DNA of 64,000 nt from Dysgonomonas sp. 520 (GTDB lineage: Bacteria; Bacteroidota; Bacteroidia; Bacteroidales; Dysgonomonadaceae). Numbering within the stretch: position 1 is the stretch's first letter; the number at the start of each line of letters is the position of its first letter. The DNA is taken from positions 35,362 through 99,361 of the forward strand of contig NZ_QVMP01000007.1 in NCBI RefSeq assembly GCF_010501095.1, in the 5' to 3' direction. The notes under the pieces were generated by a model that was not told where the DNA came from, did no database searches, and saw only the letters and a program-made list of their open reading frames with translations. Of this stretch, positions 1 through 64,000 are shown piece after piece. The translations under genes and the position numbers were made by a program.

Positions 1-341
1 GTCGCTTATCTGCGCTGTGTGGGTACCCCGTCAATTAGCCAAATGTCACGTTTACACCCGTTAGGCGAAATGGCATCTGCTTCGTAGGCGGGGACACGTT
101 AAGCGAAACAAGGCGTAAAATTGAAAGCTGTTTGAGCGAAGCGAGTTTTTTCAATTTAGCCTGTGAGATTGTAACGGGTCGCCGAGAAGCTAAGCCTTGA
201 CTTTTTGGTTCGTTTTGTGTCAAGACAAAATGAACGAAGGCAAGTCTCTGCAAGAGACGCGGCAGTAAAAAATGTCGAATAAAAAAGAACGCTTTTATGT
301 ACAATAAACTCAACTACTGATTGGCATAAATAAATATTTAA
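1..341. other. Non-coding region upstream of the thiamine pair, with a hairpin
   Basis: No convincing gene is seen here. The two reverse-strand reading frames that cross it are rich in Leu, Arg and Ser and lack a recognisable domain, so I do not call them. An 11-bp inverted repeat with a 6-nt loop lies at 208-235 (gttcgttttgt / acaaaatgaac, one mismatch). The region is more GC-rich than most intergenic DNA in this window and has the look of the repetitive intergenic sequence common in Bacteroidales. I see no TPP riboswitch consensus in front of pnuT; such a control element could lie upstream of the window. Confidence 0.5.
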
Positions 342-920
342 ATGGAATTTATACAAACACATTGGCAGGAAATAACGGGAGCAATTCTCGGGTTAATATA
401 TATTTATTACGAATATAAGGCTGACATAAAGATGTGGCCTACGGGAATACTCATGTCGATATTTTATGTCTATGTGTTTGTTGTTTCCCAATTTTACGCA
501 TTTGCCGGAATTTATATTTACTATATTGGAGCACAGATATATGGGTGGCACAAATGGAGTAGGGGAACAAAGTCGGAAGAACCTTTGGTCAGAACACCCC
601 GGAAACTCTATTTGCCTCTGTCGATAACTGCGATAATTTTATTTCTTATATTACTTTATGTTTTGCTTCATTTCGGAGGCAGCGAAGTGGCTTGGGCAGA
701 TGCGTTCCTTACGGCTTTAGGTATTGTTGCCATTTGGATGTTGGCACAAAAATATGTTGAACAATGGCTTCCGTTAATTGTTTCTAATTTTGCATCCATT
801 TTCATTTTTGCATGGCAAGGCTTATACCCTACATCAATCATGTACGCTGCATATTCCGTTATTTCTATATTTGGATATTTGAATTGGATGAAAATGGCTC
901 GGGAAGCTAAAGAGAAATAA
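342..920 (+). CDS. pnuT: PnuC-family vitamin transporter, probably PnuT (thiamine)
   Basis: This 192-aa inner-membrane protein has about seven hydrophobic segments. It carries the PnuC-family Trp/Tyr-rich pattern near the N-terminus (TGAILGLIYIYYEYK, residues about 12-26) and IYYIGAQIYGWHKW near residue 60. PnuC proteins are facilitated transporters of nicotinamide riboside, but family members next to thiamine pyrophosphokinase genes in Bacteroidota are known to act as thiamine transporters (PnuT). Here the next gene, 3 nt downstream, is a thiamine pyrophosphokinase, so thiamine is the better substrate guess: the kinase would trap imported thiamine as TPP. The ATG at 342 follows an AT-rich stretch with no Shine-Dalgarno sequence. 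The family call is firm; the substrate is inferred from context. Confidence 0.85.
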   Translation: MEFIQTHWQEITGAILGLIYIYYEYKADIKMWPTGILMSIFYVYVFVVSQFYAFAGIYIYYIGAQIYGWHKWSRGTKSEEPLVRTPRKLYLPLSITAIILFLILLYVLLHFGGSEVAWADAFLTALGIVAIWMLAQKYVEQWLPLIVSNFASIFIFAWQGLYPTSIMYAAYSVISIFGYLNWMKMAREAKEK

Positions 921-923
921 AAA

Positions 924-1574
924 ATGAAACATTACAAACTGCCTAATTTACAGACTAAAGCAGAGACTATTGTCTTGGCTAACGGAGAATTTCCGACCCA
1001 TCCCATTGCTATTTCTTTGTTAGAAAATGGTGAATATATTGTGTGTTGCGATGGGGCTACAAACCAACTGGTTGAAAAAACAGACAGATTGCCAGATGCT
1101 ATTGTCGGCGATTTGGATTCTTTGACCGAAGAAAACCGTACACGTTTTTCCCGAATAGTTCATCATGTAGGAGAGCAGGAAACCAACGATTTGACAAAGT
1201 CGGTGAAATATTCACTTGCTCAACACCGTAAACGTATCACCATTTTGGGAGCTACGGGTAAGCGGGAAGACCATACTATCGGCAATATCAGCTTGTTGGC
1301 AGAATATCTGGACTTGGTGAATTTGGATGTGGAAATGGTGACAAATTACGGTGTTTTCACCGCTATTGATCAAGATTCTGAGTTTGAAAGTTTTCAAGGA
1401 CAGCAGGTTTCGATATTCAATATAGAAAATGTAAAGTTAACCTCCCTCAATCTGGCATACCCCATCACTGACAGAATCTTCACAAATTGGTGGCAAGGCA
1501 CTCTGAATGAGTCGTTAAGTAATAGTTTTAAACTCAAAACCAGCGGAAAAGTAATTGTTTTCAGAGCTTTCTAA
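924..1574 (+). CDS. thiN: Thiamine pyrophosphokinase
   Basis: This 216-aa cytoplasmic enzyme transfers pyrophosphate from ATP to thiamine, giving TPP. Family motifs are clear: CCDGATNQL (residues about 33-41), IVGDLDSL (about 53-60), an ETNDLTKS metal/substrate segment (about 78-85) and LGATGKREDH followed by TIGN. The length is normal for the family, and the C-terminal third matches the beta-rich thiamine-binding domain. It starts 3 nt after pnuT and is almost certainly co-transcribed with it, forming a thiamine uptake and activation unit. No terminator is obvious after it; an rlmB promoter follows at 1606. Confidence 0.93.
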   Translation: MKHYKLPNLQTKAETIVLANGEFPTHPIAISLLENGEYIVCCDGATNQLVEKTDRLPDAIVGDLDSLTEENRTRFSRIVHHVGEQETNDLTKSVKYSLAQHRKRITILGATGKREDHTIGNISLLAEYLDLVNLDVEMVTNYGVFTAIDQDSEFESFQGQQVSIFNIENVKLTSLNLAYPITDRIFTNWWQGTLNESLSNSFKLKTSGKVIVFRAF

Positions 1575-1605
1575 ACTTTTTCTGTTTTGATTTATTCTTC
1601 TTTCC

Positions 1606-1636
1606 TTTGTTGATTCTCCAACTCGGCTTATCTTTG
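1606..1636 (+). promoter_or_regulatory. Bacteroidota-type promoter for rlmB
   Basis: TTTG at 1606-1609, a 19-nt spacer and TATCTTTG at 1629-1636 match the Bacteroidota primary sigma consensus (TTTG - about 19 - TAnnTTTG). The start codon of rlmB lies 17 nt downstream at 1653, giving a very short leader. Confidence 0.75.
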
Positions 1637-1652
1637 TGAAAAAAGTAAGTTG

Positions 1653-2390
1653 ATGAAAGAAAAAGAAATGATATTTGGCATCCGTGCCGTTATTGAGGCT
1701 GTTGAAGCCGGAAAAGAAATTGATAAAGTAATAGTTAAAAGGGAATTACAGGGAGATCTGTACAAAGAACTGGTTACAGTGTTGAAAAGTCACGATATTC
1801 CTATGCAAAGAGTTCCTGTTGAGCGTTTCGACCGCTTCACCCGAAAAAATCATCAAGGAGTCATCGCCTTTCTTTCAGCCATCACTTACGAAAAAATAGA
1901 AGATATTATACCTTTCTTATACGAACAGGGTAAAAATCCTTTTATCCTTGTGCTCGACGGATTGACAGATGTGCGCAACTTCGGCGCAATAGCCCGTACC
2001 TGTGAGGTTGCGGGGGTTGATGCTATTGTGATACCTGCCCGTGGTAGTGTTACTGTAAATGCCGATGCCGTGAAAACTTCGGCCGGGGCATTGCTTAAAA
2101 TTCCTGTTTGTAAAGAACAAAACCTTACACAGGCAATCCAATTTTTGAAAGATAGTGGTGTGATGGTAGTGGCTGCAACGGAACGGGCCGCCCAACTATA
2201 TACAGACATCAACTATGACGGACCCGTAGCCATAGTTATGGGATCGGAAGATGTGGGAGTATCGAACGAAAACCTACGTATATGTGACAATCTGGTTAAA
2301 ATTCCTCAATTCGGAACAATAGAATCGCTAAACGTTTCGGTTGCAGCAGGAGTGTTAATTTATGAAGTAATTCGACAAAATAAGATATGA
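1653..2390 (+). CDS. rlmB: 23S rRNA (guanosine-2'-O-)-methyltransferase RlmB (SpoU family)
   Basis: This is a TrmH/SpoU-family methyltransferase of 245 aa that 2'-O-methylates a guanosine of 23S rRNA using S-adenosylmethionine. The N-terminal L30e-like substrate-binding domain starts with IFGIRAVIEAVEAG. The C-terminal knotted domain has all three SpoU motifs: DVRNFGAIARTC (motif 1, catalytic Arg), IVMGSEDVGVS (motif 2) and IPQFGTIESLNVSVAAG (motif 3). I use the ATG at 1653 rather than the in-frame TTG 3 nt upstream. The gene has its own promoter (1606-1636) and ends 4 nt before the acyltransferase gene. Confidence 0.93.
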   Translation: MKEKEMIFGIRAVIEAVEAGKEIDKVIVKRELQGDLYKELVTVLKSHDIPMQRVPVERFDRFTRKNHQGVIAFLSAITYEKIEDIIPFLYEQGKNPFILVLDGLTDVRNFGAIARTCEVAGVDAIVIPARGSVTVNADAVKTSAGALLKIPVCKEQNLTQAIQFLKDSGVMVVAATERAAQLYTDINYDGPVAIVMGSEDVGVSNENLRICDNLVKIPQFGTIESLNVSVAAGVLIYEVIRQNKI

Positions 2391-2394
2391 AAAA

Positions 2395-3411
2395 ATGAAA
2401 CGCCAGTCCAATATTGAATTGTTGCGTTTAGTACTCATGTTTATGATTGTATTATTGCATGTATTTGACAATCAAATTGTAGTTCAATACAACAATAAGG
2501 TTTTTGTAATGCAATCAATTGTTTCAACATTATGTATTGTCGCAGTTAATTGTTTTGTCTTTATATCTGGTTATTTTGGTATCAAGTTTAAAACTAAATC
2601 TTTTATATCTTTAGGAATTCAAGCTCTTTTTTATTCGTGGACAATATTAAGTATATTTCTTTTATTAGGGAAAAATATATCTTATGTGCAAATAATACAT
2701 AATCTGTTACCTATATCTTCTGGGGTATGGTGGTTTCTTACAGTATATTTGGTGCTTGTTATTATATCTCCTTTACTTAATCTTGCGATAGAATATTTTA
2801 CTAAGAGACAATTTTTTATTCTTCTTGTTGGTTTACTATTATTTGATCTTTTAAGTTTCTTTTTCTCTCTGGAAATTGTTGCCGGAAAAGGTTATTCGGT
2901 CTATCATTTTGTTGTTATCTATTGCATAGCCAGATATATGTCAAAATATCAAATCTATCTAAGAAGAGGACTTGTATGGTATTTAGCTCCGGTATTAATG
3001 ATTGTTATTTTCTCTTCATTTCCATATTTTTCATTCAACAGAGTAACAGCTATTTACTCTCTTTGGGAATATAATAATCCTCTATTAATAATGTCAGCTA
3101 TAGGACTTTTCTTTATTTTCAAGAAAATGAAATTCAATAATGAATTTATAAATAAAATAGCACCTCTTTCTTTTGCAGTTTATTTAATTCATAATCACGC
3201 TCTCGTTTGGTCACAAGGAGGAGAGTTGATTAAATATTTAACAGAAACGTATCAGAATAAGGTAATAATATTATTCTTTGTATTGTTATTGTTTTCTATA
3301 TCAATATTTATTGTTTGCTTATGTATTGAAAAAATACGACAATATATTTTCAATCCTGTTGTAGATAGAATTGAAAAAAAATTATCAAAATACAATTTAA
3401 ATATTTTTTAA
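2395..3411 (+). CDS. Membrane acyltransferase (acyltransferase 3 family)
   Basis: This 338-aa integral membrane protein has about ten hydrophobic helices. The N-terminal motif (NIELLRLVLMFMIVLLHV) has the conserved Arg and, in the next helix turn, the His of acyltransferase family 3, which O-acylates (often O-acetylates) cell-envelope sugars. The acceptor cannot be told from the sequence. It starts 4 nt after rlmB and its stop overlaps the ridA start by 1 nt, so the three genes look like one transcript. Its composition is markedly more AT-rich than rlmB or ridA, with long A/T runs and frequent ATA and TTA codons, which suggests later acquisition into a housekeeping operon. Confidence 0.85.
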   Translation: MKRQSNIELLRLVLMFMIVLLHVFDNQIVVQYNNKVFVMQSIVSTLCIVAVNCFVFISGYFGIKFKTKSFISLGIQALFYSWTILSIFLLLGKNISYVQIIHNLLPISSGVWWFLTVYLVLVIISPLLNLAIEYFTKRQFFILLVGLLLFDLLSFFFSLEIVAGKGYSVYHFVVIYCIARYMSKYQIYLRRGLVWYLAPVLMIVIFSSFPYFSFNRVTAIYSLWEYNNPLLIMSAIGLFFIFKKMKFNNEFINKIAPLSFAVYLIHNHALVWSQGGELIKYLTETYQNKVIILFFVLLLFSISIFIVCLCIEKIRQYIFNPVVDRIEKKLSKYNLNIF

Positions 3412-3794
3412 TGATGAAAAAAATAATTGCAACCAACAATGCTCCGGCGGCTATTGGTCCATATAGTCAGGCTATTGAAGTGAATGGAACGATTTTCGTA
3501 TCCGGACAATTACCTATTAACCCATCAACAGGTGAATTTCCTGGTGGTGGAATAAAAGAACAAACAGAACAATCGTTTAAGAATATTAAAGCTATTTTGT
3601 CGGAAGCAGGATTGACTATCAACAATATTGTGAAGACAACCGTCCTATTGGCTGATATGTCCGATTTTGGGGGAATGAACGAAGTATATGCAAAACAGTT
3701 TGGAGAAACATTTCCGGCTCGTTCAGCGTTTGCCGTAAAGACATTACCCAAAAATGCACTAGTTGAAATTGAAGTTATTGCTATGAGATTCTGA
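3411..3794 (+). CDS. ridA: RidA-family 2-iminobutanoate/2-iminopropanoate deaminase
   Basis: This 127-aa YjgF/RidA protein hydrolyses reactive enamine/imine intermediates released by PLP enzymes such as threonine dehydratase. It carries the full family pattern: AAIGPYSQAIEVNG near the N-terminus, VSGQLPINPSTG, and the C-terminal FPARSAFAVKTLPKNALVEIE, whose Arg contacts the carboxylate of the substrate. The length is normal for the trimeric family. The start overlaps the previous stop by 1 nt. A bidirectional terminator follows at 3815-3850. Confidence 0.95.
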   Translation: MMKKIIATNNAPAAIGPYSQAIEVNGTIFVSGQLPINPSTGEFPGGGIKEQTEQSFKNIKAILSEAGLTINNIVKTTVLLADMSDFGGMNEVYAKQFGETFPARSAFAVKTLPKNALVEIEVIAMRF

Positions 3795-3814
3795 TAGATT
3801 GAAAATCAATATAC

Positions 3815-3850
3815 TAAAAAAGACAGACCTCTGATCAGGTCTGTCTTTTT
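3815..3850. terminator. Bidirectional intrinsic terminator between ridA and the FadL-like gene
   Basis: A perfect 10-bp stem, agacagacct (3821-3830) with aggtctgtct (3837-3846) around a 6-nt loop, has an A-run before it and a T-run after it. It can end both the ridA transcript (+) and the converging fadL-like transcript (-). Confidence 0.9.
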
Positions 3851-3873
3851 GTATTATTTAAGATACTGTTCTT

Positions 3874-5313
3874 TTAGAAAGAAAAGTCAACTCCGGCACC
3901 AAAAACTTTATTTGTACGAGAGAAAACATCTTTATTTGTTCCTCCTCCTGGAACTTTGTCATAGTCAGAGTATGTAGTCCAGAAATAAGCTACGTTTATT
4001 TTCACTTTGGGAGAAACGTTAACTGATCCTCCTAATCCGATTGAATAAGAATCACAAGCGAAACTCAAGTCTCTCTGATAATCATTGCCAACACCATATT
4101 TGGTAATCTGTCCTCCGGCACTAACTAAAAACATTTTGTCTATCCTATATTCCAAACCTGCCAGATATTCGTTTGTTGCACCGGCATCTTTTTGCTTGTT
4201 ATCTGCCATTTTAGCATTAGAGTCGAAAAAATGATGATAACCAACACTTGCCGTAAGTTTTGGAGTAATTTTGTACGAAGCACCAATCGTTAACAGAGCA
4301 GGAATATCATGAGCTGTGTTCACCCCATCAGGGAACATTCCTGTTTGGTCTACTTTTGTATTATTCTCTACATCCAAGGCTGTTTTGAACTCATACTTAA
4401 TACCAACATTAAGTTTGTCCTCATAATTAAAGTTAAAACCTATAATAGGAGCAACTCCCCAACCGGATTGCGTACTTTCAAGGTTTACACCTGTTTCGGA
4501 GGATGCCAAATAAGCAAAACCTGCACCCCTGTAAGCAGTTTCAAGTTGTGCCAATTGATTTATTTGCTCTGCTGTTGGATTTTCTATTGCTTTCAATGCC
4601 TGAATTTGTGGTTCCAAAGTACCCATAATACCACCATAAGTTGCATTTGTAGCAGCAGGAGAACCTAGTCGCTCAGCTACAAAGTTTTTCAAATAACCTT
4701 CATATTTATTGCTTACAATATTCAGTCTGAATCCGGCGTATGCAGAAAACATTTTATTTATTTCGTAAGTACCTCCTAGTTGACCTCCAAAAATAAAGTT
4801 AGAACCTTTCATGTGCTGATTTAAGCTATAACCTGATGGAGTTTGTTTATCTGGACTTAAAAGGACTGTTGTTGAACCCATTAGAGCATCGAACGATGGT
4901 AATCCTTTATCAAACGTAGCTTTACCTCCACCACCTGTTACGGCGATACTCCCTGACAAGGCCCATTTACCTTTGCGATATACACCTTGCAAACTAGGAA
5001 TAATAGGAGCAGAAGCTTTTCCTTCAAATTCTTTTGTCTTATTTTCACCATTCAGCATAAAAATATCTGCCGTAGATGTAATTGTCCGTGTTTGAAATGC
5101 ACTTTGATTGTTAAATGAAAAATGAAATCCTTCCGGCAATTTAATCAACCCCGCCGGATTTGTATATACAGCATCAATCTCTGTGGATGCATCACGTGCC
5201 GGATTTCTCAAAAAATGGACACTCTGATTAGTATTAGTAAGAAGACCTCCCGCAAATGCAGACGATGCGTTAAGAATAAGCGCAGCAAGTGCTGCCATTT
5301 TCACAATTTTCAT
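3874..5313 (-). CDS. OmpP1/FadL/TodX-family outer membrane transport protein
   Basis: This 479-aa outer-membrane beta-barrel protein has a signal peptide of about 22 residues ending in ASSAFA. The mature start (GGLLTNTNQSVHFLRNPARDA) matches the FadL-type plug, with the NPA motif seen in this family. The C-terminus ends in an aromatic beta-strand (VFGAGVDFSF) with terminal Phe, as expected for barrel insertion. FadL-family channels pass long-chain fatty acids or other hydrophobic compounds; the substrate here is unknown. It is a single gene with its own promoter (5341-5370, - strand) and converges on ridA. Confidence 0.88.
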   Translation of the reverse strand: MKIVKMAALAALILNASSAFAGGLLTNTNQSVHFLRNPARDASTEIDAVYTNPAGLIKLPEGFHFSFNNQSAFQTRTITSTADIFMLNGENKTKEFEGKASAPIIPSLQGVYRKGKWALSGSIAVTGGGGKATFDKGLPSFDALMGSTTVLLSPDKQTPSGYSLNQHMKGSNFIFGGQLGGTYEINKMFSAYAGFRLNIVSNKYEGYLKNFVAERLGSPAATNATYGGIMGTLEPQIQALKAIENPTAEQINQLAQLETAYRGAGFAYLASSETGVNLESTQSGWGVAPIIGFNFNYEDKLNVGIKYEFKTALDVENNTKVDQTGMFPDGVNTAHDIPALLTIGASYKITPKLTASVGYHHFFDSNAKMADNKQKDAGATNEYLAGLEYRIDKMFLVSAGGQITKYGVGNDYQRDLSFACDSYSIGLGGSVNVSPKVKINVAYFWTTYSDYDKVPGGGTNKDVFSRTNKVFGAGVDFSF

Positions 5314-5645
5314 ATTTATTTAAAATTTAGAAATAGGCAGCAAAGATATTAATCTTTTTTTAGTTTCAAAAAAAACTTTCTGTTTTTAATAAATTGATAA
5401 ACAATAAGATATTGTCTATGCAACTATTTTGTGGTATTCAAAATTTAACATTTTGACGATACGAAAGAATATATACAACTTGTTTTTAGATGATTATGTT
5501 AATCATTACTTAAAAGATGAATTTTATTTTCAAAAGTATTTTTCACCATCTTCAAAACATAATGATTATTTATTATGTTATTAACATTGTACGTTTTATA
5601 ATAAATATTTGTAGTATTTTTGTTTAAAATCATAAGCCTAGACGG
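5314..5645. other. Divergent intergenic region between the FadL-like and lipoprotein genes
   Basis: This very AT-rich region of 332 bp holds the promoter of the - strand porin gene (5341-5370). A TATTTTTG -7-like box at 5615-5622, 24 nt before the lipoprotein start, lacks a well-placed TTTG partner. No gene or repeat is seen. Confidence 0.5.
5341..5370 (-). promoter_or_regulatory. Promoter of the FadL-like gene
   Basis: Read on the - strand, TTTG (complement of 5367-5370), an 18-nt spacer and TATCTTTG (complement of 5341-5348) form a Bacteroidota-type promoter 28 nt upstream of the ATG at 5313. Confidence 0.7.
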
Positions 5646-6164
5646 ATGATGAAGCTATATAATAAGTATCTGGTCATTTTAATTTTTACGATTCTCGCCC
5701 TGCCTTCTTGTACATACGAATATGAGTGGATAAATGATTTGTCGTTCGATTACAGGATGTTACCCGTGGTTGCGAATGGTAATTTTGAGACACATGCTAC
5801 TATCAGGGCAAGCAATATAACAGAAATAGATCCTACGACTCAGGAAATTGCGGATATCATTCTGAAAAAAACATGGATACAATTTTCTGGTGATTTCAAA
5901 CATAACGATAAAGTAGAGCTGCACAATATTGTGGTAGATAAAGACACATTTTATATAAATTATGAATACTCGATAGACAGCAGCGAACCTAAAAGGTTTT
6001 ACTATGAAGATGACGACGATTACGGAGCTTTCATGCAGAAGTCGTTCAACACTTTGCGTAAAAATGGGTTTATACGTGTCTGGATAAACGGGTACAACAA
6101 TACTTCCATGTCGAAATTATATATTACATTGTGCAATGATATAGATGTACAAGTCAGAGAATAA
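5646..6164 (+). CDS. Small lipoprotein of unknown function
   Basis: This 172-aa protein has a lipoprotein signal: a hydrophobic stretch followed by LPSC, with the lipobox Cys near residue 22. The mature part is beta-rich and acidic, with a DDDD run near residue 125, and I do not recognise a family. It probably sits on the outer membrane or periplasmic leaflet. Its 3' end overlaps the start of the large nuclease-helicase gene by 20 nt, so the two are translationally linked even though one product is exported and the other cytoplasmic. Two ATGs lie in tandem at 5646 and 5649. Confidence 0.8.
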   Translation: MMKLYNKYLVILIFTILALPSCTYEYEWINDLSFDYRMLPVVANGNFETHATIRASNITEIDPTTQEIADIILKKTWIQFSGDFKHNDKVELHNIVVDKDTFYINYEYSIDSSEPKRFYYEDDDDYGAFMQKSFNTLRKNGFIRVWINGYNNTSMSKLYITLCNDIDVQVRE

Positions 6165-9100
6165 CCAAGTAAAATATTGTCAACTACTAGCAGATATTGA
6201 GAGGAATAAGGATTTGGATATTTCTCTCAGGGATAAATATATAGAATTGAGGCAAATACTCGATCGCACTTGTAAAGAAATAACCAGAGATGAAGCATTG
6301 CAGTTTTCATCGCTTTTTGCCCGGATTGTTTATATAGCCCAGAAATATCAAATTCCCCGTTCGTTAACAAAACAACTGCATAATATACGCATAACATCGT
6401 CCTTTTTACTGAAAGATGAAAATAATCTGGTTTCGAAGCGTCAATATGAAAAATCAGAGTCTAGCCTCATACAGTTCTTATCTTTGTTTAGCGGTGATGA
6501 AAAAATAGGAGAGGGGAGTACCGTTTATTTTTCGGATGAAGAAGAAGTGGTTCAACCCAATTTTCTCAATTATGTACGGGTAAGTGTTGTTGCTCTAGAT
6601 AAGGTCAATGAGATTATCATCGCAGAAACGGATACGTTGGAGGATAGTATCATCAGGATAAAATATAATGTTCCGAAAATAAATCAGATTTTCAATCCAA
6701 CTATCGAAAATCTTTGGATAGGGGCACAACTCAATCTGTTAAATTCTCACATAGATAAAGATGGAAATTACGTTCCTTCTTTCTTCGTTCTCGAACCGGA
6801 TTATCTGATCGACGCATCGGCTCTTGCCGAATGTTTTCAAAATTACGGGAAGTCTCATCTGCATTATTTTAGGAAAAGATTTGAGCAAAGTCCAAACTCA
6901 CATTATATACTGATGGGTAATCTTGCCAACTTTTTTTTAGATGAATTGATCTTTTCAGACAGTCCTGATACTTTAAAATTTGACACTGTATTTTTAAAAG
7001 CTTTCAAAGAAAAACCATTCGAATTTACAAGTTGCAACGACATAAAACGTCCGGAAGATTTTCGAAATTTTATGGTAAAAGCATCCATTCAGTTCGAAAA
7101 TATAAAGCGGGTTGTAATAGAAGATTTTCCCAAAAATGGGATTGATATAAACAAATGTGTACTCGAACCATCCTTCTTCTCAGAGAAGTATGGATTTCAA
7201 GGAAGATTGGACTTATTGCAGATTTCAGATGTAAATGATAATGTAAATAAGATTATAGAATTGAAATCTGGTGGTTTACCTTATCCAAAACATGATTCTG
7301 GAAAAATATCATTAAACCATGAATGTCAGACAGTTATATATAGACTAACCGTTCAGTCTGTATTAAATATGAGTTCACAGAAGTTAATTTCAGCCATTTT
7401 ATACTCTTCGGCCGAAAACAGAGGCGAAAATTTGAGATTTGCAGCTCCATTTCAAATTTTGGATAAGGAAATAATCAACGTTCGCAATCAGATTATCTCC
7501 ACAGAACATAGATTGTATCAGGGAAGTAGTGACGATGTGTATCAATTATTCCAAGAGATATTTTCGTTGGAAAATTATGGAAAGGTTCCAGATTTTTTTG
7601 TTCATCAAATAGCAGAACTTGAAAAAATGATAAATAATATTTCTTCAATTGAAAGGAAATATTTTTTCAGATTTGTTACATTTCTAACTTCTGAATTATA
7701 CACTCAAAAAATCGGAGGCGACTCTAATGGGTCAAATATTTCGGTTGCTAATTTATGGAATTCAGAATTTATTGAACGGAAAAATAGTTTCGATCTTATA
7801 GACAATCTGACGATAAAAGAGATTGAAACCAATGATAGAGACATGAAAATATTGTTCTCTAAAACAGAAAAAACAGACTTCGCTAACTTTAGAGAAGGTG
7901 ATATTTGCATACTTTATCCTCACGAAAAAGACTCAGATTCTGTACTCACCAGTCAGATATTTAAAGGTACTATTGCCGAAATTTCTGTCGATTCTTTGTT
8001 GCTTCGTTTTAGGTATAAACAGAGAAATAAAGAAGTTTTTGATAGACATAAGTTGTGGGCTATTGAGCACGACAGGTTGGATCATACATATAATAATATG
8101 TATAAGAGCCTGTTTAAGTTCTTAAAGGCATCAGTCGATAAACGTAGCACAATATTGGGGGTTGTAGCACCTCGTATAAGCGATTATTCGAGTACGAGGG
8201 ACGATAGAAACTGCGATCCGATACAGCAAAAACAAGACCGGGTTATAGAAAAGGCTATTGCTGCGAAAGATTATTTTCTTATCGTCGGACCTCCCGGAAC
8301 CGGAAAAACCTCTGTTTTTGCAAAGCGATTGATAGAATACTATTACAATAATACTTCTCAGAATATTTTGATAATAGCTTATACGAACAGAGCTGTGGAT
8401 GAGTTGTGCGAGTCTATAAATCAAGCATTTGGATGTCAAGAATCTGAATGTGACAACTATATAAGGATAGGCTCAGAGTTGTCGTGTGGAGAAAATTTCA
8501 GGCAACAGTTATTGCAAAATATAGCCGGTAATGTCAGTAGGAGAGAAGAGTTACGTAATATACTGAATCAGAAGCGTATTGTAATAGGAACATTGGCTGC
8601 AATAACAGGAAAACCGGAACTGTTTGATATAAAAAAGTTTGATTTGGCCATAATAGATGAAGCATCTCAAATACTTGAACCTCAAATAATTGGTATTTTG
8701 CCTGAAGTTGACAAATATATAATGATTGGGGATCATAAACAATTGTCAACCATCACTTTACAACATACAAACAAATCGAAAGTACTTGATAAAGATTTAA
8801 ATAGCATTAAGCTATATAATTGCAATGAATCTTATTTTGAGCGTATATATAATCTCTGCGTTTCCAATGATTGGACTTATGCATACGATACATTAACTTA
8901 TCAGGGACGGATGCATCAGTTATTAGCAGAATATCCCAATAAATATTTCTACGACAATATACTGAAACCAATTTCAAATTGGCAAACCGAACCTTTAGAT
9001 TTTTTAGTAAAAGAAGATTATAAGAATGTATATCAAAAAATAATTTCAGAAAATAGACTGCATTTTTTTGATACATCTAAATCTGATTTTTGTCATGTGA

Positions 9101-9540
9101 ATGATAAAATAAACATAGTTGAAGCCGAAATTATAACCTCTTTATGCTTAAATATTCTGGAACTATATTCAGAAAAGAATAAAATATTCGATTCTCAGAG
9201 AGTTTTGGGAATAATTGCTCCTTATCGTAATCAGATAGCATTAATAAAGCATAAGCTAGAAGAAACAAAAATACCTGAACTTCAAAATATTATGGTTGAT
9301 ACGGTAGAAAGATATCAAGGTAGCCAGAAGGATATTATCATTTTATCTTTTTGTATGAATAAGCCATATCAACTGGATTTCTTCAGTAATTTGAATTTAG
9401 AAGGGAATGTTGACCGAAAATTAAATGTAGCGATAACTAGAGCCAGGCAACAATTGTTTATAGTTGGCAATAGTGATATTCTAAATCTAAATCCTATATA
9501 TCAATCTTTTGTAAATTACATATCTACACCACAAAAGTAA
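6145..9540 (+). CDS. Dna2-like nuclease-helicase (PD-(D/E)XK plus superfamily 1 helicase)
   Basis: This is a 1131-aa protein. Residues about 345-400 contain a Cas4/Dna2-type PD-(D/E)XK nuclease pattern: GRLDLL (Asp about 355), IIELKSG (Glu 372, Lys 374) and a QTVIYRL helix. The C-terminal half is an SF1 helicase of the Dna2/NAM7/Upf1 group: Walker A GPPGTGKT (about 715-722), Walker B IIDEASQ (about 836-842), a YQGSQKDIIILSF motif V region and motif VI LNVAITRARQQL (about 1093-1104). Such proteins process DNA ends, flaps or R-loops. I see no clear four-Cys iron-sulfur cluster as in true Dna2. It begins inside the lipoprotein gene. A defence role is possible but not shown by the sequence. Confidence 0.88.
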   Translation: MYKSENNQVKYCQLLADIERNKDLDISLRDKYIELRQILDRTCKEITRDEALQFSSLFARIVYIAQKYQIPRSLTKQLHNIRITSSFLLKDENNLVSKRQYEKSESSLIQFLSLFSGDEKIGEGSTVYFSDEEEVVQPNFLNYVRVSVVALDKVNEIIIAETDTLEDSIIRIKYNVPKINQIFNPTIENLWIGAQLNLLNSHIDKDGNYVPSFFVLEPDYLIDASALAECFQNYGKSHLHYFRKRFEQSPNSHYILMGNLANFFLDELIFSDSPDTLKFDTVFLKAFKEKPFEFTSCNDIKRPEDFRNFMVKASIQFENIKRVVIEDFPKNGIDINKCVLEPSFFSEKYGFQGRLDLLQISDVNDNVNKIIELKSGGLPYPKHDSGKISLNHECQTVIYRLTVQSVLNMSSQKLISAILYSSAENRGENLRFAAPFQILDKEIINVRNQIISTEHRLYQGSSDDVYQLFQEIFSLENYGKVPDFFVHQIAELEKMINNISSIERKYFFRFVTFLTSELYTQKIGGDSNGSNISVANLWNSEFIERKNSFDLIDNLTIKEIETNDRDMKILFSKTEKTDFANFREGDICILYPHEKDSDSVLTSQIFKGTIAEISVDSLLLRFRYKQRNKEVFDRHKLWAIEHDRLDHTYNNMYKSLFKFLKASVDKRSTILGVVAPRISDYSSTRDDRNCDPIQQKQDRVIEKAIAAKDYFLIVGPPGTGKTSVFAKRLIEYYYNNTSQNILIIAYTNRAVDELCESINQAFGCQESECDNYIRIGSELSCGENFRQQLLQNIAGNVSRREELRNILNQKRIVIGTLAAITGKPELFDIKKFDLAIIDEASQILEPQIIGILPEVDKYIMIGDHKQLSTITLQHTNKSKVLDKDLNSIKLYNCNESYFERIYNLCVSNDWTYAYDTLTYQGRMHQLLAEYPNKYFYDNILKPISNWQTEPLDFLVKEDYKNVYQKIISENRLHFFDTSKSDFCHVNDKINIVEAEIITSLCLNILELYSEKNKIFDSQRVLGIIAPYRNQIALIKHKLEETKIPELQNIMVDTVERYQGSQKDIIILSFCMNKPYQLDFFSNLNLEGNVDRKLNVAITRARQQLFIVGNSDILNLNPIYQSFVNYISTPQK

Positions 9541-10049
9541 ATTCATATAAATTACAGCAAATAACATTTGTACAAAACAAATGTAAATCACACAATATTA
9601 AATAGAGATTTACAATTGTGATATGCTCGAATGTTATATAATAATACAATTCTATATCGATATCTATTTGTAAAATATATGATTGGAAATCCATTATATT
9701 TACGATTTTTATTACATTAATTCATTTAAAATCACATATTTATGTTTAATATTTAAAGTTTTAAATGAAGAAAATTGCCCGTATAAGCTAATTCTACTTA
9801 TTTTCTCCTTAAATAGATTAATTACAAATCAATACATGATTGATAATCAGTAGTATACAACATAAGTGTAAAGTATTACTTCTATGGTGTATTACTCTAA
9901 ATACAATTGTTTATTCACAAAAGTATCAATATAGATAGATTTGTAAATAATGCCAGTTTACATTTGAGAATAACGTGTATTTGCAAATGTAAATATTATT
10001 ATGTACATTTGTTATTCGATTTGATTTACATTCTTAAATTGTTACATAT
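9541..10049. promoter_or_regulatory. Repeat-rich AT control region upstream of the HTH gene
   Basis: No gene is seen in these 509 bp. They hold many copies of a half-site related to TTTACATTTG / CAAATGTAAA. Examples are acatttgt with acaaatgt (9564-9571 and 9577-9584), tgtaaatc with gatttaca (9582-9589 and 9607-9614), atttgtaaat (9939-9948), tttacatttg (9957-9966) facing caaatgtaaa (9984-9993), tacatttgtt (10004-10013) and gatttaca (10023-10030). The densest group lies within 95 nt of the regulator start, which suggests operators for an autoregulated promoter. Confidence 0.55.
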
Positions 10050-10565
10050 ATGATAACTGATCGTATAAAGCAAATAATGGAAGCAGAACGGGTAACACCA
10101 GCTCAGTTTGCGGATAACTTAGGCATAGGAAGAGCCATAGTTTCTCATATTCAAAATGGACGAAATAAACCTAGTTTAGATGTTATCACGAAAATACTTA
10201 CCAAAATGCCCCAGATAAATTCAGAATGGCTTTTGACAGGTAAAGGCAGTATGTATAAAACAAAGACAGGAGATGATCAGACAATCTCTACATCATCAAC
10301 TTCATCTTTTCCTGATCTTTTTTCTCAACCATACAGTGATAACAGAGCAGAAAAGCCTGACGAAGTTCTTGAAAATTCTGTAAATACGGCTAAAAGTGCA
10401 GACAATGTTGAATATGAGAAGGAAACACAAGATAACATGCCACCTATTCAACAACATTTATCTGTAAATGAGAAAATTATATATAAGGAAGCTCCTGTAA
10501 AAAAAATCAGGCAGATAATTATATATTATACAGATAATACTTTCGAAACATTCGCTTCTCACTAA
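10050..10565 (+). CDS. XRE/CI-like helix-turn-helix transcriptional regulator
   Basis: This is a 171-aa protein. Residues about 2-65 form an XRE-type HTH: AQFADNLGIGRAIVSHIQNG contains the two HTH helices, followed by KPSLDVITKILTKMP and NSEWLLTGKG, the usual end of this domain in Bacteroidota. The rest is a low-complexity Ser/Thr/acidic linker and a short basic C-terminal strand (KIRQIIIYYTDNTFETF), perhaps for dimerisation. It stands alone behind a 0.5-kb non-coding region full of similar half-sites, so autoregulation is likely. It lies 2 kb from the prophage but outside its att sites, so I treat it as a host gene. Confidence 0.85.
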   Translation: MITDRIKQIMEAERVTPAQFADNLGIGRAIVSHIQNGRNKPSLDVITKILTKMPQINSEWLLTGKGSMYKTKTGDDQTISTSSTSSFPDLFSQPYSDNRAEKPDEVLENSVNTAKSADNVEYEKETQDNMPPIQQHLSVNEKIIYKEAPVKKIRQIIIYYTDNTFETFASH

Positions 10566-10611
10566 AAAGATTTGATTAACTTTGTGCGAATTTAAAACGT
10601 GAGTGAGACAC

Positions 10612-11391
10612 ATGAAGAAGATGTTGGATTTGATTGTCACAGAGAACAATCAGCTAAATCAAAATTATTTTTTATTAAAACTTACTACTCCAAATAACGA
10701 AAAATTGCCTGAAATGCTTCCGGGACAGTTTGTAGAGGTTAGAGTAGATAATTCTACCTCTACTTTTCTGAGGAGGCCTATATCTGTAAATTTTGTGGAT
10801 ACAGAAAAAAATGAACTTTGGTTATTGATACAAGTTATAGGTGATGGAACACGGCAATTATCATTATGCAAAATTGGAGAAATTGTAAACCTTTTATTAC
10901 CATTAGGCAATTCTTTTTCAATGCCACAAAACAAAAACTCAGAATTGTTATTGATTGGAGGGGGAGTAGGTACTGCACCTATGTTGTATTGGGGTAAAAT
11001 ATTGAAAGATGCGGGTTTCAAACCTAATTTTTTATTAGGTGCACGTTCGGCGAAAGATTTACTTCAGTTAGAAGATTTTTCTAAATATGGAGAGGTATAT
11101 ACCACAACCGAAGATGGAACGGCGGGGGAAAAGGGTTTTGTGACCAACCATTCAATATTACAGAATAAGGATTTTACACATATCTATACTTGTGGTCCAA
11201 AACCTATGATGATGGCGGTTGCAAAATATGCCAATCAAAAAAATATTGAATGTGAAGTATCACTAGAAAATACGATGGCGTGTGGCTTTGGGGTTTGTCT
11301 ATGTTGTGTAGAGGGCACAAAGAATGGAAATTTATGTGTTTGTACAGAAGGTCCGGTTTTCAATATAAATGACTTAAAATGGATAAATTGA
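10612..11391 (+). CDS. pyrK: Dihydroorotate dehydrogenase electron transfer subunit PyrK
   Basis: This 259-aa iron-sulfur flavoprotein passes electrons from PyrD to NAD+. An FAD-binding ferredoxin-reductase fold shows FLRRPISVN (FAD, about residues 52-60) and GGGVGTAPM (NAD-binding, about 117-125). The C-terminal 2Fe-2S site is a cysteine cluster ([10 protein letters not shown], then CVC). I choose the ATG at 10612; a GTG lies 9 nt upstream in frame. A TAACTTTG box at 10577-10584 fits a promoter -7 element. The gene overlaps pyrD by 13 nt, so the two subunits are co-translated. Confidence 0.94.
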
Positions 11392-12284
11392 AAGTAAATA
11401 TAGGTAATCTGGAATTAAAAAATCCGGTAATGACAGCATCAGGAACCTTTGGCTATGGTGTTGAGTATTCCGATTTTATAGATTTATCAAAGCTAGGGGG
11501 AATCTTCGTAAAAGGAACAACTTTGCATGCAAGGCAGGGAAATGCTTATCCTCGTATGGCTGAGACTCCGGCAGGTATGCTAAATGCAGTAGGATTGCAA
11601 AATAAAGGTGTAGACTACTTTGTATCTCATATTTACCCGGAACTCAAAGATATCGATACAAATATTATAGTAAATGTATCAGGCTCAACAATAGAGGATT
11701 ATGCTGAATGTGCTGCAAGACTAACTGATTTAGATAAAATTCCTGCTATTGAATTGAATATTTCATGCCCGAATGTGAAAGAAGGTGGTATGGCTTTCGG
11801 AACCTCTGTATGTTCGGCTGCAGAAGTTGTGAAGGCTGTGAGAAGCGTTTATAACAAGACACTTATTGTAAAACTATCACCAAATGTTACAGATATTACC
11901 GAAATAGCGAAAGCAGTGGAGGCAGAAGGAGCCGATGCTGTTTCTCTAATTAATACCTTGCTAGGTATGTCGATAGATATAAACAAGCGTAAACCTGTTT
12001 TATCTACTATAACAGGCGGATTATCTGGACCTTGTGTTAAGCCTGTTGCTATTAGGATGGTATGGCAGACTTATAATGCAATAAAGATTCCGATAATTGG
12101 CATGGGAGGAATTTCTTCTTGGCAAGATGCAATCGAATTTATTTTAGCAGGATCTTCAGCAATACAAATTGGAACATACAATTTTATTGATCCTACTATT
12201 TCCGAGAAAGTACTGATAGGTATTCAGCAATATATGGAAAAATATAAAGTAACTCATATTTCAGATTTGGTCGGACAAATATAA
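11379..12284 (+). CDS. pyrD: Dihydroorotate dehydrogenase B, catalytic subunit
   Basis: This 301-aa class 1B dihydroorotate dehydrogenase carries out the fourth step of pyrimidine synthesis with FMN, passing electrons to PyrK. A TIM barrel is evident: [10 protein letters not shown] near the N-terminus, [12 protein letters not shown] with the catalytic Cys, [19 protein letters not shown], and [18 protein letters not shown] plus the phosphate-binding QIGT near the C-terminus. It overlaps pyrK by 13 nt. A terminator follows, and then the left dif-like site of the prophage, so pyrKD is the last host unit on this side. Confidence 0.95.
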
Positions 12285-12286
12285 GA

Positions 12287-12316
12287 AAAGGGAGAGGATT
12301 AAACCTCTCTTTCTTT
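12287..12316 (+). terminator. pyrD terminator
   Basis: ggagagg (12291-12297) pairs with cctctct (12304-12310) around a 6-nt loop and is followed by a T-rich tail. It sits just before the left dif-like site. Confidence 0.75.
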
Positions 12317-12321
12317 ATTCT

Positions 12322-12349
12322 ATTAAACATAACGGTAATTATGTAACAA
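12322..12349 (+). other. Left dif-like XerC/XerD attachment site (attL)
   Basis: The 28-bp site has the 11+6+11 dif architecture: left arm attaaacataa, centre cggtaa, right arm ttatgtaacaa. It shows the conserved inner cataa-N6-ttatg seen in bacterial dif sites, including E. coli. It matches the right site (20437-20464) at 23 of 28 positions with an identical centre. Strand exchange in the centre explains the integration without any phage integrase. Confidence 0.8.
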
Positions 12350-12412
12350 ACGAAATTTTTATTTATGTTTGTCATGTGTTATAACTAGTTCAGGTTATCA
12401 ATACAGACAAAT

Positions 12413-12943
12413 ATGTTTAAAGGAGTCTATCACATATCACGTTACAACGGTAAGTTAAAGACAGAATTTCATAAGAAATATCGTGTTTTTGACGGTATTG
12501 GAAGTTTTAATTTTGATACTTTGGTTGAGGCGCGCGCATATGTTACTATAAAATCAGAACAGTTAAAAAATCTCTACAATTCTTCAAAATCAATATATAA
12601 GGAATTATCGGCTTGCTACCTTGACAAGTTGGTAAAATTCCGTATAAGAAGTTCAGAAAACAATATCATCAATGAGTGTCTTGTAAATATTATGGATGCT
12701 TATAAGCTGTTGTCTTCTGAGTTTTTCCCGCAATACGCATTACAGAAAGTCCGCTACATATACAACAATTTCATAAAGATAGCTAAAATGTTAAAATTGA
12801 AAGTATTATTAAGTACTATTCAAAAGATATATGACGCTTTTTTTGTGGAATATCCTGTATACAGGTCTACTGATTATCAGAAAGTTGCTACAAAAAAATC
12901 TCTTAATAATAACAATAATGAAGCTAAAAAATGTATTATTTAA
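12413..12943 (+). CDS. Prophage protein of unknown function (first gene, early)
   Basis: This 176-aa, basic, Lys/Tyr-rich protein has no signal peptide or membrane segment, and I do not recognise it. It is the first gene inside the left att site. A TATGTTTG -7-like box at 12364-12371 lies just within the element, and the 9-bp motif aggttatca (12392-12400) stands 12 nt before the ATG. The protein has alpha-helical character and a charged C-terminus rich in Asn and Lys. Its position suggests an early or regulatory role. Its end overlaps the start of the next small gene. Confidence 0.75.
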   Translation: MFKGVYHISRYNGKLKTEFHKKYRVFDGIGSFNFDTLVEARAYVTIKSEQLKNLYNSSKSIYKELSACYLDKLVKFRIRSSENNIINECLVNIMDAYKLLSSEFFPQYALQKVRYIYNNFIKIAKMLKLKVLLSTIQKIYDAFFVEYPVYRSTDYQKVATKKSLNNNNNEAKKCII

Positions 12944-13083
12944 AATTAAGCGCAGTCTTCGGGCTGTTCGTTGGTCTTGGAATCGTTATAAGTACGATTG
13001 CTTTTTTGTTATCCCCTCTCTTACTGTTACTTATTGGGTTTCACTCCTTGTTTTCTCGTTTAAGATTCTCCATAGTGAAATAA
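12931..13083 (+). CDS. Small prophage membrane protein (50 aa)
   Basis: The protein is hydrophobic from about residue 7 to 38, with a glycine-spaced first helix (AVFGLFVGLGIVIS) and a Leu-rich second stretch (SPLLLLLIGF), then a basic end (SLFSRLRFSIVK). It starts at the ATG at 12931, inside the last codons of the previous gene, an arrangement typical of coupled translation. A second frame over the same bases (ATG 12918 to 13103) also encodes a hydrophobic peptide, but this frame has the more protein-like pattern. Holin-like or virion membrane roles are both possible. Confidence 0.6.
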   Translation: MYYLKLSAVFGLFVGLGIVISTIAFLLSPLLLLLIGFHSLFSRLRFSIVK

Positions 13084-13102
13084 CTCTCAAAATCAGTTGG
13101 TA

Positions 13103-13279
13103 ATGAAAGAAAAACATGTAGTTGGAAAGTGGTGTGTCTGTCATAATTGTGGCGGTCATATTGATGTTACTGTGGGTGATCAGGTTGTATGCCAGGGTAA
13201 GTTTGTTTTTTGCTCTGAGCAATGCAGGTTAGATTTCCCGCGAGATCGAAATTTTAGTATTAACGATGAAAATTTATAA
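13103..13279 (+). CDS. Small zinc-ribbon protein (prophage)
   Basis: This 58-aa protein has two cysteine pairs, CHNC near residue 13-16 and CSEQC near residue 37-41 in the context VFCSEQCRLDF, which resembles a treble-clef or TRASH/MYM-type zinc-binding knuckle. The function is unknown; such small zinc proteins often bind nucleic acid or partners. I use the ATG at 13103 rather than the TTG two codons upstream. It is the first of three small Cys-pair proteins in 0.9 kb of this element. Confidence 0.7.
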   Translation: MKEKHVVGKWCVCHNCGGHIDVTVGDQVVCQGKFVFCSEQCRLDFPRDRNFSINDENL

Positions 13280-13281
13280 AA

Positions 13282-13476
13282 ATGGAATTTGAAAATTTTG
13301 TTAGTTGGGGCACACGGTTGCAGATCGGTGATGTATTTAGGTTGCCTAAAACAAATATAGTTGTGAGGGTTAGTGAGATTATAGGTAATGAATTACATTG
13401 CCTGTTAGTCGTGGGTTCTGGATATGTTGTTCTTAATAGGAAAATAAGAGTTCATAAATTAATGAAAAACAAATAG
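13282..13476 (+). CDS. Prophage protein of unknown function (64 aa)
   Basis: This is a 64-aa soluble protein with an alternating hydrophobic beta pattern (LQIGDVFRLP, IVVRVSEIIG, CLLVVGSGYVVL) and a basic end (RKIRVHKLMKNK). It reads like a small beta-barrel fold, perhaps nucleic-acid binding, but no family is recognised. It begins 2 nt after the previous stop and is followed 2 nt later by another small gene, so it is part of the early polycistron. Confidence 0.65.
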   Translation: MEFENFVSWGTRLQIGDVFRLPKTNIVVRVSEIIGNELHCLLVVGSGYVVLNRKIRVHKLMKNK

Positions 13477-13478
13477 TT

Positions 13479-13637
13479 ATGGAAATGTTTTCTTTTATCA
13501 TGTTGTCAATATTCTTGCTTGGTTGTGGTGTTGTTCTAGGTATTCAGTGTGCAAATCATACTATTAAGCGTCATAGCGATAATTTTCCAAATATGTCATT
13601 AACAGAATATTACAAAAAATTCTATGAAAAAGAATAA
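13479..13637 (+). CDS. Small single-span membrane protein (52 aa, prophage)
   Basis: MEMFSFIMLSIFLLGCGVVL and the following residues form one N-terminal transmembrane helix. A short charged tail (SLTEYYKKFYEKE) follows. LLGC resembles a lipobox, but the stretch continues hydrophobic after the Cys, so a plain membrane anchor is likelier. The gene starts 2 nt after the previous stop and overlaps the next small gene by 14 nt in another frame. Confidence 0.65.
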   Translation: MEMFSFIMLSIFLLGCGVVLGIQCANHTIKRHSDNFPNMSLTEYYKKFYEKE

Positions 13638-13758
13638 ATATACTACACCTCCACGGTGTTCTTGTTGTGGTAAACAACTATTATCCTCTGTTGTAAAATG
13701 GTATTGGGGTTCTGGGTTTTTGTGTACTGTATGTCGAGAAATGCCAGATTGTATATAG
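13624..13758 (+). CDS. Small double-CxxC protein (44 aa, prophage)
   Basis: The reading frame is short and carries two knuckles, CSCC near residue 12 and CTVC near residue 34, separated by about 18 residues. This is the spacing of a minimal zinc ribbon. It overlaps the end of the previous gene by 14 nt, which supports coupled translation. The stop codon runs directly into the repeated motif aggttatca (13757-13765). The function is unknown. Confidence 0.6.
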   Translation: MKKNKYTTPPRCSCCGKQLLSSVVKWYWGSGFLCTVCREMPDCI

Positions 13759-13784
13759 GTTATCACCTTAAAAATTTATTGTTT

Positions 13785-13952
13785 ATGAGAATGATATGTA
13801 ATAAATGTAAGGAAGAATTTGATACCGATAAAGGTTATTATAATTATCCTAGTGGTGCTGTATGTTCTTCTTGTGGTAGTAAGTCAGTTGGTGTTAGAGA
13901 ATTAATTGAGTCTTGGCTTTCTGTTCAATCTACTTTAGGTCGTTTAAAATGA
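13785..13952 (+). CDS. Small zinc-ribbon protein (55 aa, prophage)
   Basis: MRMICNKCKEEF near the start and VCSSCGSK in the middle give two CxxC knuckles about 25 residues apart, a typical zinc ribbon, followed by a short helix (VRELIESWLSVQSTL). I choose the ATG at 13785; an upstream in-frame TTG would start inside the preceding gene. The motif aggttatca stands 19 nt before the start. A strong hairpin begins at the stop codon (13951-13977). Confidence 0.65.
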   Translation: MRMICNKCKEEFDTDKGYYNYPSGAVCSSCGSKSVGVRELIESWLSVQSTLGRLK

Positions 13953-13977
13953 GGTGTAGGGGTTAACCCCTACCCTC
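13951..13977. other. Strong GC hairpin upstream of rep
   Basis: gagg-t-gtagggg (13951-13962) pairs with cccctac-cctc (13967-13977) around a ttaa loop: 11 pairs with a single bulged T. It has no T-run after it, so a terminator is less likely than an attenuator, a single-strand structure or a rolling-circle nick region. The rep gene starts 53 nt downstream. Confidence 0.6.
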
Positions 13978-14029
13978 TTGGATTTATTATAGGTCTTACT
14001 TTTCAAACTTTTTCTAATTAATTAAAAAC

Positions 14030-15196
14030 ATGGGAATTATCTTAAAGGAGAATAATATCGTTTACACTAAAAAGCGTCACAATAAGTTACTAGGTTCATC
14101 CCGTTATCAGTTCAATGATTTTCTAAGTTGTGTCGAAGTCAAAGAGCCAAAATTAACGCCTGTGATTCCTAAATATGATGAAACTGAAGGATGCGAAAAA
14201 GGTTTTGACGATTCCGATTACCCAGAGTATGAAAGTAACAGACCTGTGGATTTACATATAGAGTCAATATTCAACGAAGCGAAATTGCGCTATGAATTGA
14301 ATCGTTCAGATGAAGATACAAAAGAGGTTTCCTATTCATCGCAAATAGCTAATCAAACCCCTCGAAGTGCTATCATTAGCATTTCAAACAAGGTGTATAA
14401 GGAAAGGAAGGAACGTAGTCCAGAGATCAGGTTAAACAAAAAGCTAGTTCGTGAAAAATGTTCTGCTTTTTTCGGGCTTCGCCAATCAAGAAAGTTTCTT
14501 GCATTTTATTCGATATCATTCCCCTATGGATTTCCAGATGATTTGTGTTTTAAAGTGTTCAATACTGTGCTTACTAGGCTGAGAGAAAAAGCGGGTTTTC
14601 GCTCTTATCTGTGGGTTTGTGAGCGTCAAAAGAACGGTACTTTACACTTCCACATGCTAACAAATAGTTGGGTCAATGTAAGGCGTGTTAATTGGTATTT
14701 TGCAAAGGCAATTGAGACACAGATAAAGAAGCAAGGGTTGAAACTCGGAGGCTTAGAGTATATCAATAAAAAAGGCGAAAAATCTCTTACAAAAGAGTTT
14801 GATGTGAATAAGTATAACGGTGTGGATATAAGGCATGTAAACAATAATAAAAAGGCTCTTAACTCCTACCTCACAAAATATGTATCAAAAAATGAATCAG
14901 TTTTTTATCGATCTTGTTGGCGGTGTTCGCATGACATTTCAGAGTTATTTACGGCTGAGACGTTCAAGAATATGGACGACCCCGAATTTCAATATATATT
15001 GAAGACTATCAATCATATAAAGACATTTGTTGTTGATGGTGAATGGGCGACTGTTGAATATTTCCAACAAAAACAAGACAATGGTAAATATTTCAGTCCT
15101 CCTGACGAATGGTATTGGTTTCGTGACTATTGGAATGAGCAAATCTATAAAATGCATCATTCACCACTCAAATTTGATTGTATATCACTTAATTAG
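14030..15196 (+). CDS. rep: HUH-superfamily rolling-circle replication initiator (Rep)
   Basis: In this 388-aa protein the catalytic domain lies in the middle. A motif 1 strand (FLAFYSISFP, about residues 157-166) is followed by the metal-binding HUH motif THLHFHM-like TLHFHML with His206 and His208, and by the tyrosine helix SYLTKYVSK with Tyr280 and Tyr284. Such enzymes nick one strand, stay joined through the Tyr and drive rolling-circle replication. The YxxKYxxK layout and the preceding ERQKNG resemble the replication proteins of small ssDNA phages, including microviruses. The first 140 residues are charged and unlike any domain I know. It is the largest gene of the element and the best evidence for a circular replicon. 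Confidence 0.85.
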   Translation: MGIILKENNIVYTKKRHNKLLGSSRYQFNDFLSCVEVKEPKLTPVIPKYDETEGCEKGFDDSDYPEYESNRPVDLHIESIFNEAKLRYELNRSDEDTKEVSYSSQIANQTPRSAIISISNKVYKERKERSPEIRLNKKLVREKCSAFFGLRQSRKFLAFYSISFPYGFPDDLCFKVFNTVLTRLREKAGFRSYLWVCERQKNGTLHFHMLTNSWVNVRRVNWYFAKAIETQIKKQGLKLGGLEYINKKGEKSLTKEFDVNKYNGVDIRHVNNNKKALNSYLTKYVSKNESVFYRSCWRCSHDISELFTAETFKNMDDPEFQYILKTINHIKTFVVDGEWATVEYFQQKQDNGKYFSPPDEWYWFRDYWNEQIYKMHHSPLKFDCISLN

Positions 15197-15199
15197 ATT

Positions 15200-15418
15200 A
15201 TGGCAAAACGGCAAAAAAAATACACTTCAATTGTATTCTGTTTGAATCACAGACCATTAAAGTATAAAATGCAGACAAAAGATTTCAAGTCTTTATACAA
15301 TTGGCTACCCCGAAACGGTTATCAATGGACTGCGATAAATGTTTATGATCGGCAAACCAGAGCGTTTGTAATGCAATTAACCCCAGAGAATTATTACTAT
15401 AAAATACAAAGTTTATGA
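15200..15418 (+). CDS. Prophage protein of unknown function (72 aa)
   Basis: This is a basic 72-aa protein, rich in Lys, Tyr and Gln, with no membrane segment (MAKRQKKYTSIVFCL at the start). It follows rep by 3 nt and overlaps the next gene by 4 nt (ATGA), so it belongs to the replication operon. A role in replication or single-strand DNA binding is possible but not shown by any motif. Confidence 0.65.
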   Translation: MAKRQKKYTSIVFCLNHRPLKYKMQTKDFKSLYNWLPRNGYQWTAINVYDRQTRAFVMQLTPENYYYKIQSL

Positions 15419-15597
15419 ATGCGTTAACTAGGTTATCCTTGAAAGATTTACAGATTATATTTAATTGTAGCAAGAATACTGCAATTAAACGTAAAAGAGA
15501 GTTACAAAACGCACTTAACATACATCATGTCAGGTTATTGGATGTTGCTGCGTATGAAAATTATGATATAGATTATTTGATCTGTATGTTATGTTAA
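15415..15597 (+). CDS. Small putative helix-turn-helix protein (60 aa, prophage)
   Basis: LSLKDLQIIFNCSKNTAIKR reads as helix-turn-helix: a first helix, a Cys-Ser turn and a basic recognition helix continuing KRELQNALN. The protein overlaps the preceding gene by 4 nt. Directly after its stop come five phased 10-bp repeats (15611-15660) and then the capsid promoter region, so this protein is the obvious candidate to bind them and switch structural genes on or off. That link is inference. Confidence 0.6.
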   Translation: MNALTRLSLKDLQIIFNCSKNTAIKRKRELQNALNIHHVRLLDVAAYENYDIDYLICMLC

Positions 15598-15610
15598 AAT
15601 TTTTACATAA

Positions 15611-15660
15611 AAGTCCAAATTTGCCCAAAAAGGCGCAAATAAGTCCAAAAGAGCGCAAAA
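15611..15660. repeat. Five tandem 10-bp iterons upstream of the capsid gene
   Basis: Five consecutive decamers run on an exact 10-bp grid: aagtccaaat, ttgcccaaaa, aggcgcaaat, aagtccaaaa, gagcgcaaaa. Position 3 is always G, position 6 always C, positions 7-9 always AAA, and position 10 is A or T. The next decamer is a weak sixth copy. A spacing of one helical turn puts every AAA on the same DNA face, giving bending and cooperative protein binding. A short hairpin (tttgc / gcaaa, 15620-15639) is also possible. Confidence 0.75.
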
Positions 15661-15687
15661 CGGCTCACACGTCAAATTGGTGGTTAA

Positions 15688-15695
15688 TACTTTTG
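15688..15695 (+). promoter_or_regulatory. Putative -7 box of the structural-gene promoter
   Basis: TACTTTTG matches the Bacteroidota TAnnTTTG box and lies 40 nt before the capsid start. No TTTG is found at the usual -33 spacing. Instead the five 10-bp repeats end 27 nt upstream, as would suit an activator-dependent promoter. Confidence 0.45.
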
Positions 15696-15735
15696 TCTCG
15701 ATAACAATTTTATTAATCACTAATTTTTTTTATTT

Positions 15736-16593
15736 ATGAAAATTACATCAATTACGGGTGTTACTTCAATTGAGAATGTGAAGTGTTTTAAACCTATCTC
15801 AAAGGTTTTTATTAAAATGATTTATGATAAGTCTAAACAGACGGTAAATCATAGTGATCCAGATATACGTATTCGTCTTGTAGATGGCGCACAGGGGTCT
15901 AGTCGTGAAATTGTTCCTGAAATGAGTTTATCTATTCTATCGGAAATTGCTTCAAAATATGAGGGTTTTCAAAGACAATCTGGTCGTAGTGGTGCAGGGT
16001 ATTTACAAGCCTATTCGCTGTCTACTGTTATCATTGGTCAACAAATGGACGAAACAACTATTTCGGCTGTCGATCTATCAAATGACAAATACATCGACAT
16101 TGATTTGAGAAATTTGAATCCAGATGTAACTTACGAAATCTGGGGCTTTGAATCGCATATCATTAACCCGTTCGTACGTACTTACAAGAAATTCTATTTG
16201 TCTTCTGGTGAGATTGAAAAAACATTCTCTGTTGGTGAAAATGAGGTTCTTGTATATCCGATCGATGAGATCAAAGAGATACAGTTATATCCGTTAAATG
16301 GTGCTTCCTCTCCTGTTTACCGTCGTGAAGAATTGATTATTGACGAAGACGGGCGTAATGACTTAGTTTCTGTTGAGTTGGATGGTGATAATTTCTGTAC
16401 TGCTGGTGTCGGTGGTGATGGTGCTGGCGGTGAGGTTGCGACTCTACCTATCTTCTTCGGTTACTCAAAATGGGGTGTTATGTCGGTTGGTGATTTCAAG
16501 ACATTCGATGTTCGTAGAGATGACGGGTTAAAAACATTGACATTCTTGATGATCGACACTGTTCCGTCTGTTACGGTTGCTCCTGCTGTCTAA
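15736..16593 (+). CDS. Putative major capsid protein
   Basis: This 285-aa protein has no membrane segment. It is beta-rich with many aromatic and Asp/Gly turns, and a glycine-rich loop (GVGGDGAGGEVATLP) near residue 225. It is the only soluble, mid-size, acidic protein in the structural half, is preceded by a dedicated control region and followed by membrane proteins. That is the position of the capsid gene in membrane-containing phages. The length (285 aa) compares with the double beta-barrel capsid proteins of PM2 (about 270) and FLiP (about 300), and not with the 500-600 aa of microvirus F proteins. I cannot show a jelly-roll from the sequence alone; a structure prediction would decide. 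Confidence 0.6.
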   Translation: MKITSITGVTSIENVKCFKPISKVFIKMIYDKSKQTVNHSDPDIRIRLVDGAQGSSREIVPEMSLSILSEIASKYEGFQRQSGRSGAGYLQAYSLSTVIIGQQMDETTISAVDLSNDKYIDIDLRNLNPDVTYEIWGFESHIINPFVRTYKKFYLSSGEIEKTFSVGENEVLVYPIDEIKEIQLYPLNGASSPVYRREELIIDEDGRNDLVSVELDGDNFCTAGVGGDGAGGEVATLPIFFGYSKWGVMSVGDFKTFDVRRDDGLKTLTFLMIDTVPSVTVAPAV

Positions 16594-16619
16594 TTTATTA
16601 ATTTAAAAATCAAAAGATT

Positions 16620-17102
16620 ATGAGTTTTTTTAAAAAAGTTGGTAATGCTCTAGGCAAAGCAGCAAAAACAGTGACAAAGGTCACAGGTAAGGTATTGAAA
16701 ACTGCTGCTCCTGTTGCTGCTATGATACCGGGTATCGGTACTGCGGTTGCTGGTGCTGCCTCTGTTGTGGGTGAGGTTCTCTCTCCTACTAAACAAGAAG
16801 CAATTATAGAGGCTGTTCAAGATCAGGGAGTTGTTAAAGTTGATAAGATCGAAAATACGATTTTGCAAAACAATCCAAATATTGATTCTGCTACGCTGCA
16901 AGTTGCTACACAACAAATGACAAAAGCTGCTGTTGCTGCTGCTCCAGACGCAAAAGTGGATGATAGTAAGGCATTAACCGATATTCCGACTACAACAAAA
17001 ATAATACAGTGGGTAAAGTCGAATATTCTGCTTGTTGCGGGTGGAGCTGTCGCATTGTTCTTAGTATTAAAAGGCAAAGGCGGTCGTCGCCGTCGTTGGT
17101 AA
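16620..17102 (+). CDS. Glycine/alanine-rich putative virion membrane protein
   Basis: This is a 160-aa protein. A basic amphipathic start (MSFFKKVGNALGKAAKTVTK) leads into a small-residue hydrophobic segment (AAMIPGIGTAVAGAASVVG, about residues 33-52). A Gln/Asn-rich middle follows, then a clear C-terminal transmembrane helix (ILLVAGGAVALFLVL) and a very basic tail ending GGRRRRW. Glycine-zipper proteins of this kind are found in phage virions as pilot, minor or membrane proteins. It follows the putative capsid gene by 26 nt. Confidence 0.65.
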   Translation: MSFFKKVGNALGKAAKTVTKVTGKVLKTAAPVAAMIPGIGTAVAGAASVVGEVLSPTKQEAIIEAVQDQGVVKVDKIENTILQNNPNIDSATLQVATQQMTKAAVAAAPDAKVDDSKALTDIPTTTKIIQWVKSNILLVAGGAVALFLVLKGKGGRRRRW

Positions 17103-17125
17103 TAACAATTAAAAATTAAAATATT

Positions 17126-17566
17126 ATGGCAAAAAGAGATTATAATAATATGGTGATGGTTCCCGCTCAGTCTGTAAGGGGGCAATCATATATGCAGACG
17201 GGATATAATGGTGGGCGTCAATTTGTAAATCAGGCATTCAAAAAACACTCTGGTGCAAAGTTTGGTAAAGATAAAGATAATAGACACTATGTTACGGGGT
17301 GGAATTATAGCCGTAAACGGGGTTTGGTGGTTTTCGGTGCATTTGAATACAAAAATTCAAAAGAGGTTGAGAGTAAGCGCGGTAAAACATGGATTAATTT
17401 ATTTGTAACTGTTACGTATCGTGCTACAGGGCAGATTGTAAAAGCATCGGGCATGTATGATCTAGGAGAAAAAAGATTGTACATCAAGGATTTGGGTATG
17501 GTTGCGACTAATAGGGGTCGGGGCGGTTACTTCGGTAAAGGTGGTTATAGAATGACAATACGTTAA
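17126..17566 (+). CDS. Basic prophage structural-type protein (146 aa)
   Basis: This is a soluble and strongly basic protein with beta-strand-like alternation (TWINLFVTVTYRATGQIVKASGMY split over residues about 88-112) and a Gly/Arg-rich end (RGRGGYFGKGGYRMTIR). The positive charge suggests contact with nucleic acid or with acidic capsid or lipid surfaces. No family is recognised. It lies in the structural cluster 23 nt after the glycine-rich membrane protein. Confidence 0.65.
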   Translation: MAKRDYNNMVMVPAQSVRGQSYMQTGYNGGRQFVNQAFKKHSGAKFGKDKDNRHYVTGWNYSRKRGLVVFGAFEYKNSKEVESKRGKTWINLFVTVTYRATGQIVKASGMYDLGEKRLYIKDLGMVATNRGRGGYFGKGGYRMTIR

Positions 17567-17577
17567 AATAATTTGGT

Positions 17578-17724
17578 ATGAAAAAGATAGAATTAATTCC
17601 TAAAATCATGGAATTTGTCGATAAAATCGGAGATACGCTAAAAGTTGTACAAGCGTTTTTAAAAGGTTTTGAGACGTTCCAAAACGAGTTGAAAGGAGAT
17701 AACAACAATGGCTCGGAAAAGTAA
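17578..17724 (+). CDS. Small helical prophage protein (48 aa)
   Basis: This short amphipathic helical protein (KIMEFVDKIGDTLKVVQAFL in the first half) has a polar Asn-rich end. It starts 11 nt after the previous stop and overlaps the next gene by 17 nt in another frame, which supports its reality. No membrane segment is clear. The function is unknown. Confidence 0.55.
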   Translation: MKKIELIPKIMEFVDKIGDTLKVVQAFLKGFETFQNELKGDNNNGSEK

Positions 17725-17929
17725 AAATAACGGTGTTTTATGGGTGATTCTGTGTATTCTGGCTGCGTTCTTGTTGGGTATAAAAATCAAATCAGACGAA
17801 GATAAATTGAAACAAAAAGCGTTGGAAACTGCTGCGGGTATAGCTGTTGATACAGTAAAGTCTGAGGCTGCCGTAACAAAGGCTTGGTTTAACCAGTTAA
17901 CAAATACTTGGAAACAAATATGGTCTTAA
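17708..17929 (+). CDS. Small membrane protein (73 aa, prophage)
   Basis: A basic start (MARKSKNNG) is followed by one transmembrane helix (VLWVILCILAAFLLGI, residues about 10-25) and a charged helical tail (DEDKLKQKALETAAG and on) that could form a coiled segment outside or inside the membrane. It overlaps the preceding gene by 17 nt. The layout, a single anchor with a helical tail, suits a virion membrane protein or a spanin-like lysis factor; the sequence does not decide. Confidence 0.65.
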   Translation: MARKSKNNGVLWVILCILAAFLLGIKIKSDEDKLKQKALETAAGIAVDTVKSEAAVTKAWFNQLTNTWKQIWS

Positions 17930-17970
17930 AAGATTGTAGTTAGGTTATCACCTTAAAAAAAGAAAATCAA

Positions 17971-18090
17971 ATGTTTAACAATTTATTTAAAAATATTATT
18001 ATGGACAAAATTATTACGTTGATTAAGGACAATATATTAATAATCGGTGCTGCGGTTGCTGCTTATTTTCTTTTCATCAAAAAAAAATAG
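17971..18090 (+). CDS. Very small membrane protein (39 aa, prophage)
   Basis: One hydrophobic helix (ILIIGAAVAAYFLFI) is flanked by an amphipathic start and a KKK end. The motif aggttatcacctt stands 20 nt before the ATG and matches the sequence at 13756-13774 over 19 nt. The M15 peptidase gene follows after 2 nt, so a holin-like or virion membrane role is plausible. Confidence 0.55.
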   Translation: MFNNLFKNIIMDKIITLIKDNILIIGAAVAAYFLFIKKK

Positions 18091-18092
18091 TT

Positions 18093-18536
18093 ATGCAAAC
18101 TTCGAATACTCAAGTTAGTAGCAATTTTAAATTGTCGGAGTTCGAATACTCTGCTATTGCTGCAAGCAAAAAAATAGAAAACAGAGTTACCGACCCCATT
18201 GTATTAGAGTCTATTCGCAATCTTGTTTCAAAAGTATTGCAACCTCTAAGAGGTAAGGTAAATAAACCTGTTTATATTTCATCTGGATACCGAAGTTCAG
18301 AACTAAATAAAGCGGTTGGCGGTGCTGCTTCTAGTCAACACATGAAAGGTGAGGCGTCAGATATAAAAATCACGGGAATGTCATCTTATGATATAGCAAA
18401 CCTAGTCGTTAAAATGGGTTTGCCTTACGATCAATTGATATTATATCCTAGTTTCGTCCATGTGTCGACAAAGAGAGTCGGAACAAATCGAAATCAATTA
18501 TTGTATAATTCATCATATAACGGTAAAAGGCTATGA
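18093..18536 (+). CDS. M15-family peptidase, putative endolysin or virion lytic enzyme
   Basis: This 147-aa protein has the zinc carboxypeptidase pattern of peptidase M15 (VanY/L5-type). SGYRSSELNKAVGG near residue 64 is followed by SSQHMKGEASDI, with ligands His83 and Asp90, and by FVHVS with ligand His123. Enzymes of this type cut peptide bonds in peptidoglycan stems, usually D-Ala-linked. There is no signal peptide. The small membrane protein just upstream may give export, or the enzyme may be carried in the virion. It overlaps the next gene, also muralytic in type, by 4 nt (ATGA). Confidence 0.85.
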   Translation: MQTSNTQVSSNFKLSEFEYSAIAASKKIENRVTDPIVLESIRNLVSKVLQPLRGKVNKPVYISSGYRSSELNKAVGGAASSQHMKGEASDIKITGMSSYDIANLVVKMGLPYDQLILYPSFVHVSTKRVGTNRNQLLYNSSYNGKRL

Positions 18537-19072
18537 AAGATGATACAAAGAAATATCTAATTATTGGTGGTGCTGCTGCTGCGCTTCTACTATTTTCAAA
18601 GAAAAGTAAAGCGACAAATATTGTAGTAGAAACCCCGACGGGTGTACCTCGGGTTGTATCTATTACTCCGAGTAAGAGTAAGCGCAATAATCCTTTAAAT
18701 ATCCGTTATTCTGCTGCAAATGATTGGTTAGGTAAGGTTTCACAAGTGGGTGATTCTTTCGAGACATTTAAAACTCTGGAATACGGTATACGTGCGGGTG
18801 TAAAGAACTTGCAGACTTATTATAATAAATATGGTTTAACCACTATATCGGCTATAATAGGTCGATGGGCGCCTCCTACCGAAAATCTAACAGGTAAGTA
18901 TGTTGAGTTTGTTTGTGGAAAAATGAAGTTAAGTCCGTCAATGACTGTGAGATATGATGCTGATACTTTCTCTAAATTGGTTTCTGCTATGTCAGAAATG
19001 GAGCAAGGTCAAAACGGTATGGTTACGGTTTCGGAGGTCAAAGCGGTTATTAACAAATACAGTTTATTCTAG
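18533..19072 (+). CDS. Membrane-anchored P5-like phage structural/muralytic protein
   Basis: This 179-aa protein has an N-terminal membrane helix (LIIGGAAAALLLF, residues about 9-21). Residues about 51-130 match a pattern seen in phage virion proteins often named structural protein P5: RNNPLNIRYS, FETFKTLEYGIRAG, LQTYYNKYGL, then the strongly conserved IIGRWAPPTENLTGKYV. The domain resembles lysozyme-like peptidoglycan-binding or cleaving folds. A membrane anchor plus this domain suits a protein that opens the cell wall during entry from an internal-membrane virion. Paired with the M15 peptidase it would give two wall-cutting activities. Confidence 0.75.
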   Translation: MKDDTKKYLIIGGAAAALLLFSKKSKATNIVVETPTGVPRVVSITPSKSKRNNPLNIRYSAANDWLGKVSQVGDSFETFKTLEYGIRAGVKNLQTYYNKYGLTTISAIIGRWAPPTENLTGKYVEFVCGKMKLSPSMTVRYDADTFSKLVSAMSEMEQGQNGMVTVSEVKAVINKYSLF

Positions 19073-19084
19073 GTTATCAACAAA

Positions 19085-19108
19085 GGAGAGGTGTAGGCCT
19101 CTCCTTAT
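19085..19108 (+). terminator. Hairpin after the P5-like gene
   Basis: ggagagg (19085-19091) and cctctcc (19098-19104) form a perfect 7-bp stem with a 6-nt loop, followed by a weak T-rich tail. The motif aggttatca (19071-19079) comes just before, so this is a boundary between two gene blocks of the element. Confidence 0.6.
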
Positions 19109-19123
19109 TATCAAATTAAAAAT

Positions 19124-19558
19124 ATGCAAGCAATATTAATTTTTATACAAAAATATTGGAAACAGATCGCTTTAGGTTTTGGGGCGTTACTCTTGTGGCG
19201 TTGGGTTCGTGGTAATGGTGAAACTACTGTGAAACATGAATACAGTACACTAGGTGCAACTTTAAGCGATTCAAGGGCTAGGGCTTTGGCAGATTCTTTA
19301 TTTGCTGCTATGGCAGATATGGGAACGGATGTTGATGAAGTTATGAAAGTATATAATACTATTTGTGGAAATATAGGAGATGTGCGTAAAGTTTATAACT
19401 CTTTTGGCGTAAAGGCTTATGCTTCTTTCGGTTCTCCTGCTTGGTCTTGGATTCCGTCCAACCCTTTAAGTTTAAAAGGTTGGATAAAAGCGGAATTATC
19501 AGGTAACGACCATAACAAATGGATGGCGTTATTTACTGCTGCGGGTATAGATGTTTAA
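19124..19558 (+). CDS. Membrane-anchored annexin-repeat-like prophage protein
   Basis: This is a 144-aa protein. It has an N-terminal membrane segment (about residues 15-27, IALGFGALLLWRWV) and then a soluble helical domain. The stretch ADSLFAAMADMGTDVDEVMK followed by VYNTICG resembles the annexin repeat pattern (small helices with a MGTDE turn), and SLKGWIKAELSGNDHNKW could be a second half-repeat with the usual elSG turn. Annexin-like single repeats occur in some Bacteroidota phage proteins. The role is unknown; attachment to membrane or lipid would fit a membrane-containing virion. Confidence 0.6.
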   Translation: MQAILIFIQKYWKQIALGFGALLLWRWVRGNGETTVKHEYSTLGATLSDSRARALADSLFAAMADMGTDVDEVMKVYNTICGNIGDVRKVYNSFGVKAYASFGSPAWSWIPSNPLSLKGWIKAELSGNDHNKWMALFTAAGIDV

Positions 19559-19746
19559 ATTTTTCTGTACTTGTATTTAGCAATAATATAGCCTAAATAG
19601 AAACTTATGGTAGTCATATTTATTATTATTATTATGCCTAGTAAAGTATCTGTGTTTTGTTTACCATCTGCTAGGAGTGTAAAGCCTATATTTATGGCTA
19701 TTAATCCAACCCAGAATAAAATGTGTTTTATTGTTTCTTTGCTCAT
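19555..19746 (-). CDS. Opposite-strand two-helix membrane protein in the prophage
   Basis: This 63-aa protein has two hydrophobic helices (HILFWVGLIAINIGFTLLA and TLLGIIIIINMTTISFYLGY) and a basic C-terminus (AKYKYRKI). It is the only - strand gene in the element. Its stop overlaps the annexin-like gene by 4 nt and its start codon is 3 nt from the start of the next + strand gene. No competing + strand frame covers this stretch, and the charge pattern (positive end inside) is protein-like. A gene on the strand opposite to all others could be expressed in the lysogen, for example for superinfection exclusion. That is inference. Confidence 0.5.
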   Translation of the reverse strand: MSKETIKHILFWVGLIAINIGFTLLADGKQNTDTLLGIIIIINMTTISFYLGYIIAKYKYRKI

Positions 19747-19749
19747 TGT

Positions 19750-19944
19750 ATGTCAAATTATTTAATAAATATCTTAAGTGCGTTCTGTACTATTGAAATT
19801 TTCACTGAGATTGCGAAGATACAATTAATTAACAATATAGTTGATTTTTTAACTATGCTTTTTTTAGTTGTTGTGTCTCGTTTAATCTCCCGCCCTATCG
19901 AAAGGGCTTACAAAAAACTAATTGTCAAATTAAAGAAAAGTTAA
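19750..19944 (+). CDS. Small membrane protein (64 aa, prophage)
   Basis: One or two hydrophobic stretches (LINILSAFCTIEIF and IVDFLTMLFLVVVSRL) are followed by a basic tail (RPIERAYKKLIVKLKKS). The ATG at 19750 is used; the longer frame would start inside the opposite-strand gene. The product is likely a membrane protein of the virion or a lysis factor. It is followed by the last gene of the element after 4 nt. Confidence 0.6.
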   Translation: MSNYLINILSAFCTIEIFTEIAKIQLINNIVDFLTMLFLVVVSRLISRPIERAYKKLIVKLKKS

Positions 19945-19948
19945 AATT

Positions 19949-20308
19949 ATGAGTATATTAAGTGTTACTGAAAAAGGTTTAGACCTCTTAAAAGAAGAGG
20001 CTAGGCGTATACTTCAATGCAATAATGTGCATGTTGAGTTTGTTCAGGTTTCTTTTTTGGGGACGCATTCGTTATCCGAAAAAAAACAGGTCTATTTTAT
20101 TATTAATTTTACGCAAAATATTCGTTTATCTGATATAGTAGATTTATATGGATATTTAGGTGATAATGTTGTTTCTATTCTCTATTCTTCTGTTGAGGAA
20201 ACTGATCATATTTTTGGCAATTCATATGAGATAGGTGCTTTTTTTGATAAAATAGTGAATTATGAAAGTCTTATGACTTTTACAGCCTTAAAATTCACCG
20301 CTATATAA
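19949..20308 (+). CDS. Last prophage gene, unknown function (119 aa)
   Basis: This soluble, mildly acidic protein has a helical start (VTEKGLDLLKEEARRILQ) and a beta-rich middle (KKQVYFIINFTQNI). No motif is recognised. It is intact and ends 25 nt before a long hairpin (20334-20393) and 128 nt before the right att site. Confidence 0.65.
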   Translation: MSILSVTEKGLDLLKEEARRILQCNNVHVEFVQVSFLGTHSLSEKKQVYFIINFTQNIRLSDIVDLYGYLGDNVVSILYSSVEETDHIFGNSYEIGAFFDKIVNYESLMTFTALKFTAI

Positions 20309-20333
20309 GGGTGTTAAATTTAGATAGAATGTT

Positions 20334-20393
20334 GAAAAACAGCGTTTTAATATGTTGTTGAAAATATTTTAACATATTTGATTCGCTGTTTTC
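20334..20393. other. Long two-part hairpin near the right end of the prophage
   Basis: The outer stem aaaacagcg (20336-20344) pairs with cgctgtttt (20384-20392), and the inner stem aatatgtt (20349-20356) pairs with aacatatt (20371-20378) around a 14-nt loop. It is non-coding and inside the element. It could be a terminator, a packaging signal or a minus-strand origin of an ssDNA genome. Confidence 0.6.
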
Positions 20394-20436
20394 TATGTAA
20401 CTTGCTGATAATATGAGATTTTGCAATTAAACATAG

Positions 20437-20464
20437 TTAAAAGATATCGGTAATTATATAACAA
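20437..20464 (+). other. Right dif-like XerC/XerD attachment site (attR)
   Basis: Left arm ttaaaagatat, centre cggtaa, right arm ttatataacaa. The centre is identical to the left site and 23 of 28 positions agree. A copy of the left site's outer arm, attaaacata, also occurs at 20426-20435, out of register with the centre. Crossing over in the centre would rebuild a chromosomal dif from the left arm of attL and the right arm of attR. Confidence 0.75.
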
Positions 20465-20500
20465 AAAAGAAATTAACGTTTATTCTTTTGTATGTATATA

Positions 20501-20537
20501 AAAAATAAGGAGATAAAATATTTATCTCCTTATTTTT
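20501..20537. terminator. Bidirectional terminator beside the prophage
   Basis: A perfect 17-bp stem (20501-20517 with 20521-20537, core aaggagataaa) ends in a 3-nt loop and has A/T-rich flanks. It lies 20 bp downstream of the TPR gene (- strand) and shields it from the prophage. Confidence 0.85.
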
Positions 20538-20556
20538 TATTATTAATATGCTCTTC

Positions 20557-21843
20557 TTATTCAGCTCCACCGCTGAGGCCTTCTAATTCTGTCGAAATAA
20601 CATCATATTCAGGCATATTAAGATTATAATATGCATTCCTCAAAAGAACCAATACTTGTTTCTTTTCATCAACAGAAGCATTTCTATTGTTTAATAGAGT
20701 TCTTAGTGATTCCAATAAAGGTATTGATTTCTTATACAAATCATCTGCTTTAGCATCCAACTCAGTTTGAGTTCTTCTGTTTGTTTGCAGAGCTTCTGAT
20801 TTTAAGTTTTGAGCTTGAAGCATATAGTTACGAGCCAAGCCTTCTAATGCTCTTTCACATTTACTATCTGCTGTTATTGCTGCAGTATAATATTCTGTTG
20901 CTTTTTCATAATCTTGTCTAGTTGCATAAATCGAAGCTTTTACACTTTCAAAGTCACAAGTGTTGGCCGGATCATTTTTTATAGCTTCGTCAAGGTACAA
21001 TAAAGCATCATCTAATCTATTTGCCTTAATATACTCATTTATCAAGTTTGGTATAAAATAAGTACTCTTAGGAAATTTTTTTGCTCCGTCCTGCAATGCC
21101 TGAGTAAATGCTATGGAATCATTATTTTTCTTGTATTCATCAGCAATCAACTCATATACTTCCCTCAATTCATATACATTGTTTTCGATGAATGGCTCTT
21201 CTGTTATACGTTTAAGCATAGCCAACGCACGATCTGTTTCTTTTGCGTTAATAGCTGATATTGCCGCATAATATTTAACTTCTTGAATAGCCGTGTCTTG
21301 TTTTGCAAAAAATTCCTTATCACTCTTATTGTTGAACATTTCAAGACTTGGAATATTCCAATAAATTTCGAAAAAGTCGGCAGCAGTTTTCGATTCTTTG
21401 TTGTTTAGATTTATTATACCACCATTTCTAAAGTATGGATACGCAAATTTCAATTTAGCTGCTATATCTTTTCTTACTTTATTTTTTATCTTACCTTTTT
21501 CGTCCGGTTGTTCAGCTAATTCGTCCGCCTTAATATATGGCGCATAAGAAGCTAAAAGTCCTGAATACATTTTCTTTTCATCAACAGTCTTTTTGGTTAC
21601 CAAACTTGTCATTTCAACTTCAACTTCATTATTGAATTGATCATATTCGATATCACCAGCCAATTTCCAAGTGTCGGGAAGATTTGCTGTCTCTGGATTC
21701 TCTAATGCAGGTTTAATTATAGTTCTTGCTTCGGAATATTCTTTTGAGTTCATCGCGCTCTTGGCTTTTTTCACCACATCTTTCTGAGCAAAAGCACAAC
21801 CTACAAGCATACATAATGTTGCTGAAATCATTAATCTTTTCAT
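20557..21843 (-). CDS. Exported tetratricopeptide-repeat protein
   Basis: This 428-aa protein has a signal peptide ending about AFAQ. LVGC near residue 15 could alternatively be read as a lipobox. The body is helical with several TPR-like units, for example RLDDALLYLDEAIKNDPAN, then DYEKATEYYTAAITADSKCE and ALEGLARNYMLQAQ. Such proteins act as periplasmic scaffolds; the partner is unknown. It follows gyrA by 31 nt on the same strand, so both probably share a transcript. Confidence 0.85.
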   Translation of the reverse strand: MKRLMISATLCMLVGCAFAQKDVVKKAKSAMNSKEYSEARTIIKPALENPETANLPDTWKLAGDIEYDQFNNEVEVEMTSLVTKKTVDEKKMYSGLLASYAPYIKADELAEQPDEKGKIKNKVRKDIAAKLKFAYPYFRNGGIINLNNKESKTAADFFEIYWNIPSLEMFNNKSDKEFFAKQDTAIQEVKYYAAISAINAKETDRALAMLKRITEEPFIENNVYELREVYELIADEYKKNNDSIAFTQALQDGAKKFPKSTYFIPNLINEYIKANRLDDALLYLDEAIKNDPANTCDFESVKASIYATRQDYEKATEYYTAAITADSKCERALEGLARNYMLQAQNLKSEALQTNRRTQTELDAKADDLYKKSIPLLESLRTLLNNRNASVDEKKQVLVLLRNAYYNLNMPEYDVISTELEGLSGGAE

Positions 21844-21874
21844 CTCAATTTCTTATTATTTAAAGGTTACTTTA

Positions 21875-24403
21875 TTAAGTATTATCGTTGTTATTGTTTT
21901 CTATTTCATCATTAGTTTCTATGTCTTCTTCTTTTTCAGACATTACTTTACATATAGATGCAATTTGGTCATTTTTCTTACCAAGATTGATTAACTTAAC
22001 TCCTTGAGTAGCTCTACCCATTACACGTAGATCAGCCAGATGCATTCTGATAGCGATACCGGATTTGTTGATGATCATCAAATCGTCATCATCAGTAACA
22101 CTATTTATAGAGACAAGTTTACCTGTTTTGTCAGTGATATTCATTGTCTTAACACCTTTACCGCCACGACTTGTAATACGGTAGACTGGTTCGCCGTCTT
22201 CGTCATTTAGCAATGTGCGCTTTCCGTATCCAAATTCGGAAACTACCATGATCGTTTCTTCCGGATGTTCCTTCGACATTGCTATCATACCGATAACTTC
22301 GTCGGATCCGTCTTCATCAATTCTCATACCACGCACACCTGTGGCTGTACGTCCCATTTCACGAACATTACTTTCGTGGAAACGGATTGCACGACCATTA
22401 CGGTTTGCCATCAATATTTCGCAATCTCCGTTGGTCATCAATACTTCGATAACTCTATCATCTTCACGGATTGTGATAGCATTAACACCGTTTTGGCGAG
22501 GACGAGAATAAGCTTCTAAACTTGTCTTTTTGATAACTCCTTGCTTGGTACAGAATACAAGATAATTATTTTTTACAAATTCGCTATCATTCAAACCTTT
22601 AACCTTGATAAATGCTGTGATTTTATCATCTGCATCAATATTCAACAGATTTTGAACCGCTCTTCCTTTCGAATTCTTTGTTCCTTCGGGAATATCAAAA
22701 ACCCGCAACCAGAAACATTTTCCTTTTTGTGTGAACAGCAGCATATAATTGTGCATAGAAGCAGGATAGATGTGTTCTACGAAATCTTCATCCCGTGTTT
22801 CCGAACCTTTAGCCCCTACTCCACCTCTGTTTTGCGCACGGAACTCGCTTAAAGGCGTACGTTTGATATATCCCATGTGCGAAATGGTGATAATCATCTC
22901 GTCATCAGCATAGAAATCTTCCGGATTCATTTCCACATCCGAATAAACTATCTCGGTACGGCGTTCGTCTCCGTATTTATCACGTACTTCAATCAGCTCG
23001 TCTTTAATAACTTTTTTACAAAGTTCATCGTTCGACAAAATTTCATTTAAATATGCGATAAGTTTTTGAATTTCATCAAATTCGGCACGTAGTTTATCTT
23101 GCTCAAGACCAGTCAATTGTCTTAGGCGCATTTCAACTATTGCCCTTGATTGTATTTCCGAAAGGCTGAATTTCTCCATCAACCGATCTATGGCTTCTTG
23201 TGGAGATTGAGAGCTTCTGATGATGGCTATAACTTCGTCAATATTGTCAGACGCAATTATAAGACCTTCAAGTATATGCGCTCTTTCTTCTGCCTTTTGT
23301 AGTTCATATTTTGTCCTTCTGATAACAACATCATGACGATGTTCAACAAAGAAAGATATCATGTCTCTCAGATTCAACATTCTTGGTCTTCCTTTAACCA
23401 AAGCAATGTTGTTTACACTGAACGAACTTTGAAGGGCTGTCATCTTGTAAAGTTTATTGAGGACAACGTTTGCGTTTGCATCACGTTTCACATCAATAAC
23501 AATGCGCATCCCTTGACGGTCGGATTCGTCATTGACATTACTGATGCCTTCAAGTCTTTTATCAACAACAAGGTCAGCAATATTTTTTATGAGTTCTGCT
23601 TTATTTACCAGATATGGAATTTCGGAAACGATAATTTTTTCGTGGTTACCGTCCATTTCTATTTCGGCACGGCCACGCATCATAACACGTCCCCTACCCG
23701 TTTCAAAAGCATCTTTTACTCCTTGATATCCGTAGATGAATCCACCTCCCGGAAAATCGGGTGCTTTCACATAATGCAGCAATTCGTCAGTAGTAATGTC
23801 CGGGTTATCAATATATGCTATTGTACCGTTAATTACTTCTGTCATATTGTGAGGAGGCATATTGGTAGCCATACCTACTGCAATACCCGATGCTCCATTG
23901 ATTAACAAATTAGGGATTCTGGTAGGTAGAACTGTCGGTTCTTTCAGTGTATCGTCAAAATTGAACTGGAAATCAACCGTATCTTTGTCAATATCACGAA
24001 GCATTTCTTCTGCCAAACGGCTCAATCTTGCTTCTGTATAACGCATAGCCGCCGGACTGTCGCCGTCTACACTACCCATATTTCCTTGTCCGTCAACAAG
24101 CAGGTAGCGCATACTCCATTCCTGAGCCATACGCACCATGGCAAAATATACAGATGAGTCGCCATGCGGGTGATACTTACCCAGTACTTCCCCCACTATT
24201 CTGGCCGATTTTTTGTGTGGTTTGTTTGATGTGTTACCTAACTCGCTCATACCAAACAAAATGCGACGGTGTACTGGTTTGAAACCATCCCTAACGTCTG
24301 GCAAAGCGCGTGAAACAATCACCGACATCGAATAATCAATGTAGGCTGATTTCATTTCATCCTCAATGTTTATCCGAATAATTCTATCCTCTTGATCACT
24401 CAT
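21875..24403 (-). CDS. gyrA: DNA gyrase subunit A
   Basis: This 842-aa type II topoisomerase subunit breaks and rejoins DNA for negative supercoiling. The N-terminal breakage-reunion domain has HPHGDSSVY in the quinolone region (Ser83 by E. coli-like numbering) and [10 protein letters not shown] with the catalytic Tyr122, the same number as in E. coli. Position 87 is Phe, where E. coli has Asp. The C-terminal beta-pinwheel carries a GyrA-box-like QNRGGVG (about residue 530) and a second RGGKG repeat. The end is an acidic Asn/Asp-rich tail. The start [18 protein letters not shown] is typical for Bacteroidota. Confidence 0.97.
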
Positions 24404-24530
24404 TATTTTTCAAGATAAATTTAACAAAAAGTATTTCTTTTTCTATTAGTAGAAAAAACGTGTAAATATACAAAATAAGTATCAAATGTGAAAATAGATT
24501 CATACAAATATTGTCTTTTATATGGAACAA

Positions 24531-24564
24531 AAAAACCTGTAATGAAGCCACATTACAGGTTTTT
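24531..24564 (-). terminator. secA terminator
   Basis: aaaaacctgtaatg (24531-24544) and cattacaggttttt (24551-24564) form a perfect stem with a 6-nt loop, 25 nt beyond the secA stop on the - strand. It separates secA from gyrA. Confidence 0.88.
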
Positions 24565-24588
24565 TAGATATCGGTTCGGAAAAGATTA

Positions 24589-27500
24589 TTATTCGTCTTT
24601 TCCGTGGCAATTTTTGTATTTTTTACCACTTCCGCAGAAACAAGGATCGTTACGGCCTAGTTTCTTTTCAACTCTTACAGGAATTGGTTTCGGTTTCTCC
24701 TGTTGTCTTGGTTGATCGGGCGAAGATGCTTCGTCGGCAGAATCTTTCTGAGTTTTATATTTGCTGTAATCAGTTTTTTCTTCCTGCTTTGCCTCTTGCA
24801 ATTGCTCCGGTTCTCTCACAGGGATCTGACCTCTCATTAGGATAGATACAGCCTTTTTGTTCATCGTATCTACCATTGTCTTGAACAAGTTGAACGATTC
24901 AAGTTTATAGATCAGGAGCGGATCTTTTTGCTCATAACTTGCATTCTGAACCGATTGGCGCAGATCGTCCATTTCTCGCAGATGCTCTTTCCATTGTTCA
25001 TCAATAGTCAGCAAAAGAATCGCTTTCTCAAAAGATTTCACAATACCTTTCGATCCTGTTTCGTATGCTTCTTTCAGATTACAAGAAATATTGTAGATTC
25101 GTTTTCCGTCAGAGATTGGAATTAGAATATTTTCAAATTTATCTCCTTGCTCCTCATACACTTGCTTAATTACAGGGTTAGCTATTTCTGCCAAACGATC
25201 CATTTTAGCCTTGAAGCTTATCAGAGTGCTTTCAAACACCATGTCTATCAGTTTGATAGGTTTTTCTGATTTGAACATCGCTTCATCAAACGGAGCTTCA
25301 ACAGCCATCACCCTAAGCAATTCTATTTTTAATCCTTCATAGTCAAACACATCAACGTATTGCTCTACAATAGCCTGAGTGGTATCATACAGCATATTCA
25401 TGATATCCAGACCGATACGTTCTCCGATCAGGGCATGACGACGACGCTTGTAGATAACTTCACGTTGCGAGTTCATCACATCATCATATTCCAAAAGGCG
25501 TTTACGGATTCCGAAGTTGTTTTCTTCAACTTTCTTTTGGGCACGTTCAACCGATTTGCTCAACATGTTGTGTTCAAGCATTTCACCTTCTTTGAAGCCC
25601 ATTTTGTCCATCCATCCGGAAATACGTTCCGATGCAAATAGACGCATAAGATTGTCTTCCAAAGAGATATAGAATACGGAAGAACCCGGATCTCCCTGAC
25701 GACCGGCACGTCCGCGCAACTGGCGGTCTACACGACGAGATTCATGGCGTTCCGTACCGATGATTGCCAAACCTCCCGCAGCTTTAACCTCCGGAGTAAG
25801 TTTAATGTCAGTACCACGACCTGCCATATTGGTGGCAATTGTCACAGTTCCTGCATGTCCGGCGGTAGCAACAATTTCAGCCTCTTTCTGGTGAAGTTTT
25901 GCATTCAAAACACTATGCTTTATCTTACGCATCGTAAGCATCCTAGCCAAAAGTTCCGATATTTCTACGGAAGTAGTACCCACAAGCACAGGGCGACCAG
26001 CCTCTACCAGTCTTTCTATTTCTTCAATAACAGCAATATATTTTTCACGTTTGGTCTTGTATATGCGGTCGTTCATATCGTTACGAGCAATCGGCCTGTT
26101 TGTTGGGATAACCACAACATCTAGTTTATAAATATTCCAAAACTCGCCTGCTTCTGTTTCCGCCGTACCGGTCATACCCGCAAGCTTGTTGTACATACGG
26201 AAATAGTTTTGAAGCGTGATTGTTGCAAATGTCTGAGTAGCAGCTTCTACCTTCACGCGTTCTTTAGCTTCAATAGCTTGATGAAGACCGTCTGAATAGC
26301 GACGACCATCCATAATGCGACCGGTCTGTTCGTCCACAATCATCACTTTGTTGTCCATAACAACATACTGATCGTCTTTTTCGAACAATGTATATGCTTT
26401 CAATAGCTGATTAACAGTGTGTACACGTTCCGACTTGATGGAATAGTTTTGTAGCAATTCATCTTTTTTCTCTGCTTTTTCACTGTCAGATGAAGTAGAA
26501 TTTTCCAACTCCGACAATTGTGCTGCAATATCGGGAAGTACAAAGAACTGAGGATCGTCAGTGTTACCTGTAAGTAAGTCGATACCTTTATCTGTAAGTT
26601 CTATACTATTGTTTTTCTCATCAATCACAAAGTACAACTCATCCGTAACAATGTGCATGTTACGGTTTTGTTCGGCCATGTAAAATTCTTCCGTTTTCAA
26701 CATGGTTGCTTTTACGCCTTGTTCACTTAAGAACTTGATAAGTGGTTTATTTTTAGGCAAACCTTTAAACGAACGATACAATAGCAAAGCACCTTCTTCC
26801 TGAACTTTCTTGTCGTCGGAAGCCATTTTTTGTTTTGCTTCGGCAAGAAGTCTCGTACACATATCTCGCTGAGCTTTCACGATGATCTCGACACGAGGTC
26901 TGTATTCATCAAACAGTTGTATGTCGCCTTTCGGAATTGGTCCTGATATAATCAACGGAGTACGTGCGTCGTCAATCAAAACGGAGTCAACCTCGTCCAC
27001 AATCGCATAATTGTGTTTACGTTGAACCAAGTCTGACGGACTGGTTGCCATATTATCACGAAGATAGTCGAAACCAAATTCATTATTCGTTCCGAATGTA
27101 ATGTCGGCCATGTAAGCCTGACGACGTCCTTCCGAGTTTGGTTGATGCTTGTCGATACAGTCAACTGACAGTCCGTGGAACATATACAAAGGTCCCATCC
27201 ATTCCGAGTCACGTTTTGCTAGGTAATCATTCACCGTAACCACATGCACGCCATTGCCCGGCAAAGCATTCAGGAATACAGGAAGTGTTGCCACTAGCGT
27301 TTTACCTTCCCCCGTTGCCATTTCTGCTATTTTACCTTTATGGAGCACTGTTCCACCAAACAACTGCACATCGTAATGAATCATATCCCAGGTTATCTCA
27401 TTACCTCCTGCAACCCATGTGTTGTAGTATATTGCCTTGTCTCCGTCAATTTCTACAAAATCGTGATTTTCTGCCAATTGACGGTCAAAGTCAGTTGCTG

Positions 27501-27888
27501 TAACAATTGTTTCTTCATTCTGGGTGAAACGGCGGGCAGTATCTTTTACAATAGCAAATGCTTCCGGTAAAATTTCTTCTAAAACAACTTCTATTTTCTC
27601 AGTTATTTCCTTTTCCAGTTTATCAATTTCAGCCCAAACATCTTCACGTTGATCCAATTCAAGATTTTCGATATTGCTTTTCAGTTCTGCAATTTTTGCT
27701 CTTTCTGTAACAACCGACTCTTGAATTTTCCGTTTAAGTTCTTCTGTTTTAGCACGTAATTCGTCGTTCGATAGTTTCTCGATATCAACGTATACGGCTT
27801 TTATTTTATCTACAACCGGATTTATTTCTTTCAAATCCCGCTGCGATTTATTACCAAACAATTTGGTTAAAAAGTCACTAAATGCCAT
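24589..27888 (-). CDS. secA: Preprotein translocase ATPase SecA
   Basis: This 1099-aa cytoplasmic/peripheral ATPase drives proteins through SecYEG. Walker [13 protein letters not shown] lies about residues 189-200, [17 protein letters not shown] is the DEAD-type Walker B region, and GRGTDIKL with [14 protein letters not shown] belongs to the second nucleotide-binding fold. The C-terminus has the zinc-binding SEC-C motif [14 protein letters not shown], which binds SecB or ribosomes. It is longer than E. coli SecA (901 aa), as usual in Bacteroidota, through an N-terminal insertion and an insertion near residue 350-480. A terminator follows at 24531-24564. Confidence 0.97.
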
Positions 27889-27961
27889 TATTTATAATAA
27901 ATTAAGTAATCAATAATAATATTATGCTTTCAAGTTATAACTAACTTAGAATGCAACCGTC

Positions 27962-29548
27962 CTAGTTTTGAAAAAGTTCAGGAAGCACTTTTGCCCTGGC
28001 CGCATTTGGAGAGCGTATGCGCAGAAGCCTGCATATACTTGGTGCTATTTCTTCCGCTTTTATTGTGCGCTTTATTCTTTGTGGTTGAATGTTATAGCCA
28101 TAAAAAATAACGGGACTGGAAACCGCTGTTTCCCTGATTCGTTTTTCAACTACGCTTACTTCCTTATCGTCCACAATGCGAAATCCGGGTTGAATTTCAA
28201 CGAATATATCGCCGGACAAGTCTTTGTTGAATAAGTTTTTATACTTACTCATATTTGAGTTTGCCTTATCCGTCAGCAGTTGCGTATAAGTTGCTACATC
28301 CTGAACACCGGTAAACTGTATAACAAATTCGGCAGCCTTATTTTGTATTTCTTCAAGGTTAAGACCTTTTTTTTCTATTAGTTTCCTGTTAAGGTATATC
28401 TGATTGTTGTAAAAATATTCTACCCATTGTTCCTGGCCGTATTTGGCCATAAGAAACATGTTCAGCAATGCCTGGCAACGATCGTAGAAGAATTTACCAT
28501 CGGGCATATTCACTTTATCAGGATATTCGTCGTTTGCGTCAAAATAGCCTGTTGATGTGACAAATATCAGCGTATTCTTCAAACCGACAGTCTTTTCCAC
28601 ATCATCCAAAAGTGTGGCTATATCTTTGTCTAAACGGGCGTAAGTATCTTGTATTTCGAGCGAATAATTTTTATCTTCTATACCCCTGAAATTTCCTGCG
28701 TAAAGAGTTAGTGCCAAAAAGTCAGGATAGGAACGTTTTCCCATTTCTGCCTTCGACACCACTTTAAGTGCAGTTTGGCATATATTTTCATTTACATAAG
28801 GCGATGTTTTTAAATCCTTATACGAATTGTCTCCCGAAAATATATGCTGAAAATCGGAAATAGTTTGTGTGTAAGGAAATGCTTTATAGCTACTTATCGC
28901 TTTAAGAGGTTTCCAAACATATTCCCTTATACGTGTTGAATATGTTCCGTTTCGGTTTTCCTGCTCAACACTCCAATGAAAGTCTTTGTAGTATGTTGTC
29001 GTAGCCCATTTGCCCGAATAATCTTCGATCCAATATGCTGCATTTCCGGCATGGCCAGCCATAATTATAGCTTGTGCCTGATTAGGAGCAAAGGCATACA
29101 CTCTGGATGAACTTCCGGAAGCAACTTCCAGTTCGTCCGTAATGGTGGATACCCTCAAAGCCTTTGGTGACAATTTTTCGGAAGTATAGTTTCCCAGAAA
29201 ATCATCATCGTCAAAGATTGATACTTCCCGTTTTTTGTCGGCTAGATATTTTTTGTCCAGAAAAATTCCATTGTAGAATGGATTGGCTCCTGTGTAAATG
29301 GTTGCAATAGCAGATGAACTGTTTATTTCGGGGAAATCAAATTCCATGTTCTGATAAACAAGTCCGTTATTAAGCAATCGTTTGAAGCCTTTTTCGCTGA
29401 AAGTGTGTTGGAAAAGTTCAAAATAATCACCTCTCAATTGGTCAATAGTGATGCCTATGACCAATTTGGGTGCTTCACTCACTGTTGTCTGCGCCTGAAC
29501 GGAAGCAACGGTGAGTACAGCTACAAGAGATGTTATTATTCTTATCAT
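27962..29548 (-). CDS. Exported alkaline phosphatase-superfamily hydrolase
   Basis: This 528-aa protein has a signal peptide ending VQAQ. The metal-site motif IGITIDQLRGDY with its Asp, and SSSAIATIYTGANP with the likely Ser/Thr nucleophile, place it among type I phosphodiesterase/PafA-like enzymes. It would remove phosphate from periplasmic phosphomonoesters or diesters; the true substrate is unknown. Metal-binding positions further on include LTLYAG and an FVTSTGYFDAND segment. The latter differs from the usual TADHG motif of the family, so the second metal site may be altered or the enzyme may be a divergent subgroup. It follows the Lnb-like gene by 18 nt. Confidence 0.8.
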   Translation of the reverse strand: MIRIITSLVAVLTVASVQAQTTVSEAPKLVIGITIDQLRGDYFELFQHTFSEKGFKRLLNNGLVYQNMEFDFPEINSSSAIATIYTGANPFYNGIFLDKKYLADKKREVSIFDDDDFLGNYTSEKLSPKALRVSTITDELEVASGSSSRVYAFAPNQAQAIIMAGHAGNAAYWIEDYSGKWATTTYYKDFHWSVEQENRNGTYSTRIREYVWKPLKAISSYKAFPYTQTISDFQHIFSGDNSYKDLKTSPYVNENICQTALKVVSKAEMGKRSYPDFLALTLYAGNFRGIEDKNYSLEIQDTYARLDKDIATLLDDVEKTVGLKNTLIFVTSTGYFDANDEYPDKVNMPDGKFFYDRCQALLNMFLMAKYGQEQWVEYFYNNQIYLNRKLIEKKGLNLEEIQNKAAEFVIQFTGVQDVATYTQLLTDKANSNMSKYKNLFNKDLSGDIFVEIQPGFRIVDDKEVSVVEKRIRETAVSSPVIFYGYNIQPQRIKRTIKAEEIAPSICRLLRIRSPNAARAKVLPELFQN

Positions 29549-29566
29549 TAAAATCTTAATCTAAAA

Positions 29567-30766
29567 TTACTTTCCGGCAATTTTCATATACAACCATATA
29601 TTGGCGCCGGAACAAGCCAACAACGACAATATATATGGTATAAATGCCACATTCAGTTGTTGCGGAATCAAAAACCACGCCAAAAGGAACAAACTTAGGG
29701 CTGCAAAGTTAATAAAATGATAGTAATAAATAACTTTTGAACTGAATTTAAAGAAAAAGAATAGCGAGAATATTAATTGTAAAGGATTCAGCCAAATTAT
29801 ATTCCAATTTGGATTGGTTGCGGGATGTTCCGAAAAAAACATCAGAAAAAATATGACACAACCTGCAATTCCTGCCACAAAAAACAGCAAAAAAGTATAT
29901 ATTTTGTAGAATATTGTCAGTTTCGACCTGATGCAAGCATATAAAACACAGATAGTGAATAGTAATAACACGCAACCTGCAATAAGTGGATATTGGATGA
30001 TATGGCTGGAACTTGAATTGTGTTCATTTATTATGATAGATTCGGACGAAACTAATTTGCGGGTTTCATTTCCATTTTCTATTGTTGCCCCACTGTATGC
30101 ACGCATTAAATAGATCGGCAGAAACATTTTTTCCCTGTCCGTAGCAGTCCTGTCCAATCCACTACCCAATATCAAATCTATACCAAAGGCAGACCAAGGT
30201 AGCAGGCTGTTGTGTTCGTGAAGTAAATCCCTGAACAATTGCTCTTTGCCTGTGGGTGTATAGGTAATATTTCCTTCCACGTATTTTTCTATAATATCTC
30301 GTATACGTGTTGCACAATTGTCAAACAGGTAGTTATATCTGTATTCCCTGTTTTCGGGCATGCAATTGATGACTAGAGCTTGCCAAATTTTTTCCTTTTC
30401 CGATTGGGTTAAGTTTATAACCTGTTCAACCACAGGTTTTCCCCGTTTTTCATATTCTTCCAGATAATATTCGAAAGGGATGGCTCCAACCATATAATCT
30501 GTTTCTCCCTTAGCAAACCGATATGCAAAATTAGGTGCGTTAAAATCGAAAAGCCCGTAATTGAAAACAATATCACGGTCATTTTTCATGTCATTGACTC
30601 GAAGTGCTGTATGCCCATAAACGGTATACATCTCAGCATCGTAAGGATAGCTTGTAAGTATGCTTATTTGTGTAGAATCACTGATAGCTATATTAATATT
30701 CCTCGCATTAGTTATGACAATTACCGTGAATAGAAGAAAGAGTGTTATATATATTTTTTTTATCAT
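29567..30766 (-). CDS. DUF4105/Lnb-type membrane protein, possible lipoprotein N-acyltransferase
   Basis: This 399-aa protein has a signal anchor at the N-terminus and then a periplasmic domain of about 220 residues of the DUF4105 family: VYGHTALRVND, FNYGLFDFNAPNFAYRF, and NYLFDNCATRIRD with a conserved Cys. The C-terminal half has about five transmembrane helices. The architecture matches the Bacteroidota proteins named Lnb, shown in Bacteroides to add the third acyl chain to lipoproteins in place of Lnt. Other DUF4105 proteins may act differently, so the activity is inferred from family. It is the first gene of a pair with the phosphatase-like gene. Confidence 0.72.
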   Translation of the reverse strand: MIKKIYITLFLLFTVIVITNARNINIAISDSTQISILTSYPYDAEMYTVYGHTALRVNDMKNDRDIVFNYGLFDFNAPNFAYRFAKGETDYMVGAIPFEYYLEEYEKRGKPVVEQVINLTQSEKEKIWQALVINCMPENREYRYNYLFDNCATRIRDIIEKYVEGNITYTPTGKEQLFRDLLHEHNSLLPWSAFGIDLILGSGLDRTATDREKMFLPIYLMRAYSGATIENGNETRKLVSSESIIINEHNSSSSHIIQYPLIAGCVLLLFTICVLYACIRSKLTIFYKIYTFLLFFVAGIAGCVIFFLMFFSEHPATNPNWNIIWLNPLQLIFSLFFFFKFSSKVIYYYHFINFAALSLFLLAWFLIPQQLNVAFIPYILSLLACSGANIWLYMKIAGK

Positions 30767-31073
30767 TCTGAATAATAGCTAAATATATCTTAATTTATTG
30801 CTTAACAAATGCTTGTTGTTAATTTTTAACAAATAAGATTCAAATATAAATATTATTTTTGGAGGAGAAGATTTAATAATACTTCTAAATGAACGGAGAC
30901 ACCTAAAAATTCATAAAAAGAGAAGATATAAATGGACAACAGAAGACAAATACCTACATCATAAAGTATACTTATATTGTTATGAAAGTTTAAAAAACGG
31001 AAAATATACAAAAACAAAAGGTTGCTACTCAATGAATAGCAACCTTTTTTCGTTTTATCTAAGCAACTTAGCT
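30767..31073. other. Intergenic region between the Lnb-like gene and pfp
   Basis: This AT-rich stretch contains the pfp terminator (31016-31050). A short run at 30900-31010 has no good reading frame. Nothing else is supported. Confidence 0.45.
31016..31050. terminator. pfp terminator
   Basis: ggttgcta (31020-31027) pairs with tagcaacc (31037-31044) around a 9-nt loop, with an A-rich 5' side and six Ts after. It lies 24 nt downstream of the pfp stop on the - strand. Confidence 0.8.
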
Positions 31074-32720
31074 TTATTTAGCTTGTTCCAATTTCAAGGT
31101 AACAGTTGGTTGGTCACAAACTTCTGTCGGACCAAAATATTGAATTGGACCCGGATATACATACTCAGTGTTTTCAGCCCATCTTGCACGATTCTCTGCA
31201 AAAAATTTGAACGGAGCACCATCCAGTTTTACCAATGCTTTTTGAATAACCGGCTTCAACTCGCCATGACGACGTTCCATGTTCATCATCATTGTTACAG
31301 GAACTCCACCCGCAATCCATTGATCGGCAGGAGCAGTAGTGTTACGAACTGATGACATATAGCCTGTTTTTCCTGCACTGATAAGTGCCGATGCTGTGTA
31401 GCCAAGAGCATAACAATAATCGGCATCATAATTAGAAGGAGCAGCACAACGACCTTCGTATCCGAAGAAATGTACTTGAGAAGCAAATTTACCTGTGTAT
31501 TTTCCTTCTTTTTTCCATTCTGCCAATTTATTTCCAACCATTTCGGCAAGAAGTTTTTCTGTTTCGATCAAAGATACCTGAACATTTCCGTGAGGGTCAC
31601 GATCAAGTGTCAACTGACGGGCAACACCTTCAGGAAGGCTTGCGTATACTTTTGCGTTATCGGCAGAAAGGTTATCAATAATGTATTGACGTTGTTTGTC
31701 TTTAGCCACTGCATTAAATTCGTCTTGGTGATGTGCCAAGAAATCGTTCAGTTCGGCGATAAGAGCTTTGATGGCCGGAATAAATTCGATCAATCCCTCC
31801 GGAATAAGTACAGTTCCGAAATTGTCGCCTTTCGCTGCACGTTTTGCTACAACAGAAGCTATGTCTGCTACTATTTCATCTAAAGATTGTTTTTTAGCTT
31901 CAACTTCTTCCGAAATAAGGCAATAGTTAGGTTGTGTTTGCAAAGCGCACTCTAAAGCGATGTGAGAAGCAGAGCGTCCCATCAGTTTGATAAAGTGCCA
32001 GTATTTGCGAGCCGAGTTACAGTCGCGCTGAATGTTTCCGATAACCTCGGAATATACTTTACATGCAGTGTCGAAACCAAAAGAAGTTTCAATCATTTCG
32101 TTTTTCAGGTCACCGTCAATAGTTTTAGGACAACCGATTACCTGAACACCTGCGTTTATTTCTTTGTAATATTCTGCTAATACACAAGCATTTGTATTTG
32201 AATCATCTCCACCAATAATGACAACGGCTTTGATATCAAGTTTTTTCAATATTTCAAGACCTTTGTCAAACTGCTCTTTGGTTTCCAACTTAGTACGACC
32301 AGAACCAATGATATCGAAACCACCCGTGTTACGGTATTCGTCTATAATGTCGGATGTAAGCTCCATATATTTATGGTCAATAAGACCGCCCGGTCCCATA
32401 AGGAAACCGTATACCTTACTGTCTTTGTTCAGTTTTTTGATACCATCAAAAATTCCGGCAATAACGTTATGTCCGCCCGGAGCTTGTCCACCGGAAAGAA
32501 TAACTCCAATATTCATTGCAGGAAGATCAACTTTTTCAGTAGCCTCCACAAATTTAAGTATAGGCATACCATAAGTATTAGGGAAAAGTTTTTTCACTTC
32601 TTCCTGATCTGCTACCGATTGAGTTGCAGCTCCTTCTTCAACTTTAACAGTCCCATACAATGCTTTAGGCATTTTGGGTTGATAAGAAGCTCTAGCTACT
32701 TGTAATGCGCTTTTTTTCAT
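31074..32720 (-). CDS. pfp: Pyrophosphate-dependent 6-phosphofructokinase (long type)
   Basis: This 548-aa cytoplasmic enzyme phosphorylates fructose 6-phosphate with pyrophosphate, reversibly, in glycolysis. [42 protein letters not shown] and [11 protein letters not shown] are the family motifs. The GGDD Asp and the Lys of the PKTIDGD loop indicate PPi rather than ATP as donor. The length fits the plant-like long group. It links functionally to the membrane pyrophosphatase gene hppA at 55.6 kb: both use pyrophosphate as an energy currency. The reading frame is intact and monocistronic. Confidence 0.95.
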
Positions 32721-32834
32721 CTTGAATTTAGATACGTTTTTTATTTCGATTAATTAGTTAGTCTTTCAAGGCTGGCAAATTTCGTTATTTTTTTTCAATT
32801 ATGAAAGAGATGATATCAAGATGTATAGAATAAA

Positions 32835-33536
32835 TTACTTTTCTAAAGAGGTTGTAGGCTCAGTAGGATAATTTTCTTTCATATTGTTATCTTTCACTTC
32901 TTCTTCTACCAATAACAGTTCTAGTTTAGAATAATTTTGGATAACAATAATAGTCAATATCGTTAACAAGATAAAGAGTATTGTGTTTATGGCAAGAGCA
33001 ATATATTCATTGGTGACGATAGTTAAAAAAGATTTTTTTGTACCGGATGAAGTAATACTAAATTTTACGGTATATAAAATAACAAGAGTCCACCATGTAT
33101 ATACATCACCTGTGCCCAATCTTTCTGCTTTGTATGTTTCATTTCCTCTGGAAACAAGATATTTATCAGTCTCTTCATACATCTCTCTCATTAACTTAAA
33201 TGGCAAATATAAATTGACAAAAGGTATAAACCAACTACCGGCAACCCACCCATCAGAACGACTTAAAGTATTTCCTATCCTTGCATTCAGATTGTAATAA
33301 GCACGCCTGAACCATTGGATAAATGTAACAACAGAAGCCACATATACAGAAAGGTAAATCAGATCAAAACTTAGTAACCATGTTTTATCTATTATTTTTC
33401 TTATATCAAAAGATTCGCCATATATCAGTTGAATTATGGAGAAAAGTATTATTAACATGTTTAAAGCAAAAACAATCCAAATAAATGTTATCGCGTTCTT
33501 TGCCCTTTGTCTGTTAGGTTTTAATTGTAGTAGCAT
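32835..33536 (-). CDS. DUF4328 membrane protein
   Basis: This 233-aa protein has about five to six hydrophobic helices. The segment TFIQWFRRAYYNLNA followed by SRSDGWVAGSWFIPFVNLYL and FKLMREMYEET is the core DUF4328 pattern. The family is widespread and has no known function. The C-terminal tail is acidic and then Thr/Glu-rich. It has no close operon partner; a 16-codon acidic frame lies just upstream (33561-33611, - strand). Confidence 0.8.
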   Translation of the reverse strand: MLLQLKPNRQRAKNAITFIWIVFALNMLIILFSIIQLIYGESFDIRKIIDKTWLLSFDLIYLSVYVASVVTFIQWFRRAYYNLNARIGNTLSRSDGWVAGSWFIPFVNLYLPFKLMREMYEETDKYLVSRGNETYKAERLGTGDVYTWWTLVILYTVKFSITSSGTKKSFLTIVTNEYIALAINTILFILLTILTIIVIQNYSKLELLLVEEEVKDNNMKENYPTEPTTSLEK

Positions 33537-33745
33537 CTTTTTTCTAGTAAGTTTTCAAAGTTATTGCCAATCTTCCTGAATAGTAAAATCAATATCTTTA
33601 TCTTCTTCCATTTTCTTTTAGAAATGCGAATATACTAAATCTTTATGTATTCATTAAAATCTGTATTTGGATTTACTATAACAAAAACGTTTGTAGGGGC
33701 AGGCCTCTGGTCTGCCCGAAAGATTTGTCATGCCGATTCGCATAC

Positions 33746-35146
33746 TTAATGTTTCTTTATTCTCACCACATCTCCGGCATTGGGTGACAGCTTTGTATAG
33801 CCATACAGAGAAATGAAACCAAGTAAAGCAACCATAAGAAAAGACAGGCGAAAATCAGCGACGGAATACCCTTCCCCTCCCCCGTTGATAGCGCTCGAAA
33901 ATCGGAGCAGTACGGCTCCCATAGCAATACCAAGACCTGTTGACATTTGCTGAACCGTACTGTATAATGTGTTGCCTGCCGTCATACGCTCTTGTGGAAC
34001 ATCGGCAAACGCAAGGGTGGTAATAGCACTGAATTGCATGGAGCGGAACATTCCCGACAGGAACATAACCACAACAATCAGAACCGTTGGAGTTGTTGGT
34101 AGCAAAAACGCTGTTAAAACAGTAAACAGTACGATCATCAATCCGTTAGCAATGAGCACATACCTGAATGAGTAACGGTGCATCACCCAGACTGTTATAG
34201 GCTTCATCATCAGATTTCCTGCCATTGTAGACAAAAATAGTAAACCAGACTCAAAAGGACTTAGTCCAAACCCTTCCTGAAACATAAGAGGAACAAGAAA
34301 AGGCGCCACGCCAATAACCATTCGGGAAAGAGATCCGGTGAAAATTGTTACTTTGTAAGTTGGTATTCTTATTATGGAATAGTCGATTAACGGACTGGAA
34401 GTATGCTTTGAATATTTCACGTTCAGGTAGAGCAAACCAATGCTTGTAGCGATTATCAGAATGGAATACAGATAAGATTTTCCATCCTGGCTAAGAAGTT
34501 CTACTCCGTACATAAATCCAGCCAGAGCAAGTCCGCTAAGAACGAACCCGACAAAATCGAAATGACGCTTGAAGTTGTTTTCTTCCTCTTCTTTCGGAAA
34601 GAAATGCCATGCCAGCAGCACACATATTATACCTATCGGTATATTCAAATAAAATATCCAATGCCACGATACATAAGTGGTGAGGTAACCACCGACTAAA
34701 GGTCCAACTATCGGAGCCACCAACGCCGGCCATGTTATGTAGGCCATTGCGGTTACCAAATCTTCTTTGGGGGTAGCCTTCAATACGGCTAAACGACCGA
34801 CAGGGGTCATCATTGCCCCCGCCATTCCTTGCATTATACGATAAATGATGAATTGATTTAGTGTTTGAGAACTTCCGCAGAGAATAGAAGAGAGTACAAA
34901 CAATACGATTGCCGTACAAAATACCTTTCTTGTGCCAAATCTGTCTGCAATCCATCCGCTGACAGGTATAAATATAGCCAACGAAATCAAGTACGAAGTT
35001 ACTCCGGCACTTAAGTGAACTATATCTGTGCCAAAAGACCGTGCCATTGCCGGAATGGCAGTATTAACGGCAGTAGTATCGAGCCCTTGCATAAAAAAAG
35101 CAATGGCAACAATGAGTGATACTGTTATAGCTCTGTTGATTTTCAT
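33746..35146 (-). CDS. DHA2-type MFS multidrug transporter
   Basis: This 466-aa inner-membrane protein has about 14 helices. The first helices hold the DHA2 signature GLDTTAVNTAIPAMARSFG, WIADRFGTRKVFC is the MFS motif A loop, and VAPIVGPLVGGYL is the antiporter motif C. EmrB-like pumps export drugs with protons. I choose the Met at 35146 (MKINRAITV); the longer frame adds a hydrophilic Cys-rich start. A TAAATTTG -7-like box lies upstream on the - strand (35158-35165). It is divergent from rlhA. Confidence 0.88.
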   Translation of the reverse strand: MKINRAITVSLIVAIAFFMQGLDTTAVNTAIPAMARSFGTDIVHLSAGVTSYLISLAIFIPVSGWIADRFGTRKVFCTAIVLFVLSSILCGSSQTLNQFIIYRIMQGMAGAMMTPVGRLAVLKATPKEDLVTAMAYITWPALVAPIVGPLVGGYLTTYVSWHWIFYLNIPIGIICVLLAWHFFPKEEEENNFKRHFDFVGFVLSGLALAGFMYGVELLSQDGKSYLYSILIIATSIGLLYLNVKYSKHTSSPLIDYSIIRIPTYKVTIFTGSLSRMVIGVAPFLVPLMFQEGFGLSPFESGLLFLSTMAGNLMMKPITVWVMHRYSFRYVLIANGLMIVLFTVLTAFLLPTTPTVLIVVVMFLSGMFRSMQFSAITTLAFADVPQERMTAGNTLYSTVQQMSTGLGIAMGAVLLRFSSAINGGGEGYSVADFRLSFLMVALLGFISLYGYTKLSPNAGDVVRIKKH

Positions 35147-35263
35147 ATTATGGGATGCAAATTTACAACAATCAATTAACATCCGGCACAATATTTATGT
35201 TTAACAAAAGTTTTGATTAATCTTTTCTACCTTTGCATTTCCTTAATCAAAGACAGAAAAAAA

Positions 35264-37087
35264 TTGATAATAGCCAGAAAAATAGAACTGCTAGCTCCTG
35301 CAAAAAATCTGGAGTGTGGAGTAGAAGCCATTAATCATGGTGCTGACGCTGTATATATAGGTGCGCCTCGGTTTAGCGCCCGTTCGGCAGCAGGCAATAG
35401 CCTGGAAGATATTGAACAGCTTGTAAATCATGCCCATCTTTTCGGTGCGAGGGTTTATGTCGCCCTTAATACAATATTAAAAGACGAAGAACTGGCAGAT
35501 ACGGAAAAACTTATCTGGCAGTTGTATGAAATAAAAGTTGATGCAGTAATTGTTCAGGATATGGGAATATTGATGCTCAATCTTCCTCCGATTCCTTTAC
35601 ATGCTAGTACACAGGTTGATAACAGAACTGTTGAAAAAGCCCGGTTTCTTGAACAGACCGGATTTTCACAAATAGTCTTGGCTCGTGAACTTTCAGTAGA
35701 TCAGATTAGAAAAATCGCATCTCAAATATCAACGCCTCTCGAAGTTTTTGTTCATGGTGCATTATGCGTCTCATATAGTGGACAGTGCTATTTAAGTGAA
35801 GCCTTGTCAAAACGCAGTGCCAACAGGGGAGCTTGTGCTCAGTATTGCCGATTGCCTTACACATTGGTAGATTCAAATGGTGTGAGAATATTACAAGATA
35901 AGCATTTACTATCGATGAAAGACTTGAATCTTTCCGATCATTTGGAAGAATTGCTCGATGCCGGTGCAAGTTCTTTAAAAATTGAAGGTCGGTTGAAAGA
36001 TATTTCGTATGTAAAAAATGTAGTGGCATATTACAGGCAAAAATTAGATAAAATACTCAGCAGGCATCCTGAATACATCAGAGCATCATCGGGTAAATCG
36101 ACTTATACATTTACTCCCGATTTGAAAAAAAGTTTTAACAGAGGTTTCACCAAGTATTTTTTTGATGGCAGACCGTCAGAAAAAATTTGGTCGATAGACA
36201 CCCCGAAGTCCATTGGAGAACCCATTGGAAAGGTAAAAGATATTTTTGATAAATTCTTTGTCCTTTCCGGAACTAAGATATTGAATAACGGCGACGGATT
36301 GTGTTTTTTGAACGATAAGAAAGAACTTCAAGGAATACGTGTCAACAGGGTTGATGGGGAAAAGATTTTTCCGTACGAAAACAACATTCACATAAGAAAA
36401 GGGACAGAAGTTTATCGTAATTTCGATCACGAATTTGAGAAAGAGTTAAGTAAAAAAACAGCAGAGCGAAAAATAGATATAAATGTATCTTTAACTGAGA
36501 CTGCAAAAGGCTTCTGTCTATCAGCTGAAGATGAAGACGGAAATATAACCGAATTACAATTTGAGCATAACCTTGAACTAGCCAAAAAAGATCAAACCGA
36601 AAATATACAGGCAAACCTGAGTAAGACGGGAAATACTATTTTCAAAGTTAGAAATGTGATTATAGAGCTTTCGGAGAGTTGGTTTATCCCCTCCTCCACC
36701 CTATCCGACTGGCGCAGGCAACTTATTGATAAACTGACAGATGAAAGATTGCGTTCTCATATTGTTGAAAAGATGGAACATCTGCCCACAGCACATCCAT
36801 TTCCTACGCATGATATAACATATCTGGGAAATGTGATGAACGAAAAAAGCAGACAATTCTATCTTCAACATCAATCTACTGTTAAAGAATTAGCTTTTGA
36901 AAAAGAGAAGCAAAACAATGTGCCACTGATGTTTACTCGTCATTGTATCAAGCAGTCGCTAGGTTGGTGCCCGAAAGAAAAAAACTCTGAACACGTATAC
37001 AAAGAACCTTTCTATCTTGTGTACAACAATACCCGCTTGCGTCTTGAATTTGACTGCAAAAATTGTGAAATGAAGGTTTTGTACTAA
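35264..37087 (+). CDS. rlhA: U32-family protein, RlhA-like (23S rRNA C2501 hydroxylation)
   Basis: This is a protein of about 607 aa. The U32 core is clear: ELLAPAKNLECGVEAINHG at the start, VFVHGALCVSYSGQCYLSE, NRGACAQYCR and DLNLSDHLEELLDAGASSLKIEGR. A C-terminal extension ends with Cys pairs (CIKQSLGWC, FDCKNCEMK), which fit an iron-sulfur site. RlhA makes 5-hydroxycytidine in 23S rRNA. No ATG precedes the core. A TACCTTTG -7 box at 35228-35235 means that upstream TTG codons would not be transcribed, so the TTG at 35264 is the likely start. The older name 'collagenase-like peptidase' should not be read as proven protease activity. Confidence 0.85.
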   Translation: MIIARKIELLAPAKNLECGVEAINHGADAVYIGAPRFSARSAAGNSLEDIEQLVNHAHLFGARVYVALNTILKDEELADTEKLIWQLYEIKVDAVIVQDMGILMLNLPPIPLHASTQVDNRTVEKARFLEQTGFSQIVLARELSVDQIRKIASQISTPLEVFVHGALCVSYSGQCYLSEALSKRSANRGACAQYCRLPYTLVDSNGVRILQDKHLLSMKDLNLSDHLEELLDAGASSLKIEGRLKDISYVKNVVAYYRQKLDKILSRHPEYIRASSGKSTYTFTPDLKKSFNRGFTKYFFDGRPSEKIWSIDTPKSIGEPIGKVKDIFDKFFVLSGTKILNNGDGLCFLNDKKELQGIRVNRVDGEKIFPYENNIHIRKGTEVYRNFDHEFEKELSKKTAERKIDINVSLTETAKGFCLSAEDEDGNITELQFEHNLELAKKDQTENIQANLSKTGNTIFKVRNVIIELSESWFIPSSTLSDWRRQLIDKLTDERLRSHIVEKMEHLPTAHPFPTHDITYLGNVMNEKSRQFYLQHQSTVKELAFEKEKQNNVPLMFTRHCIKQSLGWCPKEKNSEHVYKEPFYLVYNNTRLRLEFDCKNCEMKVLY

Positions 37088-37156
37088 GTTACTCTAATGA
37101 TTTATACATATTGCATAATCTCGAAACAATTTGTCCTAAATTAAGCATTCTTCTAT

Positions 37157-37186
37157 TTTGTTTATGCAAAAAAAATAATACCTTTG
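37157..37186 (+). promoter_or_regulatory. Strong promoter for a putative small RNA
   Basis: TTTG at 37157-37160, an 18-nt spacer and TACCTTTG at 37179-37186 form a near-ideal Bacteroidota promoter on the + strand in a gap where no + strand gene follows. The next + strand feature is a terminator hairpin 28 nt downstream. Confidence 0.65.
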
Positions 37187-37191
37187 TACAC

Positions 37192-37250
37192 TGATAATGA
37201 GACACTGAAAAGGCTCTGTCACTTGTAGAGTGACGGAGTTTCTTTTTTTA
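37192..37250 (+). ncRNA. Putative small RNA ending in a terminator hairpin
   Basis: A transcript from the promoter at 37157-37186 would run about 58 nt, from about 37192 to the T-run after the hairpin at 37214-37238. The hairpin is a 10-bp stem (ctctgtcact / agtgacggag, one mismatch) with loop tgtag. A nearly perfect reverse complement of the whole 25-nt hairpin lies at 38290-38314 in front of the secreted-protein gene, with loop ctaca. The RNA could therefore pair with that leader, including loop to loop. The alternative is a simple terminator for the converging AraC gene. Confidence 0.4.
37214..37247. terminator. Hairpin terminator between the putative small RNA and araC
   Basis: The stem at 37214-37223/37229-37238 with 5-nt loop is followed by tttcttttttt on the + strand. 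It overlaps the end of the - strand AraC gene (37248) by position and can also act there. Confidence 0.7.
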
Positions 37251-38054
37251 TAGATATTGTTTAGTTCTGTTTTTTCTTCTGATTTCGGATGGAGAACACC
37301 CCAGATTTTTGTGGCAAAATTCATTGAAATGAGATAAGGTGGCAAAATTATAATTTGTGCTTATCTCTTTCAGGCTTTTGTTTGTTTGGCAAATGTCCTG
37401 ATACACCTGTTTTGCCTTGTGATTTCTCACCCAATTGTATGCCGACGTATTGAATACCCGCCTGAAACGCTTGTTGAACCCTGAATAGCTATAACTCATC
37501 TTCTCAGCCAGTTGGCGCACAGAACGAATCTCCGGCAGATAAGTATGCACCTGCTCCGAAAAAAGAAAATCGTCCCATGCCAACATCTTGAAAAAGCCGT
37601 GCAGATGCTTCTCCGAATAGAAGTTTTTGAGTATGTACCAAAACTCTTTCAGCTTCAAATCCAACAAGTTACAATCGTCAATACCTTTGCTGATATATTC
37701 TTGCAGAACTTGAATATAAGTGACAACTACAGGCTTAATGGGAAGCAGAGCGATGCCTTCTTCTTGTTCTTGCGAACGATGAAGTGATGAAAGAATACAA
37801 CAAAGCTCCGAACGGTTGGAGAAGCCGATTAAGACTATCTCTGACTTCTTCATTGCTTCGAGCGATACTTTATCCTGAAAGGGATAAAAAATCATATTGA
37901 AGGCTGGAATTTTTATTCTGTTGGAGGTTGAAGAAGAGGAATATATTTCACCATCCATAACGATAATTATTTTATTATCCCCCGCTTTCGGGTTCCATAT
38001 TTCACCTTTCTCCAGACGTATAAAATCTATTTGTTTGTCATTTTTGGGTTTCAT
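37248..38054 (-). CDS. AraC-family transcriptional regulator
   Basis: This 268-aa protein has two C-terminal HTH units: SVRQLAEKMSYSYSGFNKRF is the first, and SLKEISTNYNFATLSHFNEF then CSPSEIRRKN is the AraC signature. The N-terminal 170 residues (sensor or dimer part) start with a short cupin-like segment and are not recognised. It is divergent from the secreted-protein gene at 38377, 322 bp away, which is its most likely target. It is flanked on both sides by copies of a 25-bp palindrome in inverted orientation (37214-37238 and 38290-38314). Confidence 0.85.
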   Translation of the reverse strand: MKPKNDKQIDFIRLEKGEIWNPKAGDNKIIIVMDGEIYSSSSTSNRIKIPAFNMIFYPFQDKVSLEAMKKSEIVLIGFSNRSELCCILSSLHRSQEQEEGIALLPIKPVVVTYIQVLQEYISKGIDDCNLLDLKLKEFWYILKNFYSEKHLHGFFKMLAWDDFLFSEQVHTYLPEIRSVRQLAEKMSYSYSGFNKRFRRVFNTSAYNWVRNHKAKQVYQDICQTNKSLKEISTNYNFATLSHFNEFCHKNLGCSPSEIRRKNRTKQYL

Positions 38055-38376
38055 TCAGTTTGTTGTTTAAGTATTTATATATCATCGTGTTAAACGAATG
38101 TATTGCAAAAAAATGTTTGAAAAGCAATCACTTTTTCGCATAAACATCAAGTTATCAACTTCTTATTATTGAGACTTATTCTCATTTTATCAGCATGTTT
38201 TACGTGTGTTAAACTAAAAGCTAATTCGTCTATTTCATATTTCGCTTAATAATTTAAAAATTAGGCAGATACCAACTACAAAAGCATTCCTCTGTCACTC
38301 TACAAGTGACAGAGAGGCAGTATCTTAAAATTCAACACATTAACCGTAAAACAAATCACAAAAACAACAAAAAATT
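38055..38376. other. Divergent intergenic region araC / secreted-protein gene
   Basis: No gene is present. It holds a perfect 10-bp-arm palindrome ctctgtcact-ctaca-agtgacagag (38290-38314), 62 nt before the downstream start codon, and a minor hairpin (tgaga / tctca) near 38168-38182. No clear TTTG-TAnnTTTG promoter is found, which would suit an activator-dependent promoter. Confidence 0.5.
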
Positions 38377-39153
38377 ATGAAAAGAAATCTTACTGTTTTG
38401 TTACTGATTTTATCAGTAACAATAGCAAAATCGCAGGTTGGGATTAATACCGAAAATCCTCAAGGTATATTTCACATTGACGGGCAAAGAAACACGAGTG
38501 GAAACACGAACTTTTCGGACGATGTGGTGGTGGATACCCTAGGCAGGGTTGGTGTAGGCACAAACAGTCCCCAGACTAAAGTTGACATCAGGGCAGCAAC
38601 GGCAGGAGCAGGCTTCCGCTTGCAGGACGGTACACAATCTGTAGATAGAGTACTCACCTGTGATGCTAACGGTAACGGTCGGTGGGCAGCCAGTGGAATA
38701 CAAACTGTCTTGCCGGTATGGAATAGAAAAACAGATTGGACAGTTTCTATCAGTAAAACAAATATCAGTACCGGCACAACAATAACCTTACCTCCCGGTA
38801 AGTGGTGGATTCACGCATCTTATTTGATGAAACTTGATAAATCGAACAAGAATTCTTACTGGGTTAGAGCGAGTTTTACAGACGGAGATGTTCCTATCGA
38901 AACAGAAAATTGCCTTGTAACTTCAGATGTAGTACAAAGATTTTTAATTTCAGGATCAATAGGTGTAAGTGCAAATTTTTCGTCAATAACAGGAGGTATT
39001 ATTCTTGATAATCAAACCAATTCCCCCAAAACATATACTGCTATAATCGTTTATATAGATGGAAGTGCTATTTTAGAAGATGTTAACTTAGTACACTTTG
39101 CTCAAGGTAGTTGGGGAGAAGACAACATGATTGCCATAAAAATACAAGACTAG
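38377..39153 (+). CDS. Secreted beta-rich surface protein (GIN-repeat start)
   Basis: This 258-aa protein has a signal peptide ending AKSQ. The mature start VGINTENPQGIFHIDG and then RVGVGTNSPQTKVDIRA are two copies of a pattern common in secreted, tail-fibre-like or adhesin proteins of Bacteroidota. The C-terminal 150 residues form a beta-sandwich-like domain with PPGKWWIHASYLMKLD. The function is unknown; cell-surface exposure is inferred. It is a single gene, probably controlled by the divergent AraC regulator. A terminator follows at 39167-39205. Confidence 0.75.
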   Translation: MKRNLTVLLLILSVTIAKSQVGINTENPQGIFHIDGQRNTSGNTNFSDDVVVDTLGRVGVGTNSPQTKVDIRAATAGAGFRLQDGTQSVDRVLTCDANGNGRWAASGIQTVLPVWNRKTDWTVSISKTNISTGTTITLPPGKWWIHASYLMKLDKSNKNSYWVRASFTDGDVPIETENCLVTSDVVQRFLISGSIGVSANFSSITGGIILDNQTNSPKTYTAIIVYIDGSAILEDVNLVHFAQGSWGEDNMIAIKIQD

Positions 39154-39166
39154 AAACAGAAAAAAG

Positions 39167-39205
39167 AATCTCTCAGTATGTGGCAACAACACTGAGAGAT
39201 TTTTA
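39167..39205 (+). terminator. Terminator of the secreted-protein gene
   Basis: aatctctcagt (39167-39177) pairs with actgagagatt (39191-39201) around a 13-nt loop and is followed by Ts. Confidence 0.85.
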
Positions 39206-39308
39206 CTTTCATTTTAAATCTTAGGTTTACGGGGTAAAGTAAATAAATATCTCGAAACATTTGACTACTTTTGCTCCTCGTTTCAAATTTCATATACTAA
39301 AAATCGAA

Positions 39309-40925
39309 ATGTTAATTGTAGAAGGACTAAAAGTAGAGTTATCCGGACGGATATTATTTAACAATATAAACTTCATTATCAACGATAAAGATCGTATCGC
39401 CCTTGTCGGAAAGAATGGTGCGGGAAAAAGTACCATGCTCAAAATCCTTGCAAAGGTAAATAATAATTATAAAGGAACGCTATCTATGCCTGATGGAACC
39501 ACAATAGGTTATTTGCCTCAGGTGATGGCTGTTTCGGATGAAAGAACAGTCCGAGAGGAAGCGTCTTTGGCATTTGCTCATATCTATGACCTCCAAAACA
39601 TGATTGAGGATATGAACAAACAGCTTGAAACCCGTACCGATTATGAATCAGACGATTATGCCAAACTTATAGATGACTTTACACATGCTCACGAACGTTT
39701 GGCGAGAATAGAAGACACAAATTTTGACGGGGAAGTTGAGAAAACTTTATTAGGTCTAGGTTTTCTTCGTTCCGATCTGGACAGACCTACAAGCGAATTT
39801 AGTGGAGGATGGCGCATGCGTATCGAATTGGCAAAACTATTGCTTCGCAATCCTGATATAATGTTATTGGACGAACCGACAAATCATCTTGATATTGAGT
39901 CTATTGGATGGCTCGAAGAGTTTATTCAAACACGCGCGAATGCAGTTGTGCTTATTTCGCACGACCGTGCGTTTATTGATGCAGTAACCACTCGTACCAT
40001 AGAGTTGACTATGGGACGAATTTACGATTACAAAGTAAATTATTCTAAATATCTCGAATTACGCCAAGAGCGTCGCCAACAACAGATTCACGCTTGGGAA
40101 GCCCAGCAAAAACAGATACAGGAAATTGAAGAATTTATAGAGCGTTTCCGTGCTCAGGCGGCTAAAGCAGTTCTGGTTCAGAGCCGTATACGCCAGCTTG
40201 AAAAGATGGAGCGTGTAGAAATTGACGAAGAGGACAAGTCTTCGGTTCGGATTCGCTTTCAGCCTGCAACCCGCTCTGGAACATATCCTTTAACGGTGGA
40301 TATGGTGACTAAAAAATACGATGATTACCTGGTCTTTGAAAATGCCAACCTGATGATAGAACGAGGCGAAAAAATCGCTTTGGCAGGAAAAAACGGTGAG
40401 GGTAAATCTACATTCGTAAAATGCGTGATGGGCGAAACTCCTTACGATGGGAATATAATGCTAGGACACAACGTGACGATCGGCTATTTCGCTCAAAATC
40501 AGGCTCAATTGTTAGACGAAGACCTTACTGTATTCGAAACAATCGACCGTGTGGCAGAGGGCGATATACGCACGCAGATACGTAGCATATTAGGTGCGTT
40601 TATGTTCAATAAAGAAGATTCGGAGAAGAAGGTCAAAGTGCTATCCGGAGGAGAGAGAACCCGTCTGGCTATGATTAAATTATTGCTTGAACCCGTAAAC
40701 CTCCTTATTCTGGATGAGCCTACCAACCACCTTGACCTGAAAACAAAGGAAGTTTTGAAAAATGCGCTTCTTGATTATGACGGAACTGTTATTCTGGTAT
40801 CTCACGACCGTGATTTTCTGGATGGATTGGTTACTAAAGTTTACGAATTTTCGGATAAAAAAGTACGTGAACATATTGGAGGAATTAAAGACTTCTTAGC
40901 GAAAAAAAGAGCCTTATCTTCTTAA
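39309..40925 (+). CDS. ABC-F family ATPase (translation factor type)
   Basis: This 538-aa soluble protein has two ABC domains and no membrane part. Domain 1 has GKNGAGKSTML, then SGGWRMRIELA and LLLDEPTNHLD. Domain 2 has GKNGEGKSTFVK, LSGGERTRLAMI and ILDEPTNHLD. The linker between them (about residues 235-320) is a long charged helical pair, as in ABC-F proteins that bind the ribosomal E site. I use the ATG at 39309 (MLIVEGLKVELSG) because a TACTTTTG -7 box at 39266-39273 lies after the longer frame's start. Housekeeping ABC-F function is more likely than antibiotic resistance, but the sequence does not settle it. Confidence 0.9.
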   Translation: MLIVEGLKVELSGRILFNNINFIINDKDRIALVGKNGAGKSTMLKILAKVNNNYKGTLSMPDGTTIGYLPQVMAVSDERTVREEASLAFAHIYDLQNMIEDMNKQLETRTDYESDDYAKLIDDFTHAHERLARIEDTNFDGEVEKTLLGLGFLRSDLDRPTSEFSGGWRMRIELAKLLLRNPDIMLLDEPTNHLDIESIGWLEEFIQTRANAVVLISHDRAFIDAVTTRTIELTMGRIYDYKVNYSKYLELRQERRQQQIHAWEAQQKQIQEIEEFIERFRAQAAKAVLVQSRIRQLEKMERVEIDEEDKSSVRIRFQPATRSGTYPLTVDMVTKKYDDYLVFENANLMIERGEKIALAGKNGEGKSTFVKCVMGETPYDGNIMLGHNVTIGYFAQNQAQLLDEDLTVFETIDRVAEGDIRTQIRSILGAFMFNKEDSEKKVKVLSGGERTRLAMIKLLLEPVNLLILDEPTNHLDLKTKEVLKNALLDYDGTVILVSHDRDFLDGLVTKVYEFSDKKVREHIGGIKDFLAKKRALSS

Positions 40926-40943
40926 TAATTAAATCGAAAAGAA

Positions 40944-41633
40944 ATGAAGAATGTGAAAGTCATAGCCTTTGATGCGGACGATACTTTGTGGGAGAATCAG
41001 ACATATTTCGATGAAACAGAGTATAAATTTCGAGAATTGATACAAGAATATATGCCTTTCGAAGATATTTCTCCCGCATTATTGAATGTTGAGATCGGAA
41101 ATATGCCAATATATGGATTTGGTGTGAAAGCTTTCACTTTATCCATGATTGAAACTGCGCTGAAAATATCGAAAAATAAAGTAGATCAGCATGTTATTGA
41201 AAAAATTATCGGACTGGGAAAAGACATTTTAAACAAGCCCATAGAATTGTTGGACGGTGTAACGGACGTTCTGGATGCGTTGCACGGCAAATACAAATTG
41301 GTTGTGGCAACTAAGGGTGATTTGCTGGATCAGGAAAGAAAACTGAAAAAATCGGGACTGGAGAAATATTTTCATCATATAGAAGTAATGAGCGATAAGC
41401 AAGTGCCAAATTATCAAAAGTTTATAGATCATCTGGATTGCTCTCCCGATGAGTTTCTGATGGTAGGCAATTCTTTGAAATCGGATATAATTCCCGTTCT
41501 CGAAATAGGAGGTTATGCCGCCTACATCCCTTTCCATCGTACATGGGCACACGAAAAAATGGAGGATAAAGTCAACACTCCCAATCTGATACGAATAGAA
41601 AAGATAACGGAGATATTACCGTATCTAAAATGA
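40944..41633 (+). CDS. HAD-family hydrolase
   Basis: This 229-aa cytoplasmic hydrolase has motif I FDADDTLW with the Asp nucleophile, motif II VVATKG, a Lys near 153 (DKQVPNY) and motif III MVGNSLKSDI with the acidic end. The cap insertion after motif I places it in subclass C1, phosphatase-like (YjjG/PGP group). The substrate is unknown. It follows the ABC-F gene by 18 nt and ends at a bidirectional terminator facing gltA. Confidence 0.85.
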   Translation: MKNVKVIAFDADDTLWENQTYFDETEYKFRELIQEYMPFEDISPALLNVEIGNMPIYGFGVKAFTLSMIETALKISKNKVDQHVIEKIIGLGKDILNKPIELLDGVTDVLDALHGKYKLVVATKGDLLDQERKLKKSGLEKYFHHIEVMSDKQVPNYQKFIDHLDCSPDEFLMVGNSLKSDIIPVLEIGGYAAYIPFHRTWAHEKMEDKVNTPNLIRIEKITEILPYLK

Positions 41634-41634
41634 G

Positions 41635-41662
41635 AAAAGCCAGTTGAGAGACTGGCTTTTTT
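41635..41662. terminator. Bidirectional terminator between the HAD gene and gltA
   Basis: aaaagccagt (41635-41644) and actggctttt (41651-41660) form a perfect stem with a 6-nt loop, A-run before and T-run after. Confidence 0.9.
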
Positions 41663-41663
41663 G

Positions 41664-43010
41664 TTATCTTTTTTCTAAAGGTACATATTCCCTTGGATCG
41701 CAGGCATTTTTGTATGCCGGACGAATAATTCGTTTTTGCTTGAAATTCAGTTCCTCGTTGCGATGGGCGCACCACCCTACTATACGAGCCATAGCAAAAA
41801 GCGGCGTATATATTTCCTGTGGCAATCCGATCATGTCATACACAAATCCCGAATAGAAGTCCACATTGGCGCAGACCTGTTTTTTCACATTCGTACCTTT
41901 AAACTCCATGAAATTTTTGATCGCCCTTTCTTCAAGCAGATTGTAAAAATTGAACTCCGCCTCACGCCCTTTTTCTACGGCCAAATCTCTCGCCATCTCT
42001 TTAAGAAGCATCGCACGAGGGTCGGATATAGTATAAATTGCATGACCTATACCATATATGAGTCCTGTTCCGTTGTACGCTTCCCTATTCAATATTTTTT
42101 TCAGCAGCGTGTCGATTTCGTCCACATTTGTCCAATCCTTTATATTTTTCTTGATATAGTTCAGCATATCCACCACCCGCAGGTTTGCTCCACCATGAAG
42201 AGGCCCTTTCAAAGAGTTGATGCCCGAAGCTATGGATGCGTAAGTATCAGTTCCGGCCGAACTGGTTACACGCACTGTAAACGTGGAATTGTTACCTCCC
42301 CCGTGATCGGCATGAACCATAAGAGCCAGATCGAGGATTTTTACATCAAGGGCAGTATATTTATTGTGTCCCTTCATCATATAGAGGAAATTTTCGGCCA
42401 GAGACAGTCCCGGCTTCGGGTGTCGTATGTGCAACGATTTTCCCTGATTGTGCCTCAATGCGTTGTAGGCATAAGCTATGATAGTGGGAAATGTAGCTAT
42501 CAGATTGAGAGACTGCTCTATAAGGTTCTCCTCCGATGTGTCGTCAGGGTTTTCGTCAAAGGTATACAGTTCAAGAACACAACGGGCAAGAATATTCATA
42601 ATATCCTGACCCTCAAGATCAAGGATGTGCATCGTAATCTTCTGGTTCAAATCCATAGTTCTGCTCAGAAGGGCAGTGAATTCGTCCAGCTCTTCTTTCT
42701 TGGGAAGATAACCCGCCAAAATAAGAAACACAGCTTCTTCAAAGCCTGTCCGGTTTTCTTTTTGGGCGGCCCGAACTATATCTTCAATATTGATCCCCCT
42801 GTATAAAAGTTGACCGGGAATAGCAGATGTTGTTCCATCATCATTTCTTTCGTAACCTACTACATCCCCTACTCTAGTCAACCCAACAACCACTCCTGTA
42901 TGATCTTCGTTCCTAAGACCTCTTTTCACATTATGAACTTTAAATAACTCAGGGTCTATCTGTGTTGTTGCTTTTATGGTTTCGGATATTCTTTTTACCA
43001 GATTTTTCAT
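41664..43010 (-). CDS. gltA: Citrate synthase
   Basis: This 448-aa enzyme condenses oxaloacetate and acetyl-CoA. Motifs are LHGGANLRVVDML (His), YGIGHAIYTISDPRA (His, Asp) and the earlier GQLLYRGINIEDI substrate segment. The C-terminal NFYSGFVYDMIGLP contains further active-site residues. It is the last gene of the operon acn-GNAT-icd-gltA, which covers citrate to 2-oxoglutarate, the oxidative branch that supplies glutamate carbon in anaerobes with a split TCA cycle. It begins 18 nt after icd. Confidence 0.95.
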   Translation of the reverse strand: MKNLVKRISETIKATTQIDPELFKVHNVKRGLRNEDHTGVVVGLTRVGDVVGYERNDDGTTSAIPGQLLYRGINIEDIVRAAQKENRTGFEEAVFLILAGYLPKKEELDEFTALLSRTMDLNQKITMHILDLEGQDIMNILARCVLELYTFDENPDDTSEENLIEQSLNLIATFPTIIAYAYNALRHNQGKSLHIRHPKPGLSLAENFLYMMKGHNKYTALDVKILDLALMVHADHGGGNNSTFTVRVTSSAGTDTYASIASGINSLKGPLHGGANLRVVDMLNYIKKNIKDWTNVDEIDTLLKKILNREAYNGTGLIYGIGHAIYTISDPRAMLLKEMARDLAVEKGREAEFNFYNLLEERAIKNFMEFKGTNVKKQVCANVDFYSGFVYDMIGLPQEIYTPLFAMARIVGWCAHRNEELNFKQKRIIRPAYKNACDPREYVPLEKR

Positions 43011-43028
43011 AATGTTTTCTTTATAATG

Positions 43029-44291
43029 TTATAGAGTTTCTTTCAAAGCAGCACAAAACCGACTAGTCGGCAATGAGTTTCCATTATCCATAAAACGAGC
43101 CAAATCGACAGTAGCCTCACCGTTACTGAACATCGACTCTAATCCGTTGATAATTAAATCAGAAGCCTCATTCCATCCGATATATTCCAACATCATCACA
43201 GCAGATAAAATCAGCGATGATGGGTTCACGATGTCTTTTCCCGCAATATCGGGAGCCGTTCCGTGTGTTGCCTCAAATATGGCGTGCCCGGTTTCGTAGT
43301 TTATGTTTGCGCCGGGTGCTATTCCTATTCCGCCAACCATTGCAGCCAACTGATCGGAAGCGTAATCACCATTCAGGTTTAATGTTGCAATGACAGAATA
43401 ATCCGTAGGTTTCAACAATGAATTTTGAAGGAAGGCATCCGTAATAATATCTTTGACGATAAGTTTTTTCGAGGCTTTCGCTTCTTCCAATATTTTGTTG
43501 GCTTCAGTCTCTCCTTTTTCTTTCTTTATTTTTTCCCATTGCTGCATTGTGAAGACTCGATCTCCATATTCACGTTCGGCCACGGCATATCCCCACGTTT
43601 TGAAACCGCCTTCCGTAAATTTCATTATATTGCCTTTATGAACCAAAGTAACAGAAGGCAAATTATTAACCAATGCGTAATCAATGGCTGCACATACAAG
43701 GCGTTCTGTTCCTTCTACGGAAACAGGTTTTACTCCGAATGAAGAAGTTTCGGGAAAGCGAACTTTTGTCACGCCCATTTCATCGTGCAGAAATTTGTAG
43801 AATTTCTTAGCTTCGTCCGTTCCTTGCATCCATTCAATTCCTGCATAAATATCTTCCGTATTTTCCCTGAAAACAGTTATATTCACCTTTTCAGGTTCTT
43901 TAAGCGGAGTAACTACCCCTTTGAACCAACGCACAGGACGCAGGCAAGTATACAAATCCAAATCTTGACGCAGAGCCACGTTTAAAGAGCGAATACCTCC
44001 TCCTATGGGGGTTGTGAGAGGGCCTTTTATGCCTATCAGATATTCACGAAAAGCGTTCATTGTTTCATCTGGCAGCCAAGAACCGGTTTGATTAAAGGCT
44101 TTTTCACCGGCAAGAACCTCTTTCCACTCAATTTTTCTTTTTCCCTGATATGCTTTTTCAACAGCACGATCAATTACAGGTTGAGCATTTTTCCATATTT
44201 CTTTACCCACTCCATCTCCTTCAATAAAAGGAATGATGGGATTATCAGGTACATTTAGTTTTCCGTTTTCTATTGTTACTTTTTGAGGCAT
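43029..44291 (-). CDS. icd: Isocitrate dehydrogenase (NADP type)
   Basis: This 420-aa protein decarboxylates isocitrate to 2-oxoglutarate. [13 protein letters not shown] at the start, the substrate helix [36 protein letters not shown]-like residues and [19 protein letters not shown] near the C-terminus match the E. coli Icd type. The phosphorylatable Ser position lies in [10 protein letters not shown]. It stands between the acetyltransferase and citrate synthase genes in the TCA operon, 27 nt after the former. Confidence 0.95.
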
Positions 44292-44318
44292 ATCATTTGT
44301 TTTATTTTACAGATCATG

Positions 44319-44762
44319 TTATAATATTAAATCACAATTTCGTTCAACGTGATTAATTGTTGCTCCGAGATTTTCATAAAATTTTATAGCAGTTGCATTC
44401 CAGTTTGAGACTTGCCATCTCATTTTTGTACAATTTTCCGATCTTGCATATTCTATAACTTTATTTATCAGCCTCGTACCTAAGCCTTTACTTCTATGTG
44501 ATTCACACACATAAAGGTCGTCCATATATAGGGTTTTTCCGGTCCATGTATAATATGCAAAGAAAAAGACGGTATATCCAACAATATCATCATTTTTGTC
44601 TACTGCAACAAAACCCTTGAACAGGTCTTTTTCAGCTTTCATTTTATCCACCGAATTTATCATTAATTCAGGCAGCTTTTCAAAGATTGCAAACTCTTTG
44701 AATAGAGATATAAGTTTCTCGAAATGAGATTCATTAATTTCTACAATATCCATCTCTATCAT
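44319..44762 (-). CDS. GNAT-family N-acetyltransferase in the TCA operon
   Basis: This 147-aa protein has the GNAT fold: [22 protein letters not shown] contains the acetyl-CoA loop (RSKGLG), and [14 protein letters not shown] is the C-terminal motif. The closest style is diamine/amino-acid acetyltransferases. It overlaps the aconitase stop by 4 nt (ATGA), so its amount is coupled to aconitase. Its substrate is unknown; lysine acetylation of the TCA enzymes is an attractive but unproved idea. Confidence 0.85.
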
Positions 44763-47017
44763 TTTTTCTTCATATAATTCAATGCACTACCTGCTTTGAA
44801 CCACTCTATCTGAAGCTGATTGTAAGTATGTGCTACATCGAATGTTTCTGTTGTTCCGTCAGAATGTTTCAACTCAACTTGCAAGTTCTTTTTCGGTTGA
44901 AAATCAGCCAAACCGATGATGCTTATTTTATCATCTTCCCTTATTTTGTCATAATCATCTTTATTCACAAAAGTAAGGGCAAGCATTCCTTGCTTTTTCA
45001 AATTGGTTTCGTGAATCCGTGCAAACGATTTTACGATAATAGCTTTCACATTCAGAAAACGAGGCTCCATTGCAGCATGTTCGCGCGAAGAACCCTCCCC
45101 GTAATTTTCTTCTGCAACAACTATCGAACCAATTCCTTTAGCTTTAAATTCTCTTGCCAATTGCGGAACAGCCTCATATTCGCCGGTCTCGCTATTCAAT
45201 ACGGAATTAGTTTTATCGTTGAAAGCATTAACAGCCCCAATCAGCATATTATCAGAGATATTATCCAAATGTCCACGGAATCGCAGCCAAGGTCCTGCCA
45301 TCGAAATATGGTCGGTCGTACATTTTCCCTTCGCTTTTATCAATAGTGGTTGATCTGTAATATCTTTTCCATCCCAAGCCTTGAAAGGCTGCAATACTTG
45401 CAGGCGTTGCGATTGCGGATCAATGGTTATTTCAATATTACTGCCATCCGCAATAGGCTCTGCATATCCCAAGTCTTCCACACCAAAGCCTTTTTTCGGT
45501 AATTCGTCACCAACAGGCTCTTTCAGCATCACTTTTTCACCTTTATCATTGATCAAAGTATCTTTCATCGGGTTGAAACACAGATCTCCGGCAATTGTCA
45601 ATGCCGCCACAATTTCGGGCGAAGACACAAATGCGTGAGTATTCGGGTTTCCGTCGTTACGTTTCGCAAAATTCCTGTTGAATGAGGTGACAATAGAATT
45701 GGGTCTATCAGGATTGTCCGTTTCACGCTTCCACTGACCGATGCAAGGCCCGCAAGCATTAGCCATGATGGTGGCTCCGGCATTTTCAAACTCTTTCAAA
45801 ATTCCGTCACGTTCGGCAGTGTACCTTACCTGTTCCGACCCCGGATTTATTATAAATTGAGCTTTTACGGAAACGCCTTTTTCTTTTGCATCTTTCACTA
45901 TCGACGCTGCTCGTGACATGTCTTCGTAAGAAGAATTGGTGCAAGAACCTATCAATCCTACTTCCATCGCCTGAGGATAACCCTTTTCTTTCACCACTTT
46001 TGCAAACTCAGACAAAGAATGTGCGGCATCGGGTGTAAAAGGTCCATTTACCTGAGGCTCCAGTTCGTTCAGGTTTATTTCAATGATGCGGTCGTAATAC
46101 TTTTCGGGGTTCGCTTCAATTTCTGCATCAGCCTTCAAATAATCTTTTACCGGACTGATAACATCCACAATATCTTTGCGCCCTGTGGCAATCAAATATT
46201 CTTCCGACTTTTCGTCGTAAGGAAATATCGAAGTTGTAGCACCCACTTCCGCACCCATATTACAGATAGTCCCTTTGCCTGTGGCCGAAAGCGAGCGTGT
46301 TCCTTCTCCAAAATATTCAATAATTGCATTTGTGCCTCCTTTTACGGTCAAGATACCGGCCAGCTTCAGTATAACATCTTTTGCCGATGCCCATCCCGAC
46401 AATTTTCCGGTCAGTTTCACGCCGATAATCTTAGGCATTTTCAGTTCCCAAGGCATCCCGGCCATAACGTCTACGGCATCAGCTCCACCAACTCCGATGG
46501 CTATCATACCCAGACCTCCCGCATTGGGTGTATGCGAATCTGTCCCGATCATCATACCTCCCGGAAAAGCATAATTTTCAAGAATTACCTGATGAATAAT
46601 ACCTGCGCCGGGTTTCCAGAAACCGATTCCGAATTTGTTGGAAACATTGCTAAGGAAATCAAAAACTTCTTTATTGGTTATCTCGGCGGTTTCCAAGTCA
46701 GGTTTTGCCGATTTATATGCCTGTATCAAGTGATCGCAATGGACGGTTGTTGGCACGGCAACGCGTTGACGCCCCGAATTCATCAATTGCAAGAGAGCCA
46801 TTTGAGCCGTAGCATCCTGCATAGCCACACGATCGGGTGAAAAATTCACATAATCTTCGCCACGTTTATAGTCTTTCAAGGCTTCGTCTTTCGACAGATG
46901 TGCATATAGTATTTTTTCGGTGAGAGTCAAAGGTCTGTTTAATACATCTTTTGCTGTCTTTATTCTTTGTGGTAACGATTCGTACACACTTTTAATCATT
47001 TTAATATCAAAAGCCAT
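44759..47017 (-). CDS. acnA: Aconitate hydratase
   Basis: This 752-aa enzyme converts citrate to isocitrate with a 4Fe-4S cluster. [14 protein letters not shown] and [11 protein letters not shown] provide the three cluster cysteines, [21 protein letters not shown] is the substrate region, and [10 protein letters not shown] is the C-terminal swivel-domain motif. The size and motif layout resemble the mitochondrial type. It is the first gene of the TCA operon; promoter at 47065-47094. Confidence 0.95.
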
Positions 47018-47064
47018 TATTCTATATCTTTTAGTTGTTTTCCTGTGAAAATGAGTAGCAAATT

Positions 47065-47094
47065 CAAAGATACATAAATTTACTTATTTTACAA
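47065..47094 (-). promoter_or_regulatory. Promoter of the acn-GNAT-icd-gltA operon
   Basis: On the - strand, TTG (complement of 47092-47094), a 19-nt spacer and TATCTTTG (complement of 47065-47072) lie 48 nt before the acnA start. Confidence 0.65.
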
Positions 47095-47169
47095 TATGGT
47101 TTGGTTTACAACGTATAATTATTACATATAAAAATACGTTTCCGCCTGTCAATACAATCAAAGAAGTCA

Positions 47170-47294
47170 TCTAGACTTTTTAAATTATACTTAATTTTTG
47201 AGTTTTTGTCATGTTGAACGTAGTGAAACATCTAAAAAACAGATCCTTCGATACTCTCAGGATGACAAAATTGAATAAAACGAAAAAGTCTAGA
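47170..47294. repeat. Nested inverted-repeat element (MITE/REP-like)
   Basis: The outer inverted repeat tctagacttttt (47170-47181) / aaaaagtctaga (47283-47294) is perfect over 12 bp. An inner repeat ttttgtcat (47204-47212) / atgacaaaa (47262-47270) is perfect over 9 bp. There is no coding capacity. The module is about 125 bp and can fold into one long cruciform. Confidence 0.6.
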
Positions 47295-47355
47295 CTGTTT
47301 CAAAGTTAAAATACTGACAAACAGAAACATAAAGAATAACTATATGAATCAAAAT

Positions 47356-48000
47356 TCAATATCCTGCCGTAAATTGCTGTCGTGAGAATTTATGGTTTTC
47401 AACTTCGTCGGCAATAGCAACAGCCAAATCTTCAACAGAAAGTGTACTTTCTCCATCCTTTCCGAAAACAGGCGAAGTTGTACCTAAACGGTATTTTCCC
47501 GTGCGTCCGGTCTTTATCCCTGCATGCATATTGATTGCCGGAGAAAAGAATTCCCAGTCAATTTCTTTTTCATCTTTCAACTTGTTCAGATAATCTTTTA
47601 CCGACAATGCACCGGGTTTTATTTCTTCGGGAAAATCGTCTCCGTCAACTATTTGTTTTCCATCAATATACAAACTGCCGGCACCTCCTATCACAATCAT
47701 GCGTTTCACGCCGGCATCTTTAACTGCTTTATCGATTGTAGCAAATCCTTTCATATTATCTTCATAAAGATTGGGATTTGCCCAACCTGCATTGAATGCA
47801 CTGACAACTACATCACTGCCCTTCAAGGCTTCTGCCAACTTTTTTTCATCGTTTGCCACATCAATATTCACCAACTTAGCTTTTTCCGTAATTTTTGAGG
47901 TGTCACGGGCAATTGCCGTTACCTGATAGTTGCGCAATGCAAATTCTTTTAACAATGCTGATCCAACAAACCCTGTTGCACCGATTAATGCTATTTTCAT
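47356..48000 (-). CDS. NAD(P)-binding atypical SDR / NmrA-like reductase
   Basis: This 214-aa protein has a Rossmann start KIALIGATGFVGSALLKEF (GxxGxxG), TAIARDTSK as the cofactor loop, and SDVVVSAFNAG then KRMIVIGGAGSLYIDG, typical of YwnB/NmrA-type atypical short-chain dehydrogenases. The substrate is unknown; some relatives sense the NADP state. The start used is the Met of MKIALIG at 48000; the longer frame adds 25 polar residues without family similarity. It is divergent from radC. Confidence 0.85.
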   Translation of the reverse strand: MKIALIGATGFVGSALLKEFALRNYQVTAIARDTSKITEKAKLVNIDVANDEKKLAEALKGSDVVVSAFNAGWANPNLYEDNMKGFATIDKAVKDAGVKRMIVIGGAGSLYIDGKQIVDGDDFPEEIKPGALSVKDYLNKLKDEKEIDWEFFSPAINMHAGIKTGRTGKYRLGTTSPVFGKDGESTLSVEDLAVAIADEVENHKFSRQQFTAGY

Positions 48001-48155
48001 ATCTTTATCATTTTTACATTTGTAGTAATGAAACAAATTATCTCCCGACATTGTTTTTCCTGTATCATACAACACAATGGATTATCAAAAACTTTAAAGA
48101 AAAATTATATCATAAGAATAAAGTGTTATATCTTTGATTATTATTTTCGGAGTTG

Positions 48156-48857
48156 ATGACAGACCTTATACACAAATTGAAAATTACAGACTGGGCTGTG
48201 GAAGACCGTCCACGGGAGAAAATGTTATTGAAAGGAATAACATCGCTTTCCGATGCGGAACTCTTGGCCATACTCATTGGTTCGGGAAATAAGGACGAAA
48301 CGGCTGTCGAATTGTCGAAACGCATACTTCATTCTGTAAGCAACGATTTGAACTTGCTCGGAAAACAGACAATAAAAGACTTGACAGGAAAATTCAAAGG
48401 TATTGGAGAAGCTAAAGCCATAACTATTGCTGCTGCAATGGAATTGGGGAAAAGGCGCAAATCGGCAGAGGCAGATATCAATCCGCAGATAAGAACCAGC
48501 AGAGACATCTTTGATATATTTCAGCCAATGCTTGGCGACTTACAGCATGAAGAAAGCTGGATTCTGCTTTTCAACAGAGCAAATAAAATCATAAAGAAAG
48601 TCCTGATAAGTAAGGGTAATATAAGAGGTGTTGTTATAGATAACCGTCTGATTATAAAGGAGGCAATAGAGAACAATGCAACCAGCATAATTCTTATTCA
48701 CAATCATCCTTCGGGAAATGCATATCCTAGCGGAAATGATAACCAAATAACAAATAAATTGAAAGGGGCATGTGCTCTATTCGAAATATCTCTTCTTGAT
48801 CACATAATAGTTTGTGATACCGATTATTATAGCTATAAAGATAAAGGAACAATTTAA
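48156..48857 (+). CDS. radC: RadC family (JAMM/MPN domain) protein
   Basis: This 233-aa protein has an N-terminal UPF0758 helical part: RPREKMLLKGITSLSDAELLA, then a helix-hairpin-helix (LTGKFKGIGEAKAITIAA). The C-terminal JAMM metal site is HNHPSGNAYPSGND, with the His-x-His and Asp ligands. Despite the name, a DNA repair role is not established. The ATG at 48156 is used over the TTG one codon before it; a TATCTTTG -7 box lies at 48129-48136. The sugar-related pair follows after 17 nt. Confidence 0.92.
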   Translation: MTDLIHKLKITDWAVEDRPREKMLLKGITSLSDAELLAILIGSGNKDETAVELSKRILHSVSNDLNLLGKQTIKDLTGKFKGIGEAKAITIAAAMELGKRRKSAEADINPQIRTSRDIFDIFQPMLGDLQHEESWILLFNRANKIIKKVLISKGNIRGVVIDNRLIIKEAIENNATSIILIHNHPSGNAYPSGNDNQITNKLKGACALFEISLLDHIIVCDTDYYSYKDKGTI

Positions 48858-48874
48858 ATATTTAAAACTAGAAA

Positions 48875-49813
48875 ATGGTAGCATTAGTATTTATTTACAA
48901 CCATCGGTTCGACAAAAATATACCAATATTGGAAGACATATACAAAGACAGGTTTAGCAACATATTTCATCTGATGCCTTTTTATGATGGTGATAAAGAA
49001 AATGTTATACCCATATATGAACATTCCTTTTATTTTCAGGGTTATATAGCTCAGGCGAGTAAGATATTGAAAGAGAAAGGAAATTTTGAACATTTCATGT
49101 TCGTTGGTGACGACTTATTGTTGCATCCATCTGTCAATGAGAACAATTATAAAGAATTCTTTACTATATCATCCGACGAGTCATTCACAACTTTCATTCA
49201 CGATTTGATGAAAACCGGTGAATACTGGGATTTATTTTTGATGCATAAGGCTCAATTCTTTGAAATTCCATCCAGTCCCGGAACAGGCTTGGAGATATCG
49301 AAAGAATTGCCTTCGTATGAAGAAGCATTGAAGAGGTTTAAAGAAAAAGGATTTGACGAGCCTTATATTCTTCCGGAACATGTATATAAATTGCCCAAGA
49401 GAACCGATTTCAAGAAGAATATATTTGGAGAATATTATTACAGAAAAAGAAAAAAAGAAGTAGAGAACCTATTGAAACAGGATAAAGTGAAAGTTTCATA
49501 TCCCATAGTTAGTGGGTTCTCCGACTTGCTCATCATTCCGAAAGGTGATTTCAGCCTATTTGCCAGATATTGCGGACTATTTGCTGCAGCAAGGTTGTTT
49601 GTAGAACTGGCTGCCCCAACATCAATGATTTTGACATGCAAAAAAATAAAAACACAAGACGACCTGAATAGAAAAGGTGTTCTCTTGTGGGATAACGACA
49701 GAGAAAAATTTGAAAAAAAATATGATAATTCTTTCGATAAATTATTTTCAAATTTTCCGGATGATGCTCTATACATACATCCGGTAAAGTTATCAAAATG
49801 GACTAAAAACTAA
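48875..49813 (+). CDS. Putative glycosyltransferase-like protein, family not recognised
   Basis: This 312-aa soluble protein has an N-terminal Rossmann-like pattern (VALVFIYNHRFDKNIPILE) and FMFVGDDLLLHPSV near residue 77. The latter looks like the DxD metal/nucleotide-sugar site of GT-A enzymes. The middle has a long charged linker (YYYRKRKKEVENLLKQ). It precedes a UGM-like flavoprotein gene by 4 nt, which supports a joint role in making or transferring a sugar. The specific activity is unknown. Confidence 0.55.
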   Translation: MVALVFIYNHRFDKNIPILEDIYKDRFSNIFHLMPFYDGDKENVIPIYEHSFYFQGYIAQASKILKEKGNFEHFMFVGDDLLLHPSVNENNYKEFFTISSDESFTTFIHDLMKTGEYWDLFLMHKAQFFEIPSSPGTGLEISKELPSYEEALKRFKEKGFDEPYILPEHVYKLPKRTDFKKNIFGEYYYRKRKKEVENLLKQDKVKVSYPIVSGFSDLLIIPKGDFSLFARYCGLFAAARLFVELAAPTSMILTCKKIKTQDDLNRKGVLLWDNDREKFEKKYDNSFDKLFSNFPDDALYIHPVKLSKWTKN

Positions 49814-49817
49814 ATTA

Positions 49818-51065
49818 ATGAAAATAGCAATTATAGGTACAGGAATTTCCGGTTTGTCTATGGCTAACCTACTGAAAGACAATCATAAGGTTGTGTTATT
49901 TGAGAAACAAGACAGATATGGAGGATTGGTGAAGTGTGATATTGTAGATTCTGTTCTTTTCCACAAAGTGGGCGGTCATGTGTTCAATTCTCGCAATCAG
50001 GACGTTTTGGAGTGGTTTTGGTCACATTTCAATCGGGATGAAGAATTTATCAAGGTGAAAAGAAATTCCAAGATATTTTTTCAAAACAAAATAATCGGTT
50101 ATCCAATAGAGAATTACATCTACAACTTTGATAAAGAAACAGTAACCTCGATTGTAAAGGAACTGACAGAGCACGAAGAAAACGATAAAATATCTCCTTT
50201 CGAATATCCCAATTTTGAAGAATTTTTGAAAAGTAATTTTGGAGAAACCCTTTACAATCTGTACTTTAAACCCTACAATAATAAAATCTGGAGAACAGAC
50301 CTATCCACTGTTCCAATGCAATGGCTTGAAGGAAAATTGCCTATGCCAAATTTTCAGGAGATAATGGTTAGCAATATTGTCAGGGAAGAAGAAGATACAA
50401 TGGTACATTCATCTTTCTTTTATCCAAAAAAAGGCGGATCTCAGTTCATTGTCGACAGACTGGCTCAAGGTCTTGACATCCGAACAAGCAAAGAGATAGA
50501 TCGTATTGTGAAAGAAAACGGCAAATATACCGTTGATGGAGAATCGGGGTTCGATAAAATAGTTTTCTGCGGAGATGTGAGAAAAATGCCTGATTATATG
50601 GAAAATATCGTATCTCAAAAGATTGACATATCACGCTTGAAGACTTTACGATCGAACGGAACCTCAAATCTTCTTTGCGAAACCGACGAGAATGATTATT
50701 CATGGCTCTATATCCCGGAAGAATCGACACGGGCGCACAGAATTATATATACAGGAAATTTCGCCCCATCAAATAACGAAAATCGAAAAAGGAAAACTTG
50801 CGTTGTGGAGTTTTCAGGAAAAACAGACTACGAAGATATGGTACAGGAAATAAAAAAACTCCCCGGAAATCTGTCCCCTATTCATTACAACTACGAGCCA
50901 AATTCGTATGTCATCCAAAGTTTCGACACAAAAGAATTGATACTGGAAACAAAAGATATCCTTGAAGAAGAAAACATATACCTGTTGGGGCGTTTTGCCG
51001 AATGGGAATACTATAATATGGATAAATGTATCGAATCGGCGATGTATTTATCCGAAAAAATGTAA
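49818..51065 (+). CDS. FAD-dependent oxidoreductase, UDP-galactopyranose mutase/PPO-like
   Basis: This is a 415-aa protein. IAIIGTGISGLSMANLL is the FAD-binding GxGxxG, followed by the acidic end FEKQDRYGGL. HKVGGHVFNSRNQDVLEWF resembles the GxHxFHT segment of UDP-galactopyranose mutase. Next come KIFFQNKIIGYPI and FKPYNNKIW, which also recall UGM (YNNKxW). The C-terminus ends LLGRFAEWEYYNMDKCIESA, the second FAD contact. It pairs with the putative glycosyltransferase gene, so conversion of a sugar nucleotide is likely, but an amine-oxidase-like reaction is not excluded. Confidence 0.75.
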   Translation: MKIAIIGTGISGLSMANLLKDNHKVVLFEKQDRYGGLVKCDIVDSVLFHKVGGHVFNSRNQDVLEWFWSHFNRDEEFIKVKRNSKIFFQNKIIGYPIENYIYNFDKETVTSIVKELTEHEENDKISPFEYPNFEEFLKSNFGETLYNLYFKPYNNKIWRTDLSTVPMQWLEGKLPMPNFQEIMVSNIVREEEDTMVHSSFFYPKKGGSQFIVDRLAQGLDIRTSKEIDRIVKENGKYTVDGESGFDKIVFCGDVRKMPDYMENIVSQKIDISRLKTLRSNGTSNLLCETDENDYSWLYIPEESTRAHRIIYTGNFAPSNNENRKRKTCVVEFSGKTDYEDMVQEIKKLPGNLSPIHYNYEPNSYVIQSFDTKELILETKDILEEENIYLLGRFAEWEYYNMDKCIESAMYLSEKM

Positions 51066-51085
51066 CTTTATCAACAAAAACGATT

Positions 51086-51403
51086 ATGAGTACAGATCTG
51101 TTAAGCATGGAAGAAAACATCGTAAAGATGCTGAAAACCGTATATGATCCTGAAATACCGGTCGATATATATAATTTAGGTTTGGTGTATGGCGTAGACA
51201 TAGACGACGACAAAAATGTGACTATCACAATGACGTTGACAGCACCAAATTGCCCTGCGGCCGATTTCATTTTGGAAGATGTTCGCCTCAAAATAGAATC
51301 GATTCCGGAGGTTAATAATGTTATTGTCAACCTCACATTCGAACCTGAGTGGAACAAAGATATGCTCAGTGACGAAGCCAAACTGGAATTAGGATTCTTA
51401 TAA
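51086..51403 (+). CDS. MIP18/SufT-like iron-sulfur assembly protein
   Basis: This 105-aa DUF59 protein has DPEIPVDIYNLGLVYGVDID and LTAPNCPAADFI with the conserved Cys, the full family pattern of SufT/MIP18. These proteins help insert or repair iron-sulfur clusters. I use the ATG at 51086 (MSTDLLSMEENIVKML); the longer frame starts inside the previous gene. It stands between the flavoprotein and lpxH genes, 15 nt before the latter. Confidence 0.9.
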   Translation: MSTDLLSMEENIVKMLKTVYDPEIPVDIYNLGLVYGVDIDDDKNVTITMTLTAPNCPAADFILEDVRLKIESIPEVNNVIVNLTFEPEWNKDMLSDEAKLELGFL

Positions 51404-51418
51404 CCGGAGAAAATTTAA

Positions 51419-52213
51419 GTGGATAAAAAAGTTTATTTCATATCAGATGTTCATCTAGGTTCGGCTTCACATCGGAAGAACTATTTGAAAGTACGTGACA
51501 ATAAAGATGTGGGCGAGTTTGAAGCGGAACATGAAGTGGAGAGAAAACTCTGCCGATGGTTTGACATGGTGAAGGCCGATGCGAGAGCAATCTACCTGAT
51601 GGGTGATATATTCGATTTTTGGTTCGAATACAAAAAGGTTGTTCCCAGAGGTTTTGTCCGTGTATTAGGAAAAATTGCGGAGCTATGCGATTGCGGCATC
51701 GAAATCCATTTTTTTGTGGGAAACCATGATATCTGGCTAACGGATTATTTGTCGAACGAATGTGGTGTAATTGTTCATTCACAACCAATGGTGATGGAAA
51801 TCCTTGACAAGAAATTCTTTTTGGCTCATGGCGACGGATTAGGAGATAAGTCGAAGTCATTTAAAATGATACGCTACATTTTTCATAACAAGTTTTGCCG
51901 TTTTCTGTTTGCGGGCATACATCCCCGTTGGGCTTTGGGATTGGCACATGTGTGGTCGAACCATAGTCGGGAAACGGGAGATATGTACGGATATCTGGGC
52001 GAAGAGAAAGAGTATCTGGTAAAATTTGCGAAGGAACAGTTGAAATTGGCACCGAACATCAATTTCTTTGTATTCGGTCACAGGCATATTATCCTCGATC
52101 TGATGTTGTCTCAATCCAGCAGGGTTATTATTCTGGGCGATTGGATTACACATTTTTCGTACGGGGTATTCGATGGAAAAACATTCTCTATGGAATTGTT
52201 CGAAAATGAATAG
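51419..52213 (+). CDS. lpxH: UDP-2,3-diacylglucosamine diphosphatase
   Basis: This 264-aa metallophosphoesterase of lipid A synthesis cuts UDP-2,3-diacylglucosamine to lipid X. The five metal motifs are present: ISDVHLGS, GDIFDFWFE, VGNHDIW, LAHGDGLGD and FGHRH. The start codon is GTG at 51419, as no ATG precedes the first metal motif closely enough. It is a peripheral inner-membrane enzyme. It follows the SufT-like gene and precedes nadE by 25 nt. Confidence 0.87.
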   Translation: MDKKVYFISDVHLGSASHRKNYLKVRDNKDVGEFEAEHEVERKLCRWFDMVKADARAIYLMGDIFDFWFEYKKVVPRGFVRVLGKIAELCDCGIEIHFFVGNHDIWLTDYLSNECGVIVHSQPMVMEILDKKFFLAHGDGLGDKSKSFKMIRYIFHNKFCRFLFAGIHPRWALGLAHVWSNHSRETGDMYGYLGEEKEYLVKFAKEQLKLAPNINFFVFGHRHIILDLMLSQSSRVIILGDWITHFSYGVFDGKTFSMELFENE

Positions 52214-52238
52214 TATAAAATTATAAAGCGAAAAGGCT

Positions 52239-54167
52239 ATGAATAATTACGGTTTTGTGAAGGTTGCAGCTGCGTCACCTAAAGTAAAAGTAGCAGATTG
52301 TGTGTTCAATACAACAGAAATACTGAAAATCGTATCAGAAGCTGAAGATCTGGGTGTTCAGGCAATTCTGTTTCCTGAAATGAGCTTAAGTTCATATACT
52401 GCCGCAGACTTGTTTTTTCAACGGTTGCTGCTTTCGGAATGTGAAAATTCATTGTCGAAAATATGCCGGTATACAGAAGATTACAATATAATAATCATTG
52501 TAGGCATGCCATTGGAAATATCGAATCGCTTATATAATATTGGTGTTGTTTTACATCAAGGTAAGATACAGGGCATTGTTCCCAAAACTTTCCTACCCAA
52601 TTATAATGAATTTTATGATAAACGTTGGTTTGCTTCATCGAGAGAACTGAAACAAACGGAGATTAGCCTTTGCGGGCAAAGGGTTCCTATCGGGATAGAT
52701 TTGATTTTTGAAACACCCGATTTCAATTTTGCCATCGAAATGTGCGAAGACCTTTGGACTCCGATACCTCCATCATCTTTACATTCGATTCACGGGGCTG
52801 ACATTATTTTCAACCTGTCTGCCAGTCCTGACAATGTTGGGAAAAACGATTACAGGAAAAGCCTGATAATCCAACAATCGGCAAGATGTATTTCAGGATA
52901 CATTTATGCGTCGGCGGGCAATGGTGAATCTACTACCGATCTTGTTTTTTCGGGTAGTTGCATGATTGTTGAAAACGGAGAAATTATATCCGAATCGGAA
53001 CGCTTTTCTTTCGATAATCAGCTTATTTCTTCTGAAATAGATGTTGAGAAGTTAAGAAACGACCGTGTAAAAAATAAATCTTATACTATTTCCGAATACA
53101 AACACCTTGATGATGTATCGTATCGGTATATTTCTATCAATCAAGAATTTAAAAAGATAAAACTGAGCAGGTCAATCAACCCGACACCGTTTGTTCCTTC
53201 ACCTGCAAGCATGAACGACAGATGCTCAGAGGTTTTTTCGATCCAGATTGGAGCTTTAGCAAAAAGATTGCTCCACACAGGCATCACAAAAATGGTTGTG
53301 GGGGTATCCGGTGGGTTGGACTCAACTTTGGCGCTTCTAGTCATGGCAAAGGCTTGCGACAAACTGAATATTTCCCGTAAAAATATTTACGGAATCACAA
53401 TGCCGGGATTTGGGACAACAGACCGCACCTACAAAAATGCCGTCTCCCTGATGGAATCACTGGGAGTGTCTACCGTCGAAATATCTATAAAAGACGCAGT
53501 TATGCAACACTTCAAGGATATAGGTCAGGACGAAAATCTGCATGACATTACGTACGAAAATTCACAGGCTAGAGAACGCACCCAAATTTTGATGGATTAT
53601 GCTAATAAGATTAATGCCTTGGTCATAGGCACTGGCGATATGTCGGAGTTGGCACTTGGCTGGTGTACCTACAATGGCGACCACATGTCTATGTATGCTG
53701 TAAACACAGGGATTCCTAAAACATTGGTTAAGAAGCTCGTACAATGGATTTCAGACACACAGGTAGATACTCAATCGGAGGATATATTGCACGACATTAT
53801 TGATACACCTGTCAGTCCCGAACTTCTGCCTGCGAAAGATGGAAAAACATCTCAGATAACCGAAGATACCGTTGGTCCGTATATTTTACACGATTTCTTC
53901 CTTTACTATATGCTACGCTTTGGCTTTGAACCAAAAAAAATATTTTATCTTGCCCAGGTTGCATTTAAAGATAAATACGACAAGAGTGAAATATTGAAGT
54001 GGCTGAAAACTTTTTATTGGAGATTCTTTAGCCAACAGTTCAAAAGGTCATGTATTCCCGACGGGCCTAAGGTTGGATCAATAAACCTCTCACCTCGTGG
54101 AGATTGGCGTATGCCTAGCGATGCGTCATCGGCTTTGTGGCTTAAGCAGATTGAAGGATTAGACTAA
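52239..54167 (+). CDS. nadE: Glutamine-dependent NAD+ synthetase
   Basis: This 642-aa two-domain enzyme makes NAD+ from deamido-NAD+, ATP and glutamine. The N-terminal nitrilase-type glutaminase domain has the Glu-Lys-Cys triad: FPEMSLS (Glu47), VPKTFLP (Lys116) and EMCEDLW (Cys169). The C-terminal synthetase domain has VVGVSGGLDSTLAL (PP-loop, about 354-367) and GTGDMSELALGWCTYNGDHM. The length is normal for the bacterial two-domain form. Confidence 0.96.
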   Translation: MNNYGFVKVAAASPKVKVADCVFNTTEILKIVSEAEDLGVQAILFPEMSLSSYTAADLFFQRLLLSECENSLSKICRYTEDYNIIIIVGMPLEISNRLYNIGVVLHQGKIQGIVPKTFLPNYNEFYDKRWFASSRELKQTEISLCGQRVPIGIDLIFETPDFNFAIEMCEDLWTPIPPSSLHSIHGADIIFNLSASPDNVGKNDYRKSLIIQQSARCISGYIYASAGNGESTTDLVFSGSCMIVENGEIISESERFSFDNQLISSEIDVEKLRNDRVKNKSYTISEYKHLDDVSYRYISINQEFKKIKLSRSINPTPFVPSPASMNDRCSEVFSIQIGALAKRLLHTGITKMVVGVSGGLDSTLALLVMAKACDKLNISRKNIYGITMPGFGTTDRTYKNAVSLMESLGVSTVEISIKDAVMQHFKDIGQDENLHDITYENSQARERTQILMDYANKINALVIGTGDMSELALGWCTYNGDHMSMYAVNTGIPKTLVKKLVQWISDTQVDTQSEDILHDIIDTPVSPELLPAKDGKTSQITEDTVGPYILHDFFLYYMLRFGFEPKKIFYLAQVAFKDKYDKSEILKWLKTFYWRFFSQQFKRSCIPDGPKVGSINLSPRGDWRMPSDASSALWLKQIEGLD

Positions 54168-54248
54168 TAATTATTGTGAAAGGATTGTTTCTCATGAGTA
54201 TAATACGAAAGATATTTTTTATTCAAAAAAATAAAATGTAAGAAAACT

Positions 54249-55496
54249 ATGAAACATAAAATCATATTAATCATTATAATCAATCTTCTTTGCTTAAATA
54301 TTATTGCTCAAGTATATAAAACGCAACCAACTAATTCTGAAATACATACCATACAGGTGAAAGCCAATGACAATTGGCTCAAATATCCTGTTATCGAGTT
54401 GAACTCTTCCGACTATATAACTATAAATTTCGACAGGCTTGGTGACAATGCTTCCGACAGGTTGCGCTACAAACTCATACATTGCAATGCAGATTGGCGT
54501 CCTTCTTCTTTGTCTGACATCGAATACCTGAATGGGTTTAACGATAATCTGATAGAAGATTACGCCCTGTCTATGCGAACAACTGTTGAATATACTAATT
54601 TTCAGTTTCAACTGCCAAACGATGATGTGAGGCTCTTGCAATCAGGCAATTATGCCGTTCAGGTATATGAAGAGGACGATTACAGCAATGTCTTGCTCAC
54701 GGCTTGTTTCTCCGTTGTAGACACACAGGTAAAAATCAATGCCACAGTATCTTCCATAACCGATATAGATGCAAATAAAGAGCATCAACAGGTTTCTTTC
54801 GATATTTCGAAGCAAAGCATCAGGTTGAATGACCCCTTCAGCGAATTGAAGATTTATGTCAGGCAAAATGACAGGCTTGACAACGAACGAAAGCTACTGA
54901 AACCGACCTACATACAAGCTGATAAGTTGATATATGAACATAACAGGGAGTTGGTTTTTGAAGCCGGAAACGAATACCGTCGTTTCGAATCGCTCAGTTA
55001 TCGTTACAACGGACTGAATATCGAAAAAACTACTTTCATCAATCCATTTTACTATACTTTCCTCTATCCCGATAAAGTGAGATCCGGTAAGACATATAGC
55101 TACGATGAAGATAAAAATGGGCGTTTTCTCATAAGGAATGGTGAATCGGGCGAGCCTGATACAGAAGCTGACTATTTTGTCACAACATTCACTTTACCAA
55201 TGGAGTACCCCTTGATTGAGCCTGTATATCTGAACGGAAATTTTTCTTACAATACATTCTCCGACAAATATTTGATGAAATACGATGACATGGAGAAACA
55301 ATACAAAACCTCTTTGCTGTTGAAGCAAGGCGCATACAACTACCAGTATCTTACAAAATTGGGGAATAAATTTAGTACCCAAAAAGTAGAAGGAAATAAC
55401 TACGAAACGGAAAACGAGTATTCAATAATGATTTATTTCCGTCCACAAGGGCAACGACATGACAGTTTAGTAGGCTTTTTGACTGTTAAAAAATAA
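54249..55496 (+). CDS. DUF5103 protein, type IX secretion system plug protein
   Basis: This 415-aa exported protein has a signal peptide ending NIIAQ. The DUF5103 pattern is seen in KYPVIELNSSDYITINFD, CNADWRPSSLSDIEYLNGF and NPFYYTFLYPDKVRSGK. In T9SS bacteria this family is the Plug that closes the SprA (Sov) outer-membrane translocon. Its presence suggests that the organism has a type IX system, which would separate it from most Bacteroides. No other T9SS gene is in the window. Confidence 0.85.
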   Translation: MKHKIILIIIINLLCLNIIAQVYKTQPTNSEIHTIQVKANDNWLKYPVIELNSSDYITINFDRLGDNASDRLRYKLIHCNADWRPSSLSDIEYLNGFNDNLIEDYALSMRTTVEYTNFQFQLPNDDVRLLQSGNYAVQVYEEDDYSNVLLTACFSVVDTQVKINATVSSITDIDANKEHQQVSFDISKQSIRLNDPFSELKIYVRQNDRLDNERKLLKPTYIQADKLIYEHNRELVFEAGNEYRRFESLSYRYNGLNIEKTTFINPFYYTFLYPDKVRSGKTYSYDEDKNGRFLIRNGESGEPDTEADYFVTTFTLPMEYPLIEPVYLNGNFSYNTFSDKYLMKYDDMEKQYKTSLLLKQGAYNYQYLTKLGNKFSTQKVEGNNYETENEYSIMIYFRPQGQRHDSLVGFLTVKK

Positions 55497-55609
55497 TAAT
55501 TGCCAATTTTCAAAGATATTTTTCACTTTTTAAAGCTATTTTGAGTCTTTTTTATTTATTTTTATCAAAAGTTAAAGTTAAACCTAAAACTAACTAAACA
55601 ATAAAAGAC

Positions 55610-57976
55610 ATGAAAAACATGAAAAAACTATTGGCGTTAGCCCTCCCCTTTTTTCCGGCTATCGCTATGGCTAGCGAGGCCGACCTGAAAGTGCCCGATC
55701 TGGGAAGTGGTTATTACTTATTGCTATGGGGAATGATAATCCTCTTGTTTGGTGTTGCATTCGGAGCAGTGCAATTTATCAATATAAAAAATCTACCCGC
55801 CCATAAATCAATGCTCAACGTTTCGAAAACCATTTACGAAACTTGCAAAACCTATCTTATCCAACAAGGAAAATTCCTTATCTATCTACTTGGCATTATA
55901 GCTGTTGTACTTGTCCTTTACTTCGGATTTCTGTCAGAACCTGATATAGTGAACGATGGCAAAGTAAGCCGAGGAATGTTTCTTGTATATGTACTGATCT
56001 GGACAGTATTGGGTATAGCCGGTTCGTATGGCGTTGCCTGGTATGGTATCAGAATCAATACTTTAGCCAATTCACGTACGGCGTTCGCTTCATTGCGCAA
56101 ACGTCCTTGGGATGTAGTAAATATTCCGCTTAAAGCAGGTATGAGCGTGGGCGTAATACTTATTACCGTAGAACTTATAATGATGTTGGCTATTCTTCTG
56201 TTTGTTCCGGGAGACATTGCTGGTGCATGTCTTATTGGTTTTGCCATTGGAGAATCGTTGGGTGCTTCGGCTCTTCGTATTGCGGGAGGTATTTTCACTA
56301 AAATTGCCGATATTGGCGCCGATTTGATGAAAATAGTTTTCAACATAAAAGAAGACGACCCTCGCAATCCGGGAGTAATTGCCGACTGCACGGGTGATAA
56401 CGCAGGCGACAGTGTTGGTCCTACTGCCGACGGATTTGAGACTTATGGAGTTACAGGGGTTGCCCTTATTTCGTTCATTATCTTGGCAATAACAGGAGGT
56501 GAAGTTCAAGCGCAATTTATTGTATGGATATTCGTTATGCGTCTGATGATGCTATTTACTTCAATATTCTCTTATTATATAAATAATATTATTGCTAAAG
56601 CAAAATATAGCGCAAAATCAGCATTTAACTTTGAAAATCCTCTGACTGCTTTGGTCTGGATAACTTCTATCGTTTCCATCATTGCTACATACATTGCAAG
56701 CTATTTTCTTATCGGAGGAATGGAAGCCGGATTGTGGTGGAAATTGGCAAGTATCATTAGTTGCGGAACTTTAGCCGCTGCCGTTATTCCCGAACTGACA
56801 AAAGCGTTTACAAGTTCCGGCTCACGCCACGTACAAGAAGTTGTAACTGCTTCGCGCGAAGGAGGTGCTTCATTGAATATCTTATCCGGAATAATCGCAG
56901 GAAATTTCAGTGCGTTCTGGAAAGGTTTAACTATTGCCGCCTTGATGTTAGTTGCCTATCTCATTTCTATGCAAGGGCTTGATGCTGTGATGGATTATCC
57001 TTCTATTTTTGCGTTTGGTTTGGTTGCTTTCGGTCTTTTAGGTATGGGGCCTGTTACGATTGCAGTTGATAGTTATGGACCGGTTACTGATAATGCGCAG
57101 TCTGTTTTCGAATTGTCACGTATCGAACATTTACCCAATATTACGGAAGAGATAAAGAAAGACTTCGGATTTGATCCCGACTTTGAAAAAGGAAAAGAAT
57201 ATTTGGAAGAAAACGATTCGGCAGGGAATACATTCAAGGCTACGGCAAAGCCTGTGCTTATTGGTACTGCTGTGATTGGTGCTACAACGATGATATTCTC
57301 CATCATTCTGGTATTGAAAGAATTCGGATTGTTAAATATCAGTCTGACCGATGCTCCCGTTCTGCTAGGTTTTATTTGCGGAGGTGCTGTTATTTATTGG
57401 TTTTCAGGTGCATCCATGCAAGCTGTGGCTACAGGAGCATACCGTGCGGTTGAATATATCAAGAAAAATATCAATCTTGACAAAGATGAAGCTGACATAA
57501 AAGATTCGAAAGAAGTTGTGAAAATCTGTACAAAATATGCGCAAGTGGGTATGTGGAATATTTTCCTTGCACTGCTATTCATAACTCTGGCATTTGCATT
57601 TATGGATCCGAACTTTTTTGTTGCATACCTGATTTCGATTGCTGTGTTTGGTCTGTTCCAGGCAATATTTATGGCTAATGCCGGAGGAGCTTGGGATAAT
57701 GCGAAAAAAATAGTGGAAGTGGAACTGAAAGAAAAGAATACTCCTTTACACGAAGCTACGGTTGTGGGTGATACTGTGGGCGACCCATACAAAGACACAT
57801 CGTCTGTGGCATTGAATCCAATTATCAAGTTCTCCACCCTATTTGGTTTATTAGCTGTGGAAATTGCTATCACAGAGCAACTTTGCCAATATAGTGTTTG
57901 GATCGGACTTGGTTTTCTGATAATAGCCCTCGTGTTTATCTATCGTTCGTTCTACTCTATGAGAATAAAATCTTGA
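55610..57976 (+). CDS. hppA: Membrane-bound ion-translocating pyrophosphatase
   Basis: This 788-aa integral membrane protein has about 16 helices and a signal-like start. It hydrolyses PPi and pumps H+ or Na+. Catalytic motifs are DCTGDNAGDSVGPTADGFE and GDTVGDPYKDTSS, plus KIADIGADLMK. The segment that decides potassium dependence reads GNTFKATAK: a Lys at the key position as in K+-independent enzymes, but Ala where those usually have Thr, so the subtype is unclear. Together with pfp it points to pyrophosphate-based energy metabolism. Confidence 0.95.
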   Translation: MKNMKKLLALALPFFPAIAMASEADLKVPDLGSGYYLLLWGMIILLFGVAFGAVQFINIKNLPAHKSMLNVSKTIYETCKTYLIQQGKFLIYLLGIIAVVLVLYFGFLSEPDIVNDGKVSRGMFLVYVLIWTVLGIAGSYGVAWYGIRINTLANSRTAFASLRKRPWDVVNIPLKAGMSVGVILITVELIMMLAILLFVPGDIAGACLIGFAIGESLGASALRIAGGIFTKIADIGADLMKIVFNIKEDDPRNPGVIADCTGDNAGDSVGPTADGFETYGVTGVALISFIILAITGGEVQAQFIVWIFVMRLMMLFTSIFSYYINNIIAKAKYSAKSAFNFENPLTALVWITSIVSIIATYIASYFLIGGMEAGLWWKLASIISCGTLAAAVIPELTKAFTSSGSRHVQEVVTASREGGASLNILSGIIAGNFSAFWKGLTIAALMLVAYLISMQGLDAVMDYPSIFAFGLVAFGLLGMGPVTIAVDSYGPVTDNAQSVFELSRIEHLPNITEEIKKDFGFDPDFEKGKEYLEENDSAGNTFKATAKPVLIGTAVIGATTMIFSIILVLKEFGLLNISLTDAPVLLGFICGGAVIYWFSGASMQAVATGAYRAVEYIKKNINLDKDEADIKDSKEVVKICTKYAQVGMWNIFLALLFITLAFAFMDPNFFVAYLISIAVFGLFQAIFMANAGGAWDNAKKIVEVELKEKNTPLHEATVVGDTVGDPYKDTSSVALNPIIKFSTLFGLLAVEIAITEQLCQYSVWIGLGFLIIALVFIYRSFYSMRIKS

Positions 57977-57997
57977 ATCAGATTCTAAATTAAATAG

Positions 57998-58037
57998 AAA
58001 ACGGTGTCCGTCATATTTTTTGAAGGACACCGTTTTT
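57998..58037. terminator. Bidirectional terminator between hppA and the GNAT gene
   Basis: aaaacggtgtcc (57998-58009) and ggacaccgtttt (58025-58036) form a perfect 12-bp stem around a 15-nt loop. Confidence 0.92.
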
Positions 58038-58056
58038 ATTTTGTTACCGGTCTATT

Positions 58057-58590
58057 CTATGTAACCTTATAAACCCTAGTGTATAATTGCGTCTTTATTT
58101 CTTCGTAATTTTTGTCTAAATCAATCTCCCTGTACGACATCAATTTCATTGGAACAGGCTCAAGATCTTTTCCGTAAGGAGGTTGCACATAATCAAAATT
58201 CCAAAGTTTAAATCCCAATCGTTCATAAAAACCTATTCTTCTTTTGGCTGTTTCTGAGGTTGGTGCTTCTACCTCCAAAATTACGGGAACCGTGAAATGG
58301 TTGAGAAATGAAATCATTATTTTGGCTCCGTTCCCTCCATTTCTGAATTCGGGACTAATGGCAAAATGCTCTGCATATACGAAACCGTCAAGATTCCAAT
58401 ATGTTAGGAAACCAATCCTCTCACTATCTTCGTTAAGAACAACAAAAGCGGTGAAAACATCTTCATTTTCAATCAAATCATAAAGTTCCGGTACAGGACG
58501 CCGTTCATTTGCAGGAAACGATTCAATGTATAATTTTTCAATAAAATCCAAATCAGGCTTATGCTCAACAGAAGCAGGTACTAGTCTCAT
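58057..58590 (-). CDS. GNAT-family N-acetyltransferase
   Basis: This 177-aa cytoplasmic protein has the GNAT core VYAEHFAISPEFRNGGNGAKIM with acetyl-CoA-binding RNGGNG, and TAKRRIGFYERLGF as the C-terminal motif. The N-terminal FIEKLYIESFPANERRPV is common in uncharacterised Bacteroidota members. The substrate is unknown. It lies 6 nt downstream of ftsE and probably shares its transcript. Confidence 0.85.
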   Translation of the reverse strand: MRLVPASVEHKPDLDFIEKLYIESFPANERRPVPELYDLIENEDVFTAFVVLNEDSERIGFLTYWNLDGFVYAEHFAISPEFRNGGNGAKIMISFLNHFTVPVILEVEAPTSETAKRRIGFYERLGFKLWNFDYVQPPYGKDLEPVPMKLMSYREIDLDKNYEEIKTQLYTRVYKVT

Positions 58591-58596
58591 AATCTT

Positions 58597-59280
58597 TTAT
58601 TTAGAAATCTTCACCTCATTCATCAAACCATCTTCGCATTTGATAATACGACCCGGATATTTCTGCACAATCGCATAATTGTGAGTCGACATGATCACTG
58701 TGGTTCCGTCTATTGTAGATATTTGGTGAAGCAGTTCCACAATCTGATTTCCTGTTTCCGGATCGAGGTTACCGGTGGGTTCATCCGCTAAAATTATTTT
58801 AGGAGAATTGAGCAACGCCCGTGCAATAACTATCCGTTGTTGCTCTCCACCCGAAAGCTCGTGCGGCATTTTGTAGCCTTTATTTTGCATGCCAACCTGC
58901 GTCAGCACTTCATCTATACGTATCTTTATCAACTCTTTGTTCTTCCAGCCAGTTGCACGAAGCACAAACTCCAGATTCTTTTCAGCCGTGCGGTCGATAA
59001 GCAATTGAAAATCCTGAAACACAATTCCTACCTTTCTTCTCAAATACGGTATCTGTTTGTTTTTCAGGCTATCTAGTTGGTATTCTAAGATCGAAGCCTC
59101 ACCACTTTCAATTGGAATTTCGTGATAAAGGCTTTTCAGGAACGTACTTTTTCCCGAACCCACTTTACCTATCAGATACACAAAATCACCTTCTGCAATT
59201 TTTACATTGATATCCTGAAGGATGATATTTCTATCCCGGCTAAGTGAAACACCACTATATTCAACAATCACATTATCCAT
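58597..59280 (-). CDS. ftsE: FtsE-type ABC ATPase
   Basis: This is a 227-aa ABC ATPase: [14 protein letters not shown] (Walker A, about residues 38-51), [16 protein letters not shown] (signature), and [12 protein letters not shown] (Walker B) with the FtsE/LolD-group ending. With FtsX it signals to peptidoglycan hydrolases at division. No ftsX is adjacent, so a LolD/MacB-like role remains possible. It sits between hisIE and a GNAT gene, 5 nt from hisIE. Confidence 0.8.
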
Positions 59281-59285
59281 GACTA

Positions 59286-59882
59286 TTATTTTTTATGTCT
59301 TTTCTGCAATTCCCTCGACAAATCTTCTATGCTCAAACCCTTTGAGGTCAATAAAACAATTAAGTGATAAATCATATCGGCAGACTCATACACAAGTCTT
59401 TCATCCGAACCGTTACAGGCTTCAATAACCGATTCTATGGCTTCTTCTCCCACTTTCTGAGCCATGCGGTTTACTCCCGACTGGAAAAGAGATGTGGTAT
59501 AAGAACCCTCCGGCATTTCTTTGTAACGCTTTTCTATGAATTGCTGTAAATACTTGAAAAACAAGATATCTTCTTTATTTTCCTCCCCAAAACAAGTATC
59601 CTCACCTGTGTGGCAGACGGGACCAACAGGATTAACCTTTATCAACAAAGTATCATGATCGCAGTCGTCCTTTATGCTAATCACATTCAGGAAGTTACCG
59701 CTTTCTTCTCCTTTTGTCCACAAGCGGTTCTTGGTACGGCTGAAGAACGTAACTTTCCCGGTTTCATGTGTTTTGGCCAACGATTCTTCGTTCATATAGC
59801 CCAACATCAATACTTTATTCGTTTCATTGTCTTGAATAATTGCGGGAATCAACCCTCCTGTTTTTTCAAAATCCAGATTCAC
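59286..59882 (-). CDS. hisI: Bifunctional phosphoribosyl-AMP cyclohydrolase / phosphoribosyl-ATP pyrophosphatase
   Basis: This 198-aa HisIE fusion catalyses steps two and three of histidine synthesis. The N-terminal HisI half has VLMLGYMNEESL, FFSRTKNRLWTKGE and the metal site DCDHDTLLIKV with VCHTG. The C-terminal HisE half has SYTTSLFQSGVNRMAQKVGEEAIE and ADMIYHLIVLL. It follows hisF by 51 nt in the cluster hisH-hisA-hisF-hisIE. Confidence 0.95.
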   Translation of the reverse strand: MNLDFEKTGGLIPAIIQDNETNKVLMLGYMNEESLAKTHETGKVTFFSRTKNRLWTKGEESGNFLNVISIKDDCDHDTLLIKVNPVGPVCHTGEDTCFGEENKEDILFFKYLQQFIEKRYKEMPEGSYTTSLFQSGVNRMAQKVGEEAIESVIEACNGSDERLVYESADMIYHLIVLLTSKGLSIEDLSRELQKRHKK

Positions 59883-59933
59883 TTTGTTTAATTATAAATT
59901 ATGAGTTATAAATTATTATCTCTTTGATGATTG

Positions 59934-60686
59934 CTATCGCATATTTATCTTTTCCTGACGAAGATAGCTTTTTAAATCGGCAATCGCAATTTCTCCAAAA
60001 TGGAAAACACTGGCAGCCAATGCCGCATCAGCTTTCCCTTGTTCAAAAACATCTCTGAAATGCTCCATACTCCCGGCTCCTCCTGATGCTATAATTGGAA
60101 TATTCAACAACTCGGAAAGCTGTGCCAACGCCTCATTAGCATAACCTTCTTTCACTCCGTCATGATCCATGCTTGTGAAAAGAATTTCGCCTGCACCTCT
60201 GTCTTGCGCTTCTTTTGCCCAAGTGAATAATTCTTTGTCTGTTAAATTTCTTCCTCCACTGGTATAGCACATCCATTTGTCTCCATCAAATTTAGCATCT
60301 ATCGCACACACACATACTTGCGAACCAAAATTTTGTGCTATCTGATCAATAATCAGCGGATTACGTATTGCAGTAGAATTTACTGAAACCTTGTCTGCAC
60401 CGGCATTCAACAATCTGTCAACGTCTTGCAACTCGTTGATTCCCCCTCCCACAGTGAAAGGAATATTAATATTCAGGGCAATACGTTTCACCAAATCAGT
60501 AAACGTTTTTCTCCCCTCAAAAGTTGCCGTAATATCAAGAAAAACAAGCTCGTCGGCTCCCTCTTTGCTGTACTTCATCCCCAATTCAACAGGGTCGCCC
60601 GCATTACGGAGGTTTTCGAAATTGATTCCTTTCACTGTTGTTCCGTCTTTTATGTCAAGACAGGGTATAATTCTTTTCGCCAACAT
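59934..60686 (-). CDS. hisF: Imidazole glycerol phosphate synthase subunit HisF
   Basis: This is a 250-aa TIM barrel. [19 protein letters not shown] has the catalytic Asp near residue 11, [13 protein letters not shown] is a phosphate loop, [14 protein letters not shown] has the second catalytic Asp, and [12 protein letters not shown] is the other phosphate site. It makes IGP and AICAR from PRFAR with ammonia supplied by HisH. Confidence 0.97.
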
Positions 60687-60695
60687 AGCAATTTA

Positions 60696-60723
60696 AGTTA
60701 TGAGTTATGAGTTATAAGTTATA
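60696..60723. repeat. Short tandem 7-bp repeats between hisA and hisF
   Basis: Four units, agttatg, agttatg, agttata, agttata, run head to tail. Similar ttatgagttata wording occurs at 59898-59910 between hisF and hisIE. These are probably slippage-prone intergenic repeats. Confidence 0.6.
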
Positions 60724-60758
60724 AGTCATTTGAAAAAATCACACTTAAAACTTACTAC

Positions 60759-61475
60759 TTACAACTTTGATAATTCTTCTAACGTTATTCTATTTTCATA
60801 AATAGCTTTACCCAGTATAACAGCAGGAATATTAGCTTCTTCCAAATCAAGAATATCTTGCATACAGCTAACACCACCACTGGCAATCAAATATAAAGAC
60901 GGGTAATGAGACAAAATCTCTTTATACAGATCGACGGAAGTTCCGGCCAACATACCGTCTTTCGATATGTCGGTGCATACCACCTTGCTGATCCCTTTAT
61001 TCTTATATTCTCCTATAAACGGAATTATATCTACGGATGTTGATTCTTGCCAACCCGATACCGCTATTTTATGATCTTTACAGTCTGCACCCAATATTAT
61101 TTTATCACCTCCGTATTTTTCCACCCAACTGAGAAACAAATCCTTATCCTTGATAGCTATGCTTCCTCCGGTAACCATTGAAGCTCCCGACGAAAAGGCG
61201 GCTTCAATATCTTCATCCGATTGTATGCCTCCACCAAAATCTATAATTAATGATGTTTGTGAAGCTATCTGTTCCAGCACTTTACGATTTACTATGTGCT
61301 TTGCCTTTGCTCCATCCAGATCGACAAGATGCAACCGTCTGATTCCCGCTCCCTCAAACATTTTAGCGACTTCGACAGGGTTTTCGTTGTATACCTTTTT
61401 TTCGTTATAATCACCTTGCGACAAGCGTACGCACTTGGCATCAATAATATCAATGGCGGGTATTATTTCAATCAT
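60759..61475 (-). CDS. hisA: ProFAR isomerase HisA
   Basis: This 238-aa TIM barrel performs the Amadori isomerisation in histidine synthesis. [20 protein letters not shown] has the first catalytic Asp, [14 protein letters not shown] is a phosphate loop, [14 protein letters not shown] has the second Asp, and [12 protein letters not shown] is the other phosphate loop. It overlaps hisH by 4 nt. Confidence 0.96.
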
Positions 61476-62065
61476 AGCTTTAAGAAATTTGTGAGGATTC
61501 TCTCACCAACAGAGCCACTTTTTTCCGGGTGAAACTGGGTAGCATAAAAATTGTCTTTATGCAAAGATGCGCTAAAAGGCAATATGTAATCGGTTGTTGC
61601 AACCGTATATTCATTCAGAGGAACATAAAACCCATGAACAAAATAAACGTATTCATTCTCAAGAGACGGATCAAATAATGGCTGTTTTACATCAGTTATA
61701 TTATTCCAACCCATGTGGGGAATTTTATCTTCATGCTTTTGAGAAACAAATCGTTTCACATCCACATCAAAGATGTTCAAGCAATTGGCATTTCCCTCTT
61801 CCGAGTGTCGGCACATCAGTTGCATTCCCAAACAAATGCCCAAAACGGGTTGTTCCAGATTTTTAATCACATCACTCAAACCCGATTCGTTCAGGTATTT
61901 CATTGTAGTGCTAGCCTCTCCTACTCCGGGAAATATCACTTTATCAGCCTGTTGTATCAGATTCTTGTCATCCGTTACGGTTGCTTCTATTCCCAATCGT
62001 TTCAAAGCAGAATCGACGGAAAAAATATTCCCTGCATTGTATTTTATAATTGCTATTTTTTCCAT
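61472..62065 (-). CDS. hisH: Imidazole glycerol phosphate synthase glutaminase subunit HisH
   Basis: This 197-aa class I glutamine amidotransferase starts [29 protein letters not shown] has the catalytic Cys, and [12 protein letters not shown] has the His and Glu. It feeds ammonia to HisF. It overlaps hisA and lies 9 nt downstream of the thioredoxin-like gene, which heads the visible operon. Confidence 0.96.
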
Positions 62066-62074
62066 TTTTGTAAG

Positions 62075-62602
62075 TTAATCTGCGAGCAAATTGTCGATAA
62101 CTTTAACCATCTCCTGAAATTCCGTCGGATTATATAATCGTGTCAACATCACTATTTTTCCGTCTTTATCTATAATGACATTTCTGGTAATACCTGCTTC
62201 ACGCTCTGCATATAATTCAAATATACCTGCTTTAGGATCGAGTCCGATAGGATAAGTAACTCCCGTTTTCTTTGCGAAAGCCAAAATTGTTTCAACCGGC
62301 TCGTCCCTGTCGATACCATACAAGGCAAATCCCTCATTATCTTTATGTTTTTGCCATATATCAGACTCTATAAAAGGCATCTCTTTACGGCAAACTCCGC
62401 ACCAACTAGCTGTAAACTGCAACATAACCACCTTTCCTTTCAATTCGGATAGCTTTATCTTGCTGCCATCAGGCAATGCCATTTCAAAATCAGGAGCAAA
62501 ATCTCCAACTTTTACTTTAAATTGTGTTTCATTTTCTTCTTCCTGAGCTAACACACAAGCTGAAAATAAAACTGTTACTATGATTAAAAGAATTTTTTTC
62601 AT
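62075..62602 (-). CDS. TlpA-like thioredoxin-fold exported protein
   Basis: This 175-aa protein has a signal peptide (ILLIIVTVLFSACVLAQ). The Cys in FSAC could serve as a lipobox, or cleavage could follow VLAQ. The thioredoxin fold has VKVGDFAPDFEMALPDGS, FTASWCGVCRKEMPF with the CxxC, and a cis-Pro-like GVTYPIG. It is a periplasmic thiol-disulfide reductase. I use the Met at 62602 (MKKILLI), which overlaps the vanZ stop by 4 nt; the longer frame starts inside vanZ. Confidence 0.87.
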   Translation of the reverse strand: MKKILLIIVTVLFSACVLAQEEENETQFKVKVGDFAPDFEMALPDGSKIKLSELKGKVVMLQFTASWCGVCRKEMPFIESDIWQKHKDNEGFALYGIDRDEPVETILAFAKKTGVTYPIGLDPKAGIFELYAEREAGITRNVIIDKDGKIVMLTRLYNPTEFQEMVKVIDNLLAD

Positions 62603-63006
62603 ACTGCATACTTTTTTAGTAAATACTTCCTGAAATAAAAGGCAATTGGCAGAGCTGCTATCGAGCCTAAGGTATCGGCCATAAAATCGTACCAATCACC
62701 TGCACGGGGAGGAAAATAATAATGTTGCACCAACTCTATCAAACCTCCGTAAATAACCGGTAATAAGAAAGCCCCGATAATCAGTTTATACACATTGGCT
62801 TGCCCTTTTTTGTTCCATATATAATTCACTGCCGCTGCTCCTGATAGTCCGAAATACATACAAAAATGCACAAGTTTGTCCATTGGTATGAAAAATTCGA
62901 CCCCGATATCCGGCACATCGTCCGGTGGAATAAGGCAACACAGGTAGAAAATCACCAATGCGATTATTACCGGAACATAGCTGTGTTTAAAAAATCGTAA
63001 TATCAT
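62599..63006 (-). CDS. VanZ-family membrane protein
   Basis: This protein of about 135 aa has four hydrophobic segments. MDKLVHFCMYFGLSG and YGGLIELVQHYYFPPRAGDW, then DFMADTLGSIAALPI, are the VanZ/DUF-type pattern. VanZ in enterococci gives low-level teicoplanin resistance, but chromosomal members like this have no assigned role. A longer start at 63033 lies inside the pheT terminator hairpin (63015-63047), so I prefer the ATG at 63006. Confidence 0.82.
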   Translation of the reverse strand: MILRFFKHSYVPVIIALVIFYLCCLIPPDDVPDIGVEFFIPMDKLVHFCMYFGLSGAAAVNYIWNKKGQANVYKLIIGAFLLPVIYGGLIELVQHYYFPPRAGDWYDFMADTLGSIAALPIAFYFRKYLLKKYAV

Positions 63007-63014
63007 AAGCAATA

Positions 63015-63047
63015 AAAAGCTACCCTTTTTCATTTAGAGTAGCTTTT
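63015..63047 (-). terminator. pheT terminator
   Basis: aaaagctac (63015-63023) pairs with gtagctttt (63039-63047) around a 15-nt loop, 15 nt beyond the pheT stop on the - strand, with a T-rich tail on that strand. Confidence 0.8.
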
Positions 63048-63061
63048 CTTTATTATAAGAA

Positions 63062-64000
63062 CTATCTCAATTGTGCCCCAAGCTCTTTTTCGAGAGACGA
63101 TTGTATTTTTTTCATTATCGAATCTATCTGATTGTCTGTCAAAGTCTTTTCGTTATCCTGCAAAACAAAATTCACAGCATAAGACTTTTTACCTTCAGGC
63201 AGATTCTTGCCTTCATAAACATCGAACAACGAAACTTCCTTCAACAGTTTCTTTTCCGATTTATAAGCAATTTGTTCTATCTGTTCAAAAAGAACGTTTT
63301 TATCTAAAAGCAGTGCCAAATCACGTTTCACAGCCGGATATTTAGATATCTCCTTGTACGTAACCTGATGTTTTCTAGTTTCTTTCATCAAGGCATTCCA
63401 ATTCAATTCGGCAAAATAAACATCCGTGTTAATGTCTGTTTGCTTCAAGTGTTTTTTGGCTACAATACCAATCGAACCAAGAACACGGTTACGTGTTTTT
63501 ATTGTCAACGCAGCACTGTATATGTCATTCGAAAGGTGCTCATACTCAAACTGTTTAGATGACAATCCCAAACGAAGCATAAGGTTTTCGACATAAGCTT
63601 TCAATTGATATATCGACATCTTCTCGTTGGTTGCAGCCCAACTGTTATGCACCTTATCGCCACACAGCCACAAGGCTAGATGATACTCTTCCGAATATTC
63701 TTTTAATGTCTCACCTTCAACACGTTTACTGGCATCGTAATAGTAACAGTTACCAAACTCGTAGAACATCAGGTCGCTGTTTTTCCTGTTCCTGTTATAG
63801 GCAATGCTTTCAAGACCTCCGAAAAGAAGAGTCTGACGCATCACATTCAGGTCGGTACTCAACGGATTCAGCAAACGTACACAATGAACTTCCGGATATG
63901 ACTTCAAATCGGTATAATATGCCTCTTTTGTCAACGAATTGTTCATTATTTCATAGAATCCGGCACCGGTCAGTTGCTCGGATATCAAATCTTGCATATC
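63062..64000 (-). CDS. pheT: Phenylalanyl-tRNA synthetase beta subunit, C-terminal part (runs off the window)
   Basis: The last roughly 312 residues of PheT are visible; the 5' end is beyond the window. The visible part contains the core beta-subunit fold (GFYEIMNNSLTKEAYY, NPLSTDLNVMRQTLLFG, EFGNCYYY) and the C-terminal FDX-ACB anticodon-binding domain (ISKYPAVKRDLALLLDKNV, SLFDVYEGKNLPEGKKSYA). The gene is intact as far as seen and ends in a terminator. Confidence 0.94.
   Translation of the reverse strand, partial: DMQDLISEQLTGAGFYEIMNNSLTKEAYYTDLKSYPEVHCVRLLNPLSTDLNVMRQTLLFGGLESIAYNRNRKNSDLMFYEFGNCYYYDASKRVEGETLKEYSEEYHLALWLCGDKVHNSWAATNEKMSIYQLKAYVENLMLRLGLSSKQFEYEHLSNDIYSAALTIKTRNRVLGSIGIVAKKHLKQTDINTDVYFAELNWNALMKETRKHQVTYKEISKYPAVKRDLALLLDKNVLFEQIEQIAYKSEKKLLKEVSLFDVYEGKNLPEGKKSYAVNFVLQDNEKTLTDNQIDSIMKKIQSSLEKELGAQLR

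Follow-up and report, generated by a model that had tools for sequence, protein, structure and literature searches.

The locus described here, from Dysgonomonas sp. 520, raises the question of what a pair of complementary hairpins around a regulator gene does for the surface-protein gene that follows. It lies within a stretch of 64,000 nucleotides of contig NZ_QVMP01000007.1, which is referred to as the window. Promoters were called with the Bacteroides-type consensus of -33 and -7 boxes. The same consensus is also given in the available part of a B. fragilis paper (PMC4747536). Beyond the end of a U32-peptidase gene, such a promoter occupies positions 37157-37186 of the forward strand, with TTTG at 37157-37160 (-33) and TACCTTTG at 37179-37186 (-7). 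It is followed, without a gene, by a hairpin at 37214-37238 and the T-tract TTTCTTTTTTT at 37239-37249, which together with an extended stem form a predicted intrinsic terminator at 37211-37249 on the same strand. The stretch 37192-37250 folds at -19.7 kcal/mol, compared with -10.4 +/- 2.65 kcal/mol for shuffles, 1/200 of which was equally good. An earlier note on this DNA had pointed to a promoter followed by a terminator and no gene, and both are borne out; judged from the sequence, the short terminated transcript of about 58 nt that it predicted is likely. The complementary hairpin that it had placed before the secreted-protein gene is present as well: the mirror hairpin at 38290-38314 lies 62 nt upstream of the ATG at 38377 and is complementary at 24/25 nt, with loops TGTAG and CTACA. 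The chance expectation for the hairpin pattern in the window is 0.00 (100 shuffles). The AraC regulator said to lie between the hairpins is an open reading frame from 38054 to 37248 on the reverse strand, encoding 268 amino acids with a C-terminal helix-turn-helix above the cut-off (HTH_18, E 3.2e-16; HTH_AraC, E 2.3e-08; PF12833 and PF00165). An Rfam scan of the window found no family at gathering score.

The reading favored here, with a probability of roughly 0.86, is that the region is a phase-variation switch operated by site-specific DNA inversion and that the hairpins are putative tyrosine-recombinase sites. On this reading the hairpins are complementary because a single recombination site is present twice, in inverted orientation. 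Its consensus is TCYGTCACT-n5-AGTGACRGA, that is, 9-bp inverted arms around a 5-bp asymmetric center. The predicted araC-3' site at 37215-37237 (forward strand, TCTGTCACT-TGTAG-AGTGACGGA) doubles as the terminator stem, and its center, TGTAG at 37224-37228, is identical to that of the other site read inverted. This second predicted site, at 38291-38313, is TCTGTCACT-CTACA-AGTGACAGA on the forward strand. The segment predicted to invert runs from center to center, 37224-38304 (about 1.08 kb), as judged from inversion in silico and from two reversed paralogs, L048 and L068. The earlier proposal of an RNA plus protein switch for the surface protein was probably right about a switch that involves the AraC gene, but RNA-RNA pairing is not its likely mode.

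The plan of the locus is repeated throughout the genome. With up to two mismatches, TGTCACT-n5-AGTGACA occurs at 91 places, compared with 6 for the reversed control pattern. A search of the genome with the window AraC protein gave 46 matches, one of them the query. Within 40 stretches, nearly all taken around these matches, a site stands on each side of 39/43 AraC matches, and in these 39 elements the sites lie 1050-1190 bp apart. The four matches without two usable sites (the second of L042, L045, the first of L060, and L062) were left out. Thirty-nine is a lower bound: a few further elements are lost at the ends of contigs (L045, L074). The contig of L074 (G000:C13:1-6000) starts at one site (103-125) with a surface gene behind it, and the other half of the element is absent from the assembly. 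L060 (G000:C67) has, within 5183-7067, an AraC fragment that adjoins a run of N and, by eye, a transposase-like open reading frame, and it is probably a broken element. L042 (G000:C54) has at 7889-8635 an AraC paralog without sites, two genes beyond a secreted gene of the QVTIG type.

The centers are identical within a pair in the inverted register in 38/39 elements and in the direct register in 0/39, while pairs shuffled 5000 times, which preserves the make-up of the elements but not their relatedness, matched in at most 11. The pairs were selected by stem alone. Sixteen different centers occur among the 39 elements. On the best AraC tree, at least 23 changes are needed for the center, read from one of the two sites (shuffled mean 29.5), and the center of the second site tracks that of the first in all present-day pairs but one. 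The only unmatched pair, TGTAG and TGGTA, belongs to the first of two tandem cassettes in L040 (G000:C22:193500-208000).

Loops that change together in paralogs are also expected from an antisense small RNA. In that case the loop of the RNA of about 58 nt would pair with the hairpin in the surface-mRNA leader, the mRNA would be repressed, and the pairing would keep the loops matched. The near-perfect complementarity, a predicted duplex of -57 kcal/mol between the short RNA and the leader, and the promoter and terminator without a gene agree with this view. The stems of the 39 elements do not. On the strand of the short RNA, the outermost core pair is T-A in 24, T-G in 14, C-G in 1 and C.A in 0 (n=39). 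In the upstream hairpin on the surface-mRNA strand, in contrast, it is a C.A mismatch in 22/39; the window copy is a perfect stem. This indicates that an RNA structure, a terminator, has been maintained in the first hairpin, and that no RNA hairpin has been maintained in the second. Further support for the terminator comes from the flanks, since stem extension by matching outer and inner flanks sums to 272 pairs over the 39 elements (the promoter-side flank being taken for L048 and L068), compared with 182 in the largest of 2000 shuffles. The mean extension is 7.0 bp at the araC-3' site and 2.8 bp at the araC-5' site. At least 7 T in 9 are found just inside the araC-3' site in 37/39 elements, all but L059 and L068, and at the araC-5' site in 2/39. 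In L059 (G000:C1, 4650-5796), where the promoter-side site lacks a T-tract, the inner flank of the other site is the better pairing partner for the promoter-side flank.

The relatives provide a second test of the antisense view. A search of genome contigs with the site pattern gave 52 stretches, 28 of them with a matched pair within 2.5 kb. Among the other 24, some lie in distant phyla and are probably chance matches, and others are truncated where the stretch stops. Site pairs in Dysgonomonas, Tannerellaceae, Parabacteroides, Bacteroides and Alistipes flank short segments or segments that carry araC. Seventeen related araC pairs were taken without requiring a match, and a screen of them for unmatched centers found none (17/17 matched). 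Not included are L224, L229 and L234 (duplicates of L166, L160 and L174), L237 (which shares its araC with L167), L201 (truncated before its far site) and L228, a weak cyanobacterial one-site match. Recombinase-type arms with the same centers beside the regulated gene, the inverted-repeat arrangement of an inverton, are found in 38/39 own and 17/17 related araC pairs. The T-tract inside the site is absent from the relatives, where the longest T-run there is at most 3 in 17/17. The earlier note had suggested co-variation in relatives as a check; the loops do match there. Because the centers match where the short-RNA terminator is missing, recombination and not RNA pairing appears to keep them matched. 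The antisense view also leaves the reversed elements and the recombinases that adjoin 16/17 related pairs unexplained, and taken as a whole it is improbable. RNA pairing may nevertheless occur on top of inversion.

The relatives differ among themselves in their promoters. An outer promoter at the araC-3' site is found in 13/17 related pairs, the strict box being missing in 4/17, and 12/17 have an inner promoter pointing out, which is the classical invertible-promoter form. L167 and L174 are among the few with a T-run of 7-8 outside the site, which could stop the transcript of the inner promoter. In Parabacteroides sp. PH5-46, closely related recombinases accompany short segments (L192, L204, L213 and L214; sites 647-681 bp apart) with the same kind of surface operon downstream. 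The strict form of the site is present in 3/393 genomes drawn from the order, of which this genome has 73 strand-counted matches and the other two have 1 each, and a looser pattern is found in 7/101 genomes of the family, this genome included. A protein scan of genome contigs with the window AraC found no relative, and a plasmid search gave no match.

The reading as an inversion switch calls for a recombinase. A tyrosine recombinase adjoins all of the related araC pairs but L231, an araC fragment scored as without one, whose contig stops 29 bp before the site. In 15/16 recombinase-adjoining pairs it stands tail to tail with araC; in L166, from Dysgonomonas, the segment is turned and the promoter is likewise at the other site. 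Three site-linked enzymes of relatives were scanned and carry Phage_int_SAM_5 and Phage_integrase domains. No recombinase was found next to the window locus, as none of the 21 recombinase matches of the genome is on its contig. The best match of the genome to a site-linked Dysgonomonas recombinase, at G000:C6:55267-56535, has 53% identity (next best 33%) and lies within 6 kb of element L068. It possesses an HVARH motif and a late tyrosine, which we take to be catalytic residues. When analyzed phylogenetically, it falls among 25 site-linked enzymes (support 96/99), beside those of D. hofstadii and G065 (97/89) and apart from 9 other own recombinases. The tree comprised these 25 and 9 of the other 20 own-genome matches, and the split, partial or distant enzymes at L162, L164, L198 and L222 were left out. 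Judged from its relationships, this is the likely enzyme of the switch and would act in trans on about 40 loci.

If the segments invert, both orientations of a locus should exist in a population. In 36/39 elements the surface gene is found past the araC-5' site and divergent from araC; between site and start there are 13-164 nt in 34 elements, and 321 nt and 621 nt in the other two. L044 reaches its contig end before any surface gene. In the remaining two, L048 and L068, the first gene past the araC-3' site is the surface gene, co-directional with araC; the promoter stands at the opposite end. A leave-one-out comparison of the outer flanks, blind to genes, called 37 elements normal and exactly L048 and L068 reversed; the separation comes mainly from the promoter side, and their surface-gene sides score about equal. 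The promoter-side flank of L048 pairs over 7 bp with the inner flank that is now at the far site. When L048 is turned back, the predicted terminator is strong, with -26.9 and 8 T in 9, compared with -12.4 and 6 T in 9 in the present form. L068 is divergent on the AraC tree, and its T-run is on the side now facing the promoter. The opposite orientations are found in paralogs at different loci (2/39 own, 1/16 related), the own elements all coming from a single assembly of the species. Because 37/39 elements stand one way, flipping would be rare, biased or partly lost, and free inversion at equal rates is ruled out. In L062 (G000:C5; about 5007, 5157-6008 and 6357-6379), an AraC gene is in line with a secreted gene. 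One end has a good site and the other no more than a half-site, so that L062 looks like an element locked ON.

The same observations bear on two further explanations. The hairpins might be palindromic operators of the AraC protein, through which it regulates its own gene and the surface gene without any DNA flip. The flanking of 39/43 AraC matches by sites and the partial correlation of the AraC phylogeny with the centers (23 changes, compared with 29.5 on average after shuffling) would fit operators. However, operators do not predict identical centers in a strictly inverted register, with 0/39 direct, nor the reversed copies, the linkage to recombinases or short site pairs without araC, and this explanation is slightly less probable still than an antisense RNA. 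A short pair of this kind is present in L042 at 3695-4111, where two sites 394 bp apart, with centers tccta and tagga, lie upstream of a secreted gene of the QVTIG type. A small transposon or cassette that carries araC, with the sites as its terminal inverted repeats, would account for dispersed copies with inverted ends at a near-constant distance. It is very improbable, because conservation continues beyond each end, into the promoter at one and the surface-gene leader at the other, centers differ between copies and match within them, and araC is the only gene-sized annotated open reading frame inside the window segment.

Returning to inversion, the arrangement of promoters indicates how the switch may work. 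A strict TAnnTTTG box outside the araC-3' site, pointing at the site from 29-31 nt away, is present in 36/39 elements. The box of L061 and of L048 has one mismatch and that of L068 is strict; in the two reversed elements, L048 and L068, it stands at the other site. Overall, a fixed promoter faces the araC-3' site in 37/39, 36 of which have the T-tract and would be OFF, as the window locus would be. In this present form, the fixed promoter at 37157-37186 would produce only the RNA of about 58 nt, ending at 37214-37249, where the stem of the terminator is formed by the recombination site itself, with the T-tract immediately within the segment. With no TAnnTTTG box in the window between araC and its start, the surface gene at 38377-39153 would be OFF; one box pointing at it lies inside araC, at 37682. 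Between araC and the far site, a box aimed at the surface gene is present in 6/39 elements, the window not among them, so the OFF state may leak. A box for araC itself in the araC upstream region is found in the OFF form in only 2/39.

We infer that recombination between the centers would turn 37224-38304 round in the window locus and move the T-tract away from the promoter, so that transcription would resume and run from the promoter through araC into the surface gene. In the in-silico inversion, the AraC reading frame of 268 amino acids starts at 37474 and the surface gene remains at 38377. AraC would then be made together with the surface protein and perhaps activates the locus or holds it ON. 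After inversion the stem is still stable and the T-tract is lost, but a TTTT follows a few bases on and the inverted form was flagged as weakly terminator-like, which leaves some doubt about read-through.

The product of the window gene is a predicted secreted protein of 258 amino acids, encoded on the forward strand, from a family with a conserved N-terminus and a variable C-terminus (37 aligned). It matched no Pfam or NCBIfam family at the thresholds used, searching the PDB by sequence yielded no credible match (best E 0.71), and a single-sequence AlphaFold2 model had a mean pLDDT of 32 and no usable fold. Thirty-eight surface proteins were recovered from the 39 elements, one being cut by a contig end, and all fall in one single-linkage BLAST group (E 1e-3). 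In the QVGVNTENPQG class (n=25), median identity is 67% over 60 residues from QVG on and 22% over the last 110. Their sequences suggest a shared base that bears exchangeable heads.

The closest known counterpart is the CwpV switch of Clostridioides difficile, worked by RecV, in which, according to the available part of the report, a promoter stands outside the inversion region with its 21-bp inverted repeats before a surface-protein gene, an intrinsic terminator at the junction of repeat and segment is proposed for the OFF form only, and about 5% of cells express the protein (Emerson et al., 2009; PMC2784873). As far as that text describes it, the loci here share the outside promoter, strict or with one mismatch as counted above, the inverted repeats before a surface gene, a terminator that is predicted for the OFF form, and a recombinase that is not beside the switch (PMC2784873). 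In the same account CwpV is one locus with 195 bp and no gene between the repeats, whereas at least 39 loci are found here, with segments of 1.05-1.19 kb that carry an AraC gene; also unlike CwpV are the site core that is itself the terminator stem, the matched 5-bp centers and the Bacteroidota host (PMC2784873). The principle is that of the CwpV switch, and the scale, the paired centers and the flipped regulator are new parts.

In the Vpma system of Mycoplasma agalactiae, genes of one clustered locus are shuffled past a single promoter, unlike the loci here, which are dispersed and each have their own promoter. Its switching surface lipoproteins are multiple, according to the available text (PMC2268961). 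In B. fragilis, the accessible part of one study describes the recombinase BF2766/Tsr19 as acting on IVp-I and IVp-II, with an ON share of 1.03% for IVp-I in the inoculum (PMC4747536). The likeness lies in one recombinase with local and distant invertible regions before genes for surface components, but there the promoter itself inverts, whereas the window promoter is outside the segment (PMC4747536). The invertible-promoter type of fim and B. fragilis was not found at the window locus, where no TAnnTTTG box points outward within 110 nt inside the araC-3' site; such an inner promoter is present in 6/39 own elements, compared with 12/17 related ones. Mpi of B. fragilis, in the portion of its report available, is one master enzyme for at least 13 scattered inversions, which resembles the arrangement proposed here, but it is of the serine type and uses a different repeat motif (PMC5903667). 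The word AraC is absent from the main text, as available, of a 2025 survey of gut invertons (PMC11892184). Topic searches of full-text literature, made without the letters of the site, gave no listed title and no consulted passage on the site or on AraC genes carried within invertible segments in Dysgonomonadaceae.

A wider scheme is tentative and on balance doubtful. One master recombinase would operate about 40 addressable on/off switches, with the site as the silencing terminator and the 5-bp centers as addresses that limit cross-over between loci. Each flip would deliver a surface protein together with its own AraC, and few of the approximately 40 modular surface proteins would be shown at a time, AraC perhaps enforcing the choice.

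If the inversion reading is true, the Dysgonomonas family would have a large phase-variable surface repertoire that uses a terminator switch instead of the usual invertible promoter. Natural sets of sites that differ mainly in the 5-bp center would provide a test, within one chromosome, of how strictly a tyrosine recombinase depends on a matched center, and the differing centers are a possible source of near-orthogonal switches. Finally, the flipped regulators would make this organism a case for asking if one-at-a-time expression is enforced.
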